Part shown: positions 1 through 64,000 of the stretch, in pieces
Layout of the letters: the number at the start of each line of letters is the position of its first letter
Position numbering within the stretch: the stretch's first letter is position 1
Source of the DNA: Falsiroseomonas bella
GTDB taxonomy: Bacteria; Pseudomonadota; Alphaproteobacteria; Acetobacterales; Acetobacteraceae
Length of the DNA: 64,000 nucleotides
Direction of reading: 5' to 3'
Assembly (NCBI RefSeq): GCF_003173615.1
Contig: NZ_QGNA01000006.1
Coordinates: forward strand, 186,001-250,000
Made by a program: the position numbers and the translations under genes
Notes under the pieces: generated by a model
Seen by the model: only the letters and a program-made list of their open reading frames with translations
Database searches by the model: none
Told to the model about the DNA's origin: nothing

Positions 1-1
1 C

Positions 2-979
2 CTGGCGCAGGAGGCAGCGTCCGCGCTGGAGGAACGGCGCATCGGCGCGCTTGCGCAGCGCCTGAACTTCGAACGCAGCGGTCTCCGCGCCCTGCTGCTG
101 CGAACCGCCCGCGCCCATGACCGCCTGACTGCCCCATACTCCGAGAGCCTGCCGGCACTCGATGCACGCTGGTCGGACCCGGAGATCTGGCGGCTGCTGC
201 AGCGTGCCGCCGGCCCCACGACCTCGCTCTACCTGCTGCGCGCGCTCGACCTCACCCGCACGGCCGAAGGGGAGTTCCGGCGCGTCGATCCTGAACAGGC
301 CGTCTTCGTCACGCTGTTCCTGCGGACGCTGTGGGTCAGCGTGGTGGTCACCGGGGCCTGCCTGCTGCTCGGCTGGCCGGTGGCGGCCTGCATCGCCGCG
401 TTACGCCCGCCTTGGTCATCGGTGGCGCTGCTGCTGGTGCTGATGCCATTCTGGTCGTCGGTCCTGGTCCGCAGCACCGCATGGTTCGCGCTGCTGCAGC
501 GGGAAGGGCCGGTCAACGACCTGCTCATCCTGCTCGGCATCGTCGATGCCCCGCTGCAACTGGTCGGCACGCGGGTCGCGGTGCTGCTCTCCACCATCCA
601 CATCCTGCTGCCCGTCGCCATCTTGCCGATGGTCGGCGTCATGACGCGCCTGGACCGGCGGCATCTGCTGGCCGCGGCTTCGCTCGGAGCCGGCCCGTGG
701 CTGCGCTTCCGTCGCGTCTGGCTGCCGCTGTCTTTGCCTGGAATCCTGGCCGGCGGGGCGATGACCTTTCTGCTCGCAGTCGGCTTCTACATCACGCCGG
801 CCCTGCTGGGTGGGGAGAAGGACCAGCTCGTCGCCTGGTTCATCGCGCAATTCCTGAACCGGGACGTGAACTGGGGCATGGCGGCGGCGCTGTCCGCCTA
901 TCTGCTGGCGATGGCGGGCGCAGTGGTGGCGCTGCTGCGCGTTCTCACCGGCGGGACCCCGACCGGGGCGCGGATATGA
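2..979 (+). CDS. ABC transporter permease, PotB-like (5' end outside window)
   Basis: The reading frame is open from the first base, so the start lies upstream; 325 residues are visible. After a soluble N-terminal stretch of about 110 residues come hydrophobic segments typical of the spermidine/putrescine permease PotB family. The cytoplasmic loop contains AAASLGAGPWLRFRRVWLP, the EAA-type loop that contacts the ATPase. It overlaps the next permease by 4 bp (ATGA), so the two should form one inner-membrane heterodimer. The ATPase and binding protein are presumably upstream. The substrate cannot be read from the permease; polyamine or a related cation is the family default. Confidence 0.85.
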   Translation: MAQEAASALEERRIGALAQRLNFERSGLRALLLRTARAHDRLTAPYSESLPALDARWSDPEIWRLLQRAAGPTTSLYLLRALDLTRTAEGEFRRVDPEQAVFVTLFLRTLWVSVVVTGACLLLGWPVAACIAALRPPWSSVALLLVLMPFWSSVLVRSTAWFALLQREGPVNDLLILLGIVDAPLQLVGTRVAVLLSTIHILLPVAILPMVGVMTRLDRRHLLAAASLGAGPWLRFRRVWLPLSLPGILAGGAMTFLLAVGFYITPALLGGEKDQLVAWFIAQFLNRDVNWGMAAALSAYLLAMAGAVVALLRVLTGGTPTGARI

Positions 980-1746
980 TGTCCCCATCCCGGCTGCTGC
1001 TCGGTGTCTCGGCGGGCGTCCTGCTGTTCCTTTCGCTGCCCATGATCGCGGTGATCTGGCTTTCCTTCTCGCCGACCGAACTGCTCAGCTTCCCGCCGAG
1101 CGGACTGTCGCTGCGATGGTATGCGGATTTCTTCGTCAGCGACCGCTGGGTCATGGCGACGCGCAACAGCCTGCTGGTGGGGGGCGCCACCATGGCCGTC
1201 GCCACGCTTCTCGGCACCGCGGCGGCGCTCGGGCTTCATCTTGGCCAGTTCCGCGGCCGCGCCTTGCTGCTCGCGCTGCTGACGCTGCCCATGGTGACGC
1301 CGTTCATCGTCACCGCGGCGTCGATGTTCTTCGCCTTCTCACTGGTTGGCCTCGCCGGCACGCTGCCGGGGCTCGTGCTTGGCCACACGGTCGTCGCCGT
1401 GCCCTTCGTTCTGGTCTCCGTCCTAGCCAGCTTGGCGACCTTCGACGCGACGCTGCTCCGGGCCGCTTCTTCGCTCGGCGCCACGCCATGGATGGCGTTC
1501 CGTCGCGTGCTGCTGCCGCGCATCTGGCCGGGTGTGGCGGCAGGTGCGGTCTTCGCCTTCGCGACCTCGCTCGACGAATTCGTCATCACGCTGTTCCTGG
1601 CCGGGCCAGGTCAGTTCACGCTGCCGCGCCAGATGTACGCAAATGTGCGCGAATACATGACGCCGACGATCCTGGCGGCGGCCAGCCTGCTCTTCGCCGT
1701 CTCCGTGCTGCTGCTGCTACTGACCGAGGCGTTGCGCCGGCGGTGA
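976..1746 (+). CDS. ABC transporter permease, PotC-like
   Basis: 256 residues with about six membrane segments. The loop around ASSLGATPWMAFRRVLLP is the EAA motif of binding-protein-dependent permeases, and SLDEFVITLFLAGP near the C-terminus is typical of PotC-type subunits. The start is ATG 976 (a second ATG follows at 979), overlapping the stop of the preceding permease, which implies translational coupling. It should form the second half of the same polyamine-type importer. The gene is followed within 20 bp by a convergent Rid-family gene, so it is probably the last gene of its operon. Confidence 0.85.
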   Translation: MMSPSRLLLGVSAGVLLFLSLPMIAVIWLSFSPTELLSFPPSGLSLRWYADFFVSDRWVMATRNSLLVGGATMAVATLLGTAAALGLHLGQFRGRALLLALLTLPMVTPFIVTAASMFFAFSLVGLAGTLPGLVLGHTVVAVPFVLVSVLASLATFDATLLRAASSLGATPWMAFRRVLLPRIWPGVAAGAVFAFATSLDEFVITLFLAGPGQFTLPRQMYANVREYMTPTILAAASLLFAVSVLLLLLTEALRRR

Positions 1747-1762
1747 GGCCGGCGCGCGGGGT

Positions 1763-2221
1763 TCAGCGGATCAGCACTACCGCCTCGATCTCGACGGCGA
1801 TGCCGCGCGGCAGGCTGCCCATGCCGACGGCCGAGCGAGCAGGGCGCCCCGCATCGCCGAACACCTCAACGAACAGGTCGGTGCAGCCATTGATCACCTC
1901 CGGCTGTTCGCCGAATTCCGGCGTTCCGCGCACCATCCCCAGCACCTTCAGTATGGTGTCCACGCGGTCCAGGGAGCCGAGCGCGGCGCGCATGTTCGCG
2001 AGAAGGTTCAGGCCGCAGAGTCGCGCGCCCTCGTACCCCGCCTTCACGTCAAGGTCGGCGCCGAGGACGCCGATGATGTTGCTGCCATCCGCCCGTCGCG
2101 GTCCGACGCCGGAGAGGAACAGCAGCCCGCCGCCGATGCGCCAGGGCACGTAGTTGGCAAGCGGCGCCGGTGCGCTTGGTAGCGAGATCCCAAGCTCGGC
2201 AAGGCGCTTCTCGGCGGACAT
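1763..2221 (-). CDS. RidA/YjgF family protein
   Basis: 152 residues from ATG 2221. The family signature near the C-terminus, RPARSAVGMGSLPRGIAVEI, keeps the arginine that in E. coli RidA binds the carboxylate of imine or enamine substrates. It is therefore a candidate deaminase of reactive enamines made by PLP enzymes or flavin oxidases. It is the last gene of a minus-strand set that begins with a TctC receptor and a family-5 binding protein, which suggests a link to breakdown of an imported nitrogen compound. The substrate is not evident. Confidence 0.85.
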   Translation of the reverse strand: MSAEKRLAELGISLPSAPAPLANYVPWRIGGGLLFLSGVGPRRADGSNIIGVLGADLDVKAGYEGARLCGLNLLANMRAALGSLDRVDTILKVLGMVRGTPEFGEQPEVINGCTDLFVEVFGDAGRPARSAVGMGSLPRGIAVEIEAVVLIR

Positions 2222-2274
2222 GGCGGGGCTCCCTTCCTGCGGAGCACCGAGTGTGCCGGGACAGGCGCCGCGCG

Positions 2275-3666
2275 TCAGCCCTCCACGCGCAGGATGCCGC
2301 TGCCCTCCAGCACAAAGCGCCCCGCGCCCGGCCGTGCGGCGAAGACTTCGATGGGGTGGAACAGATAGAGCCAAGGCGGGTTCGCGTGCAGCCGGCGCAG
2401 CACGGCGCCATAGGCTGCCTCACGCGCATCGTCCTCGACCGCATGGTTCGCGGCGGCGATCAGGCGCTGTACCTCGTCGTCGTGATAGCCCTGCCACCAC
2501 ACGGCGCGGTTCGCGGAGGAGATCTTGTCGTCCAGGACGCGGAAGGTGGAATGCGGCGAGCTGTCGAAGATCGCCACGTCGCCGATCCGCTTGCGCCCCA
2601 CCTCGCGCGCATATTCCGGCCGGTCGGGCTGCTCCTCGATGCGCGTGGGGAGGCCGACGCGGCCGAGCGCGTCGGCGACGGCCTGTGTGATCTCGCGTGC
2701 CTTCTCCGGCATCTCGAGCGGCGTGCGCAGATGGATCGGCTCGCTCGTGCCGGCTTCCTCGAACAGCCGCTTCGCGCGGTCCGGGTTGTAGGGGATGGGT
2801 GTGAGCGCCGCCGCCTTCGCGCCGAGATGGAGCGGGCTGACCACGGTCGCGGAGAGGGCGCCGAGGCCGTGGAACAGCCCGTCCAGGATGGACTGTCGAT
2901 CCACCGCGTGGTTGATCGCGCGCCGCGCCGCCGGATGCGCGAAGGCGCCCTCGGCGCAGTTGAGGTAGTGCATGACCGAGAGCGTGTTCAGCGCGCGCCC
3001 CCACTCCAGGCCGGCCTCGAAGCGCGGCCCATCTGCCAGTCTCTCCAGTTGCATCGCCGCGTCGGCCACGCCCGCCTGCAGCGCGGCGAGTCGCGCCGCG
3101 GGATCCGGCATCGCGTGGAAGGTGATGCGCTCGGGACCCGCGCTGCCGGCCACGCGCTCCAGGATGGCCGAGGCGTCCTGCTCGAAGTCGGCCACGCGAT
3201 AGGGCCCGGTGCCGAGCACCGGCGCACCCCGCGCATCCTCGCGGCAGACGAAGAACTCGGAGAAGATGTCGAGGATGTCCGCGAAGGGGTCGGGGTTCTC
3301 CACCAGCAGCGTGGTCCGTGTCGGGGCGGATAGCGTGGCGCGCGACAGGTAGCGGCTGTAGCTCCACTTCATCCCGAACATGTCCACCGAGCCCAGGATG
3401 CCCTGGATCATGGCGAGGATGTCCTCGGCTTCGCAGGCCTTGCCGTCGTGGAAGCGCGCGCCCTCGCGGATATGGAACAGCCAGCGTCGCCCGCCTTCCG
3501 CCACCTCCCAACGTGCGAGCAGGGCAGGGGCCACGCGCCCCCCTTCGCACCACCTCACCAGGGGTTCGAACACCAGCGTCTTCAGGGTGAGGACGCTGGT
3601 GTCGTCAGTCACGCGCGTCGCGGGCAGGAAGCGGCACTTCTCCGCCGCGATGGTCAGGTGGCGCAC
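2275..3666 (-). CDS. Family-5 extracellular solute-binding protein lacking a signal peptide
   Basis: 463 residues with the fold signature of peptide/nickel-type (SBP_bac_5) receptors: TLVFEPLVRW near the N-terminus, FHIREGARFHDGKACEAEDI, and a C-terminal lobe with YHDDEVQRLIAAANH. The odd feature is the N-terminus: it begins MRHLTIAAEKCRFLPATR, with no hydrophobic leader, and the upstream gene ends only 4 bp before the ATG. Either the protein works in the cytoplasm, as SgrR-like SBP domains do, or export was lost. It lies between a TctC receptor and a Rid gene. No permease or ATPase is adjacent. Confidence 0.8.
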   Translation of the reverse strand: MRHLTIAAEKCRFLPATRVTDDTSVLTLKTLVFEPLVRWCEGGRVAPALLARWEVAEGGRRWLFHIREGARFHDGKACEAEDILAMIQGILGSVDMFGMKWSYSRYLSRATLSAPTRTTLLVENPDPFADILDIFSEFFVCREDARGAPVLGTGPYRVADFEQDASAILERVAGSAGPERITFHAMPDPAARLAALQAGVADAAMQLERLADGPRFEAGLEWGRALNTLSVMHYLNCAEGAFAHPAARRAINHAVDRQSILDGLFHGLGALSATVVSPLHLGAKAAALTPIPYNPDRAKRLFEEAGTSEPIHLRTPLEMPEKAREITQAVADALGRVGLPTRIEEQPDRPEYAREVGRKRIGDVAIFDSSPHSTFRVLDDKISSANRAVWWQGYHDDEVQRLIAAANHAVEDDAREAAYGAVLRRLHANPPWLYLFHPIEVFAARPGAGRFVLEGSGILRVEG

Positions 3667-3670
3667 GGCG

Positions 3671-4642
3671 TCAGGCAGGTTCGAAGCGGCTCAGGATCGG
3701 CGCCCACTTCCTTTCTTCCGCCTGCATGAAGGCGAGGTGCTGCGCCGGGCTGGAAGGGATCGTGTCCACGCTGAACTTCTGCTCGAACTCTGCGCGGTTG
3801 GTCGGGTTGGCGAAGACCTTGTCGAAGCCCTCGCGGATCTTCGCCACCGCCTCTGCCGGGATGCCCTTTGGCGCGAAGAGGCCCATCCAGGAGATCACGC
3901 TGAAGCCCGGCACGCCGGCCTCGGCCACGGTGGGCAGCTCCGGCAGCGAGCTCGAGCGCTGATCGCCCGTCACAGCCAGGCCGCGCCACTGGCCGGCGCG
4001 GATCGGCTGCACGGATGTGACCAGGGTGTTGAACATCACCTGCACGTTCCCGTTGGTGAGGTCCGTCCGTGCCAGTGCGTCGCCGCGGTAGGGCACGTGG
4101 GTCATCTGCGTACCTGTCATGCTCATGAACAGCTCGCCCGAGAGATGGATCGAGCCGCCGGCACCAGCCGAGGCGAAGTTCAGCTTTCCCGGGTTGGCCT
4201 TCAGATGCGCGATGAATTCCGGCACGGTGCTTGCCGGGACCGAGGGATGCACGACCAATACGTTGGGCGAGGCGAACATCAGCCCCAGCGTGTCGAAGTC
4301 GCGTTCCCAGCGGAACGGCGTGTCCTTGATCAGGTAGCGCGTGTTGATGATGTTCGGGCCGGTGGCGAGCAGCGTGTAGCCATCCGCCGGACTGCGCGCC
4401 GCGGCTTCCACGCCGATGTTGCCGCCGGCGCCCGCGCGGTTGTCCACGATGACGCGCTGCGGCATCTCGCGCGCAAGCGCGTCGGCGAAGGCGCGCGCCT
4501 GGTTGTCCGTGCCGCCGCCCGGGGGGAAGGGCACGATGATGCGGATCGGCTTGTCCGGGAAGCTGCCCTGCGCCAGCGCGGGCAGGGCGAGCAGCGAGGC
4601 GGTGCCGGCCAGCAGGCCGCGGCGGGTGGTGGACGGTGCCAT
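3671..4642 (-). CDS. Tripartite tricarboxylate (Bug/TctC) family receptor
   Basis: 323 residues with a leader (MAPSTTRRGLLAGTASLLA, cleavage near LALPALAQG). The mature protein begins with the Bug signature FPDKPIRIIVPFPPGGGTD and carries NRAGAGGNIG, the loop that grips a carboxylate. Such periplasmic proteins serve TctA/TctB carriers or signalling. No tctAB lies nearby, as is usual for the many orphan Bug proteins in Acetobacteraceae and Burkholderiales. It is the first gene of a minus-strand operon with a family-5 receptor and a Rid protein. The ligand is unknown, probably a carboxylated metabolite. Confidence 0.9.
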   Translation of the reverse strand: MAPSTTRRGLLAGTASLLALPALAQGSFPDKPIRIIVPFPPGGGTDNQARAFADALAREMPQRVIVDNRAGAGGNIGVEAAARSPADGYTLLATGPNIINTRYLIKDTPFRWERDFDTLGLMFASPNVLVVHPSVPASTVPEFIAHLKANPGKLNFASAGAGGSIHLSGELFMSMTGTQMTHVPYRGDALARTDLTNGNVQVMFNTLVTSVQPIRAGQWRGLAVTGDQRSSSLPELPTVAEAGVPGFSVISWMGLFAPKGIPAEAVAKIREGFDKVFANPTNRAEFEQKFSVDTIPSSPAQHLAFMQAEERKWAPILSRFEPA

Positions 4643-4711
4643 TCGGATCTCTCCCAGCTTGCGCGCGCCAGTGTTCCGCAGGGCGAGGCCGGGTGCAACC
4701 GAAGCGTTCGC

Positions 4712-5806
4712 TCAGCCCGACGCGACGCGGTCCGCCATCTCCGCGCCGCGGGCTCCAAGCGGACGCGGAGGCCCGGTCGTCGTATCGCGGGCCGTCTGGT
4801 GCTCCATCTCGGCGTTCAGCTCGCCGCCGAACAACACCACCATCGCGGAGATCCAGATCCAGGTCATGAAGCCGATGACCGCGCCGAGCGATCCGTATGT
4901 CTCGTTGTAGCTGCCGAAATTGGCCACGTACCAGGAGAAGGCGATGGAAACGAGCAGCCACAGAACGGCGGCCACGCCGCTGCCCCAGCTCACCCACTGC
5001 CAGCGCGGCGTCTCGCGACTGGGCCCGAACCGGTAGAGGATGGCGAGCAGCAGCGCCACCGCCACCGCAAGGAGCGGCCAGCGTCCGATGCGCAGGATCC
5101 ATTCCGCCGTGCCACCGAGGCCGACGAAGGTCAGGACAGCGGGCAGCACCAGCACCGCAGCCATCGCCAGGATCGCGAAGAGCAAGGCGCCGAGTGTCAG
5201 GGCGAGGGTGACGGCTGTGCGCGTCAAGAAGCCACGCTTCTCCTCCTCCTCGTAGACGACGTTCAGCGAGTCGACGACCGCCTTCGTCGCCGCGTTCGCG
5301 CTCCACAGCGAGATCAGCAGGCCGGCGGCGACACCGAAGCCGAGGGTGCCCTGCGGCTGGCTCGTCACGCGGTTCACCTGCTCCTGGATGATCTGCATGC
5401 CGCCACCCGGTACGACGCCCGCCAAGGCGTCGATGTGCTGCGCGACCGTCTCGGGGTCCGCGACGAGGCCGTAGAGAGAGACGAGGGCGGCGATGGCGGG
5501 GAACAGGGCCAGCAGCGTGTAGAAGGTGATGCCCGCGGCTTCCGTCATAAGCCGGTCATTGCCGGCCTCCCTGACGGTGCGCTTGAGGATCGCCCACCAC
5601 CCGCGGCTCGGAATATCCTGTGGTGCCGCGGCATCGCGACCCGACCCGGCATCCCCGCCGGCGCGCTGCATGCGTCGGTTGCGCCGGTTCGCGACAGCCG
5701 GCACCCCCGCCGCAGCCGGCTGACGCTCGCCTCCGGCGACCAGCCAACCGACGAAGGCGCCGGCAAGGATCGCCCAGGGTGTGGAAGGGCGTGGAGTGCG
5801 AGGCAT
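4712..5806 (-). CDS. YihY/virulence factor BrkB family membrane protein
   Basis: 364 residues from ATG 5806. An N-terminal membrane anchor (residues 9-21) and an Ala/Arg-rich linker precede the YihY core: AAGITFYTLLALFPAIAALV, then WRWVSWG-like and FGSYNETYGSLGAVIGFM segments giving about six further membrane spans. The family is widespread, once misnamed RNase BN, and has no firm biochemical role. The C-terminal 30 residues are soluble. It is transcribed divergently from the thioredoxin-reductase-like gene with about 100 bp between start codons, so both promoters probably lie there. Confidence 0.85.
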   Translation of the reverse strand: MPRTPRPSTPWAILAGAFVGWLVAGGERQPAAAGVPAVANRRNRRMQRAGGDAGSGRDAAAPQDIPSRGWWAILKRTVREAGNDRLMTEAAGITFYTLLALFPAIAALVSLYGLVADPETVAQHIDALAGVVPGGGMQIIQEQVNRVTSQPQGTLGFGVAAGLLISLWSANAATKAVVDSLNVVYEEEEKRGFLTRTAVTLALTLGALLFAILAMAAVLVLPAVLTFVGLGGTAEWILRIGRWPLLAVAVALLLAILYRFGPSRETPRWQWVSWGSGVAAVLWLLVSIAFSWYVANFGSYNETYGSLGAVIGFMTWIWISAMVVLFGGELNAEMEHQTARDTTTGPPRPLGARGAEMADRVASG

Positions 5807-5906
5807 GCTGGATCTCCCGCGCTGCGTGCTTCGCCGGGCGCAACGCGGCGGAAGGGGAATGGTGCCGTGCGATGCAGCCCCCGGGGCTCGCGGGCGTTGC
5901 AGGGGC

Positions 5907-6788
5907 ATGGACCTCGACGCCCTGGTGATCGGCGGTGGCCCCGCGGGCATGACCGCGGCGCTCTACCTGGCGCGCTTCCGCCGGCGTGTCGCGCTGGCCG
6001 ATGGCGGAGCGGCGCGTGCCGGCTCGATACCGGCCAGCCATAACATCCCCTTCTTTGCCGAGGGAATCGGCGGGGCGGCGATCCTTGCGCTGCAGCGCGC
6101 CCATCTGGACCGCTACGCCGTGCCGTGGCTTGCCTCGCGCATCGACCATCTTGAGCGTCGCGACGGTGGTTTCGTCGCCGAACGCCGGGGGGCAGATCCG
6201 ATCCATGCGCGGCATGTGCTGCTGGCGACGGGGGCCGAGGATATCGAGCCCGCACTGCCCGGGCTGCCCGACGCCGTGCGTGGCGGCCTGGTGCGCTACT
6301 GCCCGATCTGCGACGGCTTCGAAAGTCGCGACCGCCGCATCGCGGTGATCGGCGCGCGCGGCGCCGATGAGGCAATCTTCATCGCCCGCAGCTACTCCGC
6401 CGATGTCACGCTGCTGACCCTCGGCGAAGGCGGGATGATGGACCCGCATACCCTGGAACGCCTTGGCAGCCACGGCGTGCGCATCGAGGAGCAGCCTGTC
6501 GCGGGCCTCGACATCGCCGATGGTCGGATCCGAGCCCTGCGTTTCGGCGCGCAGGAACTGCGCTTCGACGTCCTCTACTCAGCGCTCGGCCTGAACTACC
6601 GCACGGAGTTGGCGCTTGCACTGGGCGCAGAAACCGATGCGAAGGGCGCGCTGGTGGTGGACGACGGAATGATGACCTCCGTGCCCGGCCTCTACGCTGC
6701 CGGCGATGTGGTGTCCGGCCTCGATCAGATCGTCGTCGGCATGGGCCATGCCGCCATCGCGGCGACGCGCATCCACAACGCCTGTTGA
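5907..6788 (+). CDS. Thioredoxin-reductase-like NAD(P)/FAD oxidoreductase
   Basis: 293 residues from ATG 5907. FAD Rossmann motif LVIGGGPAGMTAALYLARF at the N-terminus, redox motif YCPICDGF in the middle, NAD(P) segment IAVIGARGADEA, and the C-terminal FAD motif LYAAGDVVSGLDQIVVGMGH. Length and the CxxC are those of low-molecular-weight thioredoxin reductases. The usual CATCDG is CPICDG here, a variant seen in TrxR-like proteins whose electron acceptor is not always thioredoxin. The NAD(P) motif lacks the canonical GGGxxA pattern. No thioredoxin gene is adjacent. Confidence 0.85.
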   Translation: MDLDALVIGGGPAGMTAALYLARFRRRVALADGGAARAGSIPASHNIPFFAEGIGGAAILALQRAHLDRYAVPWLASRIDHLERRDGGFVAERRGADPIHARHVLLATGAEDIEPALPGLPDAVRGGLVRYCPICDGFESRDRRIAVIGARGADEAIFIARSYSADVTLLTLGEGGMMDPHTLERLGSHGVRIEEQPVAGLDIADGRIRALRFGAQELRFDVLYSALGLNYRTELALALGAETDAKGALVVDDGMMTSVPGLYAAGDVVSGLDQIVVGMGHAAIAATRIHNAC

Positions 6789-6820
6789 TCGCGAAGAGGC
6801 GGCAAGCGCTGCGCGGGGGC

Positions 6821-7153
6821 TCAGCTTGTGGGCGGACCGCAACGCCTCCAGGTTCTTTCGATGGAGCCGGCCGAGGCTTCGGCCAGCATCAGGTTGTCGC
6901 CGCGCAGCTGCAGCCGGACCTCACCGCCCCCGCCGGGCTCGCCGGCCGGAGCGGCATAGCTGAAGCCGTGCCGCGTGTAGTCGCCGTTCACCTGCGCCCC
7001 ACCCGGCGAAACCAGGCTCGGCCCCCGGATCGTCATGCGCAGGCCGCTCTCCGTACACCAGTCACCGTCGATCGCATCAGCGCTGGCATGGCCTGCGGCG
7101 ACCAGCAGCGCGCCCCCGCACAGAAGGGCGGAAAGGCTGCGGGCGATGTGCAT
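6821..7153 (-). CDS. Small secreted protein of unknown function
   Basis: 110 residues. A clear Sec leader (MHIARSLSALLCGGALLVAA) ends at GHASADAI, followed by a compact beta-rich sequence beginning AIDGDWCTESGLRMTIRGP and ending TWRRCGP; the two cysteines could form a disulfide. The pattern (DGDWC... with a closing WxRC) resembles small periplasmic proteins common in Rhodospirillales and Rhizobiales, but no function can be assigned. It converges on the thioredoxin-reductase-like gene across 32 bp. Confidence 0.65.
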   Translation of the reverse strand: MHIARSLSALLCGGALLVAAGHASADAIDGDWCTESGLRMTIRGPSLVSPGGAQVNGDYTRHGFSYAAPAGEPGGGGEVRLQLRGDNLMLAEASAGSIERTWRRCGPPTS

Positions 7154-7291
7154 GGACGGGGCTCCGGTCTCACAGAGGCAGGCTAGGTCACGGGGCGGTG
7201 CCGCGCATCGGAACTTTCGTTCATGCGCCAGCCATCATCACGCGGCCGGACCTGTGCCCGAGGGCGACCTGCAGGGAGGCGAGGCGGCTGC

Positions 7292-7729
7292 TCAGCCGCG
7301 GATCACCGTGCGGATGGCGAAGCTGGACTGGATGCGCGCCACGCCGGGCATGCGCGACAGGGCCTCCTTGTGAAGCCGCTCGTAGTCGGCGGCGTCGCGC
7401 ACCTCCACCCGCAGCAGGTAGTCGGACATGCCCGTCATCAGGTGGCAGGCCCGCACCTCGGGGCATTTGCGGACGGCGTCCTCGAACCGGCGCAGGTGGT
7501 CGTCCGTCTGCCGTTCCAGCGTGATCTGGACGATGACGGTCACGGCATCGCGGGTGGGAGGCTCTTCGACCAGGACGGTGTAGCCGCGGATCGTGCCGTT
7601 GCGCTCCAGCAGCCGCAGGCGACGCAGACAGGCGGATGGGGACAGCCCGACGGCTGACGCCAGCGCCGCATTGGGCATTCTCCCGTCGCGCCGCAACTCG
7701 CGAATGATAGCCCGGTCGATGTCGTCCAT
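7292..7729 (-). CDS. Lrp/AsnC family transcriptional regulator
   Basis: 145 residues from ATG 7729; a longer frame upstream is not needed because the Lrp N-terminus [18 protein letters not shown] begins here. Helix-turn-helix: [20 protein letters not shown] (residues about 19-38). The C-terminal RAM ligand-binding domain includes [17 protein letters not shown]. It is divergent from the D-amino acid dehydrogenase gene. By analogy with DadR or BkdR it probably senses an amino acid and controls both genes from the shared 133-bp region. Confidence 0.9.
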
Positions 7730-7750
7730 GCGGTGGATCCTGCGAAATGG

Positions 7751-7765
7751 TAAAACTTTATGCTG
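7751..7765 (+). promoter_or_regulatory. Candidate Lrp-type operator
   Basis: TAAAACTTTATGCTG matches 12 of 15 positions of the E. coli Lrp consensus YAGHAWATTWTDCTR. It lies in an unusually A/T-rich patch of a GC-rich genome, between the divergent Lrp-type gene (start codon 22 bp away) and dadA (start codon about 98 bp away). The match was found by eye; the regulator need not share the E. coli consensus. Confidence 0.4.
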
Positions 7766-7862
7766 TATTGCGCCCCATGGCACCATTCCGTGCGTCGGAT
7801 ATGCCGGAAATTCGCCGATCTTCCTACTATTCTCCGAGCATTCCTTGCTTGGGAGACTTGCG

Positions 7863-9122
7863 ATGCGGGTGCTGGTGCTCGGTTCCGGCGTGGTCGGCGT
7901 GGCAAGCGCTTGGTATCTCGCGCGCGCCGGCCACGAGGTAACCGTCCTCGACCGCCAGCCGGCGCCGGGGATGGAGACCAGCTTCGCCAACGCCGGCCAG
8001 GTCTCTCCCGGCTACTCCGCGCCCTGGGCCGGCCCCGGCATCCCGGTGAAGGCCCTGAAGTGGCTGATGATGCGCCACCGGCCGCTCGTGCTGTGGCCGC
8101 GCCTGGATGGCGGGCTTTATCGCTGGCTCGGCCAGATGCTGGCGAACTGCACCGAGGCCGCCTACGGCGTGAACAAGTCCCGCATGGTGCGGCTGGCCGA
8201 GTATTCGCGGGACTGCCTGAAGGAACTGCGTGCCGAAACAGGCATCGCCTATGACCAGCGCACCAAGGGCACGCTGCAGCTGTTCCGCACCCAGAAGCAG
8301 CTCGATTCGGTCGGTGCCGACATGCAGGTGCTGAAGGCCTTTGGCGTGCGTCACGCGCTGCTCGATCCGGCGGGCTGTGTCGCCGCCGAGCCGGCGCTCG
8401 CCCAGGTCGGGGGCAAGTTCGTGGGCGGGTTGCAACTGCCGGGCGACGAGACCGGGGACGCCTTCCTCTTCACTCAGCGCCTCGCCGCCCTCGCCGAGGC
8501 TGCCGGCGTCCGGTTCCGTCACGGCGTCACCGTCAGGGGGCTGTCGAGCGATGCGGGCGCGATCGTGGCGGTGGAGACCGACCAGGGCCGCTTCACCGCG
8601 GACAGCTACGTCGTTGCGATGGGCAGCTACACGCCGGCGCTGCTGCGGCCGCTCAACGTCCATGTCCCGGTCTACCCGGTGAAGGGCTACTCGCTGACGC
8701 TGCCGGTGACCGAGGAAGCCTCGGCGCCGGTCTCCACGGTGATGGACGAGACCTACAAGGTCGCGATCACGCGGCTCGGCGACCGCATCCGCGTCGGCGG
8801 CACGGCGGAGCTTGCGGGCTTCTCGCTGCGCCTCCGGCGGCCGCGGCGCGAGACGCTCGAGCATTCCGTCGCGGATCTCTTTCCGCGGGGCGGCGACCTC
8901 GGGCGCGCGAGCTTCTGGACCGGGCTGCGGCCGATGACGCCGGACGGCACGCCGGTGATCGGGGCGACGCGTTACACCAATCTCTTCCTCAACACCGGCC
9001 ATGGCACGCTGGGTTGGACCATGGCCTGCGGGTCCGGCCGCCTGCTCGCTGACCTCGTCACCGGGCGCAAGCCGGACATCGCCCATGATGATCTCGGCCT
9101 GGCACGCTACGCACCGGTCTAG
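7863..9122 (+). CDS. dadA: D-amino acid dehydrogenase, DadA-type
   Basis: 419 residues. FAD Rossmann motif [20 protein letters not shown] at the extreme N-terminus, [20 protein letters not shown] characteristic of Dad[12 protein letters not shown], and the C-terminal FAD-binding [20 protein letters not shown]. The enzyme oxidatively deaminates D-amino acids (chiefly D-alanine) to 2-oxo acids at the inner face of the membrane, passing electrons to quinone. Start ATG 7863 fits the family N-terminus. Divergence from an Lrp-type regulator is the typical dadA arrangement. No alanine racemase (dadX) follows. Confidence 0.9.
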
Positions 9123-9224
9123 GAAGACGGGGGTCGCGCCTGGCCTTGGCATTTTTCCGGAAAGATTCCGGTTGAAACGCCCTGTGTGCGCAATACCTAA
9201 GGTTCTGCACGCAGGGAGCCGAGC

Positions 9225-10961
9225 ATGCCTGGACATGAAACCCCGCTGATCGCCACCATCGCCGCGGGATTCATGCTGGCCTTCCTGCTGGGCATGGTGG
9301 CGCATCGGCTGCGCCTGTCCCCGCTGGTCGGCTACCTCGCGGCCGGCATCGCCGTCGGGCCCTTCACGCCGGGCTTCGTCGCGGATGCGCAGCTTGCGCA
9401 GGAACTCGCCGAGATGGGGGTGATTCTCCTGATGTTCGGCGTGGGCCTGCATTTCTCGCCGCAGGAACTGATGGCCGTGCGCCGCATCGCCGTGCCCGGT
9501 GCCGTTGCGCAGATCGCCGTCGCGACGTTGCTGGGCATGGCGCTCGCCTGGGGCCTGGGGTGGGGGATCGGGGCCGGTCTCGTCTTCGGCCTGGCGCTGT
9601 CCGTCGCCTCGACCGTCGTGCTGGTCCGCGCGCTGCAGGAAAGGAAGATCCTGGATTCGGAGCGCGGCCGGATCGCCGTCGGCTGGCTGATCGTGGAGGA
9701 CCTGGTGATGGTCCTCGCGCTCGTGCTCCTGCCGGCGCTGGCGCCGGCACTCGCCGCCGACACGCTGCTGCCCGCCGGCGAAATCGCCATGACAGTCGGG
9801 ATCACGCTGCTGAAGGTCGCCGCCTTCGTCGCGGTGATGCTGATCGCCGGGCGGCGGATCATCCCCTGGATCATGCACCACGCCGCGCATACCGGCTCGC
9901 GCGAGCTGTTCCGGCTGGCGGTCTATGCGGTCGCGCTCGGGGTCGCCTTCGGTGCGGCAAAGATGTTCGAGGTGAGCTTTGCCCTCGGCGCCTTCTTCGC
10001 CGGCATGATGATGGGCGAAAGCCGCCTCAGCCAGCGCGCGGCGGACGAGGCGCTGCCGTTGCGCGACGCCTTCGCCGTGCTGTTCTTCGTCTCGGTGGGG
10101 ATGCTGTTCAACCCGGCAGTGCTGGTCGAGGATCCGCTGGCCGTGCTGGCCACCGTGGCGATCATCGTCCTCGGCAAGTCGATCGCCGCCTTCCTCATCG
10201 TGCGCGCCTTCGGGCATCCGACGACCACCGCGCTGACCGTCTCCGCGGCGCTGGCGCAGATCGGCGAGTTCTCCTTCATCCTGGTCGGCCTCGGCCTCGC
10301 CTTGAATCTGCTGCCGGCGGAGGGAAGGGATCTGGTGCTGGCCGGCGCCATCCTCTCCATCATGCTGAACCCCTTCCTGTTCGTGGCCGTCGAGCGCGGA
10401 CGGACGAAACTGCTGACGCGCATCCGTTTCACGACCGACGCAGCGCCTGTCGCGCCGGCGCCCGCGCCGCAGCCGGAGCCGGCCCTTGCTCCGCCCGCGC
10501 CCGCGCCAGAGCCCGAGCCGGAGCCCCCGGCGGTGACCACGCTCACAGACCACGACGTGGTCGTCGGCTATGGTCGCGTCGGTTCGATCATCGGTCCCGC
10601 GCTGGTGCAGGCCGGCCGGCCGGTGCTCGTCATCACGGATGACGAGGCGTCGGCGGAAGCGGCCCGGATCGCCGGGGCGGAGGTGCTGGTGGGCAACGCC
10701 GCCGATCCCGAGGTGATCGCCGCAGCGAATCTCGCGGCCGCGCACCGCCTCTTCTGCACTGTTCCCGAGGCCTTCGAGGCGGGCCAGGTGGTTCACCAGG
10801 CGCGCGCGCTGAATCCGCGGCTGTTCATCCTGGCGCGGGCGCATTCCGATGCAGCGGTCGCGCACCTTGCTGGATTGGGGGCGGACACGACCGTGCTCGG
10901 CGAGCGCGAGATCGCCCTGCGCATGCTGGACAGTGCGCCGGTCCACCCGGCCGCGCCGTAG
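9225..10961 (+). CDS. CPA2/Kef-type monovalent cation:proton antiporter with TrkA-N domain
   Basis: 578 residues. The first 390 form the CPA2 membrane domain with many hydrophobic spans; SPLVGYLAAGIAVGPFTPGF and ALAQIGEFSFILVGLGLAL are Kef/YbaL signatures. Residues about 404-440 are a Pro/Ala/Glu-rich linker (APAPQPEPALAPPAPAPEPE). After it, DHDVVVGYGRVGSIIGPAL starts a TrkA-N (RCK) nucleotide-binding domain, which is short and lacks a TrkA-C domain. The architecture matches E. coli YbaL, a potassium efflux system regulated through the cytoplasmic domain. It stands alone after dadA. Confidence 0.88.
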   Translation: MPGHETPLIATIAAGFMLAFLLGMVAHRLRLSPLVGYLAAGIAVGPFTPGFVADAQLAQELAEMGVILLMFGVGLHFSPQELMAVRRIAVPGAVAQIAVATLLGMALAWGLGWGIGAGLVFGLALSVASTVVLVRALQERKILDSERGRIAVGWLIVEDLVMVLALVLLPALAPALAADTLLPAGEIAMTVGITLLKVAAFVAVMLIAGRRIIPWIMHHAAHTGSRELFRLAVYAVALGVAFGAAKMFEVSFALGAFFAGMMMGESRLSQRAADEALPLRDAFAVLFFVSVGMLFNPAVLVEDPLAVLATVAIIVLGKSIAAFLIVRAFGHPTTTALTVSAALAQIGEFSFILVGLGLALNLLPAEGRDLVLAGAILSIMLNPFLFVAVERGRTKLLTRIRFTTDAAPVAPAPAPQPEPALAPPAPAPEPEPEPPAVTTLTDHDVVVGYGRVGSIIGPALVQAGRPVLVITDDEASAEAARIAGAEVLVGNAADPEVIAAANLAAAHRLFCTVPEAFEAGQVVHQARALNPRLFILARAHSDAAVAHLAGLGADTTVLGEREIALRMLDSAPVHPAAP

Positions 10962-10969
10962 GGTGCGGG

Positions 10970-11006
10970 GCGCCCTGGTCGGACTTGGCCGCCCGCGACA
11001 GGGCGC
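10970..11006. terminator. Inverted repeat between convergent genes, possible terminator
   Basis: GCGCCCTG (10970-10977) and CAGGGCGC (10999-11006) are perfect inverted repeats with a 21-nt loop. They fill the gap between the stop codon of the antiporter gene and the stop codon of the convergent AhpD-like gene. There is no T-tract, so intrinsic termination is plausible but unproven. Confidence 0.45.
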
Positions 11007-11597
11007 TCACCGATGCTTGCCGACAGTCCACCCCTCCCGGACGAGATGCTTCTCGCCGGCGGCGATGCCGATGGGCTCCAGTGCGGTCCCCATCGAATCG
11101 TTCCAGCGATTCAGGAAGCCGAACAGCGCAACGACGCCCAGGATCTCGACGATCTCGTCCTCGCTCCAGTGGCTGCGCAGCGCCGCCCCGATGTCCGGCG
11201 TCACGGCGTTCGGCACGGAAGCGGCGGCGATCGCGAAGTCGAAGGCGGCGCGCTCGGCCTCGGTGAAGTGGGGGCTCGTGCGATAGGACCAGATGTCGGC
11301 CAGCCGCTCCGGCGTGGCGCCGAAGCGCTCGGCTGCAAGGATCGTGTGCGCCTCGCAATAGTGGCAGCCGGCCGTGTGCGAGGCGAGGTAACCGATCAGG
11401 CGCTTCTGTTCGGCTGTCACCCCCGCGTGGTTCGCCATCACGGCCTTGTTGAGTTCGGTGAAGGCCCGCGCGATCGCGGGACGGCGCTGCATGGTCAGCA
11501 CCGAGTTTGGCACCGTGCCGAGGGGGCCTCGGAAGAATTGGATCAGGTCCACGAGGTCCGGGTTGTGGTCCTCCGGCAGCGGGTCCACGAGCGGCAT
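11007..11597 (-). CDS. AhpD-like / carboxymuconolactone decarboxylase family protein
   Basis: 196 residues. The core TAEQKRLIGYLASHTAGCHY with CHYCEAH (CxxCxxH) is the redox and proton-relay motif of peroxidase-related AhpD-like proteins, followed by ILAAERFGATPERLADIWSY. The second half repeats a helical CMD-like pattern (WSEDEIVEILGVVALFGFLN). The family includes alkylhydroperoxidases and decarboxylases, and the two-cysteine motif favours a peroxidase role. It converges on the antiporter gene. Its own upstream gap (about 120 bp) holds nothing I can name. Confidence 0.8.
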   Translation of the reverse strand: MPLVDPLPEDHNPDLVDLIQFFRGPLGTVPNSVLTMQRRPAIARAFTELNKAVMANHAGVTAEQKRLIGYLASHTAGCHYCEAHTILAAERFGATPERLADIWSYRTSPHFTEAERAAFDFAIAAASVPNAVTPDIGAALRSHWSEDEIVEILGVVALFGFLNRWNDSMGTALEPIGIAAGEKHLVREGWTVGKHR

Positions 11598-11716
11598 GCT
11601 TCCTCCTTGCGTGTTGAGGCGTGCCGGGCAGACCTCCCGGGCTGACAGCCTCCGGTCATCGGGCTCCGCGCTGCCGCGAGTGTCCCGGCTCCGTCAGCGT
11701 CGGGCAAGCGGAGCCT

Positions 11717-12364
11717 TCATTCCGCGTCGGGCTGGGCCTCCGGCGCCGCGGCCATGAAGGCCGGCAGCGCGCGGCAGGCTGCCTCGACGGCGAGGATCCT
11801 CGGATAGGGTGACAGGTCGCATCCGAAGCGCCGCGCATTGCCGAGTTGCGGCACCAGGCAGAGATCCGCCATGCCCGGCACGTCGCCATGGCAGAAGCGC
11901 CCGGCGGCAGGCTCCGCGAGACGCGCCTCGAAGGCGGCGAGGCCGGTCGCGATCCAGTGCCTCGCCCAGGCATCGATCGCCGGCTGCTCCTGCCCCATCT
12001 CTCGCTTCAGATACTGCAGGACGCGCAGGTTCTGGATCGGGTGGATGTCGCAGGCGATGATCTGGGCCAGTGCGCGCACCCGCGCCCGGCCCCAGGCATC
12101 CGCGGGCAGCAGCCTCGGGCCGGGCTGCGTCTCGTCCAGCCACTCGAGGACCGCGAGCGACTGCGTCAGGGCGCCCTGGCCAGCTACCTCCAGCGTCGGA
12201 ACCAGCCCCTGCGGATTCAGCGCCAGATGATCGGGGGCCGCCTGCTCTCCCTTGCGCAGATGGCGGGAGACCTGTCGGGCGGTCAGGCCCTTCAGCCCCA
12301 GCGCGATCCGCACCCGCCAGGCCGCCGAGGACCGGAAATAGCCGTGCAGGATCATCTCGGTCAT
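11717..12364 (-). CDS. maiA: Maleylacetoacetate isomerase (zeta-class GST)
   Basis: 215 residues. The zeta-class N-terminal signature is clear: LHGYFRSSAAWRVRIALGLK, where SSAxWR(V)R binds glutathione, followed by NPQGLVPTLEV. C-terminal helices contain IIACDIHPIQNLRVLQYL, another MAAI hallmark. The enzyme isomerises maleylacetoacetate, or maleylpyruvate in paralogous routes, to the fumaryl isomer. A fumarylacetoacetase-family gene lies 1.5 kb away on the other strand, fitting an aromatic-acid route. Start ATG 12364 (MTEM) was chosen over the internal Met at residue 4. Confidence 0.88.
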   Translation of the reverse strand: MTEMILHGYFRSSAAWRVRIALGLKGLTARQVSRHLRKGEQAAPDHLALNPQGLVPTLEVAGQGALTQSLAVLEWLDETQPGPRLLPADAWGRARVRALAQIIACDIHPIQNLRVLQYLKREMGQEQPAIDAWARHWIATGLAAFEARLAEPAAGRFCHGDVPGMADLCLVPQLGNARRFGCDLSPYPRILAVEAACRALPAFMAAAPEAQPDAE

Positions 12365-12463
12365 GCGTCGGGCCCTCCCGCCGCCATCACGGGATTGCCC
12401 GATCCGCCTGTCAACATGGGCAGGGCGCTGATATCGTCGGCCATCGCCCAGAGGATCACCGGC

Positions 12464-13420
12464 ATGGCCAAGATGCGGATCGAGGGTTCCTTCGTTGCCC
12501 TCATCACCCCGTTCAACGCCGATGGAAGCGTGGATTTCGGCGGCTTCCGCACGCTGCTCGACTGGCACGCGGCCAACGGCACATCGGCGGTGCTCATCAT
12601 GGGCTCGACCGGCGAGGTCTCGATGCTGGCCCCGGAAGAGCGCCGCGAGATCGTGGAGCGTACGGCCGCCATGAAGGCCAGTGGGGCGGCAAATCGCATG
12701 AAGTTCTTCTATGGCTGCACCGGGCCGAGCACGGCGGCCACCATCAAGTATCTCCAGCACGCGAAGGCGGCCGGCGCCGACGGCGCCATCCTGGCCGCTC
12801 CCGCCTATATCTGCGCGCCCGAGGACGACATCGAGGCCTATTTCGCCGAATGCGCCGATGCGGTGGACCTGCCCATCGGCATCTACAACAACCCGCCGCG
12901 CGTGAAGTCCGACCTCCACTGGGATCATCTGCTGCGTCTGATGAAGCACCCGAACATCGTGGTGCTGAAGGAGAGCACCACGCGCGTCGGCCAGGTCGCG
13001 CAGGTCTGCGCCGCGCAGCCGGATGCGACCATCATGTGCTGCGACAGCCCCAATCTCGGGCTGGTGGTGCCGACCATGTCGCTCGGCGGGCATGGGACCG
13101 CGAACATGACGGGCAACCTCGACCCGGCCGGCATGGCAGCCTTGTCGACACCCTGGCGCAGGCCGGAGCAGTCCGTGGTGTTCCGCGAAACCTACCTGCG
13201 CCTGCTGCCGCTGCTGCACTTCACCTACAGCGCGATCAACCCGGTGGCCGTGAAGTCGCTGATGAAGGCCGTCGGCTTGCCGGCCGGCGACCTGCGGCGG
13301 CCGTTGTCGGGCCTGAAGCCCGATCATCTCGCAAAAGGCGTCGAAATCGTGCGCCGGCTTGGTCTCGATGCGCGCTATGGCTGGCGCCTGCCCGGCGCGC
13401 TGCCTCTCGCGGCGGAATAG
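12464..13420 (+). CDS. DapA-family (dihydrodipicolinate synthase-like) aldolase/lyase
   Basis: 318 residues, a (beta/alpha)8 class I aldolase of the DapA/NanA superfamily. Visible signatures are FVALITPFNADGSVD, IMGSTGEVSMLAPEER, the catalytic Tyr in IGIYNNPPRV and the Schiff-base Lys in VVLKESTTRVGQV. True DapA normally has GTTGE and sits with lysine genes. Here GSTGE and the catabolic context argue for a paralogue that cleaves or dehydrates a sugar acid or other 2-oxo acid, releasing pyruvate. It is divergent from maiA with 99 bp between starts. Confidence 0.82.
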   Translation: MAKMRIEGSFVALITPFNADGSVDFGGFRTLLDWHAANGTSAVLIMGSTGEVSMLAPEERREIVERTAAMKASGAANRMKFFYGCTGPSTAATIKYLQHAKAAGADGAILAAPAYICAPEDDIEAYFAECADAVDLPIGIYNNPPRVKSDLHWDHLLRLMKHPNIVVLKESTTRVGQVAQVCAAQPDATIMCCDSPNLGLVVPTMSLGGHGTANMTGNLDPAGMAALSTPWRRPEQSVVFRETYLRLLPLLHFTYSAINPVAVKSLMKAVGLPAGDLRRPLSGLKPDHLAKGVEIVRRLGLDARYGWRLPGALPLAAE

Positions 13421-13426
13421 CCGGCG

Positions 13427-13735
13427 CTAGCGCGGCAGCCCGGGCGTGCCCTGAGCCGGCACGCCAGTGCTGCGCTGCGTCTGTCCCTCGATGAGCGGGC
13501 TGCCCTGCGGCGCGACCAGCAGGTCGTGTGGAGCGGTGCGCATGACGGGTGGCGCGGGCGCGCCGGGCGGGCCTTCCAGGATGACGCCCCCGCCCCGATG
13601 CGCCGCGTTCGCGTCGGGCGTCCTCGGGCCTAAGTCGATAGGCGGTCCCGGCGAACGGGAGGGGGCAGGTGTGGTCTGGGCGAATACGGGTGCGGCGAGC
13701 GACATCAGTGTCGCTGCGAGGATGGCCGGACGCAT
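13427..13735 (-). CDS. Small secreted proline-rich protein
   Basis: 102 residues. Signal peptide MRPAILAATLMSLAAPVFAQ with Ala-x-Ala-type cleavage, then a low-complexity Pro/Gly/Thr-rich mature chain (TPAPSRSPGPPIDLGPRTPD, then PGAPAPPVMRTAPHD). No domain is recognisable and the chain is probably disordered in the periplasm. Start ATG 13735 is chosen because it gives the signal peptide; the frame remains open further upstream. It ends 6 bp from the convergent aldolase gene. Confidence 0.55.
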   Translation of the reverse strand: MRPAILAATLMSLAAPVFAQTTPAPSRSPGPPIDLGPRTPDANAAHRGGGVILEGPPGAPAPPVMRTAPHDLLVAPQGSPLIEGQTQRSTGVPAQGTPGLPR

Positions 13736-13880
13736 CGGGCTGGGTCCCTCCGGTTGCGTGCGGCCAACGCGCGGCACGACGGGACGTTCAACGCGCCCTG
13801 GGACGCCGTCATCATTCGGATTGGACGGTCGCGATGCGCCCGATATGGTCGTGCCCGTTCGGTGAGGGAGGGGTCCCGGA

Positions 13881-14753
13881 ATGCGTCTCCTGCGGTTCGA
13901 AGATGGCGGTCGCGCCACTCTCGGGGTTCGCCTGGGCAGCGAGGTGGTGCCGGTTTCCTCCCTCGCCGGCTTCCCGAGCGATCCGGTCGCCATTCTCACC
14001 GGGGGGCCTGCGATGCGCTCGAAGCTCGTCGCCGCGGCGGACGCCTGTCCTGTCCGGCGTCCGCTCGACGGGCTCAAGCTGCTCATGCCCATCGGGAATC
14101 CCGGGAAGGTAATCTGCATCGGGCTGAACTACGCGCTTCACGCGAAGGAGGGGAACAATCCCATCCCGGATTACCCGGCCGTCTTCCTGCGCGTGCAGAC
14201 CTCGCTGATCGGTCCGGACGCCCCCATGCTGCGCCCGGGCTGTTCGACGAAGCTGGATTACGAAGCGGAACTCGCGGTCGTCATCGGCGCGCGGGCGCGT
14301 TGCCTGAAGGAAGCCGACGCGCTTGCCCATGTCGGCGCCTACAGCCTGTTCAACGACGGCTCCGTGCGCGACTACCAGCGGAAGTCCACGCAATGGACCA
14401 TGGGCAAGAACTTCGATGCGACAGGCGCCTTCGGCCCGGAACTGGTCACGCCGGACGAGTTGCCGCCCGGCGCCGCGCCGCTGCGCATCACCGCCCGCGT
14501 TGACGGCCGCACGGTGCAGGACAGCACGACCGGCGACATGATCTTTCCGGTGGCGCGCTGCATCGCGATCCTCTCGGAAGTGATGACGCTGGAGCCGGGC
14601 GACGTCATCGCCACCGGCACGCCGTCGGGCGTCGGCTATGCGCGCAAGCCCGATCCGCTGTTCCTCGCACCGGGGATGACGGTGGAGGTGGAGGTCGAGG
14701 GCATTGGCGTGCTGCGCAACGGCGTCGCTGACGATCCCGCCTTCGCGACGTGA
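13881..14753 (+). CDS. Fumarylacetoacetate hydrolase (FAH) family protein
   Basis: 290 residues. After an N-terminal domain come the FAH core motifs: ICIGLNYALHAKE, DYEAELAVVIG (the acidic metal ligands), TQWTMGKNFD, and the C-terminal TGTPSGVGYARKPDPLFL. The family hydrolyses or decarboxylates acylpyruvates and fumarylacetoacetate, or hydrates 2-oxopent-4-enoates, using Mg or Mn. Preceded by a good ribosome site (GAGGGAGGGG) and followed after 30 bp by a TctC receptor, then a dioxygenase remnant. This suggests a former aromatic or hydroxylated-acid degradation operon. Confidence 0.88.
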   Translation: MRLLRFEDGGRATLGVRLGSEVVPVSSLAGFPSDPVAILTGGPAMRSKLVAAADACPVRRPLDGLKLLMPIGNPGKVICIGLNYALHAKEGNNPIPDYPAVFLRVQTSLIGPDAPMLRPGCSTKLDYEAELAVVIGARARCLKEADALAHVGAYSLFNDGSVRDYQRKSTQWTMGKNFDATGAFGPELVTPDELPPGAAPLRITARVDGRTVQDSTTGDMIFPVARCIAILSEVMTLEPGDVIATGTPSGVGYARKPDPLFLAPGMTVEVEVEGIGVLRNGVADDPAFAT

Positions 14754-14783
14754 CCTGAAGCAGAACGCGGGGAGGAAACGACA

Positions 14784-15755
14784 ATGAACATCGCCACCAC
14801 ACGGCGTGCTGCGCTGCTTGGCGCCGGCGCATTTCTCGCGGCGCCGCGCCTCGCGCATGCGCAGGCCTGGCCGGACAAGCCGGTGCGCATCGTTGTCGCC
14901 TTCCCGCCTGGTTCCTCGACGGATGTGCTGGCGCGCGCGCTCGGCAACGCGCTGCAGCCGGTGCTCGGGCAGCCTGTGGTGGTGGAGAACCGGCCGGGTG
15001 CCGGCGGCAACATCGCGACGGTCGCGGTCAAGCGCGGCCCGGCCGATGGCAGCGTCTTCCTCGCCCACTCGGTGGCCTTCTCCGTCAACCCGAGCCTGTT
15101 CGGCAATGCCGGCTACGAGGCGACCGAGTTCGAGCCGGTCGCCATGCTGGCCAGCACGCCGAACATCATCACGGTGAACCCGGAGAAGCTTCAGGTCGGC
15201 AACCTACAGGACCTGATTGCGGCCGCGAAGTCACGCCCGCTGGACTATGGCTCCTCCGGCATCGGGACCACGACGCATCTCGGGATGGAGCTGCTTTTCC
15301 GCCGCCTCGCAGGCGTCGAAATCCAGCACGTGCCCTTTGGCCCCGCGCAGGCCGTCACGGCCGTGGTCGGCGGCCAGGTGCCGGTGGGCAGCACGAGCCT
15401 GCCGCCCGCGCTGCCGATGGTGCGCGACGGCAGGCTGCGCGGCATCGCGGTGACCAGCCTGCGACGCGACCCATCGCTGCCCGAGGTGCCGACCGTGGCC
15501 GAGCAGGGCTTCACCGGCTTCGAGGCGCTGACTTGGTTCGGCATGTTCGCCCCGCCCGGCACCCCGGCCGCCATCTGCGACCGGATGAATGCCGAGGTGA
15601 ACCGCGCCCTCAACTCCGCCGAGCTGGCGCAGCGCCTGAACGCCGCCGGCTTCGCCCCCGACCCCCGCCCGCGCGACGACTTCGCGGCCTATCTACGCGA
15701 CGAGGTGACCAAATGGGCCGATGTCGTGCGCGCCTCCGGCGCCACGGCGAACTAG
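14784..15755 (+). CDS. Tripartite tricarboxylate (Bug/TctC) family receptor
   Basis: 323 residues with a twin-arginine-like leader (TTRRAALLGAGAFLAA, cleavage after AHAQ). Bug signature WPDKPVRIVVAFPPGSSTDV and ligand loop NRPGAGGNIAT; the family's conserved C-terminal WFGMFAPPGTPA is present. The protein is periplasmic. It lies 30 bp after the FAH-family gene, so it probably captures the carboxylated compound that the operon degrades. No membrane carrier genes accompany it; the following gene is a broken dioxygenase. Confidence 0.9.
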   Translation: MNIATTRRAALLGAGAFLAAPRLAHAQAWPDKPVRIVVAFPPGSSTDVLARALGNALQPVLGQPVVVENRPGAGGNIATVAVKRGPADGSVFLAHSVAFSVNPSLFGNAGYEATEFEPVAMLASTPNIITVNPEKLQVGNLQDLIAAAKSRPLDYGSSGIGTTTHLGMELLFRRLAGVEIQHVPFGPAQAVTAVVGGQVPVGSTSLPPALPMVRDGRLRGIAVTSLRRDPSLPEVPTVAEQGFTGFEALTWFGMFAPPGTPAAICDRMNAEVNRALNSAELAQRLNAAGFAPDPRPRDDFAAYLRDEVTKWADVVRASGATAN

Positions 15756-15889
15756 GACCGGCCGGATGCGCGACGCCTGGTGGCCGGCGCATCTGCACGC
15801 GATCTCGGAGGCCGCTGCTCAGCGGCCGCTCGTGACCGAACTCTTCCTGGAAGACGATCCCTATCTGGACCGCGATGCGGTGTTCGGTG

Positions 15890-15893
15890 TCAG
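15890..15893. repeat. Target-site duplication (TCAG), left copy
   Basis: TCAG immediately precedes the TGGTCC left end of the IS element and is repeated exactly at 17100-17103 after the right end. A 4-bp duplication is characteristic of the IS407 subgroup of the IS3 family. Confidence 0.85.
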
Positions 15894-15918
15894 TGGTCCT
15901 GAACCCGGAATCTGGTCC
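15894..15918 (+). repeat. IS left inverted repeat
   Basis: TGGTCCTGAACCCGGAATCT followed by GGTCC; pairs with the right end allowing one gap and a few mismatches. Confidence 0.8.
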
Positions 15919-15967
15919 ATCGGGAGGGCAACTTTTTCGGGCACTCTGATCCCTGGAGGAGGGTGCC

Positions 15968-16234
15968 ATGAAGCGGAAGCGTTACGCGGATGAGCAGATC
16001 GCCTTTGCGCTGAGGCAGGCGGAGAGCGGCACGTCGGTGGAGGAGATCTGCCGCAAGCTGGGCGTCTCCGAGCCGACGTTCTACCGGTGGAAGAAGCAGT
16101 TCGCTGGGATGGGCGTGGCGGAAATCCGGCGGCTGAAGCAGCTTGAGGAGGAGAACGCGAAGCTCAAGCGGCTTGTCGCCGACCTGACGCTCGACAAGAC
16201 GATGTTGCAGGACGTCCTGCGCCGAAAGTGGTGA
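15968..16234 (+). CDS. IS3-family transposase OrfA
   Basis: 88 residues. Helix-turn-helix of the IS3 OrfA type: YADEQIAFALRQAESGTSVE and then GVSEPTFYRWKKQF, followed by a leucine-zipper-like stretch LKQLEEENAKLKRLVADLTL used for OrfA/OrfAB multimerisation. It has a good ribosome site (GGAGGAGG) 6 bp before the ATG. The gene ends in a 7-bp overlap with OrfB, which is in the -1 frame. Confidence 0.92.
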   Translation: MKRKRYADEQIAFALRQAESGTSVEEICRKLGVSEPTFYRWKKQFAGMGVAEIRRLKQLEEENAKLKRLVADLTLDKTMLQDVLRRKW

Positions 16235-17070
16235 AGCCCACCGTTCGCCGTGAGGTGGTGCGCCATCTGCAGGGCGCCTACGGCGTGGGCGAGCGGCGGG
16301 CATGCTCGGCGACAGGCTTCCGTCGATCGTCGCAACGGTATCGGCCACGGCGTGATCCGCAGGTCGAACTGCGGATGCGGCTGCGTGATCTGGCCGCGAG
16401 CCGTGTCCGATATGGCTACCGGCGGCTGCATGTTCTGCTCAGGCGAGAGGGTTGGCCCGTGAACGCGAAACGCGTCTACCGCCTCTATGCTGAGGAAGGG
16501 CTCACGATCCGCAGCAAGGTGCCGCGGCGCAAGCGGGCCTGGCGCTACCGGGTCGGCCGGCCGAGGGCGGTCGCACCGAACGAGGTCTGGAGCATGGACT
16601 TCGTCTCGGATGCGCTGTTCGACGGCCGGCCGATCCGAATTCTCGCGGTGATCGACGCCCATACGCGAGAGGCGCTCTCGATAGCACCGAGAGCCAATTT
16701 CCGGGCGTTTGACGTGGTCGCCGAGCTCGACGGGCTGGCGCGGCGGCGGGGGCGGCCGAAGGCGCTGAAGGTAGACAACGGCCCGGAGTTCGCGGGCCGG
16801 ATGCTGGACCAGTGGGCGCACCTGAACGGGGTGGAGATCGACTTCTCCCGCCCGGGAAAGCCCACCGACAACGCCCACATCGAGGCGTTCAACAGCCGGC
16901 TGCGGGCGGAGTGCCTCAACGCGTCCTGGTTCCTGTCGCTGGCCGATGCGAGGGACCGGCTCGAGGCGTGGAGGACGGAGTACAACGAGGAACGGCCGCA
17001 CGGGTCATTGGGAAACTTGACCCCGCGGGCGTTCGCCGAGCAGGCTCAACAAGCCCGACGAGTTGCCTAG
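16228..17070 (+). CDS. IS3-family transposase OrfB (DDE catalytic domain)
   Basis: 280 residues if it begins at GTG 16228 inside the end of OrfA. The DDE triad is visible in WSMDFVSDALF (first Asp), LKVDNGPEFAGR (second Asp) and NAHIEAFNSRLRAECLNASW (Glu, with the following R and K/R-rich tract). The C-terminus YNEERPHGSLGNLTPRAFAE is typical of the group. Translation could be by re-initiation at the GTG or by -1 frameshifting from OrfA. The frame is intact to its stop at 17070, 29 bp before the IS end. Confidence 0.92.
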   Translation: MVKPTVRREVVRHLQGAYGVGERRACSATGFRRSSQRYRPRRDPQVELRMRLRDLAASRVRYGYRRLHVLLRREGWPVNAKRVYRLYAEEGLTIRSKVPRRKRAWRYRVGRPRAVAPNEVWSMDFVSDALFDGRPIRILAVIDAHTREALSIAPRANFRAFDVVAELDGLARRRGRPKALKVDNGPEFAGRMLDQWAHLNGVEIDFSRPGKPTDNAHIEAFNSRLRAECLNASWFLSLADARDRLEAWRTEYNEERPHGSLGNLTPRAFAEQAQQARRVA

Positions 17071-17075
17071 CCGCC

Positions 17076-17099
17076 GGACCAGCGTTGGGGTCAGGACCA
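17076..17099 (-). repeat. IS right inverted repeat
   Basis: On the minus strand it reads TGGTCCTGACCCCAACGCTG followed by GTCC, pairing with the left end. Confidence 0.8.
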
Positions 17100-17103
17100 T
17101 CAG
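17100..17103. repeat. Target-site duplication (TCAG), right copy
   Basis: Second TCAG, directly after the CCA right end of the IS. Deleting the IS plus one copy restores the dioxygenase reading frame. Confidence 0.85.
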
Positions 17104-17230
17104 GCCGGACCTTGTCGTGCCGCTCGGCACCATGCGACGGGAGCAGACGCCGGCGCATCTGGTCGCGCGCGACAGGCTGCCGGAGACCGTTCTGCAAGCA
17201 TCGCTGCTGATCCGCATCGCACGCGCCTGA

Positions 17231-17548
17231 TCATATGAACTGCCCGCGCAGGAAGCCCAGGGCGGGCAGCGGGCTCCACTTCTTCGGCAGATCGGCCCGA
17301 CGGATCGGCGCAACGCTGTAGTGTGGCACCGGCTGGCGCGATCGGCGTAGCCAGTCCTCATAGGCGCTGACCTGTTGGGCACGCCAGGCACTGTCCTGGA
17401 GCGCATCGGCGCGTGAGCGGTAGACATTCGCCACCCTGCTCTTCCGGCCGGCAGTCGCGATGACGGCCCAGAGCGTATCGTCTTCGCCACGCAGGCTGAC
17501 GAGGCTTGTCACCCCCAATGGATCGCAAACCCGGCCGGGGCCGGTCAA
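17231..17548 (-). CDS. Hypothetical protein, non-ATG start
   Basis: Open frame of 105 codons whose only full-length start is TTG at 17548; a later GTG (in GVTSLVSL) is equally possible. The sequence looks globular (LRGEDDTLWAVIATAGRKSR, then WRAQQVSAYEDWLRRSRQPV) with an aromatic/Pro-rich tail. The last stop base abuts the stop of the dioxygenase remnant, so the two converge. I do not recognise a family and see no clear ribosome site; it may be a real small gene or a remnant. Confidence 0.4.
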   Translation of the reverse strand: MTGPGRVCDPLGVTSLVSLRGEDDTLWAVIATAGRKSRVANVYRSRADALQDSAWRAQQVSAYEDWLRRSRQPVPHYSVAPIRRADLPKKWSPLPALGFLRGQFI

Positions 17549-17610
17549 GCTTGGCGTCGCTGTCGAGCCATGGGATCAACCCGCCCTGGCCTGGAACGGA
17601 ACATACCGGA

Positions 17611-18240
17611 ATGATCGAGCTCTACGCCTGGAACACGCCGAACGGCCGCAAGATCAGCGTCGCGCTGGAGGAGATGGGCCTCGCCTACCGGGTCATCCCG
17701 GTGGACATTTCGAAGGGACAGCAATTCGAGCCGGCCTTCCTGAAGATCTCGCCGAACAACCGCATCCCGGCGATCCTGGATCCAGAGGGCCCCGACGGAC
17801 AGCCGATCAGCGTCTTCGAATCCGGCGCGATCCTGCTCTATCTGGCCGAGAAGACCGGCCGCTTCCTGCCCGCGGCGCCTCGGGCGCGGGTTGAGGTCTG
17901 GGAGTGGCTGATGTGGCAGATGGGCGGCTTTGGCCCGATGCCCGGCCAAGTCCACCATTTTCTGATGCAGCCCGAGGGGCCGGCCCGCGACTACGGATTC
18001 AACCGCTATCATTCGGAGACCAAGCGCCTCTACGGCGTGCTCGACCGGCGGTTGGCCGGGCGCGACTTCGTCGCCACCGAGGGCGAGCCGAGCATCGCCG
18101 ACTTCGCCATTCTGGGCTGGGCCTGGCGGCATGAGCGCCACCAGGTCTCCTTCGAGGAGTTCCCCGCGGCCGGCGCGTGGTATGCCCGCATGATGGCTCG
18201 CCCGGCTGTCCAGCGCGGCTTCGAGGTTGCGCTCTCCTGA
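17611..18240 (+). CDS. Glutathione S-transferase family protein, YfcG/YghU-like
   Basis: 209 residues. The N-terminal thioredoxin-like domain has WNTPNGRKISVALEEMGLAY, where the TPN(G)xK pattern is that of Nu-class GSTs (YfcG, Ure2p-like) that use Thr/Asn rather than Tyr or Ser, then SPNNRIPAILDPEG and FESGAILLYLAEKTGRFLP. The C-terminal helical domain contains EWLMWQMGGFGPMPGQ and EPSIADFAILGW. Such enzymes reduce disulfides with glutathione. Start ATG 17611 matches family N-termini. It is a single-gene unit. Confidence 0.88.
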   Translation: MIELYAWNTPNGRKISVALEEMGLAYRVIPVDISKGQQFEPAFLKISPNNRIPAILDPEGPDGQPISVFESGAILLYLAEKTGRFLPAAPRARVEVWEWLMWQMGGFGPMPGQVHHFLMQPEGPARDYGFNRYHSETKRLYGVLDRRLAGRDFVATEGEPSIADFAILGWAWRHERHQVSFEEFPAAGAWYARMMARPAVQRGFEVALS

Positions 18241-18325
18241 CACGGGTTGCCGGGGTGGGTCGGTCCGGCTAGAAGCGGCCGGGCATACGTCGTGCAACTT
18301 TGGCATGCGTGACGCTGACCCGTGC

Positions 18326-18419
18326 GGAGGGGTGGCCGAGCGGCTGAAGGCGACGGTTTGCTAAACCGTTATAGGGGCTTAAACCTCTATCGTGGGTTCG
18401 AATCCCATCCCCTCCGCCA
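18326..18419 (+). tRNA. tRNA-Ser (anticodon GCU)
   Basis: The acceptor stem GGAGGGG (18326-18332) pairs with CCCCTCC (18409-18415), followed by discriminator G and an encoded CCA. D-arm GCCGAGCGGCTGAAGGC; anticodon arm ACGGT-TTGCTAA-ACCGT with GCT at 18360-18362, reading AGC/AGU codons. A long variable arm (TATAGGGGCTTAAACCTCTA) marks a class II serine tRNA, and the T arm is GTGGGTTCGAATCCCAT. No integrase or attachment-site duplication is seen beside it. Confidence 0.97.
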
Positions 18420-18473
18420 CCTCTCCCCCGATCCCCCCGACCTCGTCATGATATCCCCGATTTCGGGGGACCC

Positions 18474-19088
18474 ATGAGCAGCACGATCCTGGGGCCGGAT
18501 GGCAGGGCACGATGCCATTGGTGCGGCGCGACGCCTGACTACCTAGCCTATCACGACACGGAATGGGGCTTCCCGGTCGGCGAGGATCGCCGCCTCTTCG
18601 AGAAGCTGTGCCTGGAAGGCTTCCAGTCTGGGCTGAGTTGGCGGACCATCCTGGCGAAGCGCGAGAATTTCCGCGCCGCCTTCCACAACTTCGAGATCGA
18701 CCGCGTCGCCCGGTTCACCGAGCGCGACGTCGCGCGGCTGCTGGGCGATGCCGGCATCGTCCGCCACCGCGGCAAGATCGAGGCCGCCATCAACAACGCG
18801 AAGCGCGCGCAGGAGCTGGTCCGGCAGGAAGGCTCGCTGGCCGCCTATGTCTGGCGCTTCGAGGACGCGGCCGATGAGCCGCCAAGCCTTCGCGCCACCT
18901 CGCCGGCCTCGGTCGCGATGTCGAAGGACCTGAAGAAACGCGGCTGGGCCTTTGTCGGCCCGACGACCGTCTATGCCTTCATGCAGGCCATGGGCCTGGT
19001 GAACGACCACGCGCCGGATTGCGCCATCCGCGCCGAGGCGGCCCGCGCCCGCGCGGCCTTTCGTCGCCCCGGCGCCCCTGGTGCATGA
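18474..19088 (+). CDS. tag: DNA-3-methyladenine glycosylase I
   Basis: 204 residues. Clear Tag signatures: CHWCGATPDYLAYHDTEWGF at the N-terminus, GFQSGLSWRTILAKRENFR, GIVRHRGKIEAAINNAK, SKDLKKRGWAFVGPTTVYAF and GLVNDHAPDC at the end. The Cys and His near each terminus are the zinc-snap ligands of E. coli Tag. It excises 3-methyladenine from alkylated DNA. A short GC hairpin lies at 18455-18468, just before the start, and overlaps the purine-rich ribosome-site region. Probably a single-gene unit. Confidence 0.95.
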   Translation: MSSTILGPDGRARCHWCGATPDYLAYHDTEWGFPVGEDRRLFEKLCLEGFQSGLSWRTILAKRENFRAAFHNFEIDRVARFTERDVARLLGDAGIVRHRGKIEAAINNAKRAQELVRQEGSLAAYVWRFEDAADEPPSLRATSPASVAMSKDLKKRGWAFVGPTTVYAFMQAMGLVNDHAPDCAIRAEAARARAAFRRPGAPGA

Positions 19089-19172
19089 GGCGCCGCCCTG
19101 GCCTAGAAATTCTCCTCAAGCCCGGCCGGCTGTCCCGCCCGGGCCGCACCGGAACGCAGGACATCGCTTGCC

Positions 19173-20819
19173 ATGGCTGACGCAGCGCCCGACGCCGACA
19201 GCTTCGACTATGTCATCGTGGGCTCCGGCGCCGCGGGATCCGTGCTGGCGAACCGGCTCTCCGCCGATCCCGGCGTGACCGTCTGCATGCTCGAGGCCGG
19301 GCCGCCCGACCGCAACCCGTGGATCCATGTCCCGGCCGGCTTCGTGAAGACGCTGAAGGACCCCTCCGTCACCTGGCAGTTCCGCACCGAGCCGACGGCG
19401 AACACCGGCGGCCGCCGCATCCCGACCATCCAGGGCCGCACGCTCGGCGGCGGCTCCTCGGTGAACGGCATGATCTACAATCGCGGCCAGCCGGCCGATC
19501 TCGACAGCTGGGCGCAGCGCGGCAACCGCGGCTGGGGCTATGCCGACTGCCTCCCCTACTACCGCCGCAGCGAGAACCGCATCGGCCTCTGCGACGAGAC
19601 GCGCGGGCAGAACGAGGGCGCGATCCCGGTCACCGACATGGACTGGATCCACCCGATCTCCGAGGCCTTCATCGCGGGCTGCGTCGGCCTCGGCATCCCG
19701 CGCGCGCGCGACTACAATTGCGGCGACCAGGCGGGGGTGGGGTATTACCAGCGCACCATCCGCAACGGGCGGCGCATCTCCGCGGCGGTCGCGTTCCTCA
19801 AGCCTGCGATGACGCGGAAGAACCTCGAGGTGCGCACCAATGCGCGCGCCAGCCGCATCCTTTTCGAGGGCAAGCGCGCGGTCGGCATCCGCTACCTCGG
19901 CGCGCGTGACGCGGCGCCGAGGGAGGTGCGGGCGCGGCGCGAGGTGATCCTCTCGGCCGGCACGGTGAACACCGCGCGGCTGATGCAGGTCTCGGGCGTC
20001 GGGCCGGCAGATCTGCTGGCCCGGCTCGGCGTCGAGGTGGTGCACGAGCTGCCTGTGGGCCTCAACTTCCGCGACCACTACGCCTCGCGCTTCGTGATGC
20101 GGGCGAAGCCCGGCGTCGACACGCTGAACGAGCTCTCACGCGGGCTGAAGCTCGGCGCGCAGATCGCGCGCTGGGCGACCGGGCGGCCGAACATCCTCGC
20201 CACCACGCCGTCCCATGTGCATGTCTTCTGGAAGAGCTTCGAGGGGCTGGACCAGCCCGACCTGCAATGCGTCTTCACGCCCGGCTCCTACGCCGAAGGC
20301 AAGGTCTACATCCTCGACGACTATCCCGGCGTCACCTGCGGCGCCTGGCAGCACCGGCCGGAAAGCACGGGCTGGGTGAGGGCGCGCAGCACGGACGTGT
20401 TCGAGGACCCGGAGATCAACCCGAACTACCTCTCGGATCCGATGGATGTGCGCGTGCACCTGGCGGGCATGCGCCTGGTGCGGCGGATGCTGAACACGCC
20501 GGAACTCGGCCGCTACCTGGAGCGCGAGACGCTGCCCGGCCCGCAGGTGCAGAGCGACGACGAACTGCTCGACTTCGCGAAGCGCAATGCAAGCACGACA
20601 TACCACCTGATCGGCACCTGCCGCATGGGCCCGGCGACCGACCCGAGCACGGTGGTGAACGACCGGCTGCTGGTGCATGGGATGGAGGGGCTGCGCATCG
20701 TGGACGCCTCGATCATGCCGAGCATGCCCTCCGCCAACACCTATGCCACGACGCTGATGATCGCCGAGAAGGCCGCCGACTTCATCCGCGGCCGCGAGAT
20801 CGCCGAGCACGCCGCATGA
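19173..20819 (+). CDS. GMC-family FAD oxidoreductase (choline dehydrogenase-like)
   Basis: 548 residues. FAD motif FDYVIVGSGAAGSVLANRLS near the N-terminus; GMC signature 1 around GRTLGGGSSVNGMIYNRGQP; signature 2 at ILSAGTVNTARLMQVSGVGP; the C-terminus has the catalytic His in YHLIGTCRMG and the closing VDASIMPSMPSANTYATTLM. Relatives oxidise choline, alcohols or sugars. The next gene, an SDR, overlaps by 4 bp (ATGA), and a Rid gene follows, so a stepwise oxidation of an alcohol or amino-alcohol is likely. The substrate is undetermined. Confidence 0.9.
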   Translation: MADAAPDADSFDYVIVGSGAAGSVLANRLSADPGVTVCMLEAGPPDRNPWIHVPAGFVKTLKDPSVTWQFRTEPTANTGGRRIPTIQGRTLGGGSSVNGMIYNRGQPADLDSWAQRGNRGWGYADCLPYYRRSENRIGLCDETRGQNEGAIPVTDMDWIHPISEAFIAGCVGLGIPRARDYNCGDQAGVGYYQRTIRNGRRISAAVAFLKPAMTRKNLEVRTNARASRILFEGKRAVGIRYLGARDAAPREVRARREVILSAGTVNTARLMQVSGVGPADLLARLGVEVVHELPVGLNFRDHYASRFVMRAKPGVDTLNELSRGLKLGAQIARWATGRPNILATTPSHVHVFWKSFEGLDQPDLQCVFTPGSYAEGKVYILDDYPGVTCGAWQHRPESTGWVRARSTDVFEDPEINPNYLSDPMDVRVHLAGMRLVRRMLNTPELGRYLERETLPGPQVQSDDELLDFAKRNASTTYHLIGTCRMGPATDPSTVVNDRLLVHGMEGLRIVDASIMPSMPSANTYATTLMIAEKAADFIRGREIAEHAA

Positions 20820-21595
20820 GCGGCAAGGTCGCACTCGTCACCGGTTCCGGCCGCGGCATCGGGCTGGCCACGACGCGGCGCTTCCTCGCGGAAGGCTGGC
20901 GCGTCGCGCTGCTCGATATCGACGGCGAGCTGCTCGGCCATGCGATGGCGGAACTCGCGCGGCCCGCCGACACGCTGGCGCTGCATTGCGACGTGGCCGA
21001 CGCCACGGCCGTCGGGGCGGCCGTGCGCCGCGCGCATGCGCATTTCGGGCGCCTCGACGCGCTGGTGAACAATGCCGGCACGGCGGTGTTCAAGCCGATC
21101 CTCGAGACGACGCCCGAGGAATGGAACCGCGTGCTCGCCGTGAACCTCACCGGCCCCTTCCTCGCCACCCAGGCCGCGGCGCCGCTCATGGCGGAGGGCG
21201 GCGGCGGGGCGGTGGTGAACATCACCTCCATCTCCGGCCTGCGCGCCTCCACGCTGCGTGTCGCCTACGGCACCAGCAAGGCCGGTCTCGCGCATCTGAC
21301 GAAGCAGCAGGCGGTGGAGCTCGGTGCGCTTGGCATCCGCGTGAATGCTGTCGCGCCCGGTCCGGTGGACACCGCCATGGCCAAGGCGGTGCACACGCCC
21401 GAGATCCGCAAGGACTATCACGACACCATCCCGCTGAATCGCTACGGGCTGGAGGAGGAGTTGGCCGAGGCGATCTTCTTCCTGTGCAGCGACCGCGCAA
21501 GCTACCTGACCGGCCAGGTGATCGCGGTGGATGGCGGCTTCGACGCCACCGGCATCGGCCTGCCGACCCTGCGCGCCGCGCGACGCAACCTCTGA
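20816..21595 (+). CDS. Short-chain dehydrogenase/reductase (SDR)
   Basis: 259 residues with all classical SDR motifs: VTGSGRGIGLATTRRFLAEG (cofactor loop), NNAGTAVFKPI, catalytic ITSISG...YGTSK (Ser/Tyr/Lys), and the C-terminal LTGQVIAVDGGFDATGIG. The residue region after beta-2 (LLDID) favours NAD over NADP. Translation is coupled to the upstream GMC oxidoreductase. It probably takes the product of that enzyme or a related hydroxyl compound. Confidence 0.92.
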   Translation: MSGKVALVTGSGRGIGLATTRRFLAEGWRVALLDIDGELLGHAMAELARPADTLALHCDVADATAVGAAVRRAHAHFGRLDALVNNAGTAVFKPILETTPEEWNRVLAVNLTGPFLATQAAAPLMAEGGGGAVVNITSISGLRASTLRVAYGTSKAGLAHLTKQQAVELGALGIRVNAVAPGPVDTAMAKAVHTPEIRKDYHDTIPLNRYGLEEELAEAIFFLCSDRASYLTGQVIAVDGGFDATGIGLPTLRAARRNL

Positions 21596-21610
21596 GAAGG
21601 ACGGCCGGCC

Positions 21611-22009
21611 ATGGACACGCCGATCTTCATGCTCATGGCCGACGGGCCCGACCGCGTCGCGCCTTTCAGCCACGCCGTCCGCTGCGGGCCCTGGTTGCTG
21701 GTGACCGGCCAGATGCCGACCGATCCCGCCGACAGCCACCTTCCGCTCCCCGACGGCGTCGAGGCGCAGACGCGGCAGGTGATGCGCAACCTGGAACGCG
21801 TGCTGCAGGGCGCCGGCTATGCGCTATCGGACGTTGTGCAGGCCCGGGTCTACCTCACGCAGTTCGAGCGCGACTACGAGGCGATGAACCGCACCTACGC
21901 GTCCTTGTTCCCGCCAGATCGCCTGCCCGCCCGCACCTGCATCGGCGTCACGGGCCTGGCGCGCGGAGCGCTGGTGGAGATCGACCTCGTCGCCTGGAAG
22001 CCAAGCTGA
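21611..22009 (+). CDS. RidA family protein
   Basis: 132 residues. The trimeric Rid fold is shown by PFSHAVRCGPWLLVTGQMPT, TRQVMRNLERVLQGAGYALS, DVVQARVYLTQFERDYEAMN and the closing PARTCIGVTGLARGALVEID. The arginine of PARTC, equivalent to the substrate-binding Arg of E. coli RidA, is retained, so imine deaminase activity is plausible. It follows the GMC/SDR pair by 15 bp and probably belongs to their operon. The facing receptor gene ends 6 bp downstream. Confidence 0.88.
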   Translation: MDTPIFMLMADGPDRVAPFSHAVRCGPWLLVTGQMPTDPADSHLPLPDGVEAQTRQVMRNLERVLQGAGYALSDVVQARVYLTQFERDYEAMNRTYASLFPPDRLPARTCIGVTGLARGALVEIDLVAWKPS

Positions 22010-22015
22010 CCGGTT

Positions 22016-23623
22016 TCAGCGCGCCGCCTTCTGGATGTTCCAGGCGATGATGATCCCCGGCATGGAGAGCACGCCCGAAAGCCGCGGCGTATGCGCTGCC
22101 GGCAGGTACCACTGCCCATACGGCACGTAGGGCACAAGGCGATACGCGCTGGTCTGCAGCTCGTCCAGGATGCGACGGCGCTCCTCCGCTGTCGCGGCAT
22201 AGGGGAAGGCGTCGATCAGCGCCTGGTGCGCCGCGTCGCAGGGCCAGCCGGGCCAGGCGCGCTCGCAGCTGGCCTGCATCGGGACATTGCCGACCGGGTC
22301 GCTGGCGCCGAGGCCGTTCCAGAAGGTCAGGCCGATATGCCAGCCGCCCTCGCTCGGCGGGCGACGATTGGCGCGGCGCCCGGCCATGGAGGCGAAGTCC
22401 ATCGCCTGCACATCGGTGCGGAAACCCACGCGCTGCATCTGCTGCGCCAGCACCAGTGTCGCGGCATGCACGAAGGGATTGTCGGTCGGGTCCATGATGA
22501 CGATCGGCGATCCGTCATAGCCGCTCTCGCGCAGCAGCTGCCGCGCACGCTCCTGCGCCGCCGGCGAGCCGAGGCCCTGCGGCACGCCGGCATTCGTCTC
22601 CTGCGGCGAACCGCAGACGAAGAAGGCGTGGCAGACCTGGTACAGTGCCGGGTCCGGGAACATCGCCTGCAGGATCTCTTCCTGGTTCACCAGCAGCATC
22701 AGCGCCTGCCGCGCGCGGGGATCGTTGAAGGGCGGGTGGATGTGGTTCATGCGGATCATGCCGGGCGCACCCAGCGTGTTGATCCGCACCAGCCGCATCC
22801 CGCGCCGCTGCAGCATCGGCAGGAAGTCCACGCCCGGGCTCTCCACGAAGTCGAGCTCGCCCTGGATCAGCGCCAGCACGGCCGTCTGGGCATTGGCGAT
22901 GTTGAGCCACTCCACGCGGTCCACATGCGCGACCTTGCCGCCCGCCGTGCCGGAAGCCGGCTCGCTGCGCGGCACGTAGTTCGGGTTCCGGCGATACACC
23001 ACGCGGCTGCCCGGCACCCATTCCGAGCGCTCGAAGATGAAGGGGCCGCTGCCGATCGTCTCGGTGATGGCGGTGAAGGGATCCGTCGCGGCGATGCGCG
23101 CCGGCATGATCGCCGGCATGTTGCCCGCCGGCTTGGAGAGGGCATCCAGCATCAGCGCGTAGGGGCGCCGCAGCGTCCAGACCACCGTCTTGCCATCCGG
23201 CTCGGCCGCCAGGCTCGCCGTAATCGCCATGATCTGCCGCCCATGCGGATCGCGCGCGCCCCAACGGCGCAGCGAGGCCACCACATCCGCTGCCGTCACC
23301 GGCGCGCCGTCGTGGAACGCCAGGCCGTCGCGCAGCGTGAAGCGCCAGGTTAGCGCATCGGCCGAGACACTGTGCGTGGCGACCATCTGCGGCTGCGGCC
23401 GCTGCTCGGCATCGCGGCCGAAGAGCTGATCGTAGATCATGTGGGCATGGCTCTGCACCACGCCCGCGGTCGTGTTGATCGGATCGAGCGTCTGCAGGTC
23501 GGCGTTCGGCACCATGCGCAGCACGCGGTCGGGCGAGGTGGTCTGCGCCGTCGCAGCGCCGCCGAGCGATGCCAAGCCGAGCGCGAGGCCGAGCCCGAGG
23601 GCCCGCAGCTTCCGAAACGTCAT
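22016..23623 (-). CDS. Family-5 (peptide/oligopeptide-type) ABC substrate-binding protein
   Basis: 535 residues with a Sec leader (MTFRKLRALGLGLALGLASL, cleavage near GGAATAQ). The SBP_bac_5 signature region is LRMVPNADLQTLDPINTTAG, with FHDGAPVTAADVVASLRRWG further on and VPYVPYGQWYLPAAHTPRLS near the end. Receptors of this class bind peptides, opines, glutathione, nickel or other solutes. No permease or ATPase lies next to it; its neighbours are a Rid gene (convergent) and a divergent flavoprotein. The ligand is unknown. Confidence 0.88.
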   Translation of the reverse strand: MTFRKLRALGLGLALGLASLGGAATAQTTSPDRVLRMVPNADLQTLDPINTTAGVVQSHAHMIYDQLFGRDAEQRPQPQMVATHSVSADALTWRFTLRDGLAFHDGAPVTAADVVASLRRWGARDPHGRQIMAITASLAAEPDGKTVVWTLRRPYALMLDALSKPAGNMPAIMPARIAATDPFTAITETIGSGPFIFERSEWVPGSRVVYRRNPNYVPRSEPASGTAGGKVAHVDRVEWLNIANAQTAVLALIQGELDFVESPGVDFLPMLQRRGMRLVRINTLGAPGMIRMNHIHPPFNDPRARQALMLLVNQEEILQAMFPDPALYQVCHAFFVCGSPQETNAGVPQGLGSPAAQERARQLLRESGYDGSPIVIMDPTDNPFVHAATLVLAQQMQRVGFRTDVQAMDFASMAGRRANRRPPSEGGWHIGLTFWNGLGASDPVGNVPMQASCERAWPGWPCDAAHQALIDAFPYAATAEERRRILDELQTSAYRLVPYVPYGQWYLPAAHTPRLSGVLSMPGIIIAWNIQKAAR

Positions 23624-23665
23624 CCGTGTTTCTCCCGATCGGCCGAACCAGGCCGGCCGGAATTA

Positions 23666-23681
23666 TGTAACGATCGTTCCA
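23666..23681. promoter_or_regulatory. 16-bp inverted repeat, possible TetR-type operator
   Basis: TGTAACGATCGTTCCA has a perfect 10-bp palindromic core (AACGATCGTT) and near-symmetric flanks. It sits in the 128-bp region between the divergent receptor gene (minus) and the disulfide reductase gene (plus). Size and symmetry suit a TetR-family repressor. No such regulator is encoded beside it. Confidence 0.35.
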
Positions 23682-23751
23682 GATCGTCGCAAGCGTAACC
23701 TGCCCGCCACCCCCGGCGAAGCGGCGTGTGAAGACCGAGGGGAATGCGACC

Positions 23752-25221
23752 ATGGCCGAGGCGAACGCCGGTTTCCCGACTGACGCGAAACGCCCGCTGT
23801 TGCGCGAGGGCGTGCTGCATGCCGATCTCTGCGTGATCGGCGCCGGGTCCGGTGGCCTGTCGGTCGCCGCCGGGGCCGTGCAGATGGGCGCCTCCGTCGT
23901 GCTGATCGAGAAGCACCGGATGGGGGGCGACTGCCTCAACACCGGCTGCGTGCCCTCCAAGGCGCTGCTCGCCGCGGCCCATGCGGCGCAGGTGGTGCGC
24001 AGCAGCGGCCGCTTCGGCGTCAACGGACACGAGCCGGCGGTGGAATTCGCAAAGGTGCACGCGCATGTGCACGGCGTCATCGCCGCGATCGCCCCGCATG
24101 ACTCGGTCGAGCGCTTCGAGGGCCTCGGCGTCACGGTCATCCGCGCCGCCGCCCGCTTCACCGGCCCCCAGGAGGTCGAGGCCGGTGACCAGCGCATTCG
24201 GGCCCGCCGCTTCATCGTCGCCACCGGCTCCTCCGCCGCCGTGCCGCCGGTGCCGGGGCTTGCCGAGACGCCTTACCTCACCAATGAATCCGTCTTCGAC
24301 CTCACCGACCGGCCCGATCACCTGCTGGTGCTCGGCGGCGGCCCGATCGGCATCGAGATGGCGCAGGCCTTCCGGCGCCTCGGCGCGCAGGTGACGGTGC
24401 TGGAACGTGCCGGCATCCTGCCGAAGGACGAGCCCGAGGCGGTCGCGATCCTCCGCACCGTGCTGCGGCGCGAGGGCATCGTGCTGCATGAGGGCGCGCA
24501 GATCGCCGCGGTCCGGCGCGCCGCGAACGGCGTCGAGGTCGAGCTCGGCGACGGCACCCGCATCGCCGGCTCGCATCTGCTGGTGGCCGCCGGGCGGCGG
24601 CCCAATCTGCAGGGGCTCGGGCTTGAGCAGGCGGGGATCGCGACGACGCCGCGCGGCATCACCGTGGATGCCGGGCTGCGCACGACGAACCGGCGCGTCT
24701 TCGCCATCGGCGATGTCGCCGGCGGGCCGCAATTCACCCACATCGCCGGCTACCACGCCGGCATCGTGATCCGGAACGCGCTGTTCGGCCTGCCCGCGAA
24801 GGTGGACTACGCGGCGCTGCCTTGGGTGACCTATGCCGATCCCGAGTTGGCCCATGTCGGGCTGACGGAAGCCGAGGCGCGCACTGCAGGGCACCCCGTG
24901 ACCATCCTCGGCCAGGACCTTGCGGGCAACGACCGCGCCCAGGCGGAGGCCGCGACGGAGGGGCTCATCAAGGTCGTGCTCGGCAAAGGCGGGCGCATCC
25001 TGGGCGCCACCATCGTCGCGCCGCGTGCTGGCGAGATGATCGGCCTCTGGGGGCTCGCGATCCAGAAGCGGCTGAAGATCGGCGCCATCGCCTGCTCGCT
25101 CGCGCCCTATCCGACCATGTCCGAGATCTCGAAGCGCGCCGCCGGCGGCTTCTACACGCCCACCCTGTTCGGTTCGCGCACGCGCCGGCTTGTCGGGCTG
25201 ATTCAGCGCTTCCTGCCGTGA
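23752..25221 (+). CDS. FAD-dependent pyridine nucleotide-disulfide oxidoreductase (class I, MerA-like)
   Basis: 489 residues from ATG 23752 (an in-frame GTG at 23728 is less likely). FAD motif LCVIGAGSGGLSVAAGAVQM, redox-active GGDCLNTGCVPSKALLAAAH, NAD(P) motif LLVLGGGPIGIEMAQAFRRL, and FAIGDVAGGPQFTHIAGYHA. The C-terminal dimerisation domain is present but lacks the paired cysteines of mercuric reductase, and there is no HMA domain, so mercury reduction is unlikely. Such proteins often sit beside TVP38-type membrane proteins, as the fragment 12 bp downstream shows here. Confidence 0.88.
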   Translation: MAEANAGFPTDAKRPLLREGVLHADLCVIGAGSGGLSVAAGAVQMGASVVLIEKHRMGGDCLNTGCVPSKALLAAAHAAQVVRSSGRFGVNGHEPAVEFAKVHAHVHGVIAAIAPHDSVERFEGLGVTVIRAAARFTGPQEVEAGDQRIRARRFIVATGSSAAVPPVPGLAETPYLTNESVFDLTDRPDHLLVLGGGPIGIEMAQAFRRLGAQVTVLERAGILPKDEPEAVAILRTVLRREGIVLHEGAQIAAVRRAANGVEVELGDGTRIAGSHLLVAAGRRPNLQGLGLEQAGIATTPRGITVDAGLRTTNRRVFAIGDVAGGPQFTHIAGYHAGIVIRNALFGLPAKVDYAALPWVTYADPELAHVGLTEAEARTAGHPVTILGQDLAGNDRAQAEAATEGLIKVVLGKGGRILGATIVAPRAGEMIGLWGLAIQKRLKIGAIACSLAPYPTMSEISKRAAGGFYTPTLFGSRTRRLVGLIQRFLP

Positions 25222-25232
25222 GGACCCTGCCG

Positions 25233-25556
25233 ATGAACTTCCGCAAGCTGCTGGCGGATCGCCGGCTCTGGATCGCCGCCGGAGCGGTCGCGTTTCTGCT
25301 GGTCGCGCGCGCCAGCGGCCTCGGCGAGGTCCTTTCGCTCGATACGCTCGCTCGTAACCGGGAGGCGCTGTCGGACTTCGTCGCGGCGCATTTCGCACTC
25401 GCCGCGCTGGCCTATGTCGGCATCTATGCCGCGGCGGTCGCCTTCTCCTTCCCCGGGGCGCTGTTCCTGACGCTCCGCGGCACGCCGCCGCCGATCCCGA
25501 TGCGGCGCTGGATGCGCTGCTTGGCCGCTACGTGCGCGATCATGCCGATGGCGTGA
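25233..25556 (+). pseudogene. TVP38/TMEM64 (VTT/DedA-like) family protein, 5' fragment
   Basis: Starts MNFRKLLADRRLWIAAGAVA and continues through a second membrane segment to AVAFSFPGALFLTLRG, which aligns with the N-terminal third of TVP38 membrane proteins up to just before their conserved GGxLFG turn. After residue 83 (about base 25482) homology stops: the frame runs on as unrelated TPPPIPMRRWMRC and ends at 25556. Roughly 130-150 residues of the family's core are missing. The break coincides with the first recognisable codons of the DUF547 gene in another frame, so one deletion explains both. Confidence 0.7.
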
Positions 25557-26224
25557 CGCGCCTGCGCTATGCCGCCTGGAAGGCCAGCGGGCCCGACCTC
25601 GCGGTGCTGGATGGCTGGATCGCGCAGGCGGCCGCGCGCACGCCATCGGCGATGCCGCGCGCCGTAGCCTTCGCGCACTGGGCCAACCTCTACAACGCGC
25701 TGACCCTGAAGGTGGTGCTGCAGCGCTATCCGGTGCGCTCGATCCGCGACATCCGATCGACCGGCGTCGGGCTCGACCCGCGCCAGTTCATCGGGCCCTG
25801 GCGCACGCGCCTGGTCACGGTCGAGGGACGCCCGCTCTCGCTCGACGACATCGAGCACGAGATCATGCGCCCGACCTTCCGCGATCCGCGCGTCCACTAC
25901 GCGGTGAACTGCGCATCCATCGGCTGCCCGAACCTGTGGCCGCGCGCCTGGCGCGCCGCGACGCTGGAGCGCGAGCTGGATGCCGCCGCCGCCGCCTTCG
26001 TGAACCATCCGCGCGGCGCGACCGTACTGGCCGATGGCAGGCTGCGCGTCTCCTCCCTCTATGCCTGGTTCCGCGAGGATTTCGGCGGCAGCGATGCGGG
26101 CGTCGTCACGCATCTGCGCCGCCACGCCACGGCTGCGCTCGCCGCCCGCCTTGCTGCCGGGACACCAGCGATCGCCGAGAACGCCTATGACTGGGCGCTG
26201 AACGACGGATCCACCGCCGCATGA
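25532..26224 (+). CDS. DUF547-family protein, N-terminally truncated
   Basis: From GTG 25532 there are 230 residues. DUF547 features are YAAWKASGPDLAVLDGWI, FAHWANLYNALTLKVVLQRY, HYAVNCASIGCPNLWPRAW and the end IAENAYDWALN. Family similarity in this frame extends upstream to about 25487 (ALDALLGRYVRDHADG), but no start codon or signal peptide lies there. Upstream is the TVP38 fragment in a different frame. Intact homologues are usually exported, so this copy may be a remnant, or a cytoplasmic product translated by coupling. It overlaps phnD by 4 bp. Confidence 0.65.
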   Translation: MRDHADGVTRLRYAAWKASGPDLAVLDGWIAQAAARTPSAMPRAVAFAHWANLYNALTLKVVLQRYPVRSIRDIRSTGVGLDPRQFIGPWRTRLVTVEGRPLSLDDIEHEIMRPTFRDPRVHYAVNCASIGCPNLWPRAWRAATLERELDAAAAAFVNHPRGATVLADGRLRVSSLYAWFREDFGGSDAGVVTHLRRHATAALAARLAAGTPAIAENAYDWALNDGSTAA

Positions 26225-27090
26225 GGACCCTGATGAATCGCCGCTCCATCCTCCATGTCGCGCTCGCCGTGCCGTTGCTGGCGCGCCCGGCGCTGGCCCA
26301 GGGCGCCCCGATCCGCTTCGCGGTCGGGCCCTTCCAGCCGACCGCGGGCGACACCCGCCGCGCCTTCGCGCCCTTCTTCGCCCACCTTGCCCAGGCGGTC
26401 GGGCGGCCGCATGAGCTGGCCGTCACCACCGACTGGGCCGGCATCGCCGTCGCGCTCGGCAGCGGCCAGGCGGATTGCGCCTGGATGGGCCCCTGGGGCT
26501 ATGTGCTGGCCAAGGCGCGCGCGGGGGCGGAGGCGACGGCGACCGTGCTCTACCAGGGCCGCCCGACCTACCATGCCATCATCCTCGCGCGCCCCGAGCT
26601 GACTATCGCCCGCTTCCCGCAAGATGCGCGGGGCATGAGCATCTCCTTCGCCGATGCCGGCTCGACCAGCGGCTGGCTGATCCCACATCACTGGTTCATG
26701 ACGCAGGGCATCGATCCGCGCAGCTCCTTCCGCTATCGCGACGGCGCCAGCCATGCGGCCAACGTCATCTCCGTCGCGTCCGGGCAGGTGGACCTCGCCA
26801 CGGACTTCGACCGCAACCTTGCTGCCATGATCGCCGCGGGCCGCGTGCGGGAGGACCAGGTGAAGGTCGTCTGGCGCAGCGCCCCCTTGCCGAACGACGC
26901 GCTGGCCGCCCGGCGCGAGCTCGACCCCGGGCTGAAGGCCGCGCTGTCCCAGGCGGCGCTGGCCATTCATGCGGCGACGGCGGCGCAGGTGATGCCGCCC
27001 AACTACACCGGCTGGGTCGCCGCGACGGCCGAGACCTACGCGCCGATTGAGGCCGCCGGCCGCGCGCTCGGGCGGCTTTCGCAGAGCTGA
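26221..27090 (+). CDS. phnD: Phosphate/phosphite/phosphonate-type ABC substrate-binding protein (PhnD-like)
   Basis: 289 residues. Leader NRRSILHVALAVPLLARPAL with cleavage near LAQG, then IRFAVGPFQPTAGDTRRAFA, opening the PhnD fold. DCAWMGPWGYVLAKA and the SISFADAGSTSGWLIPHHWF loop (Ser-Thr-Ser-Gly) are the family's oxyanion-binding signatures. It captures a phosphonate, phosphite or similar oxyanion in the periplasm. It overlaps phnE by 1 bp and starts within the end of the DUF547 gene (ATGA), so the operon is continuous. The specific ligand cannot be read from sequence alone. Confidence 0.88.
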   Translation: MRTLMNRRSILHVALAVPLLARPALAQGAPIRFAVGPFQPTAGDTRRAFAPFFAHLAQAVGRPHELAVTTDWAGIAVALGSGQADCAWMGPWGYVLAKARAGAEATATVLYQGRPTYHAIILARPELTIARFPQDARGMSISFADAGSTSGWLIPHHWFMTQGIDPRSSFRYRDGASHAANVISVASGQVDLATDFDRNLAAMIAAGRVREDQVKVVWRSAPLPNDALAARRELDPGLKAALSQAALAIHAATAAQVMPPNYTGWVAATAETYAPIEAAGRALGRLSQS

Positions 27091-27836
27091 TGCGCCGCGC
27101 CGCCTGGATCGCCTGTTTCGTTGCGGTGCAGGCGGCCTGCATCTGGGTTGTGCAGCCCGACCTCGCGCGGCTCTGGGCCGGGCTGCCACGCCTCGCCGGT
27201 TGGATCGCCGGCGGATTTCCGCTGGATTTCTCCGGCTTCGGGGACATCGCGCAGCGCGCGGCGGAGACGGTGGCGCTGGCGACGCTCGGGACCACCGTCG
27301 CCGCCTTCCTGGCGTTGCCGCTTGCGCTGCTCGCCGCGCGCCCGTCCTGCCCCTGGATGCCGCTCTATCATCCGGTGCGCACGCTTCTGGATGCGCTGCG
27401 CGGCGTGGACGGCTTCGTCTTCGCGCTGATCTTCGTCGCCGCCGTCGGCCTCGGCCCCTTCGCCGGGATGCTCGGCGTGGCGCTGCACTCCGCGGGCAGT
27501 CTCGGCAAGCTCTGGTCCGAAGCCTGGGAGGCCGCGGACCCCGCGCCGATGGAGGCCGCGCGCAGCGCAGGCGCGGGCCGCGCCCAGGCCGCCTCAGTCG
27601 TACTGCTCCCGGAGACGCTGCCGCAGACCGCCTCCGCCACGCTCTATGTCTGGGAGTTCAACATCCGCGCCTCCACCGTGCTCGGCCTGGTCGGCGCCGG
27701 CGGCATCGGGCAGGAGCTGAAGAACGCCGTGGACCTGCTCGACTTCAACCGCGTGCTCGCGATCCTGGCCGTGATCGTGGCGTTGACGCTTGCCGCGGAC
27801 CGCATCTCCGCGGCGCTGCGCCGGCGGCTGCTGTGA
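27090..27836 (+). CDS. phnE: Phosphonate-type ABC transporter permease (PhnE-like)
   Basis: 248 residues with about six membrane spans. The segment MEAARSAGAGRAQAASVVLL is the EAA coupling loop, and NIRASTVLGLVGAGGIGQEL is the strongly conserved PhnE C-terminal signature. It starts at the last base of the phnD stop and its own stop overlaps the phnC start (TGATG), a typical tightly coupled importer operon. It presumably works as a homodimer, since there is only one permease gene. Confidence 0.9.
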   Translation: MRRAAWIACFVAVQAACIWVVQPDLARLWAGLPRLAGWIAGGFPLDFSGFGDIAQRAAETVALATLGTTVAAFLALPLALLAARPSCPWMPLYHPVRTLLDALRGVDGFVFALIFVAAVGLGPFAGMLGVALHSAGSLGKLWSEAWEAADPAPMEAARSAGAGRAQAASVVLLPETLPQTASATLYVWEFNIRASTVLGLVGAGGIGQELKNAVDLLDFNRVLAILAVIVALTLAADRISAALRRRLL

Positions 27837-28486
27837 TGCTGCAGGCGCGACCGGGCCTGGTGGTGCGCGGCCTCGACGTGACGCTGGGTGGACGGCCGGT
27901 GCTGCGCGGCGTCTCGCTGGATGTCGCGCCGGGCGAGGTGGTCGCGCTCGCCGGCCTCTCCGGCTCGGGCAAGACCACGCTCCTGCGCGCCATCGCCGGG
28001 CTGCTGCCGGCGGAAAGGGGCGACGTGATCGCCACCGCCCGGCCGGCGCTGGTGTTCCAGCAGCACGCGCTGGCCAGCCGGCTCACCGCCCGCGACAACG
28101 TGCTGGTCGGCGCGCTCGGCCGCATCGGCTTCTGGCGCGCCGCCTTGCGCCTCTGGCCGCGCGCCGAGGTCGCGGCGGCGGAAGCCTGCCTGGAGCAGGT
28201 CGGGCTTGTCGGCCTGGGCGGCCGGCGCGGGGATCGGCTGTCCGGTGGTCAGCGCCAGCGGGTGGCGATCGCGCGCGCACTGCTGCAGCGTTCCGCCGTG
28301 CTGTTGGCCGACGAGCCGGTGGCGAGCCTTGACCCGGAGACGGCCGAGGGCGTGCTGGCGCTGTTGCGCGACCTGGCACGGCGCGAGCGCCTGGTGGTGC
28401 TCGTCTCGCTGCACCAGCCGGATCTGGCCGCCCGCTTCGCCGACCGCCTGCTGCGTCTGGAGGATGGATGCCTGAGAACCGCGTGA
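27836..28486 (+). CDS. phnC: Phosphonate-type ABC transporter ATPase (PhnC-like)
   Basis: 216 residues, short for the family (about 250-270). Walker A GLSGSGKTTLLRAIAG, Q-loop VFQQHALASRLTARDNVLVG, signature RLSGGQRQRVAIARALLQRS, Walker B VLLADEPVASLDPE, and H-loop LVSLHQPDLA. VLVGALGR is the PhnC-typical insertion before the helical domain. It energises the PhnD/PhnE importer. The last 19 bp overlap the phosphoesterase-like gene, whose ATG lies inside phnC. Confidence 0.9.
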   Translation: MLQARPGLVVRGLDVTLGGRPVLRGVSLDVAPGEVVALAGLSGSGKTTLLRAIAGLLPAERGDVIATARPALVFQQHALASRLTARDNVLVGALGRIGFWRAALRLWPRAEVAAAEACLEQVGLVGLGGRRGDRLSGGQRQRVAIARALLQRSAVLLADEPVASLDPETAEGVLALLRDLARRERLVVLVSLHQPDLAARFADRLLRLEDGCLRTA

Positions 28487-29322
28487 CGCGCATCGCGCTG
28501 GACGCCCCGCTGCTGGTCTTCGGCGGTCCCTATTCGAACCTGCAGGCGACAGAGGCGCTGCTGGCCGAGGCGGCGCGGCGCGGCATCGCGCCCGCCCGCA
28601 TGCTCTGCACCGGCGACGTCGTCGCCTATGGCGCCGATGCGGCCGCCTGCTGCGACCTGGTGATGCGCAGCGGAATTGCCGTGCTGGCCGGCAATTGCGA
28701 GGAGAACCTGGCGTCCGGCGAGTCGGATTGCGGTTGCGGCTTCGAGGAAGGCACGCAATGCGACCTGCTCTCACGCGCCTGGTATGCCCATGCGGCGCGG
28801 CAGGTTACGCCGGCGCATCGTGCCTGGATGGCCGGCCTGCCGCGCCGCATCCTGCTCGACCTGCCGGATGGCAGGCGCCTTGCGGTGCTGCATGGCGGCG
28901 CCGCCGACATCAGCCGCTTCCTCTTCGCTTCCACGCCCGATGCCGTGCTGGAGGATGAGATGGCCGCCACCGGCTGCGCGGGCGTGATCGCCGGCCATTG
29001 CGGCATTCCCTTCGCGCGGCGCGTGGGGGAGGGGGTCTGGATCAATGCCGGCGCGATCGGCATGCCGGCCGATGACGGCACGCCGCGCGTCTGGTTCGCC
29101 CTGCTGACGCCGACGCCGGCGGGCCTGCGCGTCGAGATCCTGCCGCTCGACTACGACCACACCTCCGCCGCCGCAGCGATGCGCGCGGCGCGGCTGCCGG
29201 AAGGCTATGCGGCGGCGCTCGGCAGCGGCATCTGGCCCTCCTGCGACGTGCTGCCACCGGCAGAGCGCGCGAGGCGCGGCTACCCGTTGGCACCCGTCGC
29301 GCTCGACTGGCCTACACCGTGA
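28468..29322 (+). CDS. Calcineurin-like phosphoesterase fold protein with altered metal site
   Basis: 284 residues of the YfcE-type metallophosphoesterase fold, but most metal motifs differ. The expected DxHGN is GGPYSN (residues 19-24), GNHD is GNCE (75-78), and the closing GHxH is GHCG. GDVVAYG keeps its Asp (D50), and VLHGG keeps one His. A Cys-rich insertion (SDCGCGFEEGTQCD) adds three cysteines near residues 88-98. It is translationally coupled to phnC, so a role in handling the imported phosphorus or similar compound is likely. Classical two-metal catalysis looks unlikely; it may bind a different metal or act as a sensor. Confidence 0.75.
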   Translation: MPENRVTRIALDAPLLVFGGPYSNLQATEALLAEAARRGIAPARMLCTGDVVAYGADAAACCDLVMRSGIAVLAGNCEENLASGESDCGCGFEEGTQCDLLSRAWYAHAARQVTPAHRAWMAGLPRRILLDLPDGRRLAVLHGGAADISRFLFASTPDAVLEDEMAATGCAGVIAGHCGIPFARRVGEGVWINAGAIGMPADDGTPRVWFALLTPTPAGLRVEILPLDYDHTSAAAAMRAARLPEGYAAALGSGIWPSCDVLPPAERARRGYPLAPVALDWPTP

Positions 29323-30007
29323 GAAGCCGTCGCACCGCCGGCTCGTCCAGTTCCGCGGTCGCGCCGGCCATCGCCACCTCGCCCCGGACCATCACCACAA
29401 TGCGGTCGGCAAGTTCGCGCGCGAAGTCGTAGTACTGCTCGACCAGCACCACCGCCATGCCGCGGTCGCGTGCCAGGTGGCGGATCACCCGCGCGATGTC
29501 CTTGATGACCGAGGGCTGGATGCCCTCGGTCGGCTCGTCGAGGATCAGCAGCCGCGGCCGGGCGCAGAGCGCGCGCCCGATGGCAAGCTGCTGCTGCTGC
29601 CCGCCCGAGAGATCGCCGCCACGCCGGCGCAGGAACTGTCGCAGGATGGGGAAGAGGTCGAAGATCTCGCCCGGCACGCTCTTCTGGCCGCGCGGCGCCG
29701 CGGCCAGCGCGGTCTCCAGGTTCTCCTGCACGGTCAGGAAGGGAAAGATCTCGCGCCCCTGCGGGACGTAGCCGATGCCGGCCCGCGCGCGCTCGGACGG
29801 CGCGAGCTGCGTGATGTCGTGGCCCTCCCAGGTGATCGTGCCGGATCTCACACTCTCCAGCCCGATGATCGCGCGCAGCAGCGAGGACTTACCGACCCCG
29901 TTGCGCCCCAGCACCGCCGTGACCTGCCCGGGCTCCGCCGCCATCGAGACACCGCGCAGGCAGCGGCTGGCGCCATAGAACAGGTCAATGTCGGAGACGT
30001 TCAGCAC
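29312..30007 (-). CDS. urtE: Urea ABC transporter ATPase UrtE
   Basis: 231 residues of the LivF type. Walker A VLGRNGVGKSSLLRAIIGLE, signature RRGGDLSGGQQQQLAIGRAL, Walker B LLILDEPTEGIQPSVI, and VVLVEQYYDFARELADRIVV. The EGIQPSVIKDI and QYYDFA stretches are typical of UrtE rather than LivF. It is last in the urtABCDE order, 3 bp after urtD, and its 3' end overlaps the convergent phosphoesterase-like gene by 11 bp. Confidence 0.92.
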   Translation of the reverse strand: MLNVSDIDLFYGASRCLRGVSMAAEPGQVTAVLGRNGVGKSSLLRAIIGLESVRSGTITWEGHDITQLAPSERARAGIGYVPQGREIFPFLTVQENLETALAAAPRGQKSVPGEIFDLFPILRQFLRRRGGDLSGGQQQQLAIGRALCARPRLLILDEPTEGIQPSVIKDIARVIRHLARDRGMAVVLVEQYYDFARELADRIVVMVRGEVAMAGATAELDEPAVRRLLTV

Positions 30008-30010
30008 GGC

Positions 30011-30748
30011 CTAGCGCCCCAGATAGACTTCGATCACGCGCTCATCCTTCTGCACGTGGTCGATCGAGCCCTCGGAGAGCAGGCTGCCTTCGGCGAGCAC
30101 GGTCACGCGGCAGTTCAGCGCACGCACGAAGTCCAGGTCGTGCTCCACCACCACCACGCTGCGCCGGCCGGCGATACCCGCCAGAAGCCGCGCAGTGTGC
30201 TCCGTCTCGGCATCCGTCATGCCGGCGACCGGCTCGTCCACCAGCAACAGGTCCGGGTCCTGCATCAGCAGCATCCCGATCTCAAGCCATTGCCGCTGCC
30301 CGTGGGAGAGGATCGCCGCCGGGTCCTGCGCGCGTTCCTCGAGCCCGATCTCCCGCAGCGTCGCCCCGATGCGCGACTTCGCCTCGCCGGTCAGCGCCCA
30401 CCGAAGGCAGGGTAGCGGCCCGCGCGGCGCCTTCAGGGCGAGTTCCAGGTTCTCGAACACCGTCAGCGCATCGAAAACAGTCGGCTTCTGGAACTTGCGG
30501 CCGATGCCGAGATTGGCGATCGCCGCCTCGTCCAACCGCGTGAGGTCGGCATCACCGAAGCTGACCACGCCTTCCGTCGGGCGCGTCTTGCCGGTGATCA
30601 CGTCCATCATCGTGGTCTTGCCTGCGCCGTTTGGCCCGATGACGGCGCGCAACTCCCCCGGCTCGACGATCAGCGCCAGATTGTTCAGCGCCCGGAAGCC
30701 GTCGAAGACGACCGAGACGCCATCGAGGTAGAGGCGCCGTCCCTTCAC
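30011..30748 (-). CDS. urtD: Urea ABC transporter ATPase UrtD
   Basis: 245 residues from GTG 30748, chosen because it overlaps the urtC stop (GTGA) and gives the family N-terminus (KGRRLYLDGVSVVFDGFRAL). Walker A VIGPNGAGKTTMMDVITGKT, signature ILSHGQRQWLEIGMLLMQDP, Walker B LLLVDEPVAGMTDAE. The LSHGQ in place of LSGGQ and the GKTRPTEG stretch are characteristic of UrtD. It pairs with UrtE to power the urea importer. Confidence 0.93.
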   Translation of the reverse strand: MKGRRLYLDGVSVVFDGFRALNNLALIVEPGELRAVIGPNGAGKTTMMDVITGKTRPTEGVVSFGDADLTRLDEAAIANLGIGRKFQKPTVFDALTVFENLELALKAPRGPLPCLRWALTGEAKSRIGATLREIGLEERAQDPAAILSHGQRQWLEIGMLLMQDPDLLLVDEPVAGMTDAETEHTARLLAGIAGRRSVVVVEHDLDFVRALNCRVTVLAEGSLLSEGSIDHVQKDERVIEVYLGR

Positions 30749-31851
30749 TTCGGCCCCCCTTGGCCGCGCCCCTGTACCAGCCCGATCAGCCCGCGTGGCA
30801 GGAGCAGCGTGACCAGCACGAAGAGCCCGCCGAGCACGAACAGCCAGAGATCGGGCGCCGTGCTGGTCAGCCAGGTCTTCAGGCCGTTCACGCTGAAGGC
30901 GCCGAGCACAGCGCCCACCAGCGTGCCGCGCCCGCCCACCGCCACCCAGACCACCGCCTCGATCGAGTTGCCCGGGCTGAACTCGGAGGGGTTGATGATG
31001 CCGACCTGTGGCACGTAGAGCGCGCCGGCCAGGCCCGCCATCATTGCCGAAAGGACGAAGGCGAAGAGCTTGTGCCGCGTCACGCCATAGCCGAGGAAGC
31101 GCACGCGGCTCTCGGCGTCGCGGATCGCGGTCAGCACCCGGCCGTATTTCGTGCCGGTGATCCAGCGGCAGAGCAGGTAGCAGCCGACCAGCGCCACAAG
31201 AGAGGCGTAGAACAGCGCGGCGCGCGCCGCAGTGGTAGACAGCGGCATGCCCAGCAACTCCTTGAAGTCGGTGAAGCCGTTGTTGCCGCCGAAGCCCATG
31301 TCGTTGCGGAAGAAGGCGAGCATCAGCGCGTAGGTCATCGCCTGCGTGATGATGGAGAGATAGACGCCGGTGATGCGGCTGCGGAAGCACAGCCAGCCCA
31401 GCACGAAGGCCACCAGCCCAGGCACCAGCAGCACCATCAGCATCGCGAAGGCGAAGCTGTCGAAGCCGAGCCAGTACCAGGGCAACTCCTGGTAGCCGAG
31501 GAACACCATGAAGTCCGGCAGCACCGGATGCCCATAGACGCCGCGCGGCCCGATCAGCCGCATCAGATGCATCCCCATCGCATAGCCGCCGAGCGCGAAG
31601 AAGGCGCCATGGCCGAGCGAGAGGATGCCCGCATAGCCCCAGGCGAGATCGAGCGAGAGGGCGAGGATCGCGTAGCAGATCCACTTGCCCGTCACGGAAA
31701 CCAGGAAGTCCGAGACATGCAGCGCATGATCCTGCGGCAGCTGGTTCAGCACCGGCATTGCGGCAAGGACCAGCACCGCGCCGATGAGCACGGCGCGAAG
31801 TCCGATCCGCAGGCCGGAGGCGCGTGCGCCGGGAAGGGCGGTGACGCTCAT
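30745..31851 (-). CDS. urtC: Urea ABC transporter permease UrtC
   Basis: 368 residues of the LivM type with about ten membrane spans. The conserved stretch LDLAWGYAGILSLGHGAFFA is diagnostic of this permease class; FRNDMGFGGNNGFTDFKELL is typical of UrtC; the C-terminal VWVAVGGRGTLVGAVLGAFS is the second family signature. It overlaps urtB upstream and urtD downstream by 4 bp each. Confidence 0.93.
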   Translation of the reverse strand: MSVTALPGARASGLRIGLRAVLIGAVLVLAAMPVLNQLPQDHALHVSDFLVSVTGKWICYAILALSLDLAWGYAGILSLGHGAFFALGGYAMGMHLMRLIGPRGVYGHPVLPDFMVFLGYQELPWYWLGFDSFAFAMLMVLLVPGLVAFVLGWLCFRSRITGVYLSIITQAMTYALMLAFFRNDMGFGGNNGFTDFKELLGMPLSTTAARAALFYASLVALVGCYLLCRWITGTKYGRVLTAIRDAESRVRFLGYGVTRHKLFAFVLSAMMAGLAGALYVPQVGIINPSEFSPGNSIEAVVWVAVGGRGTLVGAVLGAFSVNGLKTWLTSTAPDLWLFVLGGLFVLVTLLLPRGLIGLVQGRGQGGPK

Positions 31852-33419
31852 GCCTCCGCCGCCCGTCCCTTCTGCGGGAACAGGCCGCGCGGCCGGCGCT
31901 GGATGAAGATCATCACGGCGACCAGCACGAAGACCTTGGCCAGCACCGCGCCGGCCCAGGGCTCCAGAACCTTGTTGATGATGCCGAGGCTGAACGCGCC
32001 GATGAGCGTGCCCGCCAGGCTGCCGACCCCGCCGAACACCACGACGAGAAAGCTGTCGATGATGTAGCCGGTGCCGAGATTGGGCGAGACGTTGTCGATC
32101 TGGCTCAGCGCCACGCCCGCGATGCCGGCGATGCCTGACCCGAAGGCGAATGTCAGCGCATCCACCCGTCCGGTGCGGATGCCCATGGAGGAGGCGATGG
32201 CGCGCCGCTGCGTCACGGCCCGCATCTCCAGCCCGAAGCGCGTGAAGCGGATCGCGGCCACCACCAGCGCCAGCACGACCAGGCTGAAGGCGAGGATCCA
32301 GAGGCGGTTCTGCGTCACGGCGATGTCGCCCGGCAGCATCAGCGTGCCCTGCATCCAGGCCGGGCTGATCACCTCGCGGTTCTGCGCGCCGAAGGTCAGG
32401 CGCACCGCCTGCTGGATCATCATGCCGACGCCGAAGGTCAGCAGCAGCGTCTCCAGCGGACGGCCGTAGAGATGGCGGATCAGGCCGCGTTCCATCGCCG
32501 CGCCGATCAGCGCGGTGACGAGGAAGGCCGCGGGCACGGCGAGCGGCAGCGACCAGGGCGCGAGCCAGGGAATGTCGCGCGTGAGGTCCTGCACCACCAC
32601 GGTGGTGTAGGCGCCAAGCATGACGAACTCGCCATGCGCCATGTTGATCACGCCCATGACGCCGAAGGTCACGGCAAGGCCAAGCGCGGCCAAGAGCAGC
32701 ACCGAGCCGAGCGAGAGCCCCTGAAACAGGGTCTCCGCCGCCTGGCGCAGTTGCAGGCGGCGATCGATCGCCGCCACCGCCGCCTCGATCTCCGGCAGCA
32801 GCGCGGCATTGGCGGCGCGGGCTTCAAGCAGCACCGCACGCGCCTCGGGCGAGGCGGAGGCGCCGAGTGCCGCGATGCCGGCGCGCTTCGCCTCCAGATC
32901 CTCGGACGCGAGGCGGGAGGCGCCGAGGGCGAGTTCCAGCCTCTCCCGGATGCGCGGCACCGCCTCGCGCGTGAGCGCCGCTTCCAGCAGCGGCAGATTC
33001 TCCGCGCTTCGCATGCGGAACACGCCCTCCGCCGCGGCAAGCCGCTCGGCGGGATCAGGCGAGACGATCTGCAGACGCCCGAGCGCGCCGCGCAAGGCGA
33101 CGCGCACGCGATTGTTGATGTTGATGCGCGCGGGCTCCGCCTCGGGCCGTGGCACCGCCGCGCCGGTCGCGGCGTCGAGCAGCTGGTCGCCCTCGCGGAT
33201 CAGCAGCCCGCCATCGGCACCGCGCAGCAGCCGCCCGTCGGCAAGCGCCCGCAGGACGGGCAGTGCGCGCGGGTCGCCCAGCGCGCCCAGACGCTCCACA
33301 GCCGTTGCCTGCGCGCCGAAGCCGCCGCCGAGACCCGGCAGGGCCTCGATCATCGCATCCTGCGCACGCGCCGGCAGCGCCAGCGCGAGCAGCAGAAGAA
33401 GAAGGAGAATTCGCTTCAT
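31848..33419 (-). CDS. urtB: Urea ABC transporter permease UrtB
   Basis: 523 residues. Unlike LivH, it has a signal-peptide-like start (MKRILLLLLLLALALPARAQ) and a periplasmic N-terminal domain of about 220 residues with helical repeats (GDPRALPVLRALADGRLLRG), as in other UrtB proteins. The membrane part begins near FQGLSLGSVLLLAALGLAVT and carries GVINMAHGEFVMLGAYTTVV and VVFGGVGSLAGTLIGAFSLG. Start ATG 33419 was preferred to the longer open frame because it yields this leader. It follows urtA by 41 bp. Confidence 0.93.
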   Translation of the reverse strand: MKRILLLLLLLALALPARAQDAMIEALPGLGGGFGAQATAVERLGALGDPRALPVLRALADGRLLRGADGGLLIREGDQLLDAATGAAVPRPEAEPARININNRVRVALRGALGRLQIVSPDPAERLAAAEGVFRMRSAENLPLLEAALTREAVPRIRERLELALGASRLASEDLEAKRAGIAALGASASPEARAVLLEARAANAALLPEIEAAVAAIDRRLQLRQAAETLFQGLSLGSVLLLAALGLAVTFGVMGVINMAHGEFVMLGAYTTVVVQDLTRDIPWLAPWSLPLAVPAAFLVTALIGAAMERGLIRHLYGRPLETLLLTFGVGMMIQQAVRLTFGAQNREVISPAWMQGTLMLPGDIAVTQNRLWILAFSLVVLALVVAAIRFTRFGLEMRAVTQRRAIASSMGIRTGRVDALTFAFGSGIAGIAGVALSQIDNVSPNLGTGYIIDSFLVVVFGGVGSLAGTLIGAFSLGIINKVLEPWAGAVLAKVFVLVAVMIFIQRRPRGLFPQKGRAAEA

Positions 33420-33460
33420 GCGCCGGATGGCGGGCGGGGCAGGGGCCCCGCCCGCACCGC

Positions 33461-34705
33461 TCAGCCGCGGCGGCGGTTGGCGTTCTCGGGGATGAACTGC
33501 GACCAGTTCTCGGCCGGCACCGCGTTCGGCGTCTTCCAGACGATGTTGAACTGGCCGTCCGCCTGGATCTCGCCGATCATCACCGGCTTCGACAGGTGGT
33601 GGTTCGGCAGCATCTCCTCGGTGTAGCCGGCGGGCGCCGCGAACTTCTGGCCGATGACGGCCGGGCGCACCGCGTCCACCGCCGTCGTGCGGGCCTGTGT
33701 GACGGCCTGCGCCCACATGTTGAAGCCGGTGTAGGTGGCCTCCATCGGGTCGTTCGTCACGCGGCGTGGGTTCTTGATGTAGGCGCGCCAGAGGTTGAGG
33801 AACTCGGTGTTCGCCGGCGACTGCACCGACATGAAGTAGTTCCACGCCGCCAGGTGACCGACCAGCGGTCGCGTGTCGATGCCGGCCAGTTCCTCCTCGC
33901 CCACGCTGAAGGCGACGCAGGGAATGTCCTCGGCCTTGATGCCCTGGTTGCCGAGCTCGCGATAGAACGGGACGTTGGCGTCGCCGTTGATGGTGGAGAC
34001 GATCGCGGTCTTCTTGCCCTCGGATGCGAAGCGCTTCACGCGGGCGACGATGCCCTGCCAGTCGCTGTGCCCGAAGGGGGTATATTCCTCCATGATGTCG
34101 GCATTGCCGATGCCCTTGGAGTTCAGGAAGCCGCGCAGGATGCGGTTGGTGGTGCGCGGATAGACATAGTCGGTCCCGAGCAGAGCGATGCGTTTCGCGC
34201 CGCCGCCGTCATCGGACATCAGGTATTCCACCGCCGGGATCGCCTGCTGGTTCGGCGCGGCGCCGGTGTAGAAGATGTTCTTGCTCTCCTCCTCGCCCTC
34301 GTACTGGACGGGGTAGAAGAGCATGCCGTTCAGCTCCTCGAAGACCGGCAGGACGGACTTCCGCGAGACCGAGGTCCAGCAGCCAAAGGTGACGTCCACG
34401 CGGTGCACCTGCAGCAACTCGCGCGCCTTCTCGGCAAACAGCGGCCAGTTGGAAGCCGGGTCCACCACCACCGCTTCCAGGCGCCGGCCCAGCAGGCCGC
34501 CCTTGCTGTTCTGGTGCTCCACCATCATCAGCACGGTGTCGCGCAGCGCTGTCTCGGAGATCGCCATCGTGCCCGACAGCGAATGCAGCACGCCGACTTT
34601 GATCGGTGCAGCCTGCGCCATGGATGGCTTGATTCCTGGCGCAGCCAGGGCGCCGGCGAAGCCGGCAAGAGCCGCGCGGCGCGTCAGCGTGAAGGATCGG
34701 GTCAT
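33461..34705 (-). CDS. urtA: Urea ABC transporter substrate-binding protein UrtA
   Basis: 414 residues from ATG 34705. Twin-arginine-like leader (TRSFTLTRRAALAGFAGALA), then PIKVGVLHSLSGTMAISETA, WPLFAEKARELLQVHRVDVT, FYPVQYEGEEESKNIFYTGA and YNYFMSVQSPAN-like AAWNYFMSVQSPANTEFLNL, all standard UrtA landmarks. It is the periplasmic urea receptor and first gene of urtABCDE. The leader region is preceded by a sigma54-type promoter, consistent with nitrogen-limitation control. Confidence 0.94.
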   Translation of the reverse strand: MTRSFTLTRRAALAGFAGALAAPGIKPSMAQAAPIKVGVLHSLSGTMAISETALRDTVLMMVEHQNSKGGLLGRRLEAVVVDPASNWPLFAEKARELLQVHRVDVTFGCWTSVSRKSVLPVFEELNGMLFYPVQYEGEEESKNIFYTGAAPNQQAIPAVEYLMSDDGGGAKRIALLGTDYVYPRTTNRILRGFLNSKGIGNADIMEEYTPFGHSDWQGIVARVKRFASEGKKTAIVSTINGDANVPFYRELGNQGIKAEDIPCVAFSVGEEELAGIDTRPLVGHLAAWNYFMSVQSPANTEFLNLWRAYIKNPRRVTNDPMEATYTGFNMWAQAVTQARTTAVDAVRPAVIGQKFAAPAGYTEEMLPNHHLSKPVMIGEIQADGQFNIVWKTPNAVPAENWSQFIPENANRRRG

Positions 34706-34780
34706 CCGAATCGTGCCTCCTCTCGGGCATGGCCTGGCCGCGGCGTCTCGTAGGGCGCCCGCACCCGCCAAAAGGCTGTG

Positions 34781-34798
34781 CAGCGAATTGCGTGCCAG
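34781..34798 (-). promoter_or_regulatory. Sigma54-type (-24/-12) promoter for the urt operon
   Basis: Read on the minus strand: CTGGCACGCAATTCGCTG. It has TGGCACG, then four bases, then TCGC; GG and GC are separated by exactly 10 bp, as in the consensus TGGCACG-N4-TTGC. The GG is at 34796-34795 and the GC at 34784-34783. Transcription would begin near 34771, giving a leader of about 66 nt before urtA. Urea transport genes are classic NtrC/RpoN targets, so context supports it. Confidence 0.65.
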
Positions 34799-34837
34799 AT
34801 GGGATGGCCCGCTTCAGGCCCCGTTTTCGCTCATCCG

Positions 34838-34877
34838 CGCAGGTTATGCCTGCGTAACGGGCGCTGGTTGCCTGCGT
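34838..34877. promoter_or_regulatory. Inverted and direct repeats upstream of the urt promoter, candidate activator site
   Basis: CGCAGG-TTATG-CCTGCG (34838-34854) is a perfect inverted repeat. TGCCTGCGT occurs at 34847 and again at 34869, exactly 22 bp (two helical turns) apart. The set lies 40-80 bp upstream of the -24 element of urt, the position expected for an enhancer site. It does not match the NtrC consensus (GCAC...GTGC), so the binding protein is open. Confidence 0.35.
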
Positions 34878-34983
34878 GGCCGCGCTCCCTGCCGCATTCC
34901 CGTGCACATGGTCGGCTCGTCATCTTCGCGGCCCTGATGCTGCGCGGTTCTCAGCCGGCGCGCATCGTGCAAGGCTTCCGCCG

Positions 34984-35814
34984 ATGCCGCGCGACGTTCC
35001 GTCCCCGCCAGCCCATCAGCGCGCCCATGGCCGCGCCATGCTGCATGTGGCGGCCACATCCGGCGGCACGCGCATCGCCGATCTCTTCCAGGCGGCGCCG
35101 CTGCGCTGGCTGTTCCCGGATGTGGAGGCCGACGAGCCGAAGCCCGGCGCGCTGGTGAACGTCGCCGGCGGCCTGGCGGGCGGCGACAGCCTCGAGATCG
35201 CGCTGCACGTGGAAGCCGGGGCCGCCTTCACGGCCACCACGCCGGCCGCGGAGAAGCTGTATCGCAGCCTCGGCCCGTCCACCGTCATCCGCACGCAGGT
35301 GCAGGTCGCCGCCGGCGCGACCTGCGAATGGTTGCCGCAGGAGACGATCTTGTTCGACCAGGCGCGCCTCGATCGCCGGCTGACGCTGGATCTGGAGGCG
35401 GAATCCCGTCTGCTTGCCGCGGAACTGCTGGTGCTCGGCCGCGCCGCGCATGGCGAGCAGGTCTCGGGCGGGTCGGTGCTGGATGCCTGGCGCGTGCGGC
35501 GCGGCGGGCGCCTGATCTGGGCCGATGCGCTGCGCCTCGCCGATCCGTTCCGCGACGCGGCGGACCGCTTCGCGCTTGCCGGCGCGAATGCCGCGGCGAC
35601 GCTGCTGCTGGCGGCGCCCGATGCCGCCGCGCATCGCGAGCTTGCGCGCGACTGCGCGGACGGCGCCGCAAGCCTCGTCGCGCCCGGCCTGCTGGTCGCA
35701 CGCTGGCTCGGCGAGGCGGGGGCGGTGCGCAACGCGCTCGGCGCCGCGATCTGCCGCCTGCGCACCGCCGCTCTCGGTCACCCGCCGAGGCTGCCGAGGC
35801 TCTGGCGCACATGA
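34984..35814 (+). CDS. ureD: Urease accessory protein UreD
   Basis: 276 residues from ATG 34984 ([20 protein letters not shown]); the frame is open farther upstream but family N-termini and spacing favour this start. UreD landmarks: [76 protein letters not shown] and LGRAAHGE. It is the scaffold that binds apo-urease with UreF and UreG during nickel loading. It is the first gene of the urease operon and divergent from urtA. Confidence 0.92.
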
Positions 35815-35857
35815 GGCCTCCTGCGCCATGCTGGCGCGGAACGATCGAGGGCACGCG

Positions 35858-36160
35858 ATGAACCTGACCCCGCGGGAGAAGGACAAGCTCCTGGTCGCGA
35901 TGGCCGCGATGGTCGCGCGCCGCCGCCTGGAACGCGGCGTGAAGCTGAATCACCCGGAAGCCGTGGCGCTGATCACCGACTTCGTGGTGGAAGGCGCGCG
36001 CGACGGGCGCAGCGTCGCAGAGCTGATGCGGGAGGGTGCGAAGGTGATCACCCGCGCGCAGGTGATGGAGGGCGTGGCCGAGATGATCCACGAGATCCAG
36101 GTGGAAGCCACCTTCCCGGACGGCACGAAGCTCGTCACGGTCCACGAGCCGATCCGATGA
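35858..36160 (+). CDS. ureA: Urease gamma subunit UreA
   Basis: 100 residues, the normal size. [40 protein letters not shown] and [19 protein letters not shown] are diagnostic. It forms the (UreABC)3 complex that hydrolyses urea to ammonia and carbamate. The stop overlaps the ureB start by 4 bp. Confidence 0.97.
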
Positions 36161-36473
36161 GCGCGCCGATGATCCCGGGCGAGCTGTTCCCCGCCGACGG
36201 CGAGATCGAGCTGAATGCCGGGCGGCCCGTGACGGAGCTAGAGGTCGCCAACACCGGCGACCGCCCGGTGCAGGTCGGCAGCCATTACCACTTCGCCGAG
36301 ACGAACCCGGCGCTGGCCTTCGATCGTGCGGTGGCGCGCGGCCAGCGCCTCGACATCGCGGCCGGCACGGCGGTGCGTTTCGAGCCGGGGCAGACGCGCA
36401 CCGTGCGCCTCGTGCCCTTCGCCGGCGCGCGCATCGTGCACGGCTTCCGCGGCGAGACGGAAGGGAAGGTCTG

Positions 36474-36474
<1 letters not shown>
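36157..36474 (+). CDS. ureB: Urease beta subunit UreB
   Basis: 105 residues. [40 protein letters not shown] and [20 protein letters not shown] match UreB throughout. A separate ureB gene, unfused to ureA, is usual in proteobacteria. It shares 1 bp with ureC (TGATG) and 4 bp with ureA, so the three structural genes are fully coupled. Confidence 0.97.
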
Positions 36475-38186
<1,712 letters not shown>

Positions 38187-38194
38187 GGAGCACG

Positions 38195-38752
38195 ATGGAG
38201 GAAAGCATTCCCCGTGCCACGGCCGTTGCGGCCGCCGGCGCCTGGCCCGAGACGGAGATGCGCGACACCGTCACGGTGGATTTCGACGATCGCTTCCGCC
38301 GCCGCAAGCTCTACACGGGCGAAGGCGGCCTCGCCTTCCTGCTCGACCTGCCGGAGGCGCAGGTGCTGCGCGAGGGCGACGGCCTTGCGCTCGCCTCCGG
38401 CGGCTATGTCCGCGTGAAGGCCGCGCCGGAGCCGCTGGTGGAGGTGACGGCCAGCGACCCACAGCATCTGCTGCGCCTCGCCTGGCATCTCGGAAACCGG
38501 CACCTGCCGGCCGAGATCGCGGGGACGCATATCCTGATCCGCCACGACCACGTGATCCTGCGCATGCTGGAAGGCCTGGGCGCGACGGTGCGCACGGTGG
38601 ATGCGCCCTTCAATCCCGAGGGCGGCGCCTATGGCGAGCACAACCGCGCGCCCGGCCACCCGCACGGGCATCACCACCACGATCATCATCACGACCACGG
38701 GCACGATCACCATCACCATCACGATGGCTGCGACCACGACCACCACCACTGA
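38195..38752 (+). CDS. ureE: Urease nickel metallochaperone UreE with His-rich tail
   Basis: 185 residues. The body has [20 protein letters not shown] and the C-terminal UreE domain ([40 protein letters not shown]). The last 37 residues (149-185) contain 21 histidines with interspersed Asp and Gly, plus one Cys, a nickel-binding tail longer than in many homologues. It delivers nickel to UreG and urease. The tail-coding DNA overlaps the ureF start by 29 bp, so ureF begins inside the His codons. Confidence 0.95.
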
Positions 38753-39424
38753 TGCCGCGCTCGCGCGGCTGATGGTGTGGCTGTCGCCGGCCTATCCGGT
38801 CGGCGCCTTCTCCTACAGCCACGGGCTTGAGACGGCGGTCGAGGAAGGCGCCGTCACGCGGCGGCACGAGCTGGTCGCCTATGTGGAGGCCGCGCTGTTG
38901 CGCGGCGCCGGCGCGGTGGATGCGGGCCTGCTCGCGCTGGCCTGGCGCGCGGCGGAGGCCGGCGCCGACGCGGCGCTGGACGAGATCGTGGAACTCGGCG
39001 CGGCCTGGCGCGGTACCGCGGAACTGGCGCTGGAAGCGATGCAGCCCGGCGCCGCCTTCGCCTCCGTCACCCTCGCCGCCTGGCCGGAGCCGCGCTTCGC
39101 CGCCTTCGCCGCGCGCCACCCCGGCCGGCTGACGCATGCTGTGGCCTTCGGTGCAGCCGCCGCCTGGCACGGCGTGCCGTTGCGCACCGCCTGCTTCGGC
39201 TGGCTCAACGCCTTCGCCGCCAACGTCGTCTCGGCTGGCGTTCGCCTGGTGCCGCTCGGCCAGACCGACGGGCAGATCGCGACCGCGGCGCTGCTGCCCG
39301 CCATCGCCGAGGCGACCGAGGCGGCGCTTGCGGTCGAGGACGCGGATGTGCTCGGCAGCGCCGCGCTCGCCATCGACCTCTTCTCCATGCGTCACGAGAC
39401 GCAATACACGAGGCTGTTCAGATC

Positions 39425-39428
<4 letters not shown>
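38724..39428 (+). CDS. ureF: Urease accessory protein UreF
   Basis: 234 residues from ATG 38724. The frame is open upstream through the His-tail DNA (as a Thr/Ile-rich run), but that segment is not family-like. UreF signatures: [71 protein letters not shown], and [14 protein letters not shown] at the end. It binds UreD and gates the UreG GTPase. The stop overlaps the ureG start by 4 bp. Confidence 0.93.
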
Positions 39429-40107
<679 letters not shown>

Positions 40108-40108
<1 letters not shown>

Positions 40109-40671
40109 TGCGCGCGGCCGTCTTCCTGGCGGCGCTGCTGCTGCCGCTGCCGGCGCTGGCCCATCCCGGCGTGCATGGCGCGGGCGGCTTCGCTTCCGGC
40201 CTGATGCATCCTTTCGGCGGGCTGGATCATGTCGTCGCCATGGTCGCCGTCGGCCTGTGGGCCTCGGTGCTCGGCGGCCGCGCGCCGCTGCTGCTGCCTC
40301 TCGGCTTCCTGGTCGGCATGACGGCAGGCGGCGGGCTCGGCATGGCCGGCGTGGCGATCCCGCTGGTGGAGCCCGGCATCCTGGCCTCGATGGTCGTGCT
40401 CGGCGGCCTGGTGGCAATCCTGGCGCGCGTGCCGCTCGTCGTTGCGGTCGCCGTCGGCGCAGGCTTCGGCCTGCTGCATGGCCATGCGCATGGGACCGAG
40501 ATGGTCGGCAGCGCGCTCGGCAACGCCATCGGCTTCCTGCTGGCGACCGCGGCGTTGCATGGCGCTGGCCTGCTGGCAGGTCGCGTTGCGGGCGGGGTCG
40601 GTTCGATGCTTGTGCCGCGCCTCGCCGGCGCGGTCGGGGCCGCGGCGGGCATTGCGCTGATGCTCGCCTGA
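40108..40671 (+). CDS. ureJ: HupE/UreJ family nickel permease
   Basis: 187 residues with a signal-like first helix (MRAAVFLAALLLPLPALAHP). HupE/UreJ signature GLMHPFGGLDHVVAMVAVGL with histidine and aspartate for metal binding, GFGLLHGHAHGTEM in a later helix, and about six membrane spans. It imports nickel for urease assembly. As the last gene of ureDABCEFGJ, it starts on the last base of the ureG stop codon. Confidence 0.9.
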
Positions 40672-40695
40672 AGCACGCGCGGCTTTCGCGCCAAG

Positions 40696-40739
40696 GCGTG
40701 AAGGCCGCGCATCCTGTTGCCCCAAAATCGCCTTCATGC
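40696..40739. promoter_or_regulatory. Inverted repeat upstream of a sigma54-type promoter
   Basis: GCGTGAAGGC (40696-40705) and GCCTTCATGC (40730-40739) are inverted repeats matching at 9 of 10 positions, centred about 35 bp upstream of the -24 element at 40753. This is a candidate binding site for the activator encoded at 47258-48256, or a hairpin ending the urease transcript. Confidence 0.3.
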
Positions 40740-40750
40740 GTGAGATGTAA

Positions 40751-40768
40751 CCGGCACGCCGCTTGCTC
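40751..40768 (+). promoter_or_regulatory. Sigma54-type promoter for the peptide-type ABC operon
   Basis: CCGGCACGCCGCTTGCTC: GGCACG, four bases, TTGCT, with GG (40753-40754) and GC (40765-40766) exactly 10 bp apart. Only the first T of the consensus TGGCACG-N4-TTGCW differs. Transcription would start near 40778, 30 nt before the receptor gene, with a ribosome site (GGGGACGG) in between. The operon it would drive ends with a sigma54 activator gene. Confidence 0.7.
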
Positions 40769-40807
40769 TGCCGTTGTTCGGCTTCACGAACGGGGACGGT
40801 AGGACGC

Positions 40808-42367
40808 ATGAAAACCACTCGCCGCAAGGCCCTTCTGGGCGCGCTCGCCGCGCCTTCCCTTGCGCTCCTGCCGCGGGCCTCGCTCGCCCAGGGCGCAGCG
40901 CGCGAGGTGCGCGTGGGATTCACGCAGGATGCGCTGACCCTCGATCCCGCGAACCACCGCAACCGCGAGACCGAGACCATCATCCGCAACATGCATGATG
41001 GCCTGCTCACCCGCGACGCGCAGATGCGCATCCAGCCGGAGATCGCCGAGGCGATCACCGCCGTGGACCCGAAGACCTACGACGTCCGTATCCGCCAGGG
41101 CATCCGCTTCCATTCCGGCGATCCCCTGACCGCGGAGGATATCGCCTTCAACATCCAGCGTCTGGTGAAGCCGAACGCCATGGGCGGCCAGACCAGCCCG
41201 CGCAAGAGCCTGCTCGGTCCGGTGGAGGATGCAAGCGTGCGGGATGCACGCACGGTGCGCCTGCACATGGCTGAGCCCTGGGCGCTGCTGCGCGCCATGC
41301 TGCCCTTCCAGGAGATGGTCAACCCGCGCCAGGTTCAGCGCGTCGGCCAGGACGGCATGCAGACCCGCCCCGATGGCTGCGGCCCCTACAAACTGGTGGA
41401 CTGGCGCCGCGGCGAGGCCATCATCATGGAACGCTTCGCGGAATACTATGGCGGCTCGCCGGAGATCCCGGTCGCCGGCCCCGCGCAGGTGGACCGCGTG
41501 ATCTTCCGTGTCCTGCCCGAGAATTCCTCCCGCGTCGCCGCGCTGCTGGCCGGCGAGGTGGACATCATCAACGACCTGCCGCCCTCGGCCATGCGGCAGG
41601 TTGAGGCCAGCCGCAACGCGCAGGTGATGAAGGTGAACGGCACGCGCACCTTCTTCGTCTCGCTCAACCTTGCCAAGAAGCCTTTCGACGATGTGCGCGT
41701 TCGCCGTGCGCTGAACCACGCGCTCGACAAGAACGTCATCATCTCCCGCGTGCTGGCGAACACCGCGACTCCGCTGCGCGGCGTGATGAGCCCGGACGCC
41801 TTCGGCTTCAACCCGGACCTGCCCGAATACGCCCATAACCTGGACCGCGCGAAGGCGCTGCTGGCCGAGGCCGGCGTCGCGCAGGGCACGGAGATGGTGA
41901 TCGACACCACCGGCGCCACGCGGGAGATCGCGGAGGCGATCGCGGCCCTGCTCTCCCGCACCGGCCTGCGCGTGCGCGCGCAGGTCTGGGAAGGCGCGGT
42001 GCTCAGCCCGATGTGGCAGAACGCGGAGCGTCGCAAGGATCGCGACATGTATCTCACGTCCTGGGGCAACGGCGCGCTCGATCCCTCGGACATCATGGTG
42101 CCGACGCTGAAGACTGGCGGCCGCGGCAACTCCGCCGGCTTCTCCAACGCCGAGGTGGACCGCCTGCTCGACGCCGCGGAGACCGAGGTGGACCAGGAGA
42201 AGCGGCGCGAGGGCTATCTGCGCGCGCAGCAGATCGTCAGCGAGCAGGCGCCCTGGATCTTCCTGTGGCTGCCGCAGGACATCTACGGCGTCTCCCGCCG
42301 CATCGCCGGCTGGCAGCCCCAGGCCGACAGCCGCATCAACCTGCATCGGGTGCGGATCGCCGGGTGA
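40808..42367 (+). CDS. Family-5 ABC substrate-binding protein (DppA/GsiB-like)
   Basis: 519 residues. Leader TTRRKALLGALAAPSLALLP, mature from about GAAREVRVGFTQDALTLDPA. SBP_bac_5 landmarks: GIRFHSGDPLTAEDIAFNIQ, NLAKKPFDDVRVRRALNHAL and PWIFLWLPQDIYGVSRRIAG. It is the receptor of the importer encoded by the next four genes. The following Ntn-amidohydrolase gene suggests the ligand contains an amide, for example an acylated amino acid or peptide; this is inference. Confidence 0.92.
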   Translation: MKTTRRKALLGALAAPSLALLPRASLAQGAAREVRVGFTQDALTLDPANHRNRETETIIRNMHDGLLTRDAQMRIQPEIAEAITAVDPKTYDVRIRQGIRFHSGDPLTAEDIAFNIQRLVKPNAMGGQTSPRKSLLGPVEDASVRDARTVRLHMAEPWALLRAMLPFQEMVNPRQVQRVGQDGMQTRPDGCGPYKLVDWRRGEAIIMERFAEYYGGSPEIPVAGPAQVDRVIFRVLPENSSRVAALLAGEVDIINDLPPSAMRQVEASRNAQVMKVNGTRTFFVSLNLAKKPFDDVRVRRALNHALDKNVIISRVLANTATPLRGVMSPDAFGFNPDLPEYAHNLDRAKALLAEAGVAQGTEMVIDTTGATREIAEAIAALLSRTGLRVRAQVWEGAVLSPMWQNAERRKDRDMYLTSWGNGALDPSDIMVPTLKTGGRGNSAGFSNAEVDRLLDAAETEVDQEKRREGYLRAQQIVSEQAPWIFLWLPQDIYGVSRRIAGWQPQADSRINLHRVRIAG

Positions 42368-43371
42368 GCTTTTCCCGAGTCCTCGAAAGGCTCGTCCAGC
42401 TTCCGATCGTCCTGCTCGGCGTCAGCGTCATCGTCTTCGGAATGATGGCGCTGACGCCGGGCGATCCCGTGGAGATCATGCTCGCCGACCAGCGGGCGAC
42501 CGAGGAGCAGGCGGCATCGCTGCGCCGCGACCTCGGCCTCGATCGCCCGATCGCCGAGCGCTTCGTGGTCTTCCTGGGCAATGCTGCGACGGGCGATTTC
42601 GGCATCTCCTTCTTCCACCGCCGCCCCGTCTTCGAGGTGATTGCGGAACGCCTGCCCGCGACGATCGAGCTCACCCTGGTCGCACTGCTAGTGGCGGTGC
42701 TCGTCGCGGTGCCGCTCGGCGTCGCAGCCGCCGTGAAGCGGGACTCGTGGCTCGACCGGGCGCTGTCGGCCATCTCGCTGTTCGGCGTCTCCCTGCCGGG
42801 ATTCTGGTTCGGGATCCTGCTGATCCTGCTGTTTGCCGTGCATCTCGGCTGGTTCCCCGTCGGCGGGCGCATCCCCTTCGGTGCCGAAGTGCCGCGCCTC
42901 ACGGGTTTCCTGCTGATCGACACGCTGGCAGCCGGCCGCCCCGACGCCTTCCTCCGCGCCCTGTCGCATCTCGCGCTGCCCGCCATCACCCTCGGCCTGC
43001 CGACGGCCGCGCTTCTCGCGCGCGTGATCCGCAGCGCCATGGCGGAGGTGCTGGCGACCGATTACGTCCTCTTCGCCGAGGCGAAGGGCCTGTCGCGCCG
43101 GCGCGTGCTGTTCCTGCATGCGCTGAAGAACGCGCTGATCCCCGCGGTGACGGTGCTGGCGATCGAGACCGGATCCCTGCTCGGCGGCAACATGATCGTG
43201 GAGACGGTGTTCGGCTGGCCCGGCCTCGGCCGGCTGGTGGTGGAGAGCATCTTCGCCCGAAATTACCCTCTCGTGCAGGCCGCTGTGCTGCTCTACGCCG
43301 TCACCTATGTGTTGCTGAATTTCTGCGCCGACCTGCTCTACGCCGCGCTCAACCCGAAGGTGCGGCTGTGA
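42364..43371 (+). CDS. Peptide-type ABC transporter permease (DppB/GsiC-like)
   Basis: 335 residues from GTG 42364, which overlaps the receptor stop (GTGA). Six membrane spans; the start RVLERLVQLPIVLLGVSVIV, FGMMALTPGDPVEIMLADQR and GDFGISFFHRRPVFEVIAER are DppB landmarks. The coupling loop is FAEAKGLSRRRVLFLHALKN, and VETVFGWPGLGRLVVESIFA follows. Confidence 0.93.
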   Translation: MSFSRVLERLVQLPIVLLGVSVIVFGMMALTPGDPVEIMLADQRATEEQAASLRRDLGLDRPIAERFVVFLGNAATGDFGISFFHRRPVFEVIAERLPATIELTLVALLVAVLVAVPLGVAAAVKRDSWLDRALSAISLFGVSLPGFWFGILLILLFAVHLGWFPVGGRIPFGAEVPRLTGFLLIDTLAAGRPDAFLRALSHLALPAITLGLPTAALLARVIRSAMAEVLATDYVLFAEAKGLSRRRVLFLHALKNALIPAVTVLAIETGSLLGGNMIVETVFGWPGLGRLVVESIFARNYPLVQAAVLLYAVTYVLLNFCADLLYAALNPKVRL

Positions 43372-44264
43372 GCGCGTCCGTCGCGGAGCCGCCGCCGCTT
43401 TCCCCCACCGCGCTCGCCCTGCGCCGCCTGGCGGGCAATCGCACCGCGGTGGCGGCGAGCCTCGTCGTGCTGCTCTTCGTCCTGCTCGCCGTCTTCGCCC
43501 CCTGGATCGCACCGCATGATCCGGCGGATGCCGATCTGTTCCGCCGCCTCTGCGCCCCGGCCTGGGCGGCGGAAAACACCGAGCCCGGCTACTGGCTCGG
43601 CTGCGATGCGCTCGGCCGCGACATCCTCTCGCGGCTGATCCATGGCGCGCGCGTCTCGCTCTCCGTCGCCGCGCTCGTCGTCTGCATCGCCGCGGTGATC
43701 GGCACGCTGGCCGGCCTCGCCGCGGGCTATCTGCGGGGCTGGACGGACACCATCGTCTCGCGCCTGGTGGATACGCTGCTCGGCTTCCCCTACCTCGTCT
43801 TCGCAATCGGACTGATGGCGATGATGGGGCCGGGCCTGCACAACATCGTGCTCGCCCTGGTGCTGAAGGAATGGGTCTTCACCTGCCGGGTGGTGCGCGG
43901 CGAGACGCTGGCCGCGCGCGAGCAGGACTATGTCGAGGCCGCGCGTGCCCTCGGCTGCACGCCGCGCCACATCATGCTGCGGGAGATCCTGCCGAACGTC
44001 CTCTCGCCCGTTCTGGTCGTCGCGACCTTCCGCATGGCCTATGTGATCATCATGGAGGCCTCGCTTTCCTTCCTCGGCCTCGGCGTGCAGCCGCCGATGC
44101 CGAGCTGGGGCTCGATGGTGGCGGATGGGCGCGATTTCCTGGTGGATGCCTGGTGGGTCTCGACGCTGCCGGGGATCTGCATCCTCGCGCTGGTTCTTTC
44201 CATCAACCTTGCCAGCCAGGGCATGCGCGACGCCTTCGATCCGCGCCTGCACCAGTCGTCGTGA
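43368..44264 (+). CDS. Peptide-type ABC transporter permease (DppC/GsiD-like)
   Basis: 298 residues from GTG 43368, again overlapping the previous stop (GTGA). DppC features: VFAPWIAPHDPADADLFRRL, LGCDALGRDILSRLIHGARV, coupling loop YVEAARALGCTPRHIMLREI, and ASLSFLGLGVQPPMPSWGSM. It pairs with the preceding permease. Confidence 0.93.
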   Translation: MSASVAEPPPLSPTALALRRLAGNRTAVAASLVVLLFVLLAVFAPWIAPHDPADADLFRRLCAPAWAAENTEPGYWLGCDALGRDILSRLIHGARVSLSVAALVVCIAAVIGTLAGLAAGYLRGWTDTIVSRLVDTLLGFPYLVFAIGLMAMMGPGLHNIVLALVLKEWVFTCRVVRGETLAAREQDYVEAARALGCTPRHIMLREILPNVLSPVLVVATFRMAYVIIMEASLSFLGLGVQPPMPSWGSMVADGRDFLVDAWWVSTLPGICILALVLSINLASQGMRDAFDPRLHQSS

Positions 44265-45229
44265 GCGCCCCGCTTCTTTCTGTGCGCGGCCTGCGCACGG
44301 TGTTTCCCACGCGGCGTGGCCCGCTCGCGGCCGCCGACGGCGTGGATTTCGACATCGCGGAGGGCGAGGCGCTCGGCGTCGTCGGTGAGAGCGGCTCCGG
44401 CAAGTCCGTCACCTTCCTCTCCGTCCTCGGCCTCGTGCGCCCGCCTGGCAAGGTGGAACGTGGGGAAATCCTGTTCGGGGGCCGCGACCTGCGCCATCTC
44501 TCGCCGAATGAGCTGCGCGCTTTGCGCGGCCGCATGGTCGCGCTGGCCATGCAGGATGCGCTTTCCGCGCTGAATCCCGCGCTCACCATCGGCACCCAGA
44601 TCGTCGAGACACTGCGCGCCCACGCCATCCCGGGCGATCCGCGCGCCGAGGCCGTGCGCCTGCTGACCCGCGTCGGCATCCCGGATGCGGCGCGGCGGCT
44701 CGGCGACTATCCGCACCAGTTCTCTGGCGGCATGCGCCAGCGCGCGATGATCGCCATCTCCCTCGCCGCCCGACCGCGTCTGCTCGTGGCCGACGAGCCG
44801 ACCACGGCGCTGGATGTCACCATCCGCGCGCAGGTGCTCGACCTGCTGGACGAGCTGCGCGCCGAGCAGGGACTCGCGGTGGCCATGATCACGCATGACC
44901 TCGCCGTCGTCGCGGAACGCTGCCCGCGGGTGATGGTGATGTATGCCGGCCAGGTGGTGGAGACCGGCCCGACCGCCGAGGTCATCGCCCAGCCGCGCCA
45001 TCCTTATACGCGCGGCCTGATGGACAGCCTGCCGCGGCTCGAGGATCCCGACCGGCCGTTGCACGCGATCCCCGGCCAGGTCCCGGATCTCGCCACGGTG
45101 GATGCCGGCTGCCGCTACCGCAATCGCTGTGCGCTGGCCGTCGCGGCGTGCGCCGAGCCTGTCGCGCTGGCGCCGGCGGGGGATGCGCGCCTCTCGCGCT
45201 GCATCCGCGCGGCGGAGGTCTCGCCGTGA
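44261..45229 (+). CDS. Peptide-type ABC transporter ATPase (DppD-like)
   Basis: 322 residues from GTG 44261 (third GTGA junction). Walker [21 protein letters not shown], signature [20 protein letters not shown], Walker [16 protein letters not shown]-loop [11 protein letters not shown]. The C-terminal oligopeptide/dipeptide extension has [14 protein letters not shown], whose cysteines match the iron-sulfur-binding pattern of DppD/OppD proteins. Confidence 0.93.
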
Positions 45230-46215
45230 CCCCGATGCTGGAAGCCGTCGGCGTCACCAAGCACTACATACTCGGCCAGGGCCTTGGTGAGCGCCTGCTG
45301 CGCCACCCGCCGCGCGTGGTGCGCGCGGTGGAGGGCGTGGACCTGCTGGTCGGGCGTGGCGAGACGGTGGGGCTGATCGGGGAGAGCGGCTGCGGCAAGT
45401 CCACACTCGGCCGCCTGCTGCTGCGCCTGCACGAGCCCACCGCCGGCGCGATCCGCTTCGATGGGCAGGAGATTGCGCATCTGGATGATGCCGCGATGCG
45501 TCCGTTGCGGCGGCGGATGCAGATCATCTTCCAGGATCCCTACGCCTCGCTGAACCCGCGCCGCACCGTGCGCGAGATCGTCGGCCTCCCGCTGATCCTG
45601 CATGAAGGCCTGCGCGGCGCGGATCTCGAGCAGCGCGTCGCCGCGATGCTGGACCGCGTCGGCCTCGCGCGTCAGCACCTGGAACGCTACCCGCACCAAT
45701 TCTCCGGCGGCCAGCGCCAGCGGATCGGCATCGCCCGCGCGCTGATCCTGCGCCCGGATTTCGTCGTCTGCGACGAGCCCGTGTCGGCGCTCGATGTCTC
45801 CGTGCAGGCGCAGGTTCTCTCCCTGCTCCGCGAACTGCGCGACGAGATGGGCCTCGCGCTGCTCTTCATCTCGCATGACCTGGCGGTGGTGGCGCATCTC
45901 GCGGCGCGCATCGCCGTGATGTATCTCGGCCGCGTGGTGGAGGAGGGGCCGCGCGACGCGCTGATCCGCCGCCCCGCGCATCCCTACACCCGCGCGCTGC
46001 TCGCCGCCGTGCCGCGACTGGACGCCCCGGAGACGCGCCGCCCGGCACCGGTGGGCGACCTGCCCTCCCCCCTGGCACCGCCGCCGGGCTGCCCCTTCCA
46101 TCCGCGCTGCCCCGAGGCCGGGCCGCGCTGCCGAACCGAAGCCCCCCGTCGCGTCGCGCTGGCCGATGCGGGGCATGTCGTCGCCTGCCATGCGCGCGAC
46201 GGAGGCGTCGGATGA
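45226..46215 (+). CDS. Peptide-type ABC transporter ATPase (DppF-like)
   Basis: 329 residues from GTG 45226 (fourth GTGA junction). Walker [22 protein letters not shown]-loop [20 protein letters not shown], signature [20 protein letters not shown], Walker [22 protein letters not shown]-loop [11 protein letters not shown]; the C-terminal [20 protein letters not shown] is the usual cysteine-containing tail. It completes the importer and overlaps the amidohydrolase gene by 4 bp. Confidence 0.93.
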
Positions 46216-47228
46216 GCAAGCTGGTCCTGCTGCGCGGCGATGCGCGCGCCCGCGGTCTCGGCCAGGCGCAGGCCTGCCCGGAGATGTCGGAGGCCGTGCG
46301 CACCTCGATCCGCACGCGCCTGGCCGGCACGCCGCGCGACGCGGCCTTCCTCGCTGCGCAGCGTGGCGCGACGATGGCGCTCGCTCCCGAAGCCTGGGAG
46401 GAATGCGCCGGCATCGCGGCAGGCTTCGGCTTGGAGGCGTCGGAGGTCTTCGACTTCCTCCATCTCGGCTGCCTCGCCGATCTCGCGCGGCTGCGCGAGG
46501 ACCCGGATGGCTGCACCGCTTTCGCGCGCGACGGCGTGGTGGCGAAGAACCGCGACTTCCGGCCGGAACATGTGGCGCTGCAGCGCATCTTCCTGCTGCA
46601 GGACCCGGCCTGGCGCGGGCGCCGCATCCTCTGCGTCGGCTCTCTCGGCGCGCCCGGCGCCTGGTCCTCCGGCATGAACAGCGACGGATTCGCACTGGCC
46701 GATACCCAGATCGCCACCGCCGATCACGGGCCGGGGATGCTGCGCTACTTCCTGATGAACCGCCTGCTCGCCACCTGCGCCACGGTTGCCGAGGCGGTGG
46801 CGGCGATCCGCGCCATGCCGCATGCGGGCGGCGGCAGCCTGGTGATGGCCGATGCCTCCGGCGCCGGCGCCGCGGTGGAGTTGCGGCACGGCCGCGTGGA
46901 TATCGAGCAGGGGGCGTGCGTCTCGCGCACCAACCACTACACCGCCGCGCCGGAGCGCCTGGCCGCGGTCGCGCATTCCGCCGGCCGGCTGGAGACGCTG
47001 CGCGCCGCGCTGGCGGAAGGCCCGCCCGATCCGCGCGCCCTGCTGGCGCTGCACGCGCCGACCGCGATCTGCCGCCACGCCCCCGATCCCTCGCCGACCC
47101 TGGCCGGGGCCGTCTGGGACACGCTGCATGGCATCGCGCGCATCGCGCTCGGCCCGCCCTGCAGCACGCCCTGGCGGGTCTTCGAACCCGCCGCCGGCGG
47201 ATGGCGCGAAACGCACGCCTTGGCGTAG
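46212..47228 (+). CDS. C45-family (acyl-CoA:6-APA acyltransferase-like) Ntn hydrolase
   Basis: 338 residues. The hallmark DGCTAFARDGVVAKNRDF places the would-be nucleophile at C101, preceded by DPDG where the family autocleaves, and followed by the KNRDF core; GAWSSGMNSDGFALADT and SRTNHYTAAP are further family motifs. Members hydrolyse amide bonds of acyl-amino acids, penicillin-like or other small amides, after self-processing. It has no signal peptide, so it would act in the cytoplasm on a solute imported by the five preceding genes. Confidence 0.85.
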   Translation: MSKLVLLRGDARARGLGQAQACPEMSEAVRTSIRTRLAGTPRDAAFLAAQRGATMALAPEAWEECAGIAAGFGLEASEVFDFLHLGCLADLARLREDPDGCTAFARDGVVAKNRDFRPEHVALQRIFLLQDPAWRGRRILCVGSLGAPGAWSSGMNSDGFALADTQIATADHGPGMLRYFLMNRLLATCATVAEAVAAIRAMPHAGGGSLVMADASGAGAAVELRHGRVDIEQGACVSRTNHYTAAPERLAAVAHSAGRLETLRAALAEGPPDPRALLALHAPTAICRHAPDPSPTLAGAVWDTLHGIARIALGPPCSTPWRVFEPAAGGWRETHALA

Positions 47229-47257
47229 ACTCCGCGCCGGTAACGGCCGGGGGCGCC

Positions 47258-48256
47258 ATGGCTCAGGGCGAGCTGCTGGGGGAGCACGAGAGCATCCGCG
47301 CGGTGCGCGCGCTGGCGGCGCGCATCGCCGCCAGCCCCGTTCACCAGGTGCTGATCTATGGCGAGACGGGCACCGGCAAGGGCCTGGTGGCCCGGATGAT
47401 CCATCGCCTGTCGAAGCGCTCCGGCCGCGCCTTCGTGGATGTGAACTGCGCCGCCATTCCCGCCAACCTCATGGAGAGCGAGCTGTTCGGCCATGAGCGC
47501 GGCGCCTTCACCGGCGCCGCCAACGCCAAGCCCGGTCTGATCGAGGCCGCCGATGGCGGCACGCTGTTCCTGGACGAGATCCGGGAGATGGACCCGCAGC
47601 TCCAGGCCAAGCTGCTGACCCTGCTGGACACGCAGCGGTTCCGCCGCGTGGGCGCGGTGAAGTCCATCGCCGTGGATGTGCGCTTCGTCGCCGCCACCAA
47701 CAAGATCCTGCTGTCCGAGGTCAGCGCCGGCCGCTTCCGCGACGACCTGTACTGGCGGCTGCAGGTGGTGCCCGTGAACATCCCGCCGCTGCGCGCCCGC
47801 GGCGACGACGTGCTGCTGCTGGCCGAGGCCTTCGTGGCCCATCACGGCGCCCGCTGCGGGCGGGTGATCCGCGGGCTGGAGCCGGCCGTCGCCGAGGCCT
47901 TCCGCCGCTATTCCTGGCCCGGCAACGTCCGGGAGCTGGAGAACCTGATCGAGCGCATCGCCATCCTGGAGACCGAGGACCGCGTGCTGATGCGCCACCT
48001 GCCCGATCGGCTGGTGCGAGAAGTGGAGGGCCGCGCCCAGCCGCCGATCGCCGGGATGGGCGGGCAGGGGGCCGAGCATCTGCCGCTGCATCTCGGCTTC
48101 CATGCCGGCACCGAGGCCTTCCAGCGCAGCCTGATCGAGGCCGCGCTGAAGGAAGCCGGCGGCCGCCATGGCCGCGCCGCCCAGCGCCTCCGCCTCTCCC
48201 GCCACGCGCTGCGGCACCAGATGCTGAAGCTCGGCATGGCCGTGCCCACTGCTTGA
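47258..48256 (+). CDS. Sigma54-dependent transcriptional activator, PspF-like layout
   Basis: 332 residues without an N-terminal sensory domain. The AAA+ domain begins at once: Walker A GETGTGKG (35-42), the sigma54-contact loop GAFTGA (82-87), Walker B GTLFLDEI (101-108), VDVRFVAATNKILLSEVSAG and YSWPGNVRELENLIERIAIL. The C-terminal Fis-type HTH is GGRHGRAAQRLRLSRHALRH. With no receiver or GAF domain, activity must be set by expression, by another protein, or by a ligand bound elsewhere. It lies 29 bp after the amidohydrolase gene; sigma54-type promoters flank the operon on both sides. Confidence 0.92.
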   Translation: MAQGELLGEHESIRAVRALAARIAASPVHQVLIYGETGTGKGLVARMIHRLSKRSGRAFVDVNCAAIPANLMESELFGHERGAFTGAANAKPGLIEAADGGTLFLDEIREMDPQLQAKLLTLLDTQRFRRVGAVKSIAVDVRFVAATNKILLSEVSAGRFRDDLYWRLQVVPVNIPPLRARGDDVLLLAEAFVAHHGARCGRVIRGLEPAVAEAFRRYSWPGNVRELENLIERIAILETEDRVLMRHLPDRLVREVEGRAQPPIAGMGGQGAEHLPLHLGFHAGTEAFQRSLIEAALKEAGGRHGRAAQRLRLSRHALRHQMLKLGMAVPTA

Positions 48257-48272
48257 CGGCAACGGGACACAC

Positions 48273-48290
48273 TTGGCACGCTGCGTGCAA
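48273..48290 (+). promoter_or_regulatory. Sigma54-type promoter for the AtuA/DUF4387 pair
   Basis: TTGGCACGCTGCGTGCAA: TTGGCACG, four bases, GTGCA; GG (48275-48276) and GC (48287-48288) are 10 bp apart. One base of the -12 consensus TTGCA differs. It falls 17 bp after the stop of the sigma54 activator gene; transcription near 48300 would leave about 19 nt before the ATG at 48319. Confidence 0.7.
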
Positions 48291-48318
48291 AGCCGCGCCC
48301 ATTCCACGGACGCACGGC

Positions 48319-49707
48319 ATGACCGACATCACCATCCTCTGCCCCACGGGCCATCTCGGCTTCACGCCGCTGGAGCCGGAGTCCTTCCGCGCCGGCTGCG
48401 CGCTGAAGCCGGACTTCATCATCGCCGACAGCGGAAGCTGCGACATCGGGCCGTATCCGCTCGGCGCCGACGGCCAGGCGAGCCCCGCCGCCTGGCAGCG
48501 CCACGACCTCGAGATCATGCTGACCGAGGCGCGCCGGCTCGGCGTGCCGATGATCGTGGGGTCGGCCAGCGACACCGGCACCGATCGCGGCGTGCGGCAA
48601 TTCGCCGAGATCATCCGCGACGTCGCGGCGGAGAAGGGGATGGCGCCCTTCCGCATGGCCACGATCTTCTCCGAGCTCACGCGCGAGCAGGTGCTCGGCC
48701 GCATGCAGGACGGCGCAACGATCCAGGGCCTTGATGGCCGCCCCGACGCCGACGCGGCGCTGATCGGCCGCACCGACCGCATCGTGGCGGTCATGGGCGC
48801 GGAGCCGATCGCCGCCGCGCTCGCCGCCGGCGCCGATGTGGTGATCGCCGGCCGCGCCTCGGACTGCGCGCTGTTCGCGGCGCCGCTGCTGAACGCCGGC
48901 ATGTCGCCGGCGACCGCGTATTACGCCGGCAAGCTGATGGAATGCGCCTCCTTCTGCTGCGAGCCTTTCATGGGCAAGGAGAGCATCTTCGGCCGCATCA
49001 CGGAGGGCGACATCCGCGTCACCGCGATGCATCCCGGCCAGCGCTGCACGCCCGCCTCGCTCGCCAGCCACGCGATGTATGAGCGCCGCGACCCGTTCCG
49101 CGAATACGTCGCCTCCGGCTACGTGGACATGACCAACGTCCACTATGAGCAATGGGACGAGAAGACCGCGCGCGCCACCGGCGCCACCTTCGTCCCCAGC
49201 GCGAAGCCGATGGTGAAGCTGGAAGGCGCAGGGAAGGTGGGCGAGCGGCGGCTGGCCATCGTCGGCATCCGCGATCCCTACACCATCGAGAACATCGACA
49301 AGGCGATGGACTGGGCGCGCGCGCGTCTTGCGGAGCGCTTCGGCGCGCCGGAGAGCGCGGGCTGGACCGTGCACTACCACGTCTATGGCCGCGACGGCGT
49401 GATGGGCAGCCTGGAGCCGAGCCCGCCGCTCCGCCCGCATGAACTCGGCATCGTGGTAGAGACCGTTTGCCAGGATGCGAAGCGCGCCGAGGAGATCTGC
49501 GCGCTGGCCTCGCGCAACCTGTTCTATGCCCGCCTGAAGGAGGTGAAAGGCACGGCCGGCGCCGCGGCGCTGATGTCCGACGAGATCCTGGTCGGCAAGC
49601 CCGGCTACGAATGGACGCTGAACCACGTGATGCCGGTGCGCGACGCGACGGAGCTGTTCCGCACCGAGTTCAGCACGGTCGGCGGCGCGGCGCGGAAGGC
49701 GGCCTGA
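48319..49707 (+). CDS. AtuA-like protein (acyclic terpene utilization / DUF1446 family)
   Basis: 462 residues. Family features: GCALKPDFIIADSGSCDIGP near the N-terminus, MIVGSASDTGTDRGVRQFAE, GADVVIAGRASDCALFAAPL, YYAGKLMECASFCCEPFMGK and the late YHVYGRDGVMGSLEP. AtuA is needed for citronellol/geraniol catabolism in Pseudomonas, but its chemistry is unclear, and most homologues, like this one, are paired with a DUF4387 protein and lie away from terpene genes. The 3-bp gap to the DUF4387 gene shows they form a unit. Confidence 0.85.
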   Translation: MTDITILCPTGHLGFTPLEPESFRAGCALKPDFIIADSGSCDIGPYPLGADGQASPAAWQRHDLEIMLTEARRLGVPMIVGSASDTGTDRGVRQFAEIIRDVAAEKGMAPFRMATIFSELTREQVLGRMQDGATIQGLDGRPDADAALIGRTDRIVAVMGAEPIAAALAAGADVVIAGRASDCALFAAPLLNAGMSPATAYYAGKLMECASFCCEPFMGKESIFGRITEGDIRVTAMHPGQRCTPASLASHAMYERRDPFREYVASGYVDMTNVHYEQWDEKTARATGATFVPSAKPMVKLEGAGKVGERRLAIVGIRDPYTIENIDKAMDWARARLAERFGAPESAGWTVHYHVYGRDGVMGSLEPSPPLRPHELGIVVETVCQDAKRAEEICALASRNLFYARLKEVKGTAGAAALMSDEILVGKPGYEWTLNHVMPVRDATELFRTEFSTVGGAARKAA

Positions 49708-49709
49708 CC

Positions 49710-50030
49710 ATGCGCAACATGCCCACGCTGCGCGACCTCGCCAGCACCATCCGCAGCAAGAATGCCGGGGTCGACCACATCACCTTCGACCTGATCTTCC
49801 GCGAGCGCGCGAATTTCGAGCGCGTGCGGGATTCCGGGGTGCTCTCGGCGGAAAAGGTGGCCGCGCTCTATCGCATCCCGCGCGAACGCGTGACGGATTT
49901 CGTGGTGTTCGAGCCGGCGAACGCGATCAAGTTCACCATCCGCCGCGAGCGCCCCTCCGGCAGTCCCGGCGAGCACGACGTGTTCGGCGCGCAGCAATAC
50001 GCGCCGCTCTTCGACGTGGAAGTGCCCTGA
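49710..50030 (+). CDS. DUF4387 family protein (AtuA partner)
   Basis: 106 residues. TLRDLASTIRSKNAGVDHIT, FDLIFRERANFERVRDSGVL, then YRIPRERVTDFVVFEPANAI and GEHDVFGAQQYAPLF match DUF4387, often encoded directly after, or fused to, AtuA-like proteins. Its role is unknown; it is probably a small subunit of the same enzyme. Start ATG 49710 follows the AtuA-like stop by 2 bp. Confidence 0.85.
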   Translation: MRNMPTLRDLASTIRSKNAGVDHITFDLIFRERANFERVRDSGVLSAEKVAALYRIPRERVTDFVVFEPANAIKFTIRRERPSGSPGEHDVFGAQQYAPLFDVEVP

Positions 50031-50036
50031 CCAGAA

Positions 50037-50064
50037 CTCCCTCCCCCGCTTGCGGGGGAGGGAG
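50037..50064. terminator. Perfect 12-bp hairpin between convergent genes
   Basis: CTCCCTCCCCCG (50037-50048), loop CTTG, CGGGGGAGGGAG (50053-50064). It sits 6 bp after the DUF4387 stop and 7 bp before the stop of the convergent aldolase gene, so it can stop transcription in both directions. There is no T-tract; the CCCCCGCTTGCGGGGG core resembles palindromic repeats scattered in other high-GC alphaproteobacterial genomes. Confidence 0.7.
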
Positions 50065-50071
50065 CAGATGG

Positions 50072-50854
50072 TCAGCTGTCGAAATCCGGGTCCGTCCGGC
50101 GCAACTGCCGCAGCAGGCCCGGCCATTCCAGCAGACCGTATTTCCGTGAGTTCGGCGGATCGTACATCGCGCAGGACTTCTGCACGACCTCCTCGCTCGG
50201 CACCTCCAGCTCGGTGTTGCAGGCCATCGCCTGCAGCTGCGCCTGGCAGGCGCGCTCCATGCCCCACATGGCGATGAAGGCCTCCGCCACGCTGTCGCCG
50301 ATGGTCAGCAGGCCGTGGTTGCGCAGGATGCAGTAGTTCCGGCTGCCGATGCTGCGCGCCAGGCTCTCGCGCTCCGCCGGGTCGCGCTCGGGGCCGCGGA
50401 AGTCGTGATAGGCGATGCGGCCGTAGAAGCGGGTCGCCGTCTGCGTCAGCGGCAGCAGCCCGCATTTCAGCGCGCTTACCGCCATGCCGGCGATGGTGTG
50501 CGTGTGCATCACCGCCTGCGCGTCCGGCCGCGCGCGGTAGATGCCGCTGTGGATGGTGAAGCCCGCCGGATGCAGGCCATAGGGCGTCTCGGGGCGATAC
50601 AGGATCTCGCCCTCCATGTTCACCTTCAGCAGCGAGCTTGCCGTGATCTCGCTGAACAGCATGCCGTTCGGGTTGATCAGGAACTCGCCCGGCGCACCCG
50701 GCACACGGCAGGTGATGTGGGTGTAGATCATGTCCGACATGCCGTAGCGGTCGCAGAGCCGGTAGCAGGCGGCGAGGTCCACCCGCGCCTGCCACTCCGC
50801 CGCGCTGACCGAGCCCTGGATCGGGGCGATCTGCAGGGGCTGGACGATGCTCAT
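50072..50854 (-). CDS. Class II aldolase/adducin family protein
   Basis: 260 residues from ATG 50854. DLAACYRLCDRYGMSDMIYT opens the fold; zinc-site histidines are seen in ITCRVPG...VMHTHTIAGMAV (HxH) and RNHGLLTIGDSVAEAFIAMW. Members cleave phosphorylated sugars (fuculose, ribulose) or decarboxylate; this clade also includes uncharacterised proteins without phosphate specificity. It follows a TctC gene on the minus strand by 20 bp, so the pair probably handles an imported hydroxy- or oxo-acid. Confidence 0.85.
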   Translation of the reverse strand: MSIVQPLQIAPIQGSVSAAEWQARVDLAACYRLCDRYGMSDMIYTHITCRVPGAPGEFLINPNGMLFSEITASSLLKVNMEGEILYRPETPYGLHPAGFTIHSGIYRARPDAQAVMHTHTIAGMAVSALKCGLLPLTQTATRFYGRIAYHDFRGPERDPAERESLARSIGSRNYCILRNHGLLTIGDSVAEAFIAMWGMERACQAQLQAMACNTELEVPSEEVVQKSCAMYDPPNSRKYGLLEWPGLLRQLRRTDPDFDS

Positions 50855-50874
50855 GCCTCGATGCTCCTCCTCGT

Positions 50875-51846
50875 TCACTCGGTCCGGATGCCGAGCTGCG
50901 CGACCAGCGCGCGCCATTTCGCGATCTCCGCCGGCAACCGCGCGGCAAGCGGGGCGGGGCCGTCCAGACGCAGCGTGCCCGCAGCCTCCGCCATGCGCGC
51001 CTTGAGCTGCTCGTCCTCGCGCAGGTGCGCCAATTCCGCCACCAGCCGGTCGCGCAGTGCCGGGGGGAAGCCCTTCGGCGCATACATCGAGAAGAAGTTC
51101 GGCGCCTCGTAGCCCGGCACCTTCTCCGCGATCGCGGGCACGTCCGGCACCACCGCCACGCGCTCCGCGGTCGTCACGCCGAGCAGCCGCGCGCGGCCCT
51201 GGCGCACATGCTGCAGCACCTCGATCGAACTGCCGAAGATCAGGTCGATCTCGCCGGCATAGATCGCGTTCACCGCCTGCGAGATGCCGCGATAGGGCAC
51301 ATGGGTCAGCTTGATCCCCGCCATCGAGGCGAAGAGCTCCGTCGTCAGATGGTTCGCCGAGCCGACGCCGCCCGAGCCGTAGTTCAGCTTCTCCGGATTG
51401 GCCTTCGCGAAGGCCAGCAGGTCGTCCAGCGAGCGATAGGGCGAATCCATCCGCACCATCAGCCCGGCCGGCAGGTCCACCACCGTCGTCAGCGGCTCCA
51501 GGTCGCGCACCGGATCGAAGCCGAGCGAGGGTTGCAGCACGGGCAGGATCGCGACCGAGGCCGAGATGAAGAGGAGCGTCGCGCCATCCGGGGGCGACTT
51601 CACCACATGCTGCGCGCCGAGCCCGCCGCCCGCGCCCGGCCGGTTCTCCACCACGAAGGCGGCGCCGAGCCGCTGGCTCAGCCGGTCCGCGATGATGCGC
51701 GCCGGAATGTCCTGCGGGCCGCCGGCCGCGAAGGGGATGACGATCCGCGCCTGGCGCACCGGCCAGGCCTCCTGCGCCTGCGCGCGCCCGGCGATGCCGG
51801 CGAGCGCCAGGCCGGTCCCGGCCAGCAGCAGGTTGCGTCGTTCCAT
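50875..51846 (-). CDS. Tripartite tricarboxylate (Bug/TctC) family receptor
   Basis: 323 residues from ATG 51846. Leader MERRNLLLAGTGLALAGIAG with cleavage near RAQAQ, then WPVRQARIVIPFAAGGPQDI and NRPGAGGGLGAQHVVKSPPD. The canonical KPIR is changed to RQAR and the FxPGG loop to FAAGG, but the fold signature is intact. It is the periplasmic receptor leading an operon with the class II aldolase. Divergent from the Ldh2-family dehydrogenase gene with 115 bp between starts. Confidence 0.88.
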   Translation of the reverse strand: MERRNLLLAGTGLALAGIAGRAQAQEAWPVRQARIVIPFAAGGPQDIPARIIADRLSQRLGAAFVVENRPGAGGGLGAQHVVKSPPDGATLLFISASVAILPVLQPSLGFDPVRDLEPLTTVVDLPAGLMVRMDSPYRSLDDLLAFAKANPEKLNYGSGGVGSANHLTTELFASMAGIKLTHVPYRGISQAVNAIYAGEIDLIFGSSIEVLQHVRQGRARLLGVTTAERVAVVPDVPAIAEKVPGYEAPNFFSMYAPKGFPPALRDRLVAELAHLREDEQLKARMAEAAGTLRLDGPAPLAARLPAEIAKWRALVAQLGIRTE

Positions 51847-51961
51847 GGTTTCCTCCTCGTGCTTGGTTGGCGCGGAGACTGCCACGGAGCCGCGCTCTGC
51901 GGTAGGCAGCGGGACACCGCCGGGGCAGGCTCCGGCGCGAGTTCACGGAGCGAAACGCCGC

Positions 51962-53056
51962 ATGGCCGAGATGCACCTGGTCCCCGCCGAGACCTGCCGC
52001 GCCCAGATCGTGTCCATCCTGTCCGCCTGGGGCATGCCGGCGGAGGCCGTGCGCGTGACGGCCGAGGTGATGGTGGAGACCGACCTCTCCGGCGTGGACA
52101 GCCACGGCATCTCGATGCTGATGGATTACGACGAGAGTCGCCGGAAGGGGCGCCTGAACCTGCAGGCGCGCCCGCGCGTGGTGCGTGAGAACCCGGTGAC
52201 GGCGCTGGTGGATGCCGATGCCGGGCTCGGCCACCCGGCTTCCGTCATGGCGATGGAGCTTGCCATCGCGAAGGCCGCGGCGGCCGGCGTCGGCGTGGTC
52301 GCGGTGCGCAACTCGCACCATTTCGGCGCGGCCGGCCACTACGCCGCGATGGCGTCGGCGGCCGGCCTTGTCGGGCTCGTCACCAGCGCCACCCGCACCA
52401 TCGGCGTGGTGCCCACTCGCGCCGCAGTGCCGGTGCTGGGCACCAATCCCATCGCCTTCGCTGCCCCGGCGCAGCGCAACCGGCCCTTCCGGCTGGACAT
52501 GGCGACCAGCACCGTCGCGGCGAACAAGGTCAAGGTGTACGACCTGCAGGGCAAGGACCTGCCCGCCGGCTGGGTGCTGGATGGGGAGGGCCGGCCGATC
52601 ACCGATGCTGGGCTGGCCTGGGACACCGTGATGAAGCAGCCGAAGGGCGGCCTCACGCCCGTGGGCGGCACGCCGGAGATGGCGAGCCACAAGGGCTACG
52701 GCCTCGGCATGATGGCGCATATCCTGGGCGGCGTGCTTTCCGGCGCATCCTTCTCGCCGATCCGCGTGCGCACGCAGCGTCCGCAGGATCCGGACAACAT
52801 CGGCCATTTCTTCATGGCGCTCGACCCCAAGGCCTTCCGCGAGGAGGGCGCGTTCGAGCGCGACCTGGACGACGCCATCGACGTGCTGCATGCCGCGCCG
52901 CCGGCCGATCCCACGAAGCCCGTGCTCGTCGCCGGCGACCCTGAGGCCGCCTCCCGCGCGGAGCGCCTGCGCGACGGCATCCCGATCCCTGCGACGCTGG
53001 CCGCGCGGCTGCGGGAGGTCTGCACGCGCGCCGGCGTGCCCTGCCTGCTGCCGTAG
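51962..53056 (+). CDS. Malate/L-lactate dehydrogenase (Ldh2) family oxidoreductase
   Basis: 364 residues. Family landmarks: VMVETDLSGVDSHGISMLMD, GLGHPASVMAMELAIAKAAA, VAVRNSHHFGAAGHYAAMAS (catalytic His), VPVLGTNPIAFAAP, DMATSTVAANKVKVYDLQGK and SHKGYGLGMMAHILGGVLSG. Enzymes of this NAD(P) family reduce or oxidise 2-oxo/2-hydroxy acids such as sulfolactate, ureidoglycolate or malate. Placed divergently from a TctC/aldolase operon, it probably oxidises a hydroxy acid taken up by that receptor. Confidence 0.9.
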   Translation: MAEMHLVPAETCRAQIVSILSAWGMPAEAVRVTAEVMVETDLSGVDSHGISMLMDYDESRRKGRLNLQARPRVVRENPVTALVDADAGLGHPASVMAMELAIAKAAAAGVGVVAVRNSHHFGAAGHYAAMASAAGLVGLVTSATRTIGVVPTRAAVPVLGTNPIAFAAPAQRNRPFRLDMATSTVAANKVKVYDLQGKDLPAGWVLDGEGRPITDAGLAWDTVMKQPKGGLTPVGGTPEMASHKGYGLGMMAHILGGVLSGASFSPIRVRTQRPQDPDNIGHFFMALDPKAFREEGAFERDLDDAIDVLHAAPPADPTKPVLVAGDPEAASRAERLRDGIPIPATLAARLREVCTRAGVPCLLP

Positions 53057-53063
53057 GGCGCGC

Positions 53064-54269
53064 TCAGCCCCGGCTGCGCAGCATCGCGATCCCGACGGCC
53101 AGCGAGGGCAGCGCGCTGGCCGCGAAGCCGGCGCCGTAGCTGCCTGTCAGGCCCAGCAGCACCGCGAAGACCAGCGGCGCCACCATGCCGCCGACCTGGC
53201 CGAAGGAGAGCACGCCTCCCGTCGCCGCCCCGCGCTGGCCCGCCGGCGCCAGCCGCGCCGCCTCGGCCAGCAGCACGCCGTGCCAGGACAGCGCCGTGAT
53301 GCTCATCCCGAGCGTCGCCACCGCCAGCAGCGGCGCCGAATCCAGCGCGCCGGACAGGCCGAGCAGCAACCCGCTCGCCCCCATGCCGATCGCGAGCAGC
53401 CCCAGCAGGCGCCCCGGCGCCACATGCGCGCCGGCGAGCCATCCCCAAAGGATGCGGCCCGGCACCGCGACCAGCGTCGCGGCGGAGAAGAAGGCGCCCG
53501 CCGCCGCCAGCTCCTGTCCCTGTGCGACGAGATAGGTGACGAAGAAGGCGATGAAGGCGCTCTGCAGCCCGCTGAAGGTGCCGCAGGCCAGCGCCAGGTT
53601 GCGCAGGTCGCGCTCCCGCGTCACCGCGCCGAGGGTGCGGTGCAGGTCGGACAGGCGGAAGGCCTGGCTTGGAACCCGGTCGTCGTCGAAGCTGCGCCGC
53701 AGCGGCTGCATCGCGATGGCGAAGGCGAGGCACCCGGCCGCGCCGCACAGCATCGCCACGCGCCAGCCCCACCACCCCGTCAGTAGCGGCCCGATCAGGC
53801 CCGAGAGCAGCAGCCCCGCCGGCACGGCGGTCTGCTTGATTGAGAAGACCAGCGGCGCCTGCTTCGCGGTGGCGTAGCGGCCGAGCAGATGCGAGCTCGA
53901 CGGCGTGGACAGCGCCGATCCTGCGCCGCACAGCACCGCGGAGAACGCGAAGAAGGCCAAGGCGGGCAATGTGGCGACGGCGAGCGCCAGCGCCAGCAGC
54001 ACCAGCGAGACCTGGCTCATCCGCAGCGCGCCGTGGCGGATGATGAAGCTGCCGCAGCCGAGCTGCACGACCAGCGCCGCGAAGGCGACCGTGCCGACAT
54101 AGACGCCGAGCAGGGCCGGATCGAGCTGCAGGTCCTCGAGGATCGCCGGCGCGATCACCGGCGGCAGGTTGCGTCCGAGCGTCGCGAAGCTCTGCTGCAC
54201 GAACATCGCGCCGAGCGCCACCAGCAGCAGCCTGCGTCCCGTCTCCATCGGACTGCGCTGCCCCGCCAT
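53064..54269 (-). CDS. MFS transporter
   Basis: 401 residues, about 12 membrane spans. TPSSSHLLGRYATAKQAPLV with SIKQTAVPAGLLLSGLIGPL and the central loop (RRSFDDDRVPSQAFRLSDLH) fit the major facilitator fold; SFGQVGGMVAPLVFAVLLGL is in the second half. A methionine at residue 8 (METGRRL) is an alternative start. It is convergent with the Ldh2-type gene (7 bp apart) and lies 4 bp downstream of an amino-acid-type permease gene on the same strand. The substrate is unknown. Confidence 0.85.
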   Translation of the reverse strand: MAGQRSPMETGRRLLLVALGAMFVQQSFATLGRNLPPVIAPAILEDLQLDPALLGVYVGTVAFAALVVQLGCGSFIIRHGALRMSQVSLVLLALALAVATLPALAFFAFSAVLCGAGSALSTPSSSHLLGRYATAKQAPLVFSIKQTAVPAGLLLSGLIGPLLTGWWGWRVAMLCGAAGCLAFAIAMQPLRRSFDDDRVPSQAFRLSDLHRTLGAVTRERDLRNLALACGTFSGLQSAFIAFFVTYLVAQGQELAAAGAFFSAATLVAVPGRILWGWLAGAHVAPGRLLGLLAIGMGASGLLLGLSGALDSAPLLAVATLGMSITALSWHGVLLAEAARLAPAGQRGAATGGVLSFGQVGGMVAPLVFAVLLGLTGSYGAGFAASALPSLAVGIAMLRSRG

Positions 54270-54273
54270 GGCC

Positions 54274-55050
54274 TCAGTTCGTGGTGCGGATGGACTGGTC
54301 CGCCTGCATGCGTCGCTCCAGCCAGCGCACCGCGGCCGAGATCAGCAGGATCAGCACCAGGTATTCCAGGATCAGGATCGTGTAGATCTCGAGCGGCCGG
54401 AACACCGTCACCACCAGCTCATTCGCCTTTCGCGTCAGCTCCTGGTAGCCGATCACGCTGGCAAGGCTGCTCATCTTGACCACGTAGATGAACTGGTTGG
54501 CGATGGGCGGCAGCACGCGGCGGATCGCCTGGGGCAGGATGACGAAGCGCATGCGCTGCCAGGGCGAGAGGCCGAGCGCCATCGCCGCCTCCCGCTGGCC
54601 CCGCTCGACGGATTGGATGCCGGCCCGAAAAATCTCCGCCTCGAAGGCGGAATCGCAGATGGCGATGGCCAGCATCGCCGCGACGAAGACATCCAGCCGG
54701 ATGTCGAGCACCACCGGCAGGCCGTAGAAGACCCACAGGATCATGACCAGGATGGGGATGGCGCGGAACAGCTCGACATAGCCGCGATTGAACCAGCGCA
54801 GCGGCGCCATGCGCGACATGCCCATCATCGCGACCGCGAGGCCCAGCACCAGCGACAGCACCATCGTCGCCAGCGAGAGCGAGACCGTCGCCCAGAAGCC
54901 GGAGACCAGGAAACCGAGATTGGCCTGCCCGCGCGCATCGCGCGGATCCACCACATGCCAGGCCCAGTTGCCACCGCACGCGGCCAGCAGCGGCGCCAGC
55001 GCCATCATCAGCAGCAGCGCGCGCGCCACCCTTCCGCGAGCCGATCCCAT
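54274..55050 (-). CDS. Amino-acid-type ABC transporter permease (HisM/GlnP-like)
   Basis: 258 residues from ATG 55050. Five or six membrane spans; FRAIPILVMILWVFYGLPVV is the family's periplasmic-gate signature, and the coupling loop is SVERGQREAAMALGLSPWQR followed by FVILPQAIRRVLPPIANQFI. It is divergent from the Rieske oxygenase gene (90 bp) and on the strand opposite the nearest receptor gene. It probably belongs to the same uptake system as the two plus-strand permeases, since no ATPase is present. Confidence 0.88.
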   Translation of the reverse strand: MGSARGRVARALLLMMALAPLLAACGGNWAWHVVDPRDARGQANLGFLVSGFWATVSLSLATMVLSLVLGLAVAMMGMSRMAPLRWFNRGYVELFRAIPILVMILWVFYGLPVVLDIRLDVFVAAMLAIAICDSAFEAEIFRAGIQSVERGQREAAMALGLSPWQRMRFVILPQAIRRVLPPIANQFIYVVKMSSLASVIGYQELTRKANELVVTVFRPLEIYTILILEYLVLILLISAAVRWLERRMQADQSIRTTN

Positions 55051-55140
55051 CTTCCCCCGCCGATCCGACCGCCGACGGTTGCGCCGGCGCCCCCGAGTGT
55101 CGCACCCTGCTTCCCCGGCGCAAGCCGGAACGGGGGAGAT

Positions 55141-56472
55141 ATGCAAGGCGACCTGTCGGAACGCTATGCCGGCCATCGGCGGCGCGCGGTTCCCGCGCCC
55201 GATCCGGAGCTGACGCAGGTGGGCCCCGGCACGCCCTGCGGCGAGTATCTGCGCCGCGCCTGGCAGCCTGTCTGCCTTTCCGCGCAACTCGCGGACCTGC
55301 CGTTGGCGCTGCGCATCCTCGGCGAGGATCTCGTCGCCTTTCGCGACGGGGAGGGTGCGGTCGGCCTGCTGCACCGCCATTGCAGCCATCGCGGCGCCAG
55401 CCTGGAGTTCGGCCGCATCATGCCGCGCGGGATTTCCTGCTGCTATCACGGCTGGCACTACGACCGCGACGGCACGATCCTGGCCACGCCGGCCGAGCCG
55501 GAGAGCAGCCAGATCCGCCATCGCCTTCGCCATGGCGCCTATCCCGTCGTGGAGCGGCACGGGCTGGTCTTCGCCTTCCTCGGCGATCCCGCCGCGGTGC
55601 CGCCGCCGCCGGTGCTGGACGTGGAGCAGGAACCGGGCGTCACCCTCGCGCCCTTCCTGCTGGAGATCCCCTGCAACTGGCTGCAGGTCTACGAGAACAG
55701 CCAGGACCCGGTGCACGTGGTCTGGCTGCATGCGCGCAATGCCGGCGCGCATTTCGACGAATCCAACAGCGCCGAGCAGGAGCTCGACTTCATGCCGACG
55801 CCACTCGGCATGATGAATGTCCAGTCGCGCCGCTGGGGCGGCATGGTCTGGACGCGCACCGTGGAATGCATCCTGCCCAACCTGAACCAGACCGGTGCGA
55901 TCTGGGAGGATGCGGCGGAGGCGAAACCGTTCCAGCGCGTCGGCCTGACGCGCTGGGTGGTGCCGGTGGACGACACCCACAGCCTGCAGATCGGCTGGCG
56001 CCATCTCGGCGCGCATCTCGATCCGCATGGCAAGGACCGGCCGGACCGGATCGGCCTCGGCCTGATCGACTTCGAGGGCCAGGACGATTCGGCGAGCTAT
56101 GCGGATCGCCAGCGCCGGCCCGGCGACTACGACGCGCAGGTCAGCCAGCGCACCGTCGCCGTGCATGCGCTCGAGAACCTGGCCGGCAGCGACCGCGGCG
56201 TCGCGATGCTGCGGCGCCTGTTGCGCCGCGCGCTGCGCAGCCCGGACATGCCCGCGCAATGCGTCGCCCCGCAGCCCATTGCCACCTTTTGCCAGGACAC
56301 CATCACGCCGCTGCCGCCCGCGCCGGACGACCGCGCCCTGCTGCGTGCGCATGGCGCCGCGGTGGCACGGGCCGTGCTTGACAGCGCCGACCTGCCGCGC
56401 GAGGCGCGTCGCATCGCCATTTCCGCCGCCGCAAGCGGCACCTCTCTGCCCAACGAGGAGACTTCCGCATGA
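55141..56472 (+). CDS. Rieske non-heme iron oxygenase, large subunit
   Basis: 443 residues. Rieske cluster ligands CSH (C81, H83) and CCYH (C100, H103) with HRHCSHRGASLEFGRIMP between them. The mononuclear iron site is DPVHVVWLH (D189, H192, H197), matching the D-x2-H-x4-H of ring-hydroxylating and N/O-demethylating oxygenases. The N-terminal GTPCGEYLRRAWQPVCLSAQ resembles the phthalate/vanillate-type branch. It needs a reductase, which is not in the window. It overlaps the receptor gene by 4 bp, so the receptor's ligand is a likely substrate. Confidence 0.9.
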   Translation: MQGDLSERYAGHRRRAVPAPDPELTQVGPGTPCGEYLRRAWQPVCLSAQLADLPLALRILGEDLVAFRDGEGAVGLLHRHCSHRGASLEFGRIMPRGISCCYHGWHYDRDGTILATPAEPESSQIRHRLRHGAYPVVERHGLVFAFLGDPAAVPPPPVLDVEQEPGVTLAPFLLEIPCNWLQVYENSQDPVHVVWLHARNAGAHFDESNSAEQELDFMPTPLGMMNVQSRRWGGMVWTRTVECILPNLNQTGAIWEDAAEAKPFQRVGLTRWVVPVDDTHSLQIGWRHLGAHLDPHGKDRPDRIGLGLIDFEGQDDSASYADRQRRPGDYDAQVSQRTVAVHALENLAGSDRGVAMLRRLLRRALRSPDMPAQCVAPQPIATFCQDTITPLPPAPDDRALLRAHGAAVARAVLDSADLPREARRIAISAAASGTSLPNEETSA

Positions 56473-57272
56473 ATCGTCGTCATCTGCCGGCGGCGGCTGC
56501 GGCCGCCGCGGCGCTTGCCCTGCCCATCCAGGCGCAGGCGCAGGCCGCCGCATCCGGCAAGCTCGCCGCGCTGCAAGCCGCCGGCCGCATCCGCTTCGGC
56601 ACCACCGGCGACTTCAACCCGATGAGCTTCCGCGATCCCGCCAGCCGGCAGTATCGCGGCCACCAGATCGAGTGCGCCGAGCAGCTGGCGCGCGACATGA
56701 ACCTGCGGCCTGAATTCGTCGCGACGGACTGGCGCACCTTGATCAACGGCCTGCAGGCCGACCAGTACGACGTTGTCTTCACCGGCACCTCCATGTCGGT
56801 GCCGCGCGCCATGGCGGCGAGCTTCACCATCCCCTGGGGCCGCAATGCTTTCGTGCCGCTGGTGCGCCGGCGCGATGCCAACAAGTTCGCCAACTGGGAT
56901 GCGCTGAACCAGCGCAGCGTGACCATCGGCACCAATCTCGGCACCACGATGGAGACCTGGGTGCAGTCCGCCCTGCCCAACGCCACGCTGCGCCGCGTGG
57001 AAAGCCCGGCGCGCGACTGGCAGGAGTTGATCGGCGGGCGCGTGGACGCGACCATGTCCTCGCTGATCGAGGCGGCCTTTCTCACGAAGGAGTATCCGGA
57101 CCTCGTCGCGATCTTCGCGAACACGCCGCGCAACCCGATCCCCATGGCATTCCTGGCGCCGCTGAACGACACGGTTTTCACGAACTTCCTGAACGCCTGG
57201 ATCACCATCCGTCTCGCCAGCGGCTTCTTCGACGAGGTGAACCGGAAGTGGGGAGTCGTGCAGGCGTCGTGA
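56469..57272 (+). CDS. Amino-acid-type ABC substrate-binding protein
   Basis: 267 residues. Leader MNRRHLPAAAAAAAALALPI with cleavage after QAQAQA; mature SBP_bac_3 fold: LAALQAAGRIRFGTTGDFNP, CAEQLARDMNLRPEFVATDW, INGLQADQYDVVFTGTSMSV. The usual Arg and Asp ligand contacts of classical amino-acid receptors are not obvious (FTIPWGRNAFVPLVRRRD). It is coupled to the Rieske oxygenase and the Rid gene by 4-bp overlaps. Confidence 0.87.
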   Translation: MNRRHLPAAAAAAAALALPIQAQAQAAASGKLAALQAAGRIRFGTTGDFNPMSFRDPASRQYRGHQIECAEQLARDMNLRPEFVATDWRTLINGLQADQYDVVFTGTSMSVPRAMAASFTIPWGRNAFVPLVRRRDANKFANWDALNQRSVTIGTNLGTTMETWVQSALPNATLRRVESPARDWQELIGGRVDATMSSLIEAAFLTKEYPDLVAIFANTPRNPIPMAFLAPLNDTVFTNFLNAWITIRLASGFFDEVNRKWGVVQAS

Positions 57273-57658
57273 CGCGGCGGCACCACGAGACCGGGCGGCC
57301 CTGGGAGAAATCCTGCGGCTACAGCCGTGCCGTCCGGGTCGGGCCCTATGCGGAAACCGCGCTGTGCAGCCCCTGCGGGCCGGACGGCGCGGTGCTGCAC
57401 CCTGGCGACGTCTATCGCCAGACGCTGGCCTGCCTCGACCTGGTGAAGGAGGCGCTGGAAGGCGTGGGCATGACGCTCGCCGATGTGGTGAAGACGCGCA
57501 TCTACGTCGCCGACCCGACGCACTGGGAGGAATCCGGCCGCGCCCATGGCGAGGTCTTCTCCGAAATCCGCCCGGCCCTCGGCTGGGTCTACATGACCGG
57601 CTTCTTCGCGCCGGGCATCACCGTGGAGGTGGAGGCGACCGCCTTCCGTCAGGAATGA
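57269..57658 (+). CDS. Rid family protein lacking the RidA arginine
   Basis: 129 residues from GTG 57269 (GTGA overlap with the receptor stop). Rid fold segments: YSRAVRVGPYAETALCSPCG, GDVYRQTLACLDLVKEALEG and DVVKTRIYVADPTHWEESGR. The closing stretch PALGWVYMTGFFAPGITVEV has no Arg where RidA has PARSC, so it belongs to another Rid subfamily (Rid4-7-like) and probably does not deaminate imines. Its last 10 bp overlap the convergent creatininase-like gene. Confidence 0.85.
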   Translation: MTRRHHETGRPWEKSCGYSRAVRVGPYAETALCSPCGPDGAVLHPGDVYRQTLACLDLVKEALEGVGMTLADVVKTRIYVADPTHWEESGRAHGEVFSEIRPALGWVYMTGFFAPGITVEVEATAFRQE

Positions 57659-58431
57659 GGCTCGGGCGCCGCCTCGAAGGCCGCGAAGAGCTCGGCCACA
57701 TCCTCCGCGGCGGCCTGCAGAAGCGCCGCGCCCTGCTCCGCCGTGGCGAGCGCGGGATCGGCGCCGACCACGCCTTCGGGGTAGCGCGCACGATGCCGCG
57801 CCGCATCCTCGTGCCGGTCCCCGCCGAGATCCACCAGCGGATCCGGCGGCAAGGCGCGATAGGCCGGCCACGCAGCGGGCGCGGCGCCCGTCACATGCAA
57901 CGCGATCGCGATCTCGGAGGGCGTGCCATGAAACCCCTCGCGATCGCCGTAGAAGTCGCGGCGCAGCGCGCCGAGGCGCGGTCCCTCCCACCAGGCGCGC
58001 AGCTTCACGCTCAGCGGCCGCGGAAAGACGAGGCGGCCGAGCGAGACCTCGGAAAGAACTTCCTGCACCGCGGCCAGCGCCGGCGCGACATTGCCGCCGT
58101 GCCCGGTCAACAGCAGCACGCGGGAGAAGCCGGTGCGGCCGAGGCTCGCGAGCACGTCGCAGAGCAGTGCGCTCAGCGTCGAGGGCCTCAGGCTCACGGT
58201 GCCGGCGAAGCCCAGGTTGAACTGCGCCGGCCCATAGGCCAGCGCCGGCAGCGCGACGCCGCCCGCGATCTCCGCGGCACGCAGCGCCACCGCCTCGGCG
58301 CAGATCGTGTCCGTGCCGAGCATCCCCGCCGCGCCATGCTGTTCCAGGCTGCCGAGCGGCAGGATCACGCCGCGCCGCCCGCGCGCGAGCCGTTCCTCCA
58401 CAGCGGGCCAGGTCATCCGGTCGAGACGCAT
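57649..58431 (-). CDS. Creatininase family amidohydrolase
   Basis: 260 residues. Metal ligands of the creatininase fold are visible: ILPLGSLEQHGAAGMLGTDT (E30, H32, D41), LLLTGHGGNVAPALAAVQEV (His), and FHGTPSEIAIALHV (Glu). Members hydrolyse cyclic or formamide C-N bonds (creatinine, 3-dehydro-inosose, FAPy, mycofactocin precursor). In this cluster of amine-oxidising genes, opening a cyclic amide is a reasonable guess. The start codon lies 2 bp from that of the divergent flavoprotein gene. Confidence 0.85.
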   Translation of the reverse strand: MRLDRMTWPAVEERLARGRRGVILPLGSLEQHGAAGMLGTDTICAEAVALRAAEIAGGVALPALAYGPAQFNLGFAGTVSLRPSTLSALLCDVLASLGRTGFSRVLLLTGHGGNVAPALAAVQEVLSEVSLGRLVFPRPLSVKLRAWWEGPRLGALRRDFYGDREGFHGTPSEIAIALHVTGAAPAAWPAYRALPPDPLVDLGGDRHEDAARHRARYPEGVVGADPALATAEQGAALLQAAAEDVAELFAAFEAAPEPHS

Positions 58432-58433
58432 CG

Positions 58434-59633
58434 ATGCTCCCCCTGACGCGGCAGGTCGCCGCCCTCATCCCCCGCGCCGCCGCCGCGCGCCCTCTGCGCG
58501 TCGCGATCGTGGGCGCCGGCATCCTCGGCCTCTGCACCGCCTGGGCGCTCGCGCGCCGCGGTCATGCAGTGACCGTGCTGGAAGCCGGGCCGTTGCCCAA
58601 CCCACAGGCGTCGTCCACCGACGAGGGGCGCATCATCCGCCATGCCTATGGCACGATGGAAGGCTACGCGGCCATGATGCCGGCGGGTTTCGCCGCCTGG
58701 CGCGCCCTCTTCGCCGAGACCGGCGCCGACCGCCTGGTGCCCTGCCGTGCGGTCTATGCGCTGCGCGCCGAGAGCCCGTGGGAGGCGGCGGTCGCCCGCA
58801 CGCAGGAAGCTGCCGGGCTCGGCTTCCACCGGCTCGACGCCGCGGCGCTGGATGCGATCCCTGTGCTGAGCCGCGACGGCCTGCTCCGCGCCATCGAGGT
58901 GGATGGCTCCGGCATGCTGCTCGCGCGCCCGATCCTCGACGACCTTTTGGCGTTGCTGCCGCGCCTCGGCGTCTCGCTGCGCGGCAACGCGCGGGTTGCC
59001 GAAGTTGCGGCAGGCGGCGTGCGGCTGGCGGAGGGCGAGGGCGTCGCCGCCGATGCCGTGATCGTCGCCGCCGGTGCCTGGGCGCCGCGGCTGCTGCCAG
59101 AGATCGCCGCGGCCGCCGGCTTGCGCGTCTCGCTGCAGACGCTCGCCTATCTCGCTCCACCCGAGGACCTGGCCGATGCCTGGGCCACCGCGCCGATGCT
59201 GCTCTGCCGGCTGCCGGGGCATGCCACCGGCGGCGTCTATGTGCTGCCGCCGCGCGCCGGCACGCGGCTCAAGATCGGCGACTACGACACCACCGCGCCC
59301 GGAGCCCCTGATGCGCCGCCGGAGGAGTCGCGCCGCGCCGCGCTGCTCGATGCCGGGCGAATCGCCATCGCGGGGTTCGATCGCCATCGCGTGACCAACC
59401 TGCGCCATTGCCTCTACACCATGGCGCCGGAGGACCGCTTCGTGCTGCGCCCGGCGGGGCAGGGGGCATGGCTCGCCTCCGCCTGTTCCGGCCACGGCTT
59501 CAAGCTGGCGCCACTGCTCGCGCTCGGCCTCGCCGCGGCGCTGGAGGAGGCGCTGGCGCCCGAGGAACTCGCACACTGGGCCGCAGGGCGCGAAGGGGAG
59601 GCTTCCCTCCCGCGCGCCGACGCGGGATCGTAG
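58434..59633 (+). CDS. Monomeric sarcosine oxidase / N-methyl amino acid oxidase-like flavoprotein
   Basis: 399 residues. FAD motif RVAIVGAGILGLCTAWALAR follows a 20-residue N-terminal extension. SSTDEGRIIRHAYG and ACSGHGFKLAP are MSOX/SolA signatures, and RHCLYTMAPEDRF places C326 where sarcosine oxidase binds FAD covalently. It oxidises a secondary or N-methyl amine to an imine with hydrogen peroxide release. It begins a plus-strand run that continues with the 2OG dioxygenase 24 bp later. Confidence 0.87.
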   Translation: MLPLTRQVAALIPRAAAARPLRVAIVGAGILGLCTAWALARRGHAVTVLEAGPLPNPQASSTDEGRIIRHAYGTMEGYAAMMPAGFAAWRALFAETGADRLVPCRAVYALRAESPWEAAVARTQEAAGLGFHRLDAAALDAIPVLSRDGLLRAIEVDGSGMLLARPILDDLLALLPRLGVSLRGNARVAEVAAGGVRLAEGEGVAADAVIVAAGAWAPRLLPEIAAAAGLRVSLQTLAYLAPPEDLADAWATAPMLLCRLPGHATGGVYVLPPRAGTRLKIGDYDTTAPGAPDAPPEESRRAALLDAGRIAIAGFDRHRVTNLRHCLYTMAPEDRFVLRPAGQGAWLASACSGHGFKLAPLLALGLAAALEEALAPEELAHWAAGREGEASLPRADAGS

Positions 59634-59657
59634 CGCCACCAGCGCGGAGAACGAACC

Positions 59658-60647
59658 ATGTCCTACGCAACCGCACGCGCCATCGCCGTGGACGAGATCC
59701 CGGTCATCGACATCGCGCCCCTCGTCGCTCGTGATCCCGCCGGCGCCGCCGCGACCGGCGCGGCCATGCGCGAGGCCAGCGAGCGCATCGGCTTCTTCTA
59801 CATCGCCGGCCATGGCGTGCCCGCTGCGCTGACCCAGAACCTGTTCTCCACCGCCGCCCGCTTCTTCGCCCTGCCGGAGGAGGAGAAGGCCACGGTGAAG
59901 GTGAACAAGCGCCATCGCGGCTGGATCGGCCATGGCGGAGCGAAGATGTATGGCACCGCCAAGGCCGACCTGAAGGAGAGCTTCGTCTGGGGCCTCGAGC
60001 TGCCCGAGGACGACCCGGATGTCGCCGCCGGCACGCCGCTGATGGGCCCGAACCAATGGCCCGCCGCGCTGCCCGAGCTGCGCCCGGCGCTCTATGGCTG
60101 GTACGAGGCGGTGGTCGCCGCCGGCCACGCCGTGCTGCGCGGCCTGGCGCTCAGCCTCGGCCGCGACATGGATTTCTTCGCGAAACCCTTCGAGCGCCCG
60201 CTCGCCCGCGGCTCCGCCATCTGGTACCCGCCGCAGCCGCCCGATCTCGGCCGCGAGCAGTTCGGCGTCGCGCCGCACACCGATTACGGCGGGCTGACGC
60301 TGCTGGCGCAGGACATGACCGGCGGCCTGCAGGTGAAGGGCACCGACCGCGAATGGGTCATGGCGCATCCGATCCCCGACACCTTCGTGGTGAACATCGG
60401 CGACCTGATGCATCGCTGGACGAATGGCCGCTTCCACAGCAACCCGCATCGCGTGGTGAACACCTCCGGCAAGGCGCGGCAGAGCGCGGCGGTGTTCTTC
60501 GACCCGGGCTTCCACGCCGTGGTGGACCCGCGCGACCTGCTGGAAGATCCCGCGCAGGCGAAATACCCGCCGATCGCCTGTGGCGAATGGGTCGTCGGCA
60601 AGTTCGACAAGGCCTTTCAGTACCGCGCGCCGGCCACGCCGTCATGA
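59658..60647 (+). CDS. 2-oxoglutarate/Fe(II)-dependent dioxygenase (isopenicillin-N-synthase-like family)
   Basis: 329 residues. N-terminal DIOX_N domain (IPVIDIAPLV, RIGFFYIAGHGVP). The double-stranded beta-helix has the iron triad H207-x-D209 in VAPHTDYGGLTLLAQ and H264 in SNPHRVVNTS, and the 2-oxoglutarate anchor R274-x-S276 in KARQSAAVFF. It hydroxylates or desaturates a small substrate; bacterial relatives include ethylene-forming and unassigned catabolic enzymes. It overlaps the HD-oxygenase gene by 4 bp, an arrangement paralleling PhnY/PhnZ and TmpA/TmpB pairs. Confidence 0.88.
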   Translation: MSYATARAIAVDEIPVIDIAPLVARDPAGAAATGAAMREASERIGFFYIAGHGVPAALTQNLFSTAARFFALPEEEKATVKVNKRHRGWIGHGGAKMYGTAKADLKESFVWGLELPEDDPDVAAGTPLMGPNQWPAALPELRPALYGWYEAVVAAGHAVLRGLALSLGRDMDFFAKPFERPLARGSAIWYPPQPPDLGREQFGVAPHTDYGGLTLLAQDMTGGLQVKGTDREWVMAHPIPDTFVVNIGDLMHRWTNGRFHSNPHRVVNTSGKARQSAAVFFDPGFHAVVDPRDLLEDPAQAKYPPIACGEWVVGKFDKAFQYRAPATPS

Positions 60648-61279
60648 GCCGCTCCTTCCCCGGCGACCCACGGCCCTCGCGGCTGCTGTCGCCGGAGATG
60701 CAGCATGTGCCGCCGGTGGAGATGCAGGATTTCCGCCGTGCGGAGTGGACGCTGCTGCGCGACCAGCGCCGCCCCTTCGACGCCGAACTCCAGGCGCGGC
60801 ATGTGCTGCGCGCGCTGGAGGCCTCGGCCGCCGATCCGAGCTTCGGCTACCAGGTGAACAACTACCGCCATTGCGTGCAGGCCGCGACGGCGGCACTGCA
60901 GGACGGGCGCGACGAGGAATACGTCGTCGTCGCGCTGCTGCACGACATCGGCTTCACGATGTGTCCCACCAACCACGGCCCCTTCGCCGCCGCGCTGCTC
61001 GCGCCCTATGTGTCCGACGCCAGCCGCTGGCTGCTGGAGCATCACGCGCTCTTCCTCGACTTCCACTGCCACGACCACCCCGAGGATCACTGCGACCCGG
61101 CGGCACGGGAACGCTGGCGCGGCCATCCGCATTTCGCCGCCACGGCCGATTTCGTCGCGCGCTTCGACCAGGGCACGGTGATCCCCGGCCTGCCGGAAGC
61201 GCCGCTGTCGGTCTTCGCGCCCATGGTCGCGCGCCTCTTCGCCCGCCCGCCGCGACGGTTCACGCTGCGTGACGACTGA
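60644..61279 (+). CDS. HD-domain protein, candidate PhnZ/MIOX-type mixed-valent diiron oxygenase
   Basis: 211 residues. Putative iron ligands can all be mapped: H76 (NNYRHCVQA), H100-D101 (VALLHDIGF), H111 (NHGPFAAA), H133 or H134 (LEHHALF) and D175 (VARFDQG). The 24-residue spacing from the first His to the HD pair equals that in PhnZ, and YRHCVQ matches the HxxQ there. PhnZ and TmpB cleave C-P bonds after hydroxylation by a 2OG dioxygenase, and inositol oxygenase cleaves a C-C bond. Being coupled to a 2OG dioxygenase gene supports an oxidative-cleavage role over ordinary phosphohydrolysis. Confidence 0.78.
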   Translation: MSRSFPGDPRPSRLLSPEMQHVPPVEMQDFRRAEWTLLRDQRRPFDAELQARHVLRALEASAADPSFGYQVNNYRHCVQAATAALQDGRDEEYVVVALLHDIGFTMCPTNHGPFAAALLAPYVSDASRWLLEHHALFLDFHCHDHPEDHCDPAARERWRGHPHFAATADFVARFDQGTVIPGLPEAPLSVFAPMVARLFARPPRRFTLRDD

Positions 61280-62096
61280 GCGGCGTTCGCGGGAGCCCCC
61301 GAGGGAGCCGCGCGGCCAGCAGTGGCGCCGCCTGCTCGACCTGCTGCAATTCGCGCTCTTCCTCGGCCTGCTCGCCTGGCTACTGTTCGAGGGCGGGACG
61401 CGGATGGGCTACAATTGGCAATGGTACCGCGTGCCGCGCTACCTGTTCCAGGTCTTCGAGGGCGAGATCTTCCTCGGGCCGCTGCTGAAGGGCCTGCTGG
61501 TGACGCTGCAGATCAGCGCCATCGCCCTGGTGCTGACGGTGGTGATCGGGCTCGGCGCGGCGCTGCTGCGCCTGTCGGGTTCGGCCGCCGGGCGCTGGCT
61601 GGTGATCGGCTATGTCGAGACGATCCGCAACACGCCGCTGCTGGTCCAGCTCTACATCGTCTACTTCATCCTGGCGCCGATCCTGGGCCTCGATCGCTTC
61701 TGGGCCGGCGTTCTCTGCCTCGCGCTCTTCGAAGGCGCCTTCGCCGCGGAGATCTTCCGGGGCGGCATCATGGCGGTGCGCAAGGGCCAGTGGGAGGCCG
61801 CCTGGGCGCTCGGCCTCTCGCGCCGCGACGCCTATCGCTTCGTCGTGCTGCCGCAGGCGCTGCGCGTGATCCTGCCGCCGCTGGCCGGCCTCGGCGTGTC
61901 GCTGATCAAGCATTCGGCGATCGTCAGCGTCATCGCGGTGTTCGACCTGACCAACGAGGGCCGCAACGTCATCAGCGACACCTTCATGACCTTCGAGATC
62001 TGGATAACCGTGGCCGTGCTCTATCTCTGTGTCACGGTGCTGCTCTCATTGGGCGTCGGGCTGCTGGAAAGGCGGCTCAAGGGCGCCATGGCCTGA
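61269..62096 (+). CDS. Amino-acid-type ABC transporter permease
   Basis: 275 residues from GTG 61269, overlapping the HD gene by 11 bp. A basic cytoplasmic N-terminus (TTERRSREPPREPRGQQWRR) precedes five or six membrane spans; ETIRNTPLLVQLYIVYFILA is the HisMQ-family gate signature and AVRKGQWEAAWALGLSRRDA the coupling loop. It pairs with the permease at 62997. Confidence 0.9.
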   Translation: MTTERRSREPPREPRGQQWRRLLDLLQFALFLGLLAWLLFEGGTRMGYNWQWYRVPRYLFQVFEGEIFLGPLLKGLLVTLQISAIALVLTVVIGLGAALLRLSGSAAGRWLVIGYVETIRNTPLLVQLYIVYFILAPILGLDRFWAGVLCLALFEGAFAAEIFRGGIMAVRKGQWEAAWALGLSRRDAYRFVVLPQALRVILPPLAGLGVSLIKHSAIVSVIAVFDLTNEGRNVISDTFMTFEIWITVAVLYLCVTVLLSLGVGLLERRLKGAMA

Positions 62097-62123
62097 CCAC
62101 TGGAAGAAGAAGGAACCCCGACC

Positions 62124-62987
62124 ATGACCGATGAATCCGGCTTCCGTCGCCGCCTGATCGCCCCCGCCGCCGGCGGGCTGGCCGCGCTCGGCGCCTTCGC
62201 CTTCGGCCGCCCCGCGGCGGCGCAGGGCGCGGATGCGCGCGCCGCCCTCGCCGCCACCTCCATGATCGAGGAGGTGAAGCGTCGCGGCACGCTGCGCGTC
62301 GGCATGTCCACCTTCGTGCCATGGGCCTTCCGCAACCGCGCGGGCGAGCTGGTGGGCTACGAGATCGACGTGGCGAATCGCCTGGCGCAGGACATGGGCG
62401 TGCGCGCGGAATTCGTGCCCACCGCCTGGGACGGCATCATCCCCGCGCTGCTCGCCGGCCGGTTCGACGCGATCATCGGCGGCATGACGATCACGCCGCA
62501 GCGCAATCTGAGCGCCAACTTCACCAACGCCTATTCCGCGACCGGCGTGGACATGGCGGCGAGCAAGCGCCTCGCGGCCAACATGACCACACTGGAGGCC
62601 TACAACCGCCCTAACGTGACGATCGCGGGCCGCCGTGGCACCTCCGCCCTCGCCGCCGCGCAGCGCCTGCTGCCCCGCGCGACCTTCCGCCAGTTCGACG
62701 ACGACGCGCAGTCCATCCTGGAAGTGGTGAACGGCCGCGCGCATGCGATGGTGGGCAGCATCCCGCGCCCGCTCTTCGCCGTGCTGGACAACCCCGATGC
62801 GCTGTTCAGCCCGTTCCCCGAGCCGATGGCGCGGCAGGCCGACGCGATGGCGGTGCGCAAGTCCGACCCGGACGCGCTGAACTTCCTCAACAACTGGATC
62901 CTGCTGCGCCAGCTCGATGGCTGGCTGGAGGAACGGCAGAAATACTGGTTCAGCGCCCGCGAATGGCGCGACCAGCTGCCCGGCTGA
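62124..62987 (+). CDS. Amino-acid-type ABC substrate-binding protein
   Basis: 287 residues. Leader with RRR and a hydrophobic run ending RPAAAQGA. Mature SBP_bac_3 fold: VKRRGTLRVGMSTFVPWAFR, VGYEIDVANRLAQDMGVRAE, IIPALLAGRFDAIIGGMTIT, PQRNLSANFTNAYSATGVDM. This one keeps the classical layout better than the receptor at 56469. Flanked by two permease genes, forming a receptor/permease set without its ATPase in view. Confidence 0.92.
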   Translation: MTDESGFRRRLIAPAAGGLAALGAFAFGRPAAAQGADARAALAATSMIEEVKRRGTLRVGMSTFVPWAFRNRAGELVGYEIDVANRLAQDMGVRAEFVPTAWDGIIPALLAGRFDAIIGGMTITPQRNLSANFTNAYSATGVDMAASKRLAANMTTLEAYNRPNVTIAGRRGTSALAAAQRLLPRATFRQFDDDAQSILEVVNGRAHAMVGSIPRPLFAVLDNPDALFSPFPEPMARQADAMAVRKSDPDALNFLNNWILLRQLDGWLEERQKYWFSAREWRDQLPG

Positions 62988-62996
62988 ACGGCGCCG

Positions 62997-63893
62997 ATGG
63001 ACCTGCCGGGCGGGCCCTATGCCCGCCGGCCCCGTCGCCCGGCGCTCGATGCGCTGGTCATCCTCGCCGTGCTCGGCGCGCTGGGCCTGCTCGCCTGGCG
63101 GGCCGGCACGGCGCTCGACTACCGCTGGAACTTCGCGCCGGTCTGGGGCTTCGTGCTGCGCCACGACGCGGAGCGCGGCTGGGTGGCGAACCTGCTGCTG
63201 CAGGGGCTGCTCACCACGCTGCGCGTCAGCTTCTGGGCGGCGATCGTCGCGGCCGTGGTCGGCGTGGCGATGGGCGTCGCGCGTACCTCCCGCGCGCTGC
63301 TGCCGAGGCTGATCGCCGGCTTCTATGTCGAGACGATCCGCAACATCCCGCCGCTGGTCTTCGTCTTCGTCTTCTACTTCTTCGCCACCAGCCAGATCCT
63401 GCCCGCGCTCGGCGTGGAGGACTGGATCCGCAGGCAGGACCCCGCGACGCTCGCCTGGATCGAGCTCTTCTTCGGCCCGCCGCAATTCGCCGCCGGCGTC
63501 ATCGCCGCCATCCTCTGCCTCGGCCTGTTCGAGGGGGCCTATGTCACGGAGATCGTGCGCGCCGGTATCCAGTCCCTGCCGCGCGGCCAGTGGGAAGCGG
63601 CGGAGGCGCTCGGCATGTCGCGCTTGCGCGCGTTGCGCCATGTGATCCTGCCGCAGGCGGTGGCGCGCACCGTGCCGCCGCTGGCCGGGCAGGCGGTTTC
63701 GCTGGTGAAGGATTCCTCGATCATCTCGCTGGTCTCGATCCAGGACCTCGCCTTCCTGGGCAACGAGGTCGCGGCAACGACGAGCCGTGTCTTCGAGACC
63801 TGGCTTCTCGTCGCCGCCTTCTACTTCATCGTCTGTGCCGCGCTGTCCTTCGTCGCGGCCCGTCTCGAACGCCGCTTCGCCACGCGCGGCTGA
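62997..63893 (+). CDS. Amino-acid-type ABC transporter permease
   Basis: 298 residues. ETIRNIPPLVFVFVFYFFAT and the coupling loop SLPRGQWEAAEALGMSRLRA followed by VILPQAVARTVPPLAGQAVS are HisMQ-family signatures. It is longer than most, through an extracellular insertion (EDWIRRQDPATLAWIELFFG) between membrane spans, as in GltJ/AapQ-type subunits. It follows the receptor gene by 9 bp. Confidence 0.9.
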   Translation: MDLPGGPYARRPRRPALDALVILAVLGALGLLAWRAGTALDYRWNFAPVWGFVLRHDAERGWVANLLLQGLLTTLRVSFWAAIVAAVVGVAMGVARTSRALLPRLIAGFYVETIRNIPPLVFVFVFYFFATSQILPALGVEDWIRRQDPATLAWIELFFGPPQFAAGVIAAILCLGLFEGAYVTEIVRAGIQSLPRGQWEAAEALGMSRLRALRHVILPQAVARTVPPLAGQAVSLVKDSSIISLVSIQDLAFLGNEVAATTSRVFETWLLVAAFYFIVCAALSFVAARLERRFATRG

Positions 63894-63913
63894 ACCGCAG
63901 GAGAACACGCGTC

Positions 63914-64000
63914 ATGCCGGCCACGGCCGAGAATCCCGCCTGGATCCGCCTCGTCCCCTACGACGAAAGCGAGGGCTATCTCCGCACCCTCTACGACCGC
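63914..64000 (+). CDS. Start of a gene, possibly AhpD/carboxymuconolactone decarboxylase-like (3' end outside window)
   Basis: Only 29 codons are visible: PAWIRLVPYDESEGYLRTLY continues to the window end. The pattern WIRLVPYDEAxGxLRxLYD opens many peroxidase-related AhpD-like proteins. It has a ribosome site (CAGGAG) and lies 20 bp after the permease gene, so it probably belongs to the same operon. Confidence 0.5.
   Translation, partial: MPATAENPAWIRLVPYDESEGYLRTLYDR

Follow-up and report, generated by a model that had tools for sequence, protein, structure and literature searches.

Two-gene systems that join an Fe(II)/2-oxoglutarate dioxygenase (2OG) to an HD-domain oxygenase are known from phosphonate catabolism, where the pairs PhnY/PhnZ and TmpA/TmpB act sequentially, hydroxylating the phosphonate and then cleaving it oxidatively. 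PhnY*/PhnZ is a system of 2-aminoethylphosphonate oxidation, and the substrate of TmpA/TmpB is trimethylaminoethylphosphonate. The available text of a 2020 review counts only three characterized HD-domain oxygenases, MIOX, PhnZ and TmpB (PMC8177086), of which MIOX acts without a 2OG partner, and that of a 2023 review distinguishes four versions of the 2OG/HD phosphonate pathway (PMC10574752). The pair described here lies in a 64,000-nucleotide stretch of the Falsiroseomonas bella genome (the window; contig NZ_QGNA01000006.1), and is a real, conserved variant of the 2OG/HD-oxygenase theme, undescribed as far as the searched literature reaches; in the available text of open-licence papers we found no description joining the isopenicillin N synthase (IPNS) family with an HD domain-containing protein.

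The 2OG gene (59658..60647, + strand) is an intact ORF of 329 aa, and the HD gene (60644..61279, + strand), which belongs to the group that we call clade A and encodes a predicted diiron oxygenase, is an intact ORF of 211 aa. As the first-pass annotation of this DNA had stated, the two are coupled by a 4 bp overlap, which reads ATGA at the stop/start junction (60644..60647, + strand), and the 3' end of the HD gene overlaps in its turn the next gene, encoding an ABC permease (61269..62096). Roseomonas sp. AR75 (locus L062), whose HD protein is 87% identical to that of the window, has an overlap of the same kind, GTGA, and among clade-A loci a 4 bp 2OG/HD overlap is found only in these two. Selection on both genes is purifying: the HD gene has a dN/dS of about 0.15 when compared with L062 and of 0.39 with L063, and the 2OG gene of about 0.055 and 0.15 respectively.

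The 2OG protein had been assigned to an IPNS-like branch, and both its Pfam domains (DIOX_N 3.6e-31, 2OG-FeII_Oxy 1.7e-24) and its PDB matches (9ovh 1.3e-71; 6jyv 2e-63) place it with the IPNS/ethylene-forming-enzyme type. The HxD...H facial triad and the RxS pair are complete, the metal ligands H207, D209 and H264 and the 2OG-binding residues R274 and S276 being kept in at least 95% of 48 relatives, and R184 is conserved within the subfamily and absent from seven outgroup rows. In its own genome (5.9 Mb in 14 contigs) this protein is the only match at E<=1e-10. Proteins of the wider type are common, with matches at E <= 1e-40 in 164 of 299 family genomes, and their presence in a genome therefore says little, so that only close linkage has been counted.

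In the HD protein the candidate diiron ligands and the HxxQ motif noted previously are all in place (H76, Q79, H100, D101, H111, H133, H134 and D175), and the 24-residue spacing from His to HD, likened earlier to that of PhnZ, matches both PhnZ and TmpB without a gap. The ligands among them make up the H...HD...H...H...D diiron ligand set of the PhnZ/TmpB (Phn-HD) family. A profile alignment brings all six ligands into register with those of TmpB, the top PDB sequence match and a member of the same kind of two-gene 2OG/HD arrangement, and H76, H100, D101, H111, H134 and D175 are kept in all 37 aligned clade-A sequences. The annotation had left the choice between H133 and H134 undecided; H134 is invariant in the 37 sequences, and H133, which is not, is ruled out as a metal ligand. 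Modelling, too, gives a confidently predicted HD-oxygenase (PhnZ-like) fold: a Foldseek/VIA search with the AF2 model (pLDDT 93.8) finds PhnZ and TmpB as the best matches and then MIOX, with no further HD-oxygenase entry among the best 50 VIA matches listed.

The presence of the six-ligand set had been read as a mark of an oxygenase. The set stands, and by itself it is insufficient to prove an oxygenase because YqeK, an HD Ap4A hydrolase, has the same dinuclear H...HD...H...H...D motif, according to the available text of the 2020 review (PMC8177086). Together with a weak match to the general Pfam HD model (12.9 bits, cut-off 22), this motif would suit a hydrolase with a diiron site, akin to YqeK or to some other HD phosphohydrolase, whose task is to clear away a product; we consider such an identity distinctly unlikely. 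The same text notes that HD phosphohydrolases typically keep an Arg at the third position ahead of the first His (PMC8177086); none of the 37 clade-A sequences has it, the position being Asn in 32, Met in four and Ile in one. A nucleotide phosphohydrolase identity has been rejected, since sequence, profile and fold searches favour PhnZ, TmpB and MIOX.

Within the HD oxygenases, the protein is neither PhnZ nor TmpB by the tests run, and the earlier remark that the pair is not simply phnYZ is well founded. It scores 30.7 bits with TIGR03276 against a cut-off of 214.6, 28 bits with the TmpB model and 18.6 bits with the PhnZ1 model against cut-offs of 300, and 12.6 bits with Pfam MIOX, under the cut-off of 25. 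In a 91-row tree, drawn with its root at the midpoint, with no phosphohydrolase rows and with about half of the Phn/Tmp rows over curated cut-offs, clade A forms one side of a branch (support 97/94) and all 30 Phn/Tmp rows lie beyond branches of 3.11 and 0.79 changes per column (100/100), which leaves the HD protein outside the Phn-HD/TmpB clade. The window's genome has no Phn-HD over cut-off, the sole match at 1e-5 being the HD protein itself (1.1e-6), and no TmpB match at 1e-40, and the viral contigs searched hold no relative. A search for MIOX homologues matched none of 249 genomes and none of 14 controls, so that their absence carries no weight. Judged by record title, clade A occurs mostly in alpha- and beta-proteobacteria, often in metagenome bins, the single actinobacterium being Leekyejoonella; named carrier strains include Roseomonas sp. 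AR75 and Elioraea rosea PF-30.

The separation extends to the active site. PhnZ and TmpB have a YxxE loop in which, in the available text of the 2020 review, the Tyr caps Fe2 and the Glu reads the substrate amine (PMC8177086). By alignment and sequence, the place of this loop is taken here by S66-F-G-Y69 (60839..60850, + strand), and Tyr24 and Glu27 are therefore replaced. No YxxE substrate-sensing loop is present in the 37 clade-A sequences: the Glu site, seven residues before the first His, is Tyr in all 37, and the Tyr site at -10 is Ser, Thr, Gly or Ala. The Glu is found in 15 of 19 rows of the TIGR03276-matched set, in which 11 of 20 loci are over the curated cut-off, and in 11 of 11 rows of the TmpB-matched set, in which 6 of 12 are, one locus of each set having no row. 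Three residues past the HD Asp, clade A has Phe in 37 of 37 sequences, whereas His occupies this position in 19 of 19 Phn-HD rows and 9 of 11 TmpB rows, the clade having an HDIGF-type motif for the HDIGH of PhnZ. With Tyr69 in place of the YxxE Glu, the substrate should be held differently from an aminophosphonate.

PhnZ and TmpB are nonetheless the closest characterized enzymes, and a variant phosphonate pathway, in which the pair, with another type of 2OG partner, splits an amino-phosphonate at its C-P bond, could draw also on locus L113, where an IPNS-like 2OG (346-1203) that is 33% identical to the window's lies near a Phn-HD, the single such case among 32 Phn-HD/TmpB loci with 1.5 kb flanks, and on subunits resembling sulfopyruvate/phosphonopyruvate decarboxylases, which fall under the family cut-offs, in L067, L077, L089 and L176. 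But the amine-sensing Glu is Tyr throughout clade A, the Phn-HD/TmpB proteins lie beyond a very long branch, the annotated recurrent neighbour clusters (g9, g10, g16 and single-locus neighbours left out) include no phosphonate gene, and amino-acid transporters, demethylases and histidine utilization (hut) genes recur instead; on these grounds the phosphonate pathway has been rejected as the default reading, and we regard it as very improbable.

The pair differs from PhnY*/PhnZ also in its IPNS-type 2OG partner and in neighbours of amino-acid/hut type. Upstream in the window are genes for an amino-acid ABC permease (54274..55050, - strand; recognized by tblastn to the window's permeases, the approximate start placed by eye), a Rieske non-haem iron oxygenase (55141..56472, + strand; Pfam Rieske 3.2e-16), the periplasmic amino-acid-type binding protein SBP0 (56469..57272, + strand; best PDB match 5kkw, deposited as cyclohexadienyl dehydratase, 2.2e-54), a RidA-like protein (57269..57658, + strand; a gene call of cluster g11, named by eye and with an approximate start), a creatininase-family amidohydrolase (57649..58431, - strand; Pfam Creatininase 2.9e-52) and an FAD-dependent amine oxidase (DAO; 58434..59633, + strand; Pfam DAO 1.6e-41). 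The last resembles N-methyltryptophan oxidase and sarcosine oxidase, matching NCBIfam N-methyl-L-tryptophan oxidase at 6.7e-39, under its cut-off, and PDB sarcosine oxidase at 5.5e-24. Downstream, the permease that overlaps the HD gene is followed by a second binding protein, SBP1 (62124..62987, + strand; PDB 9e2b 1.9e-85), and a second permease (62997..63893, + strand), both permease genes being + strand ORFs of conserved cluster g1 named by eye as amino-acid ABC permeases. Then comes the start of CMD, a peroxidase-related AhpD-fold protein (63914..64000, + strand; PDB AhpD 5.5e-18), which the window end truncates, the full ORF (208 aa, in L215) being intact in the genome; its homologue in L062 scores over the NCBIfam TIGR01926 cut-off. 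Further upstream, 46212-47228 and 48253-49707 encode C45-peptidase-like and AtuA-like proteins, named by eye, beside ABC transporter genes.

Conservation of the gene pair in relatives, on which the first-pass reading had been made to depend, is seen in 22 of the 37 clade-A HD loci, where a 2OG homologue is present, in 21 of these on the same strand. The matches lie 52-78 bp apart in six of the 22, a CMD gene lies between them in 11, and the 2OG is upstream of the HD gene in two, both from close relatives of the window. None of the three refuting conditions that the annotation had named (a structure in which the six residues do not converge, examined here through the predicted fold and the ligand register; a placement with nucleotide phosphohydrolases; no conservation of the pair) has gone against its reading, which is supported. 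Across the 37 loci the recurrent neighbours are CMD (20), creatininase (15), DAO or sarcosine-oxidase subunits (13), GST (12), a HisC-like aminotransferase (9) and Rieske proteins (6), as counted by tblastn with the cassette proteins at E 1e-15 with at least half of the query aligned; soxB in L084 and L089 and the Rieske protein in L083, among those counted, are only 27-28% identical. None of these six is found in 15 loci of group B, a related HD group, or in 20 distant 2OG-paralogue loci, and no group-B locus of the 15 has a 2OG near its HD gene. The controls were lower-ranked family matches, four on windows of less than 6 kb, with intermediate ranks left out, and the group-B sample comprised 15 of 19 known loci, which the tree does not show as one clade; genes were called with our own codon-bias script, checked on the window. 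A Fisher p of 3.7e-5 for the locus neighbour counts ignores kinship, because many loci are near relatives (e.g. L068/69/73/74, L080/81, L065/71, L088/92 and L093/95/97).

Several further arrangements were seen in the course of these comparisons. Group-B HD proteins (L018-L031 and L057-L061) are unlike both clade A and Phn/Tmp in having an Asp after the HDIG-type motif and an Arg three before the first His, each in 18 of 19. In L057 (6881-8606, plasmid pF045_1) a TmpA-like TauD dioxygenase (347 bits, TmpA cut-off 400) directly precedes one of them, and genes for a choline-type binding protein, choline dehydrogenase and aldehyde dehydrogenase follow, making a second, differently built 2OG/HD pair; the TauD/gamma-butyrobetaine dioxygenase type, to which TmpA-like proteins belong and which is seen here for the L057 neighbour only, is unlike the IPNS-type 2OG of the window. 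L032-L036 hold a third HD family of about 185 aa, with an HDISN motif, which profile-aligns with clade A. In L067 and L077 the decarboxylase-like TPP subunits mentioned above are encoded between the HisC-like aminotransferase and the HD gene.

The linkage is not absolute. Fifteen of the 37 clade-A loci have no such 2OG within the DNA examined, five of them (L070, L078, L095, L096 and L098) being flanked by little DNA on one or both sides, and gene order varies; the L089 genome encodes a 2OG of 47% identity on the same contig, beyond the DNA examined around the HD gene. Conversely, 20 class-level 2OG loci, the top 20 matches after the window itself, include CMD in 12 and HD in seven, leaving 13 without HD. 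Neither HD nor 2OG strictly needs the other nearby, since both occur unpaired, and strict dependence of the HD gene on a nearby 2OG is rejected. These unpaired loci, the variable order and the greater frequency of CMD than of HD beside the class-level 2OG would fit an HD oxygenase that serves the cluster other than as the step after the 2OG, acting MIOX-like on another intermediate while the 2OG works separately, for example in N-demethylation of a methylated amino acid; the HD-less relatives beside hutCUHI, described below, fit this as well. Against it are the single strand of 21 of the 22 linked pairs, the short distances in six, and an arrangement like those of PhnYZ and TmpAB, which act sequentially, and we think such a division of labour rather unlikely, though worth keeping in mind.

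Gene neighbourhoods suggest a possible link to histidine utilization, although the textbook hut pathway is not known to include a 2OG/HD step. Genes of the hut system occur in 5 of the 37 HD loci, in 2 of the 20 class-level 2OG loci and in 12 of 25 HD-less 2OG loci from the family, with none in the 20 distant 2OG-paralogue controls or the 15 group-B loci, and representatives of HutH, HutU, HutF, HutC and HutI score over the NCBIfam cut-offs. The 25 HD-less loci are drawn from the 28 best non-HD-linked family matches (G159, G111 and G004 left out), and three are from genomes with a clade-A HD elsewhere (G103, G089 and G241). In L150, L151, L154, L156 and L166, from relatives in the window's family, the 2OG gene stands directly before hutC in a hut operon, in the order 2OG, HutC, HutU, HutH, HutI and with no HD gene. 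Within the branch of the 2OG tree that holds the HD/CMD cassettes, itself weakly supported (83/75), four separate positions carry hut genes (L064 and L066; L088 and L092; L182; L192). L182 has the whole HD/CMD/2OG cassette beside hutUHIFC, with HD, CMD, 2OG, creatininase, HutU and HutH on one strand, then HutI, HutF, HutC and a HutG-like protein named by eye, and no hutH other than the clustered one is found in the L064 and L066 assemblies. The other 32 HD loci have no hut gene in the DNA examined, the hutH of the window's genome is on another contig, unlinked to the pair, and the HisC-like aminotransferase, sulfopyruvate-decarboxylase-like subunits and creatininase do not point to histidine alone.

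Seven HD-less loci among L143-L167 (L145, L146, L152, L153, L158, L161 and L162) have, in place of the HD gene, an amidohydrolase gene adjoining the 2OG, overlapping by 4 bp in L145 and L153 and followed in six cases by a DAO gene; L089 has a further match to this amidohydrolase. In these seven loci the amidohydrolase may be an alternative second step, which counts against the account that follows.

The account that we consider just probable is that the pair forms a two-oxygenase module within a gene cluster that takes up and breaks down an amino-acid-like nitrogen compound, with sequential 2OG action and HD cleavage. It builds on the intact genes, the invariant six ligands, the HD-oxygenase fold, the distinct clade, the conserved linkage to one 2OG subfamily and the cassette genes, and the repeated linkage of that subfamily to hut. 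The 2OG dioxygenase would most likely add a hydroxyl to the substrate or to an early intermediate, and the HD enzyme, with a presumed mixed-valent diiron cofactor, would then use O2 and no outside reductant to oxidize the product and cleave the bond beside the new hydroxyl, a step modelled on PhnZ, TmpB and MIOX. Among the neighbours, the DAO, sarcosine oxidase and Rieske genes suggest the removal of N-methyl groups, and the hut genes suggest an imidazole. The substrate probably resembles histidine, being an imidazole amino acid that is N-methylated or modified in another way, and the products would pass into ordinary nitrogen metabolism or the hut pathway.

In summary, the pair forms a separate branch that stands beside histidine-breakdown genes in some relatives, and so its target may be a bond in some compound that is not known as a substrate of any such pair. 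An additional branch, set among non-phosphonate genes and paired with a 2OG of its own, would show the re-use of a rare, self-regenerating diiron chemistry, and the analysis names a small, testable cassette, available in part in named strains, with a first substrate class to try.
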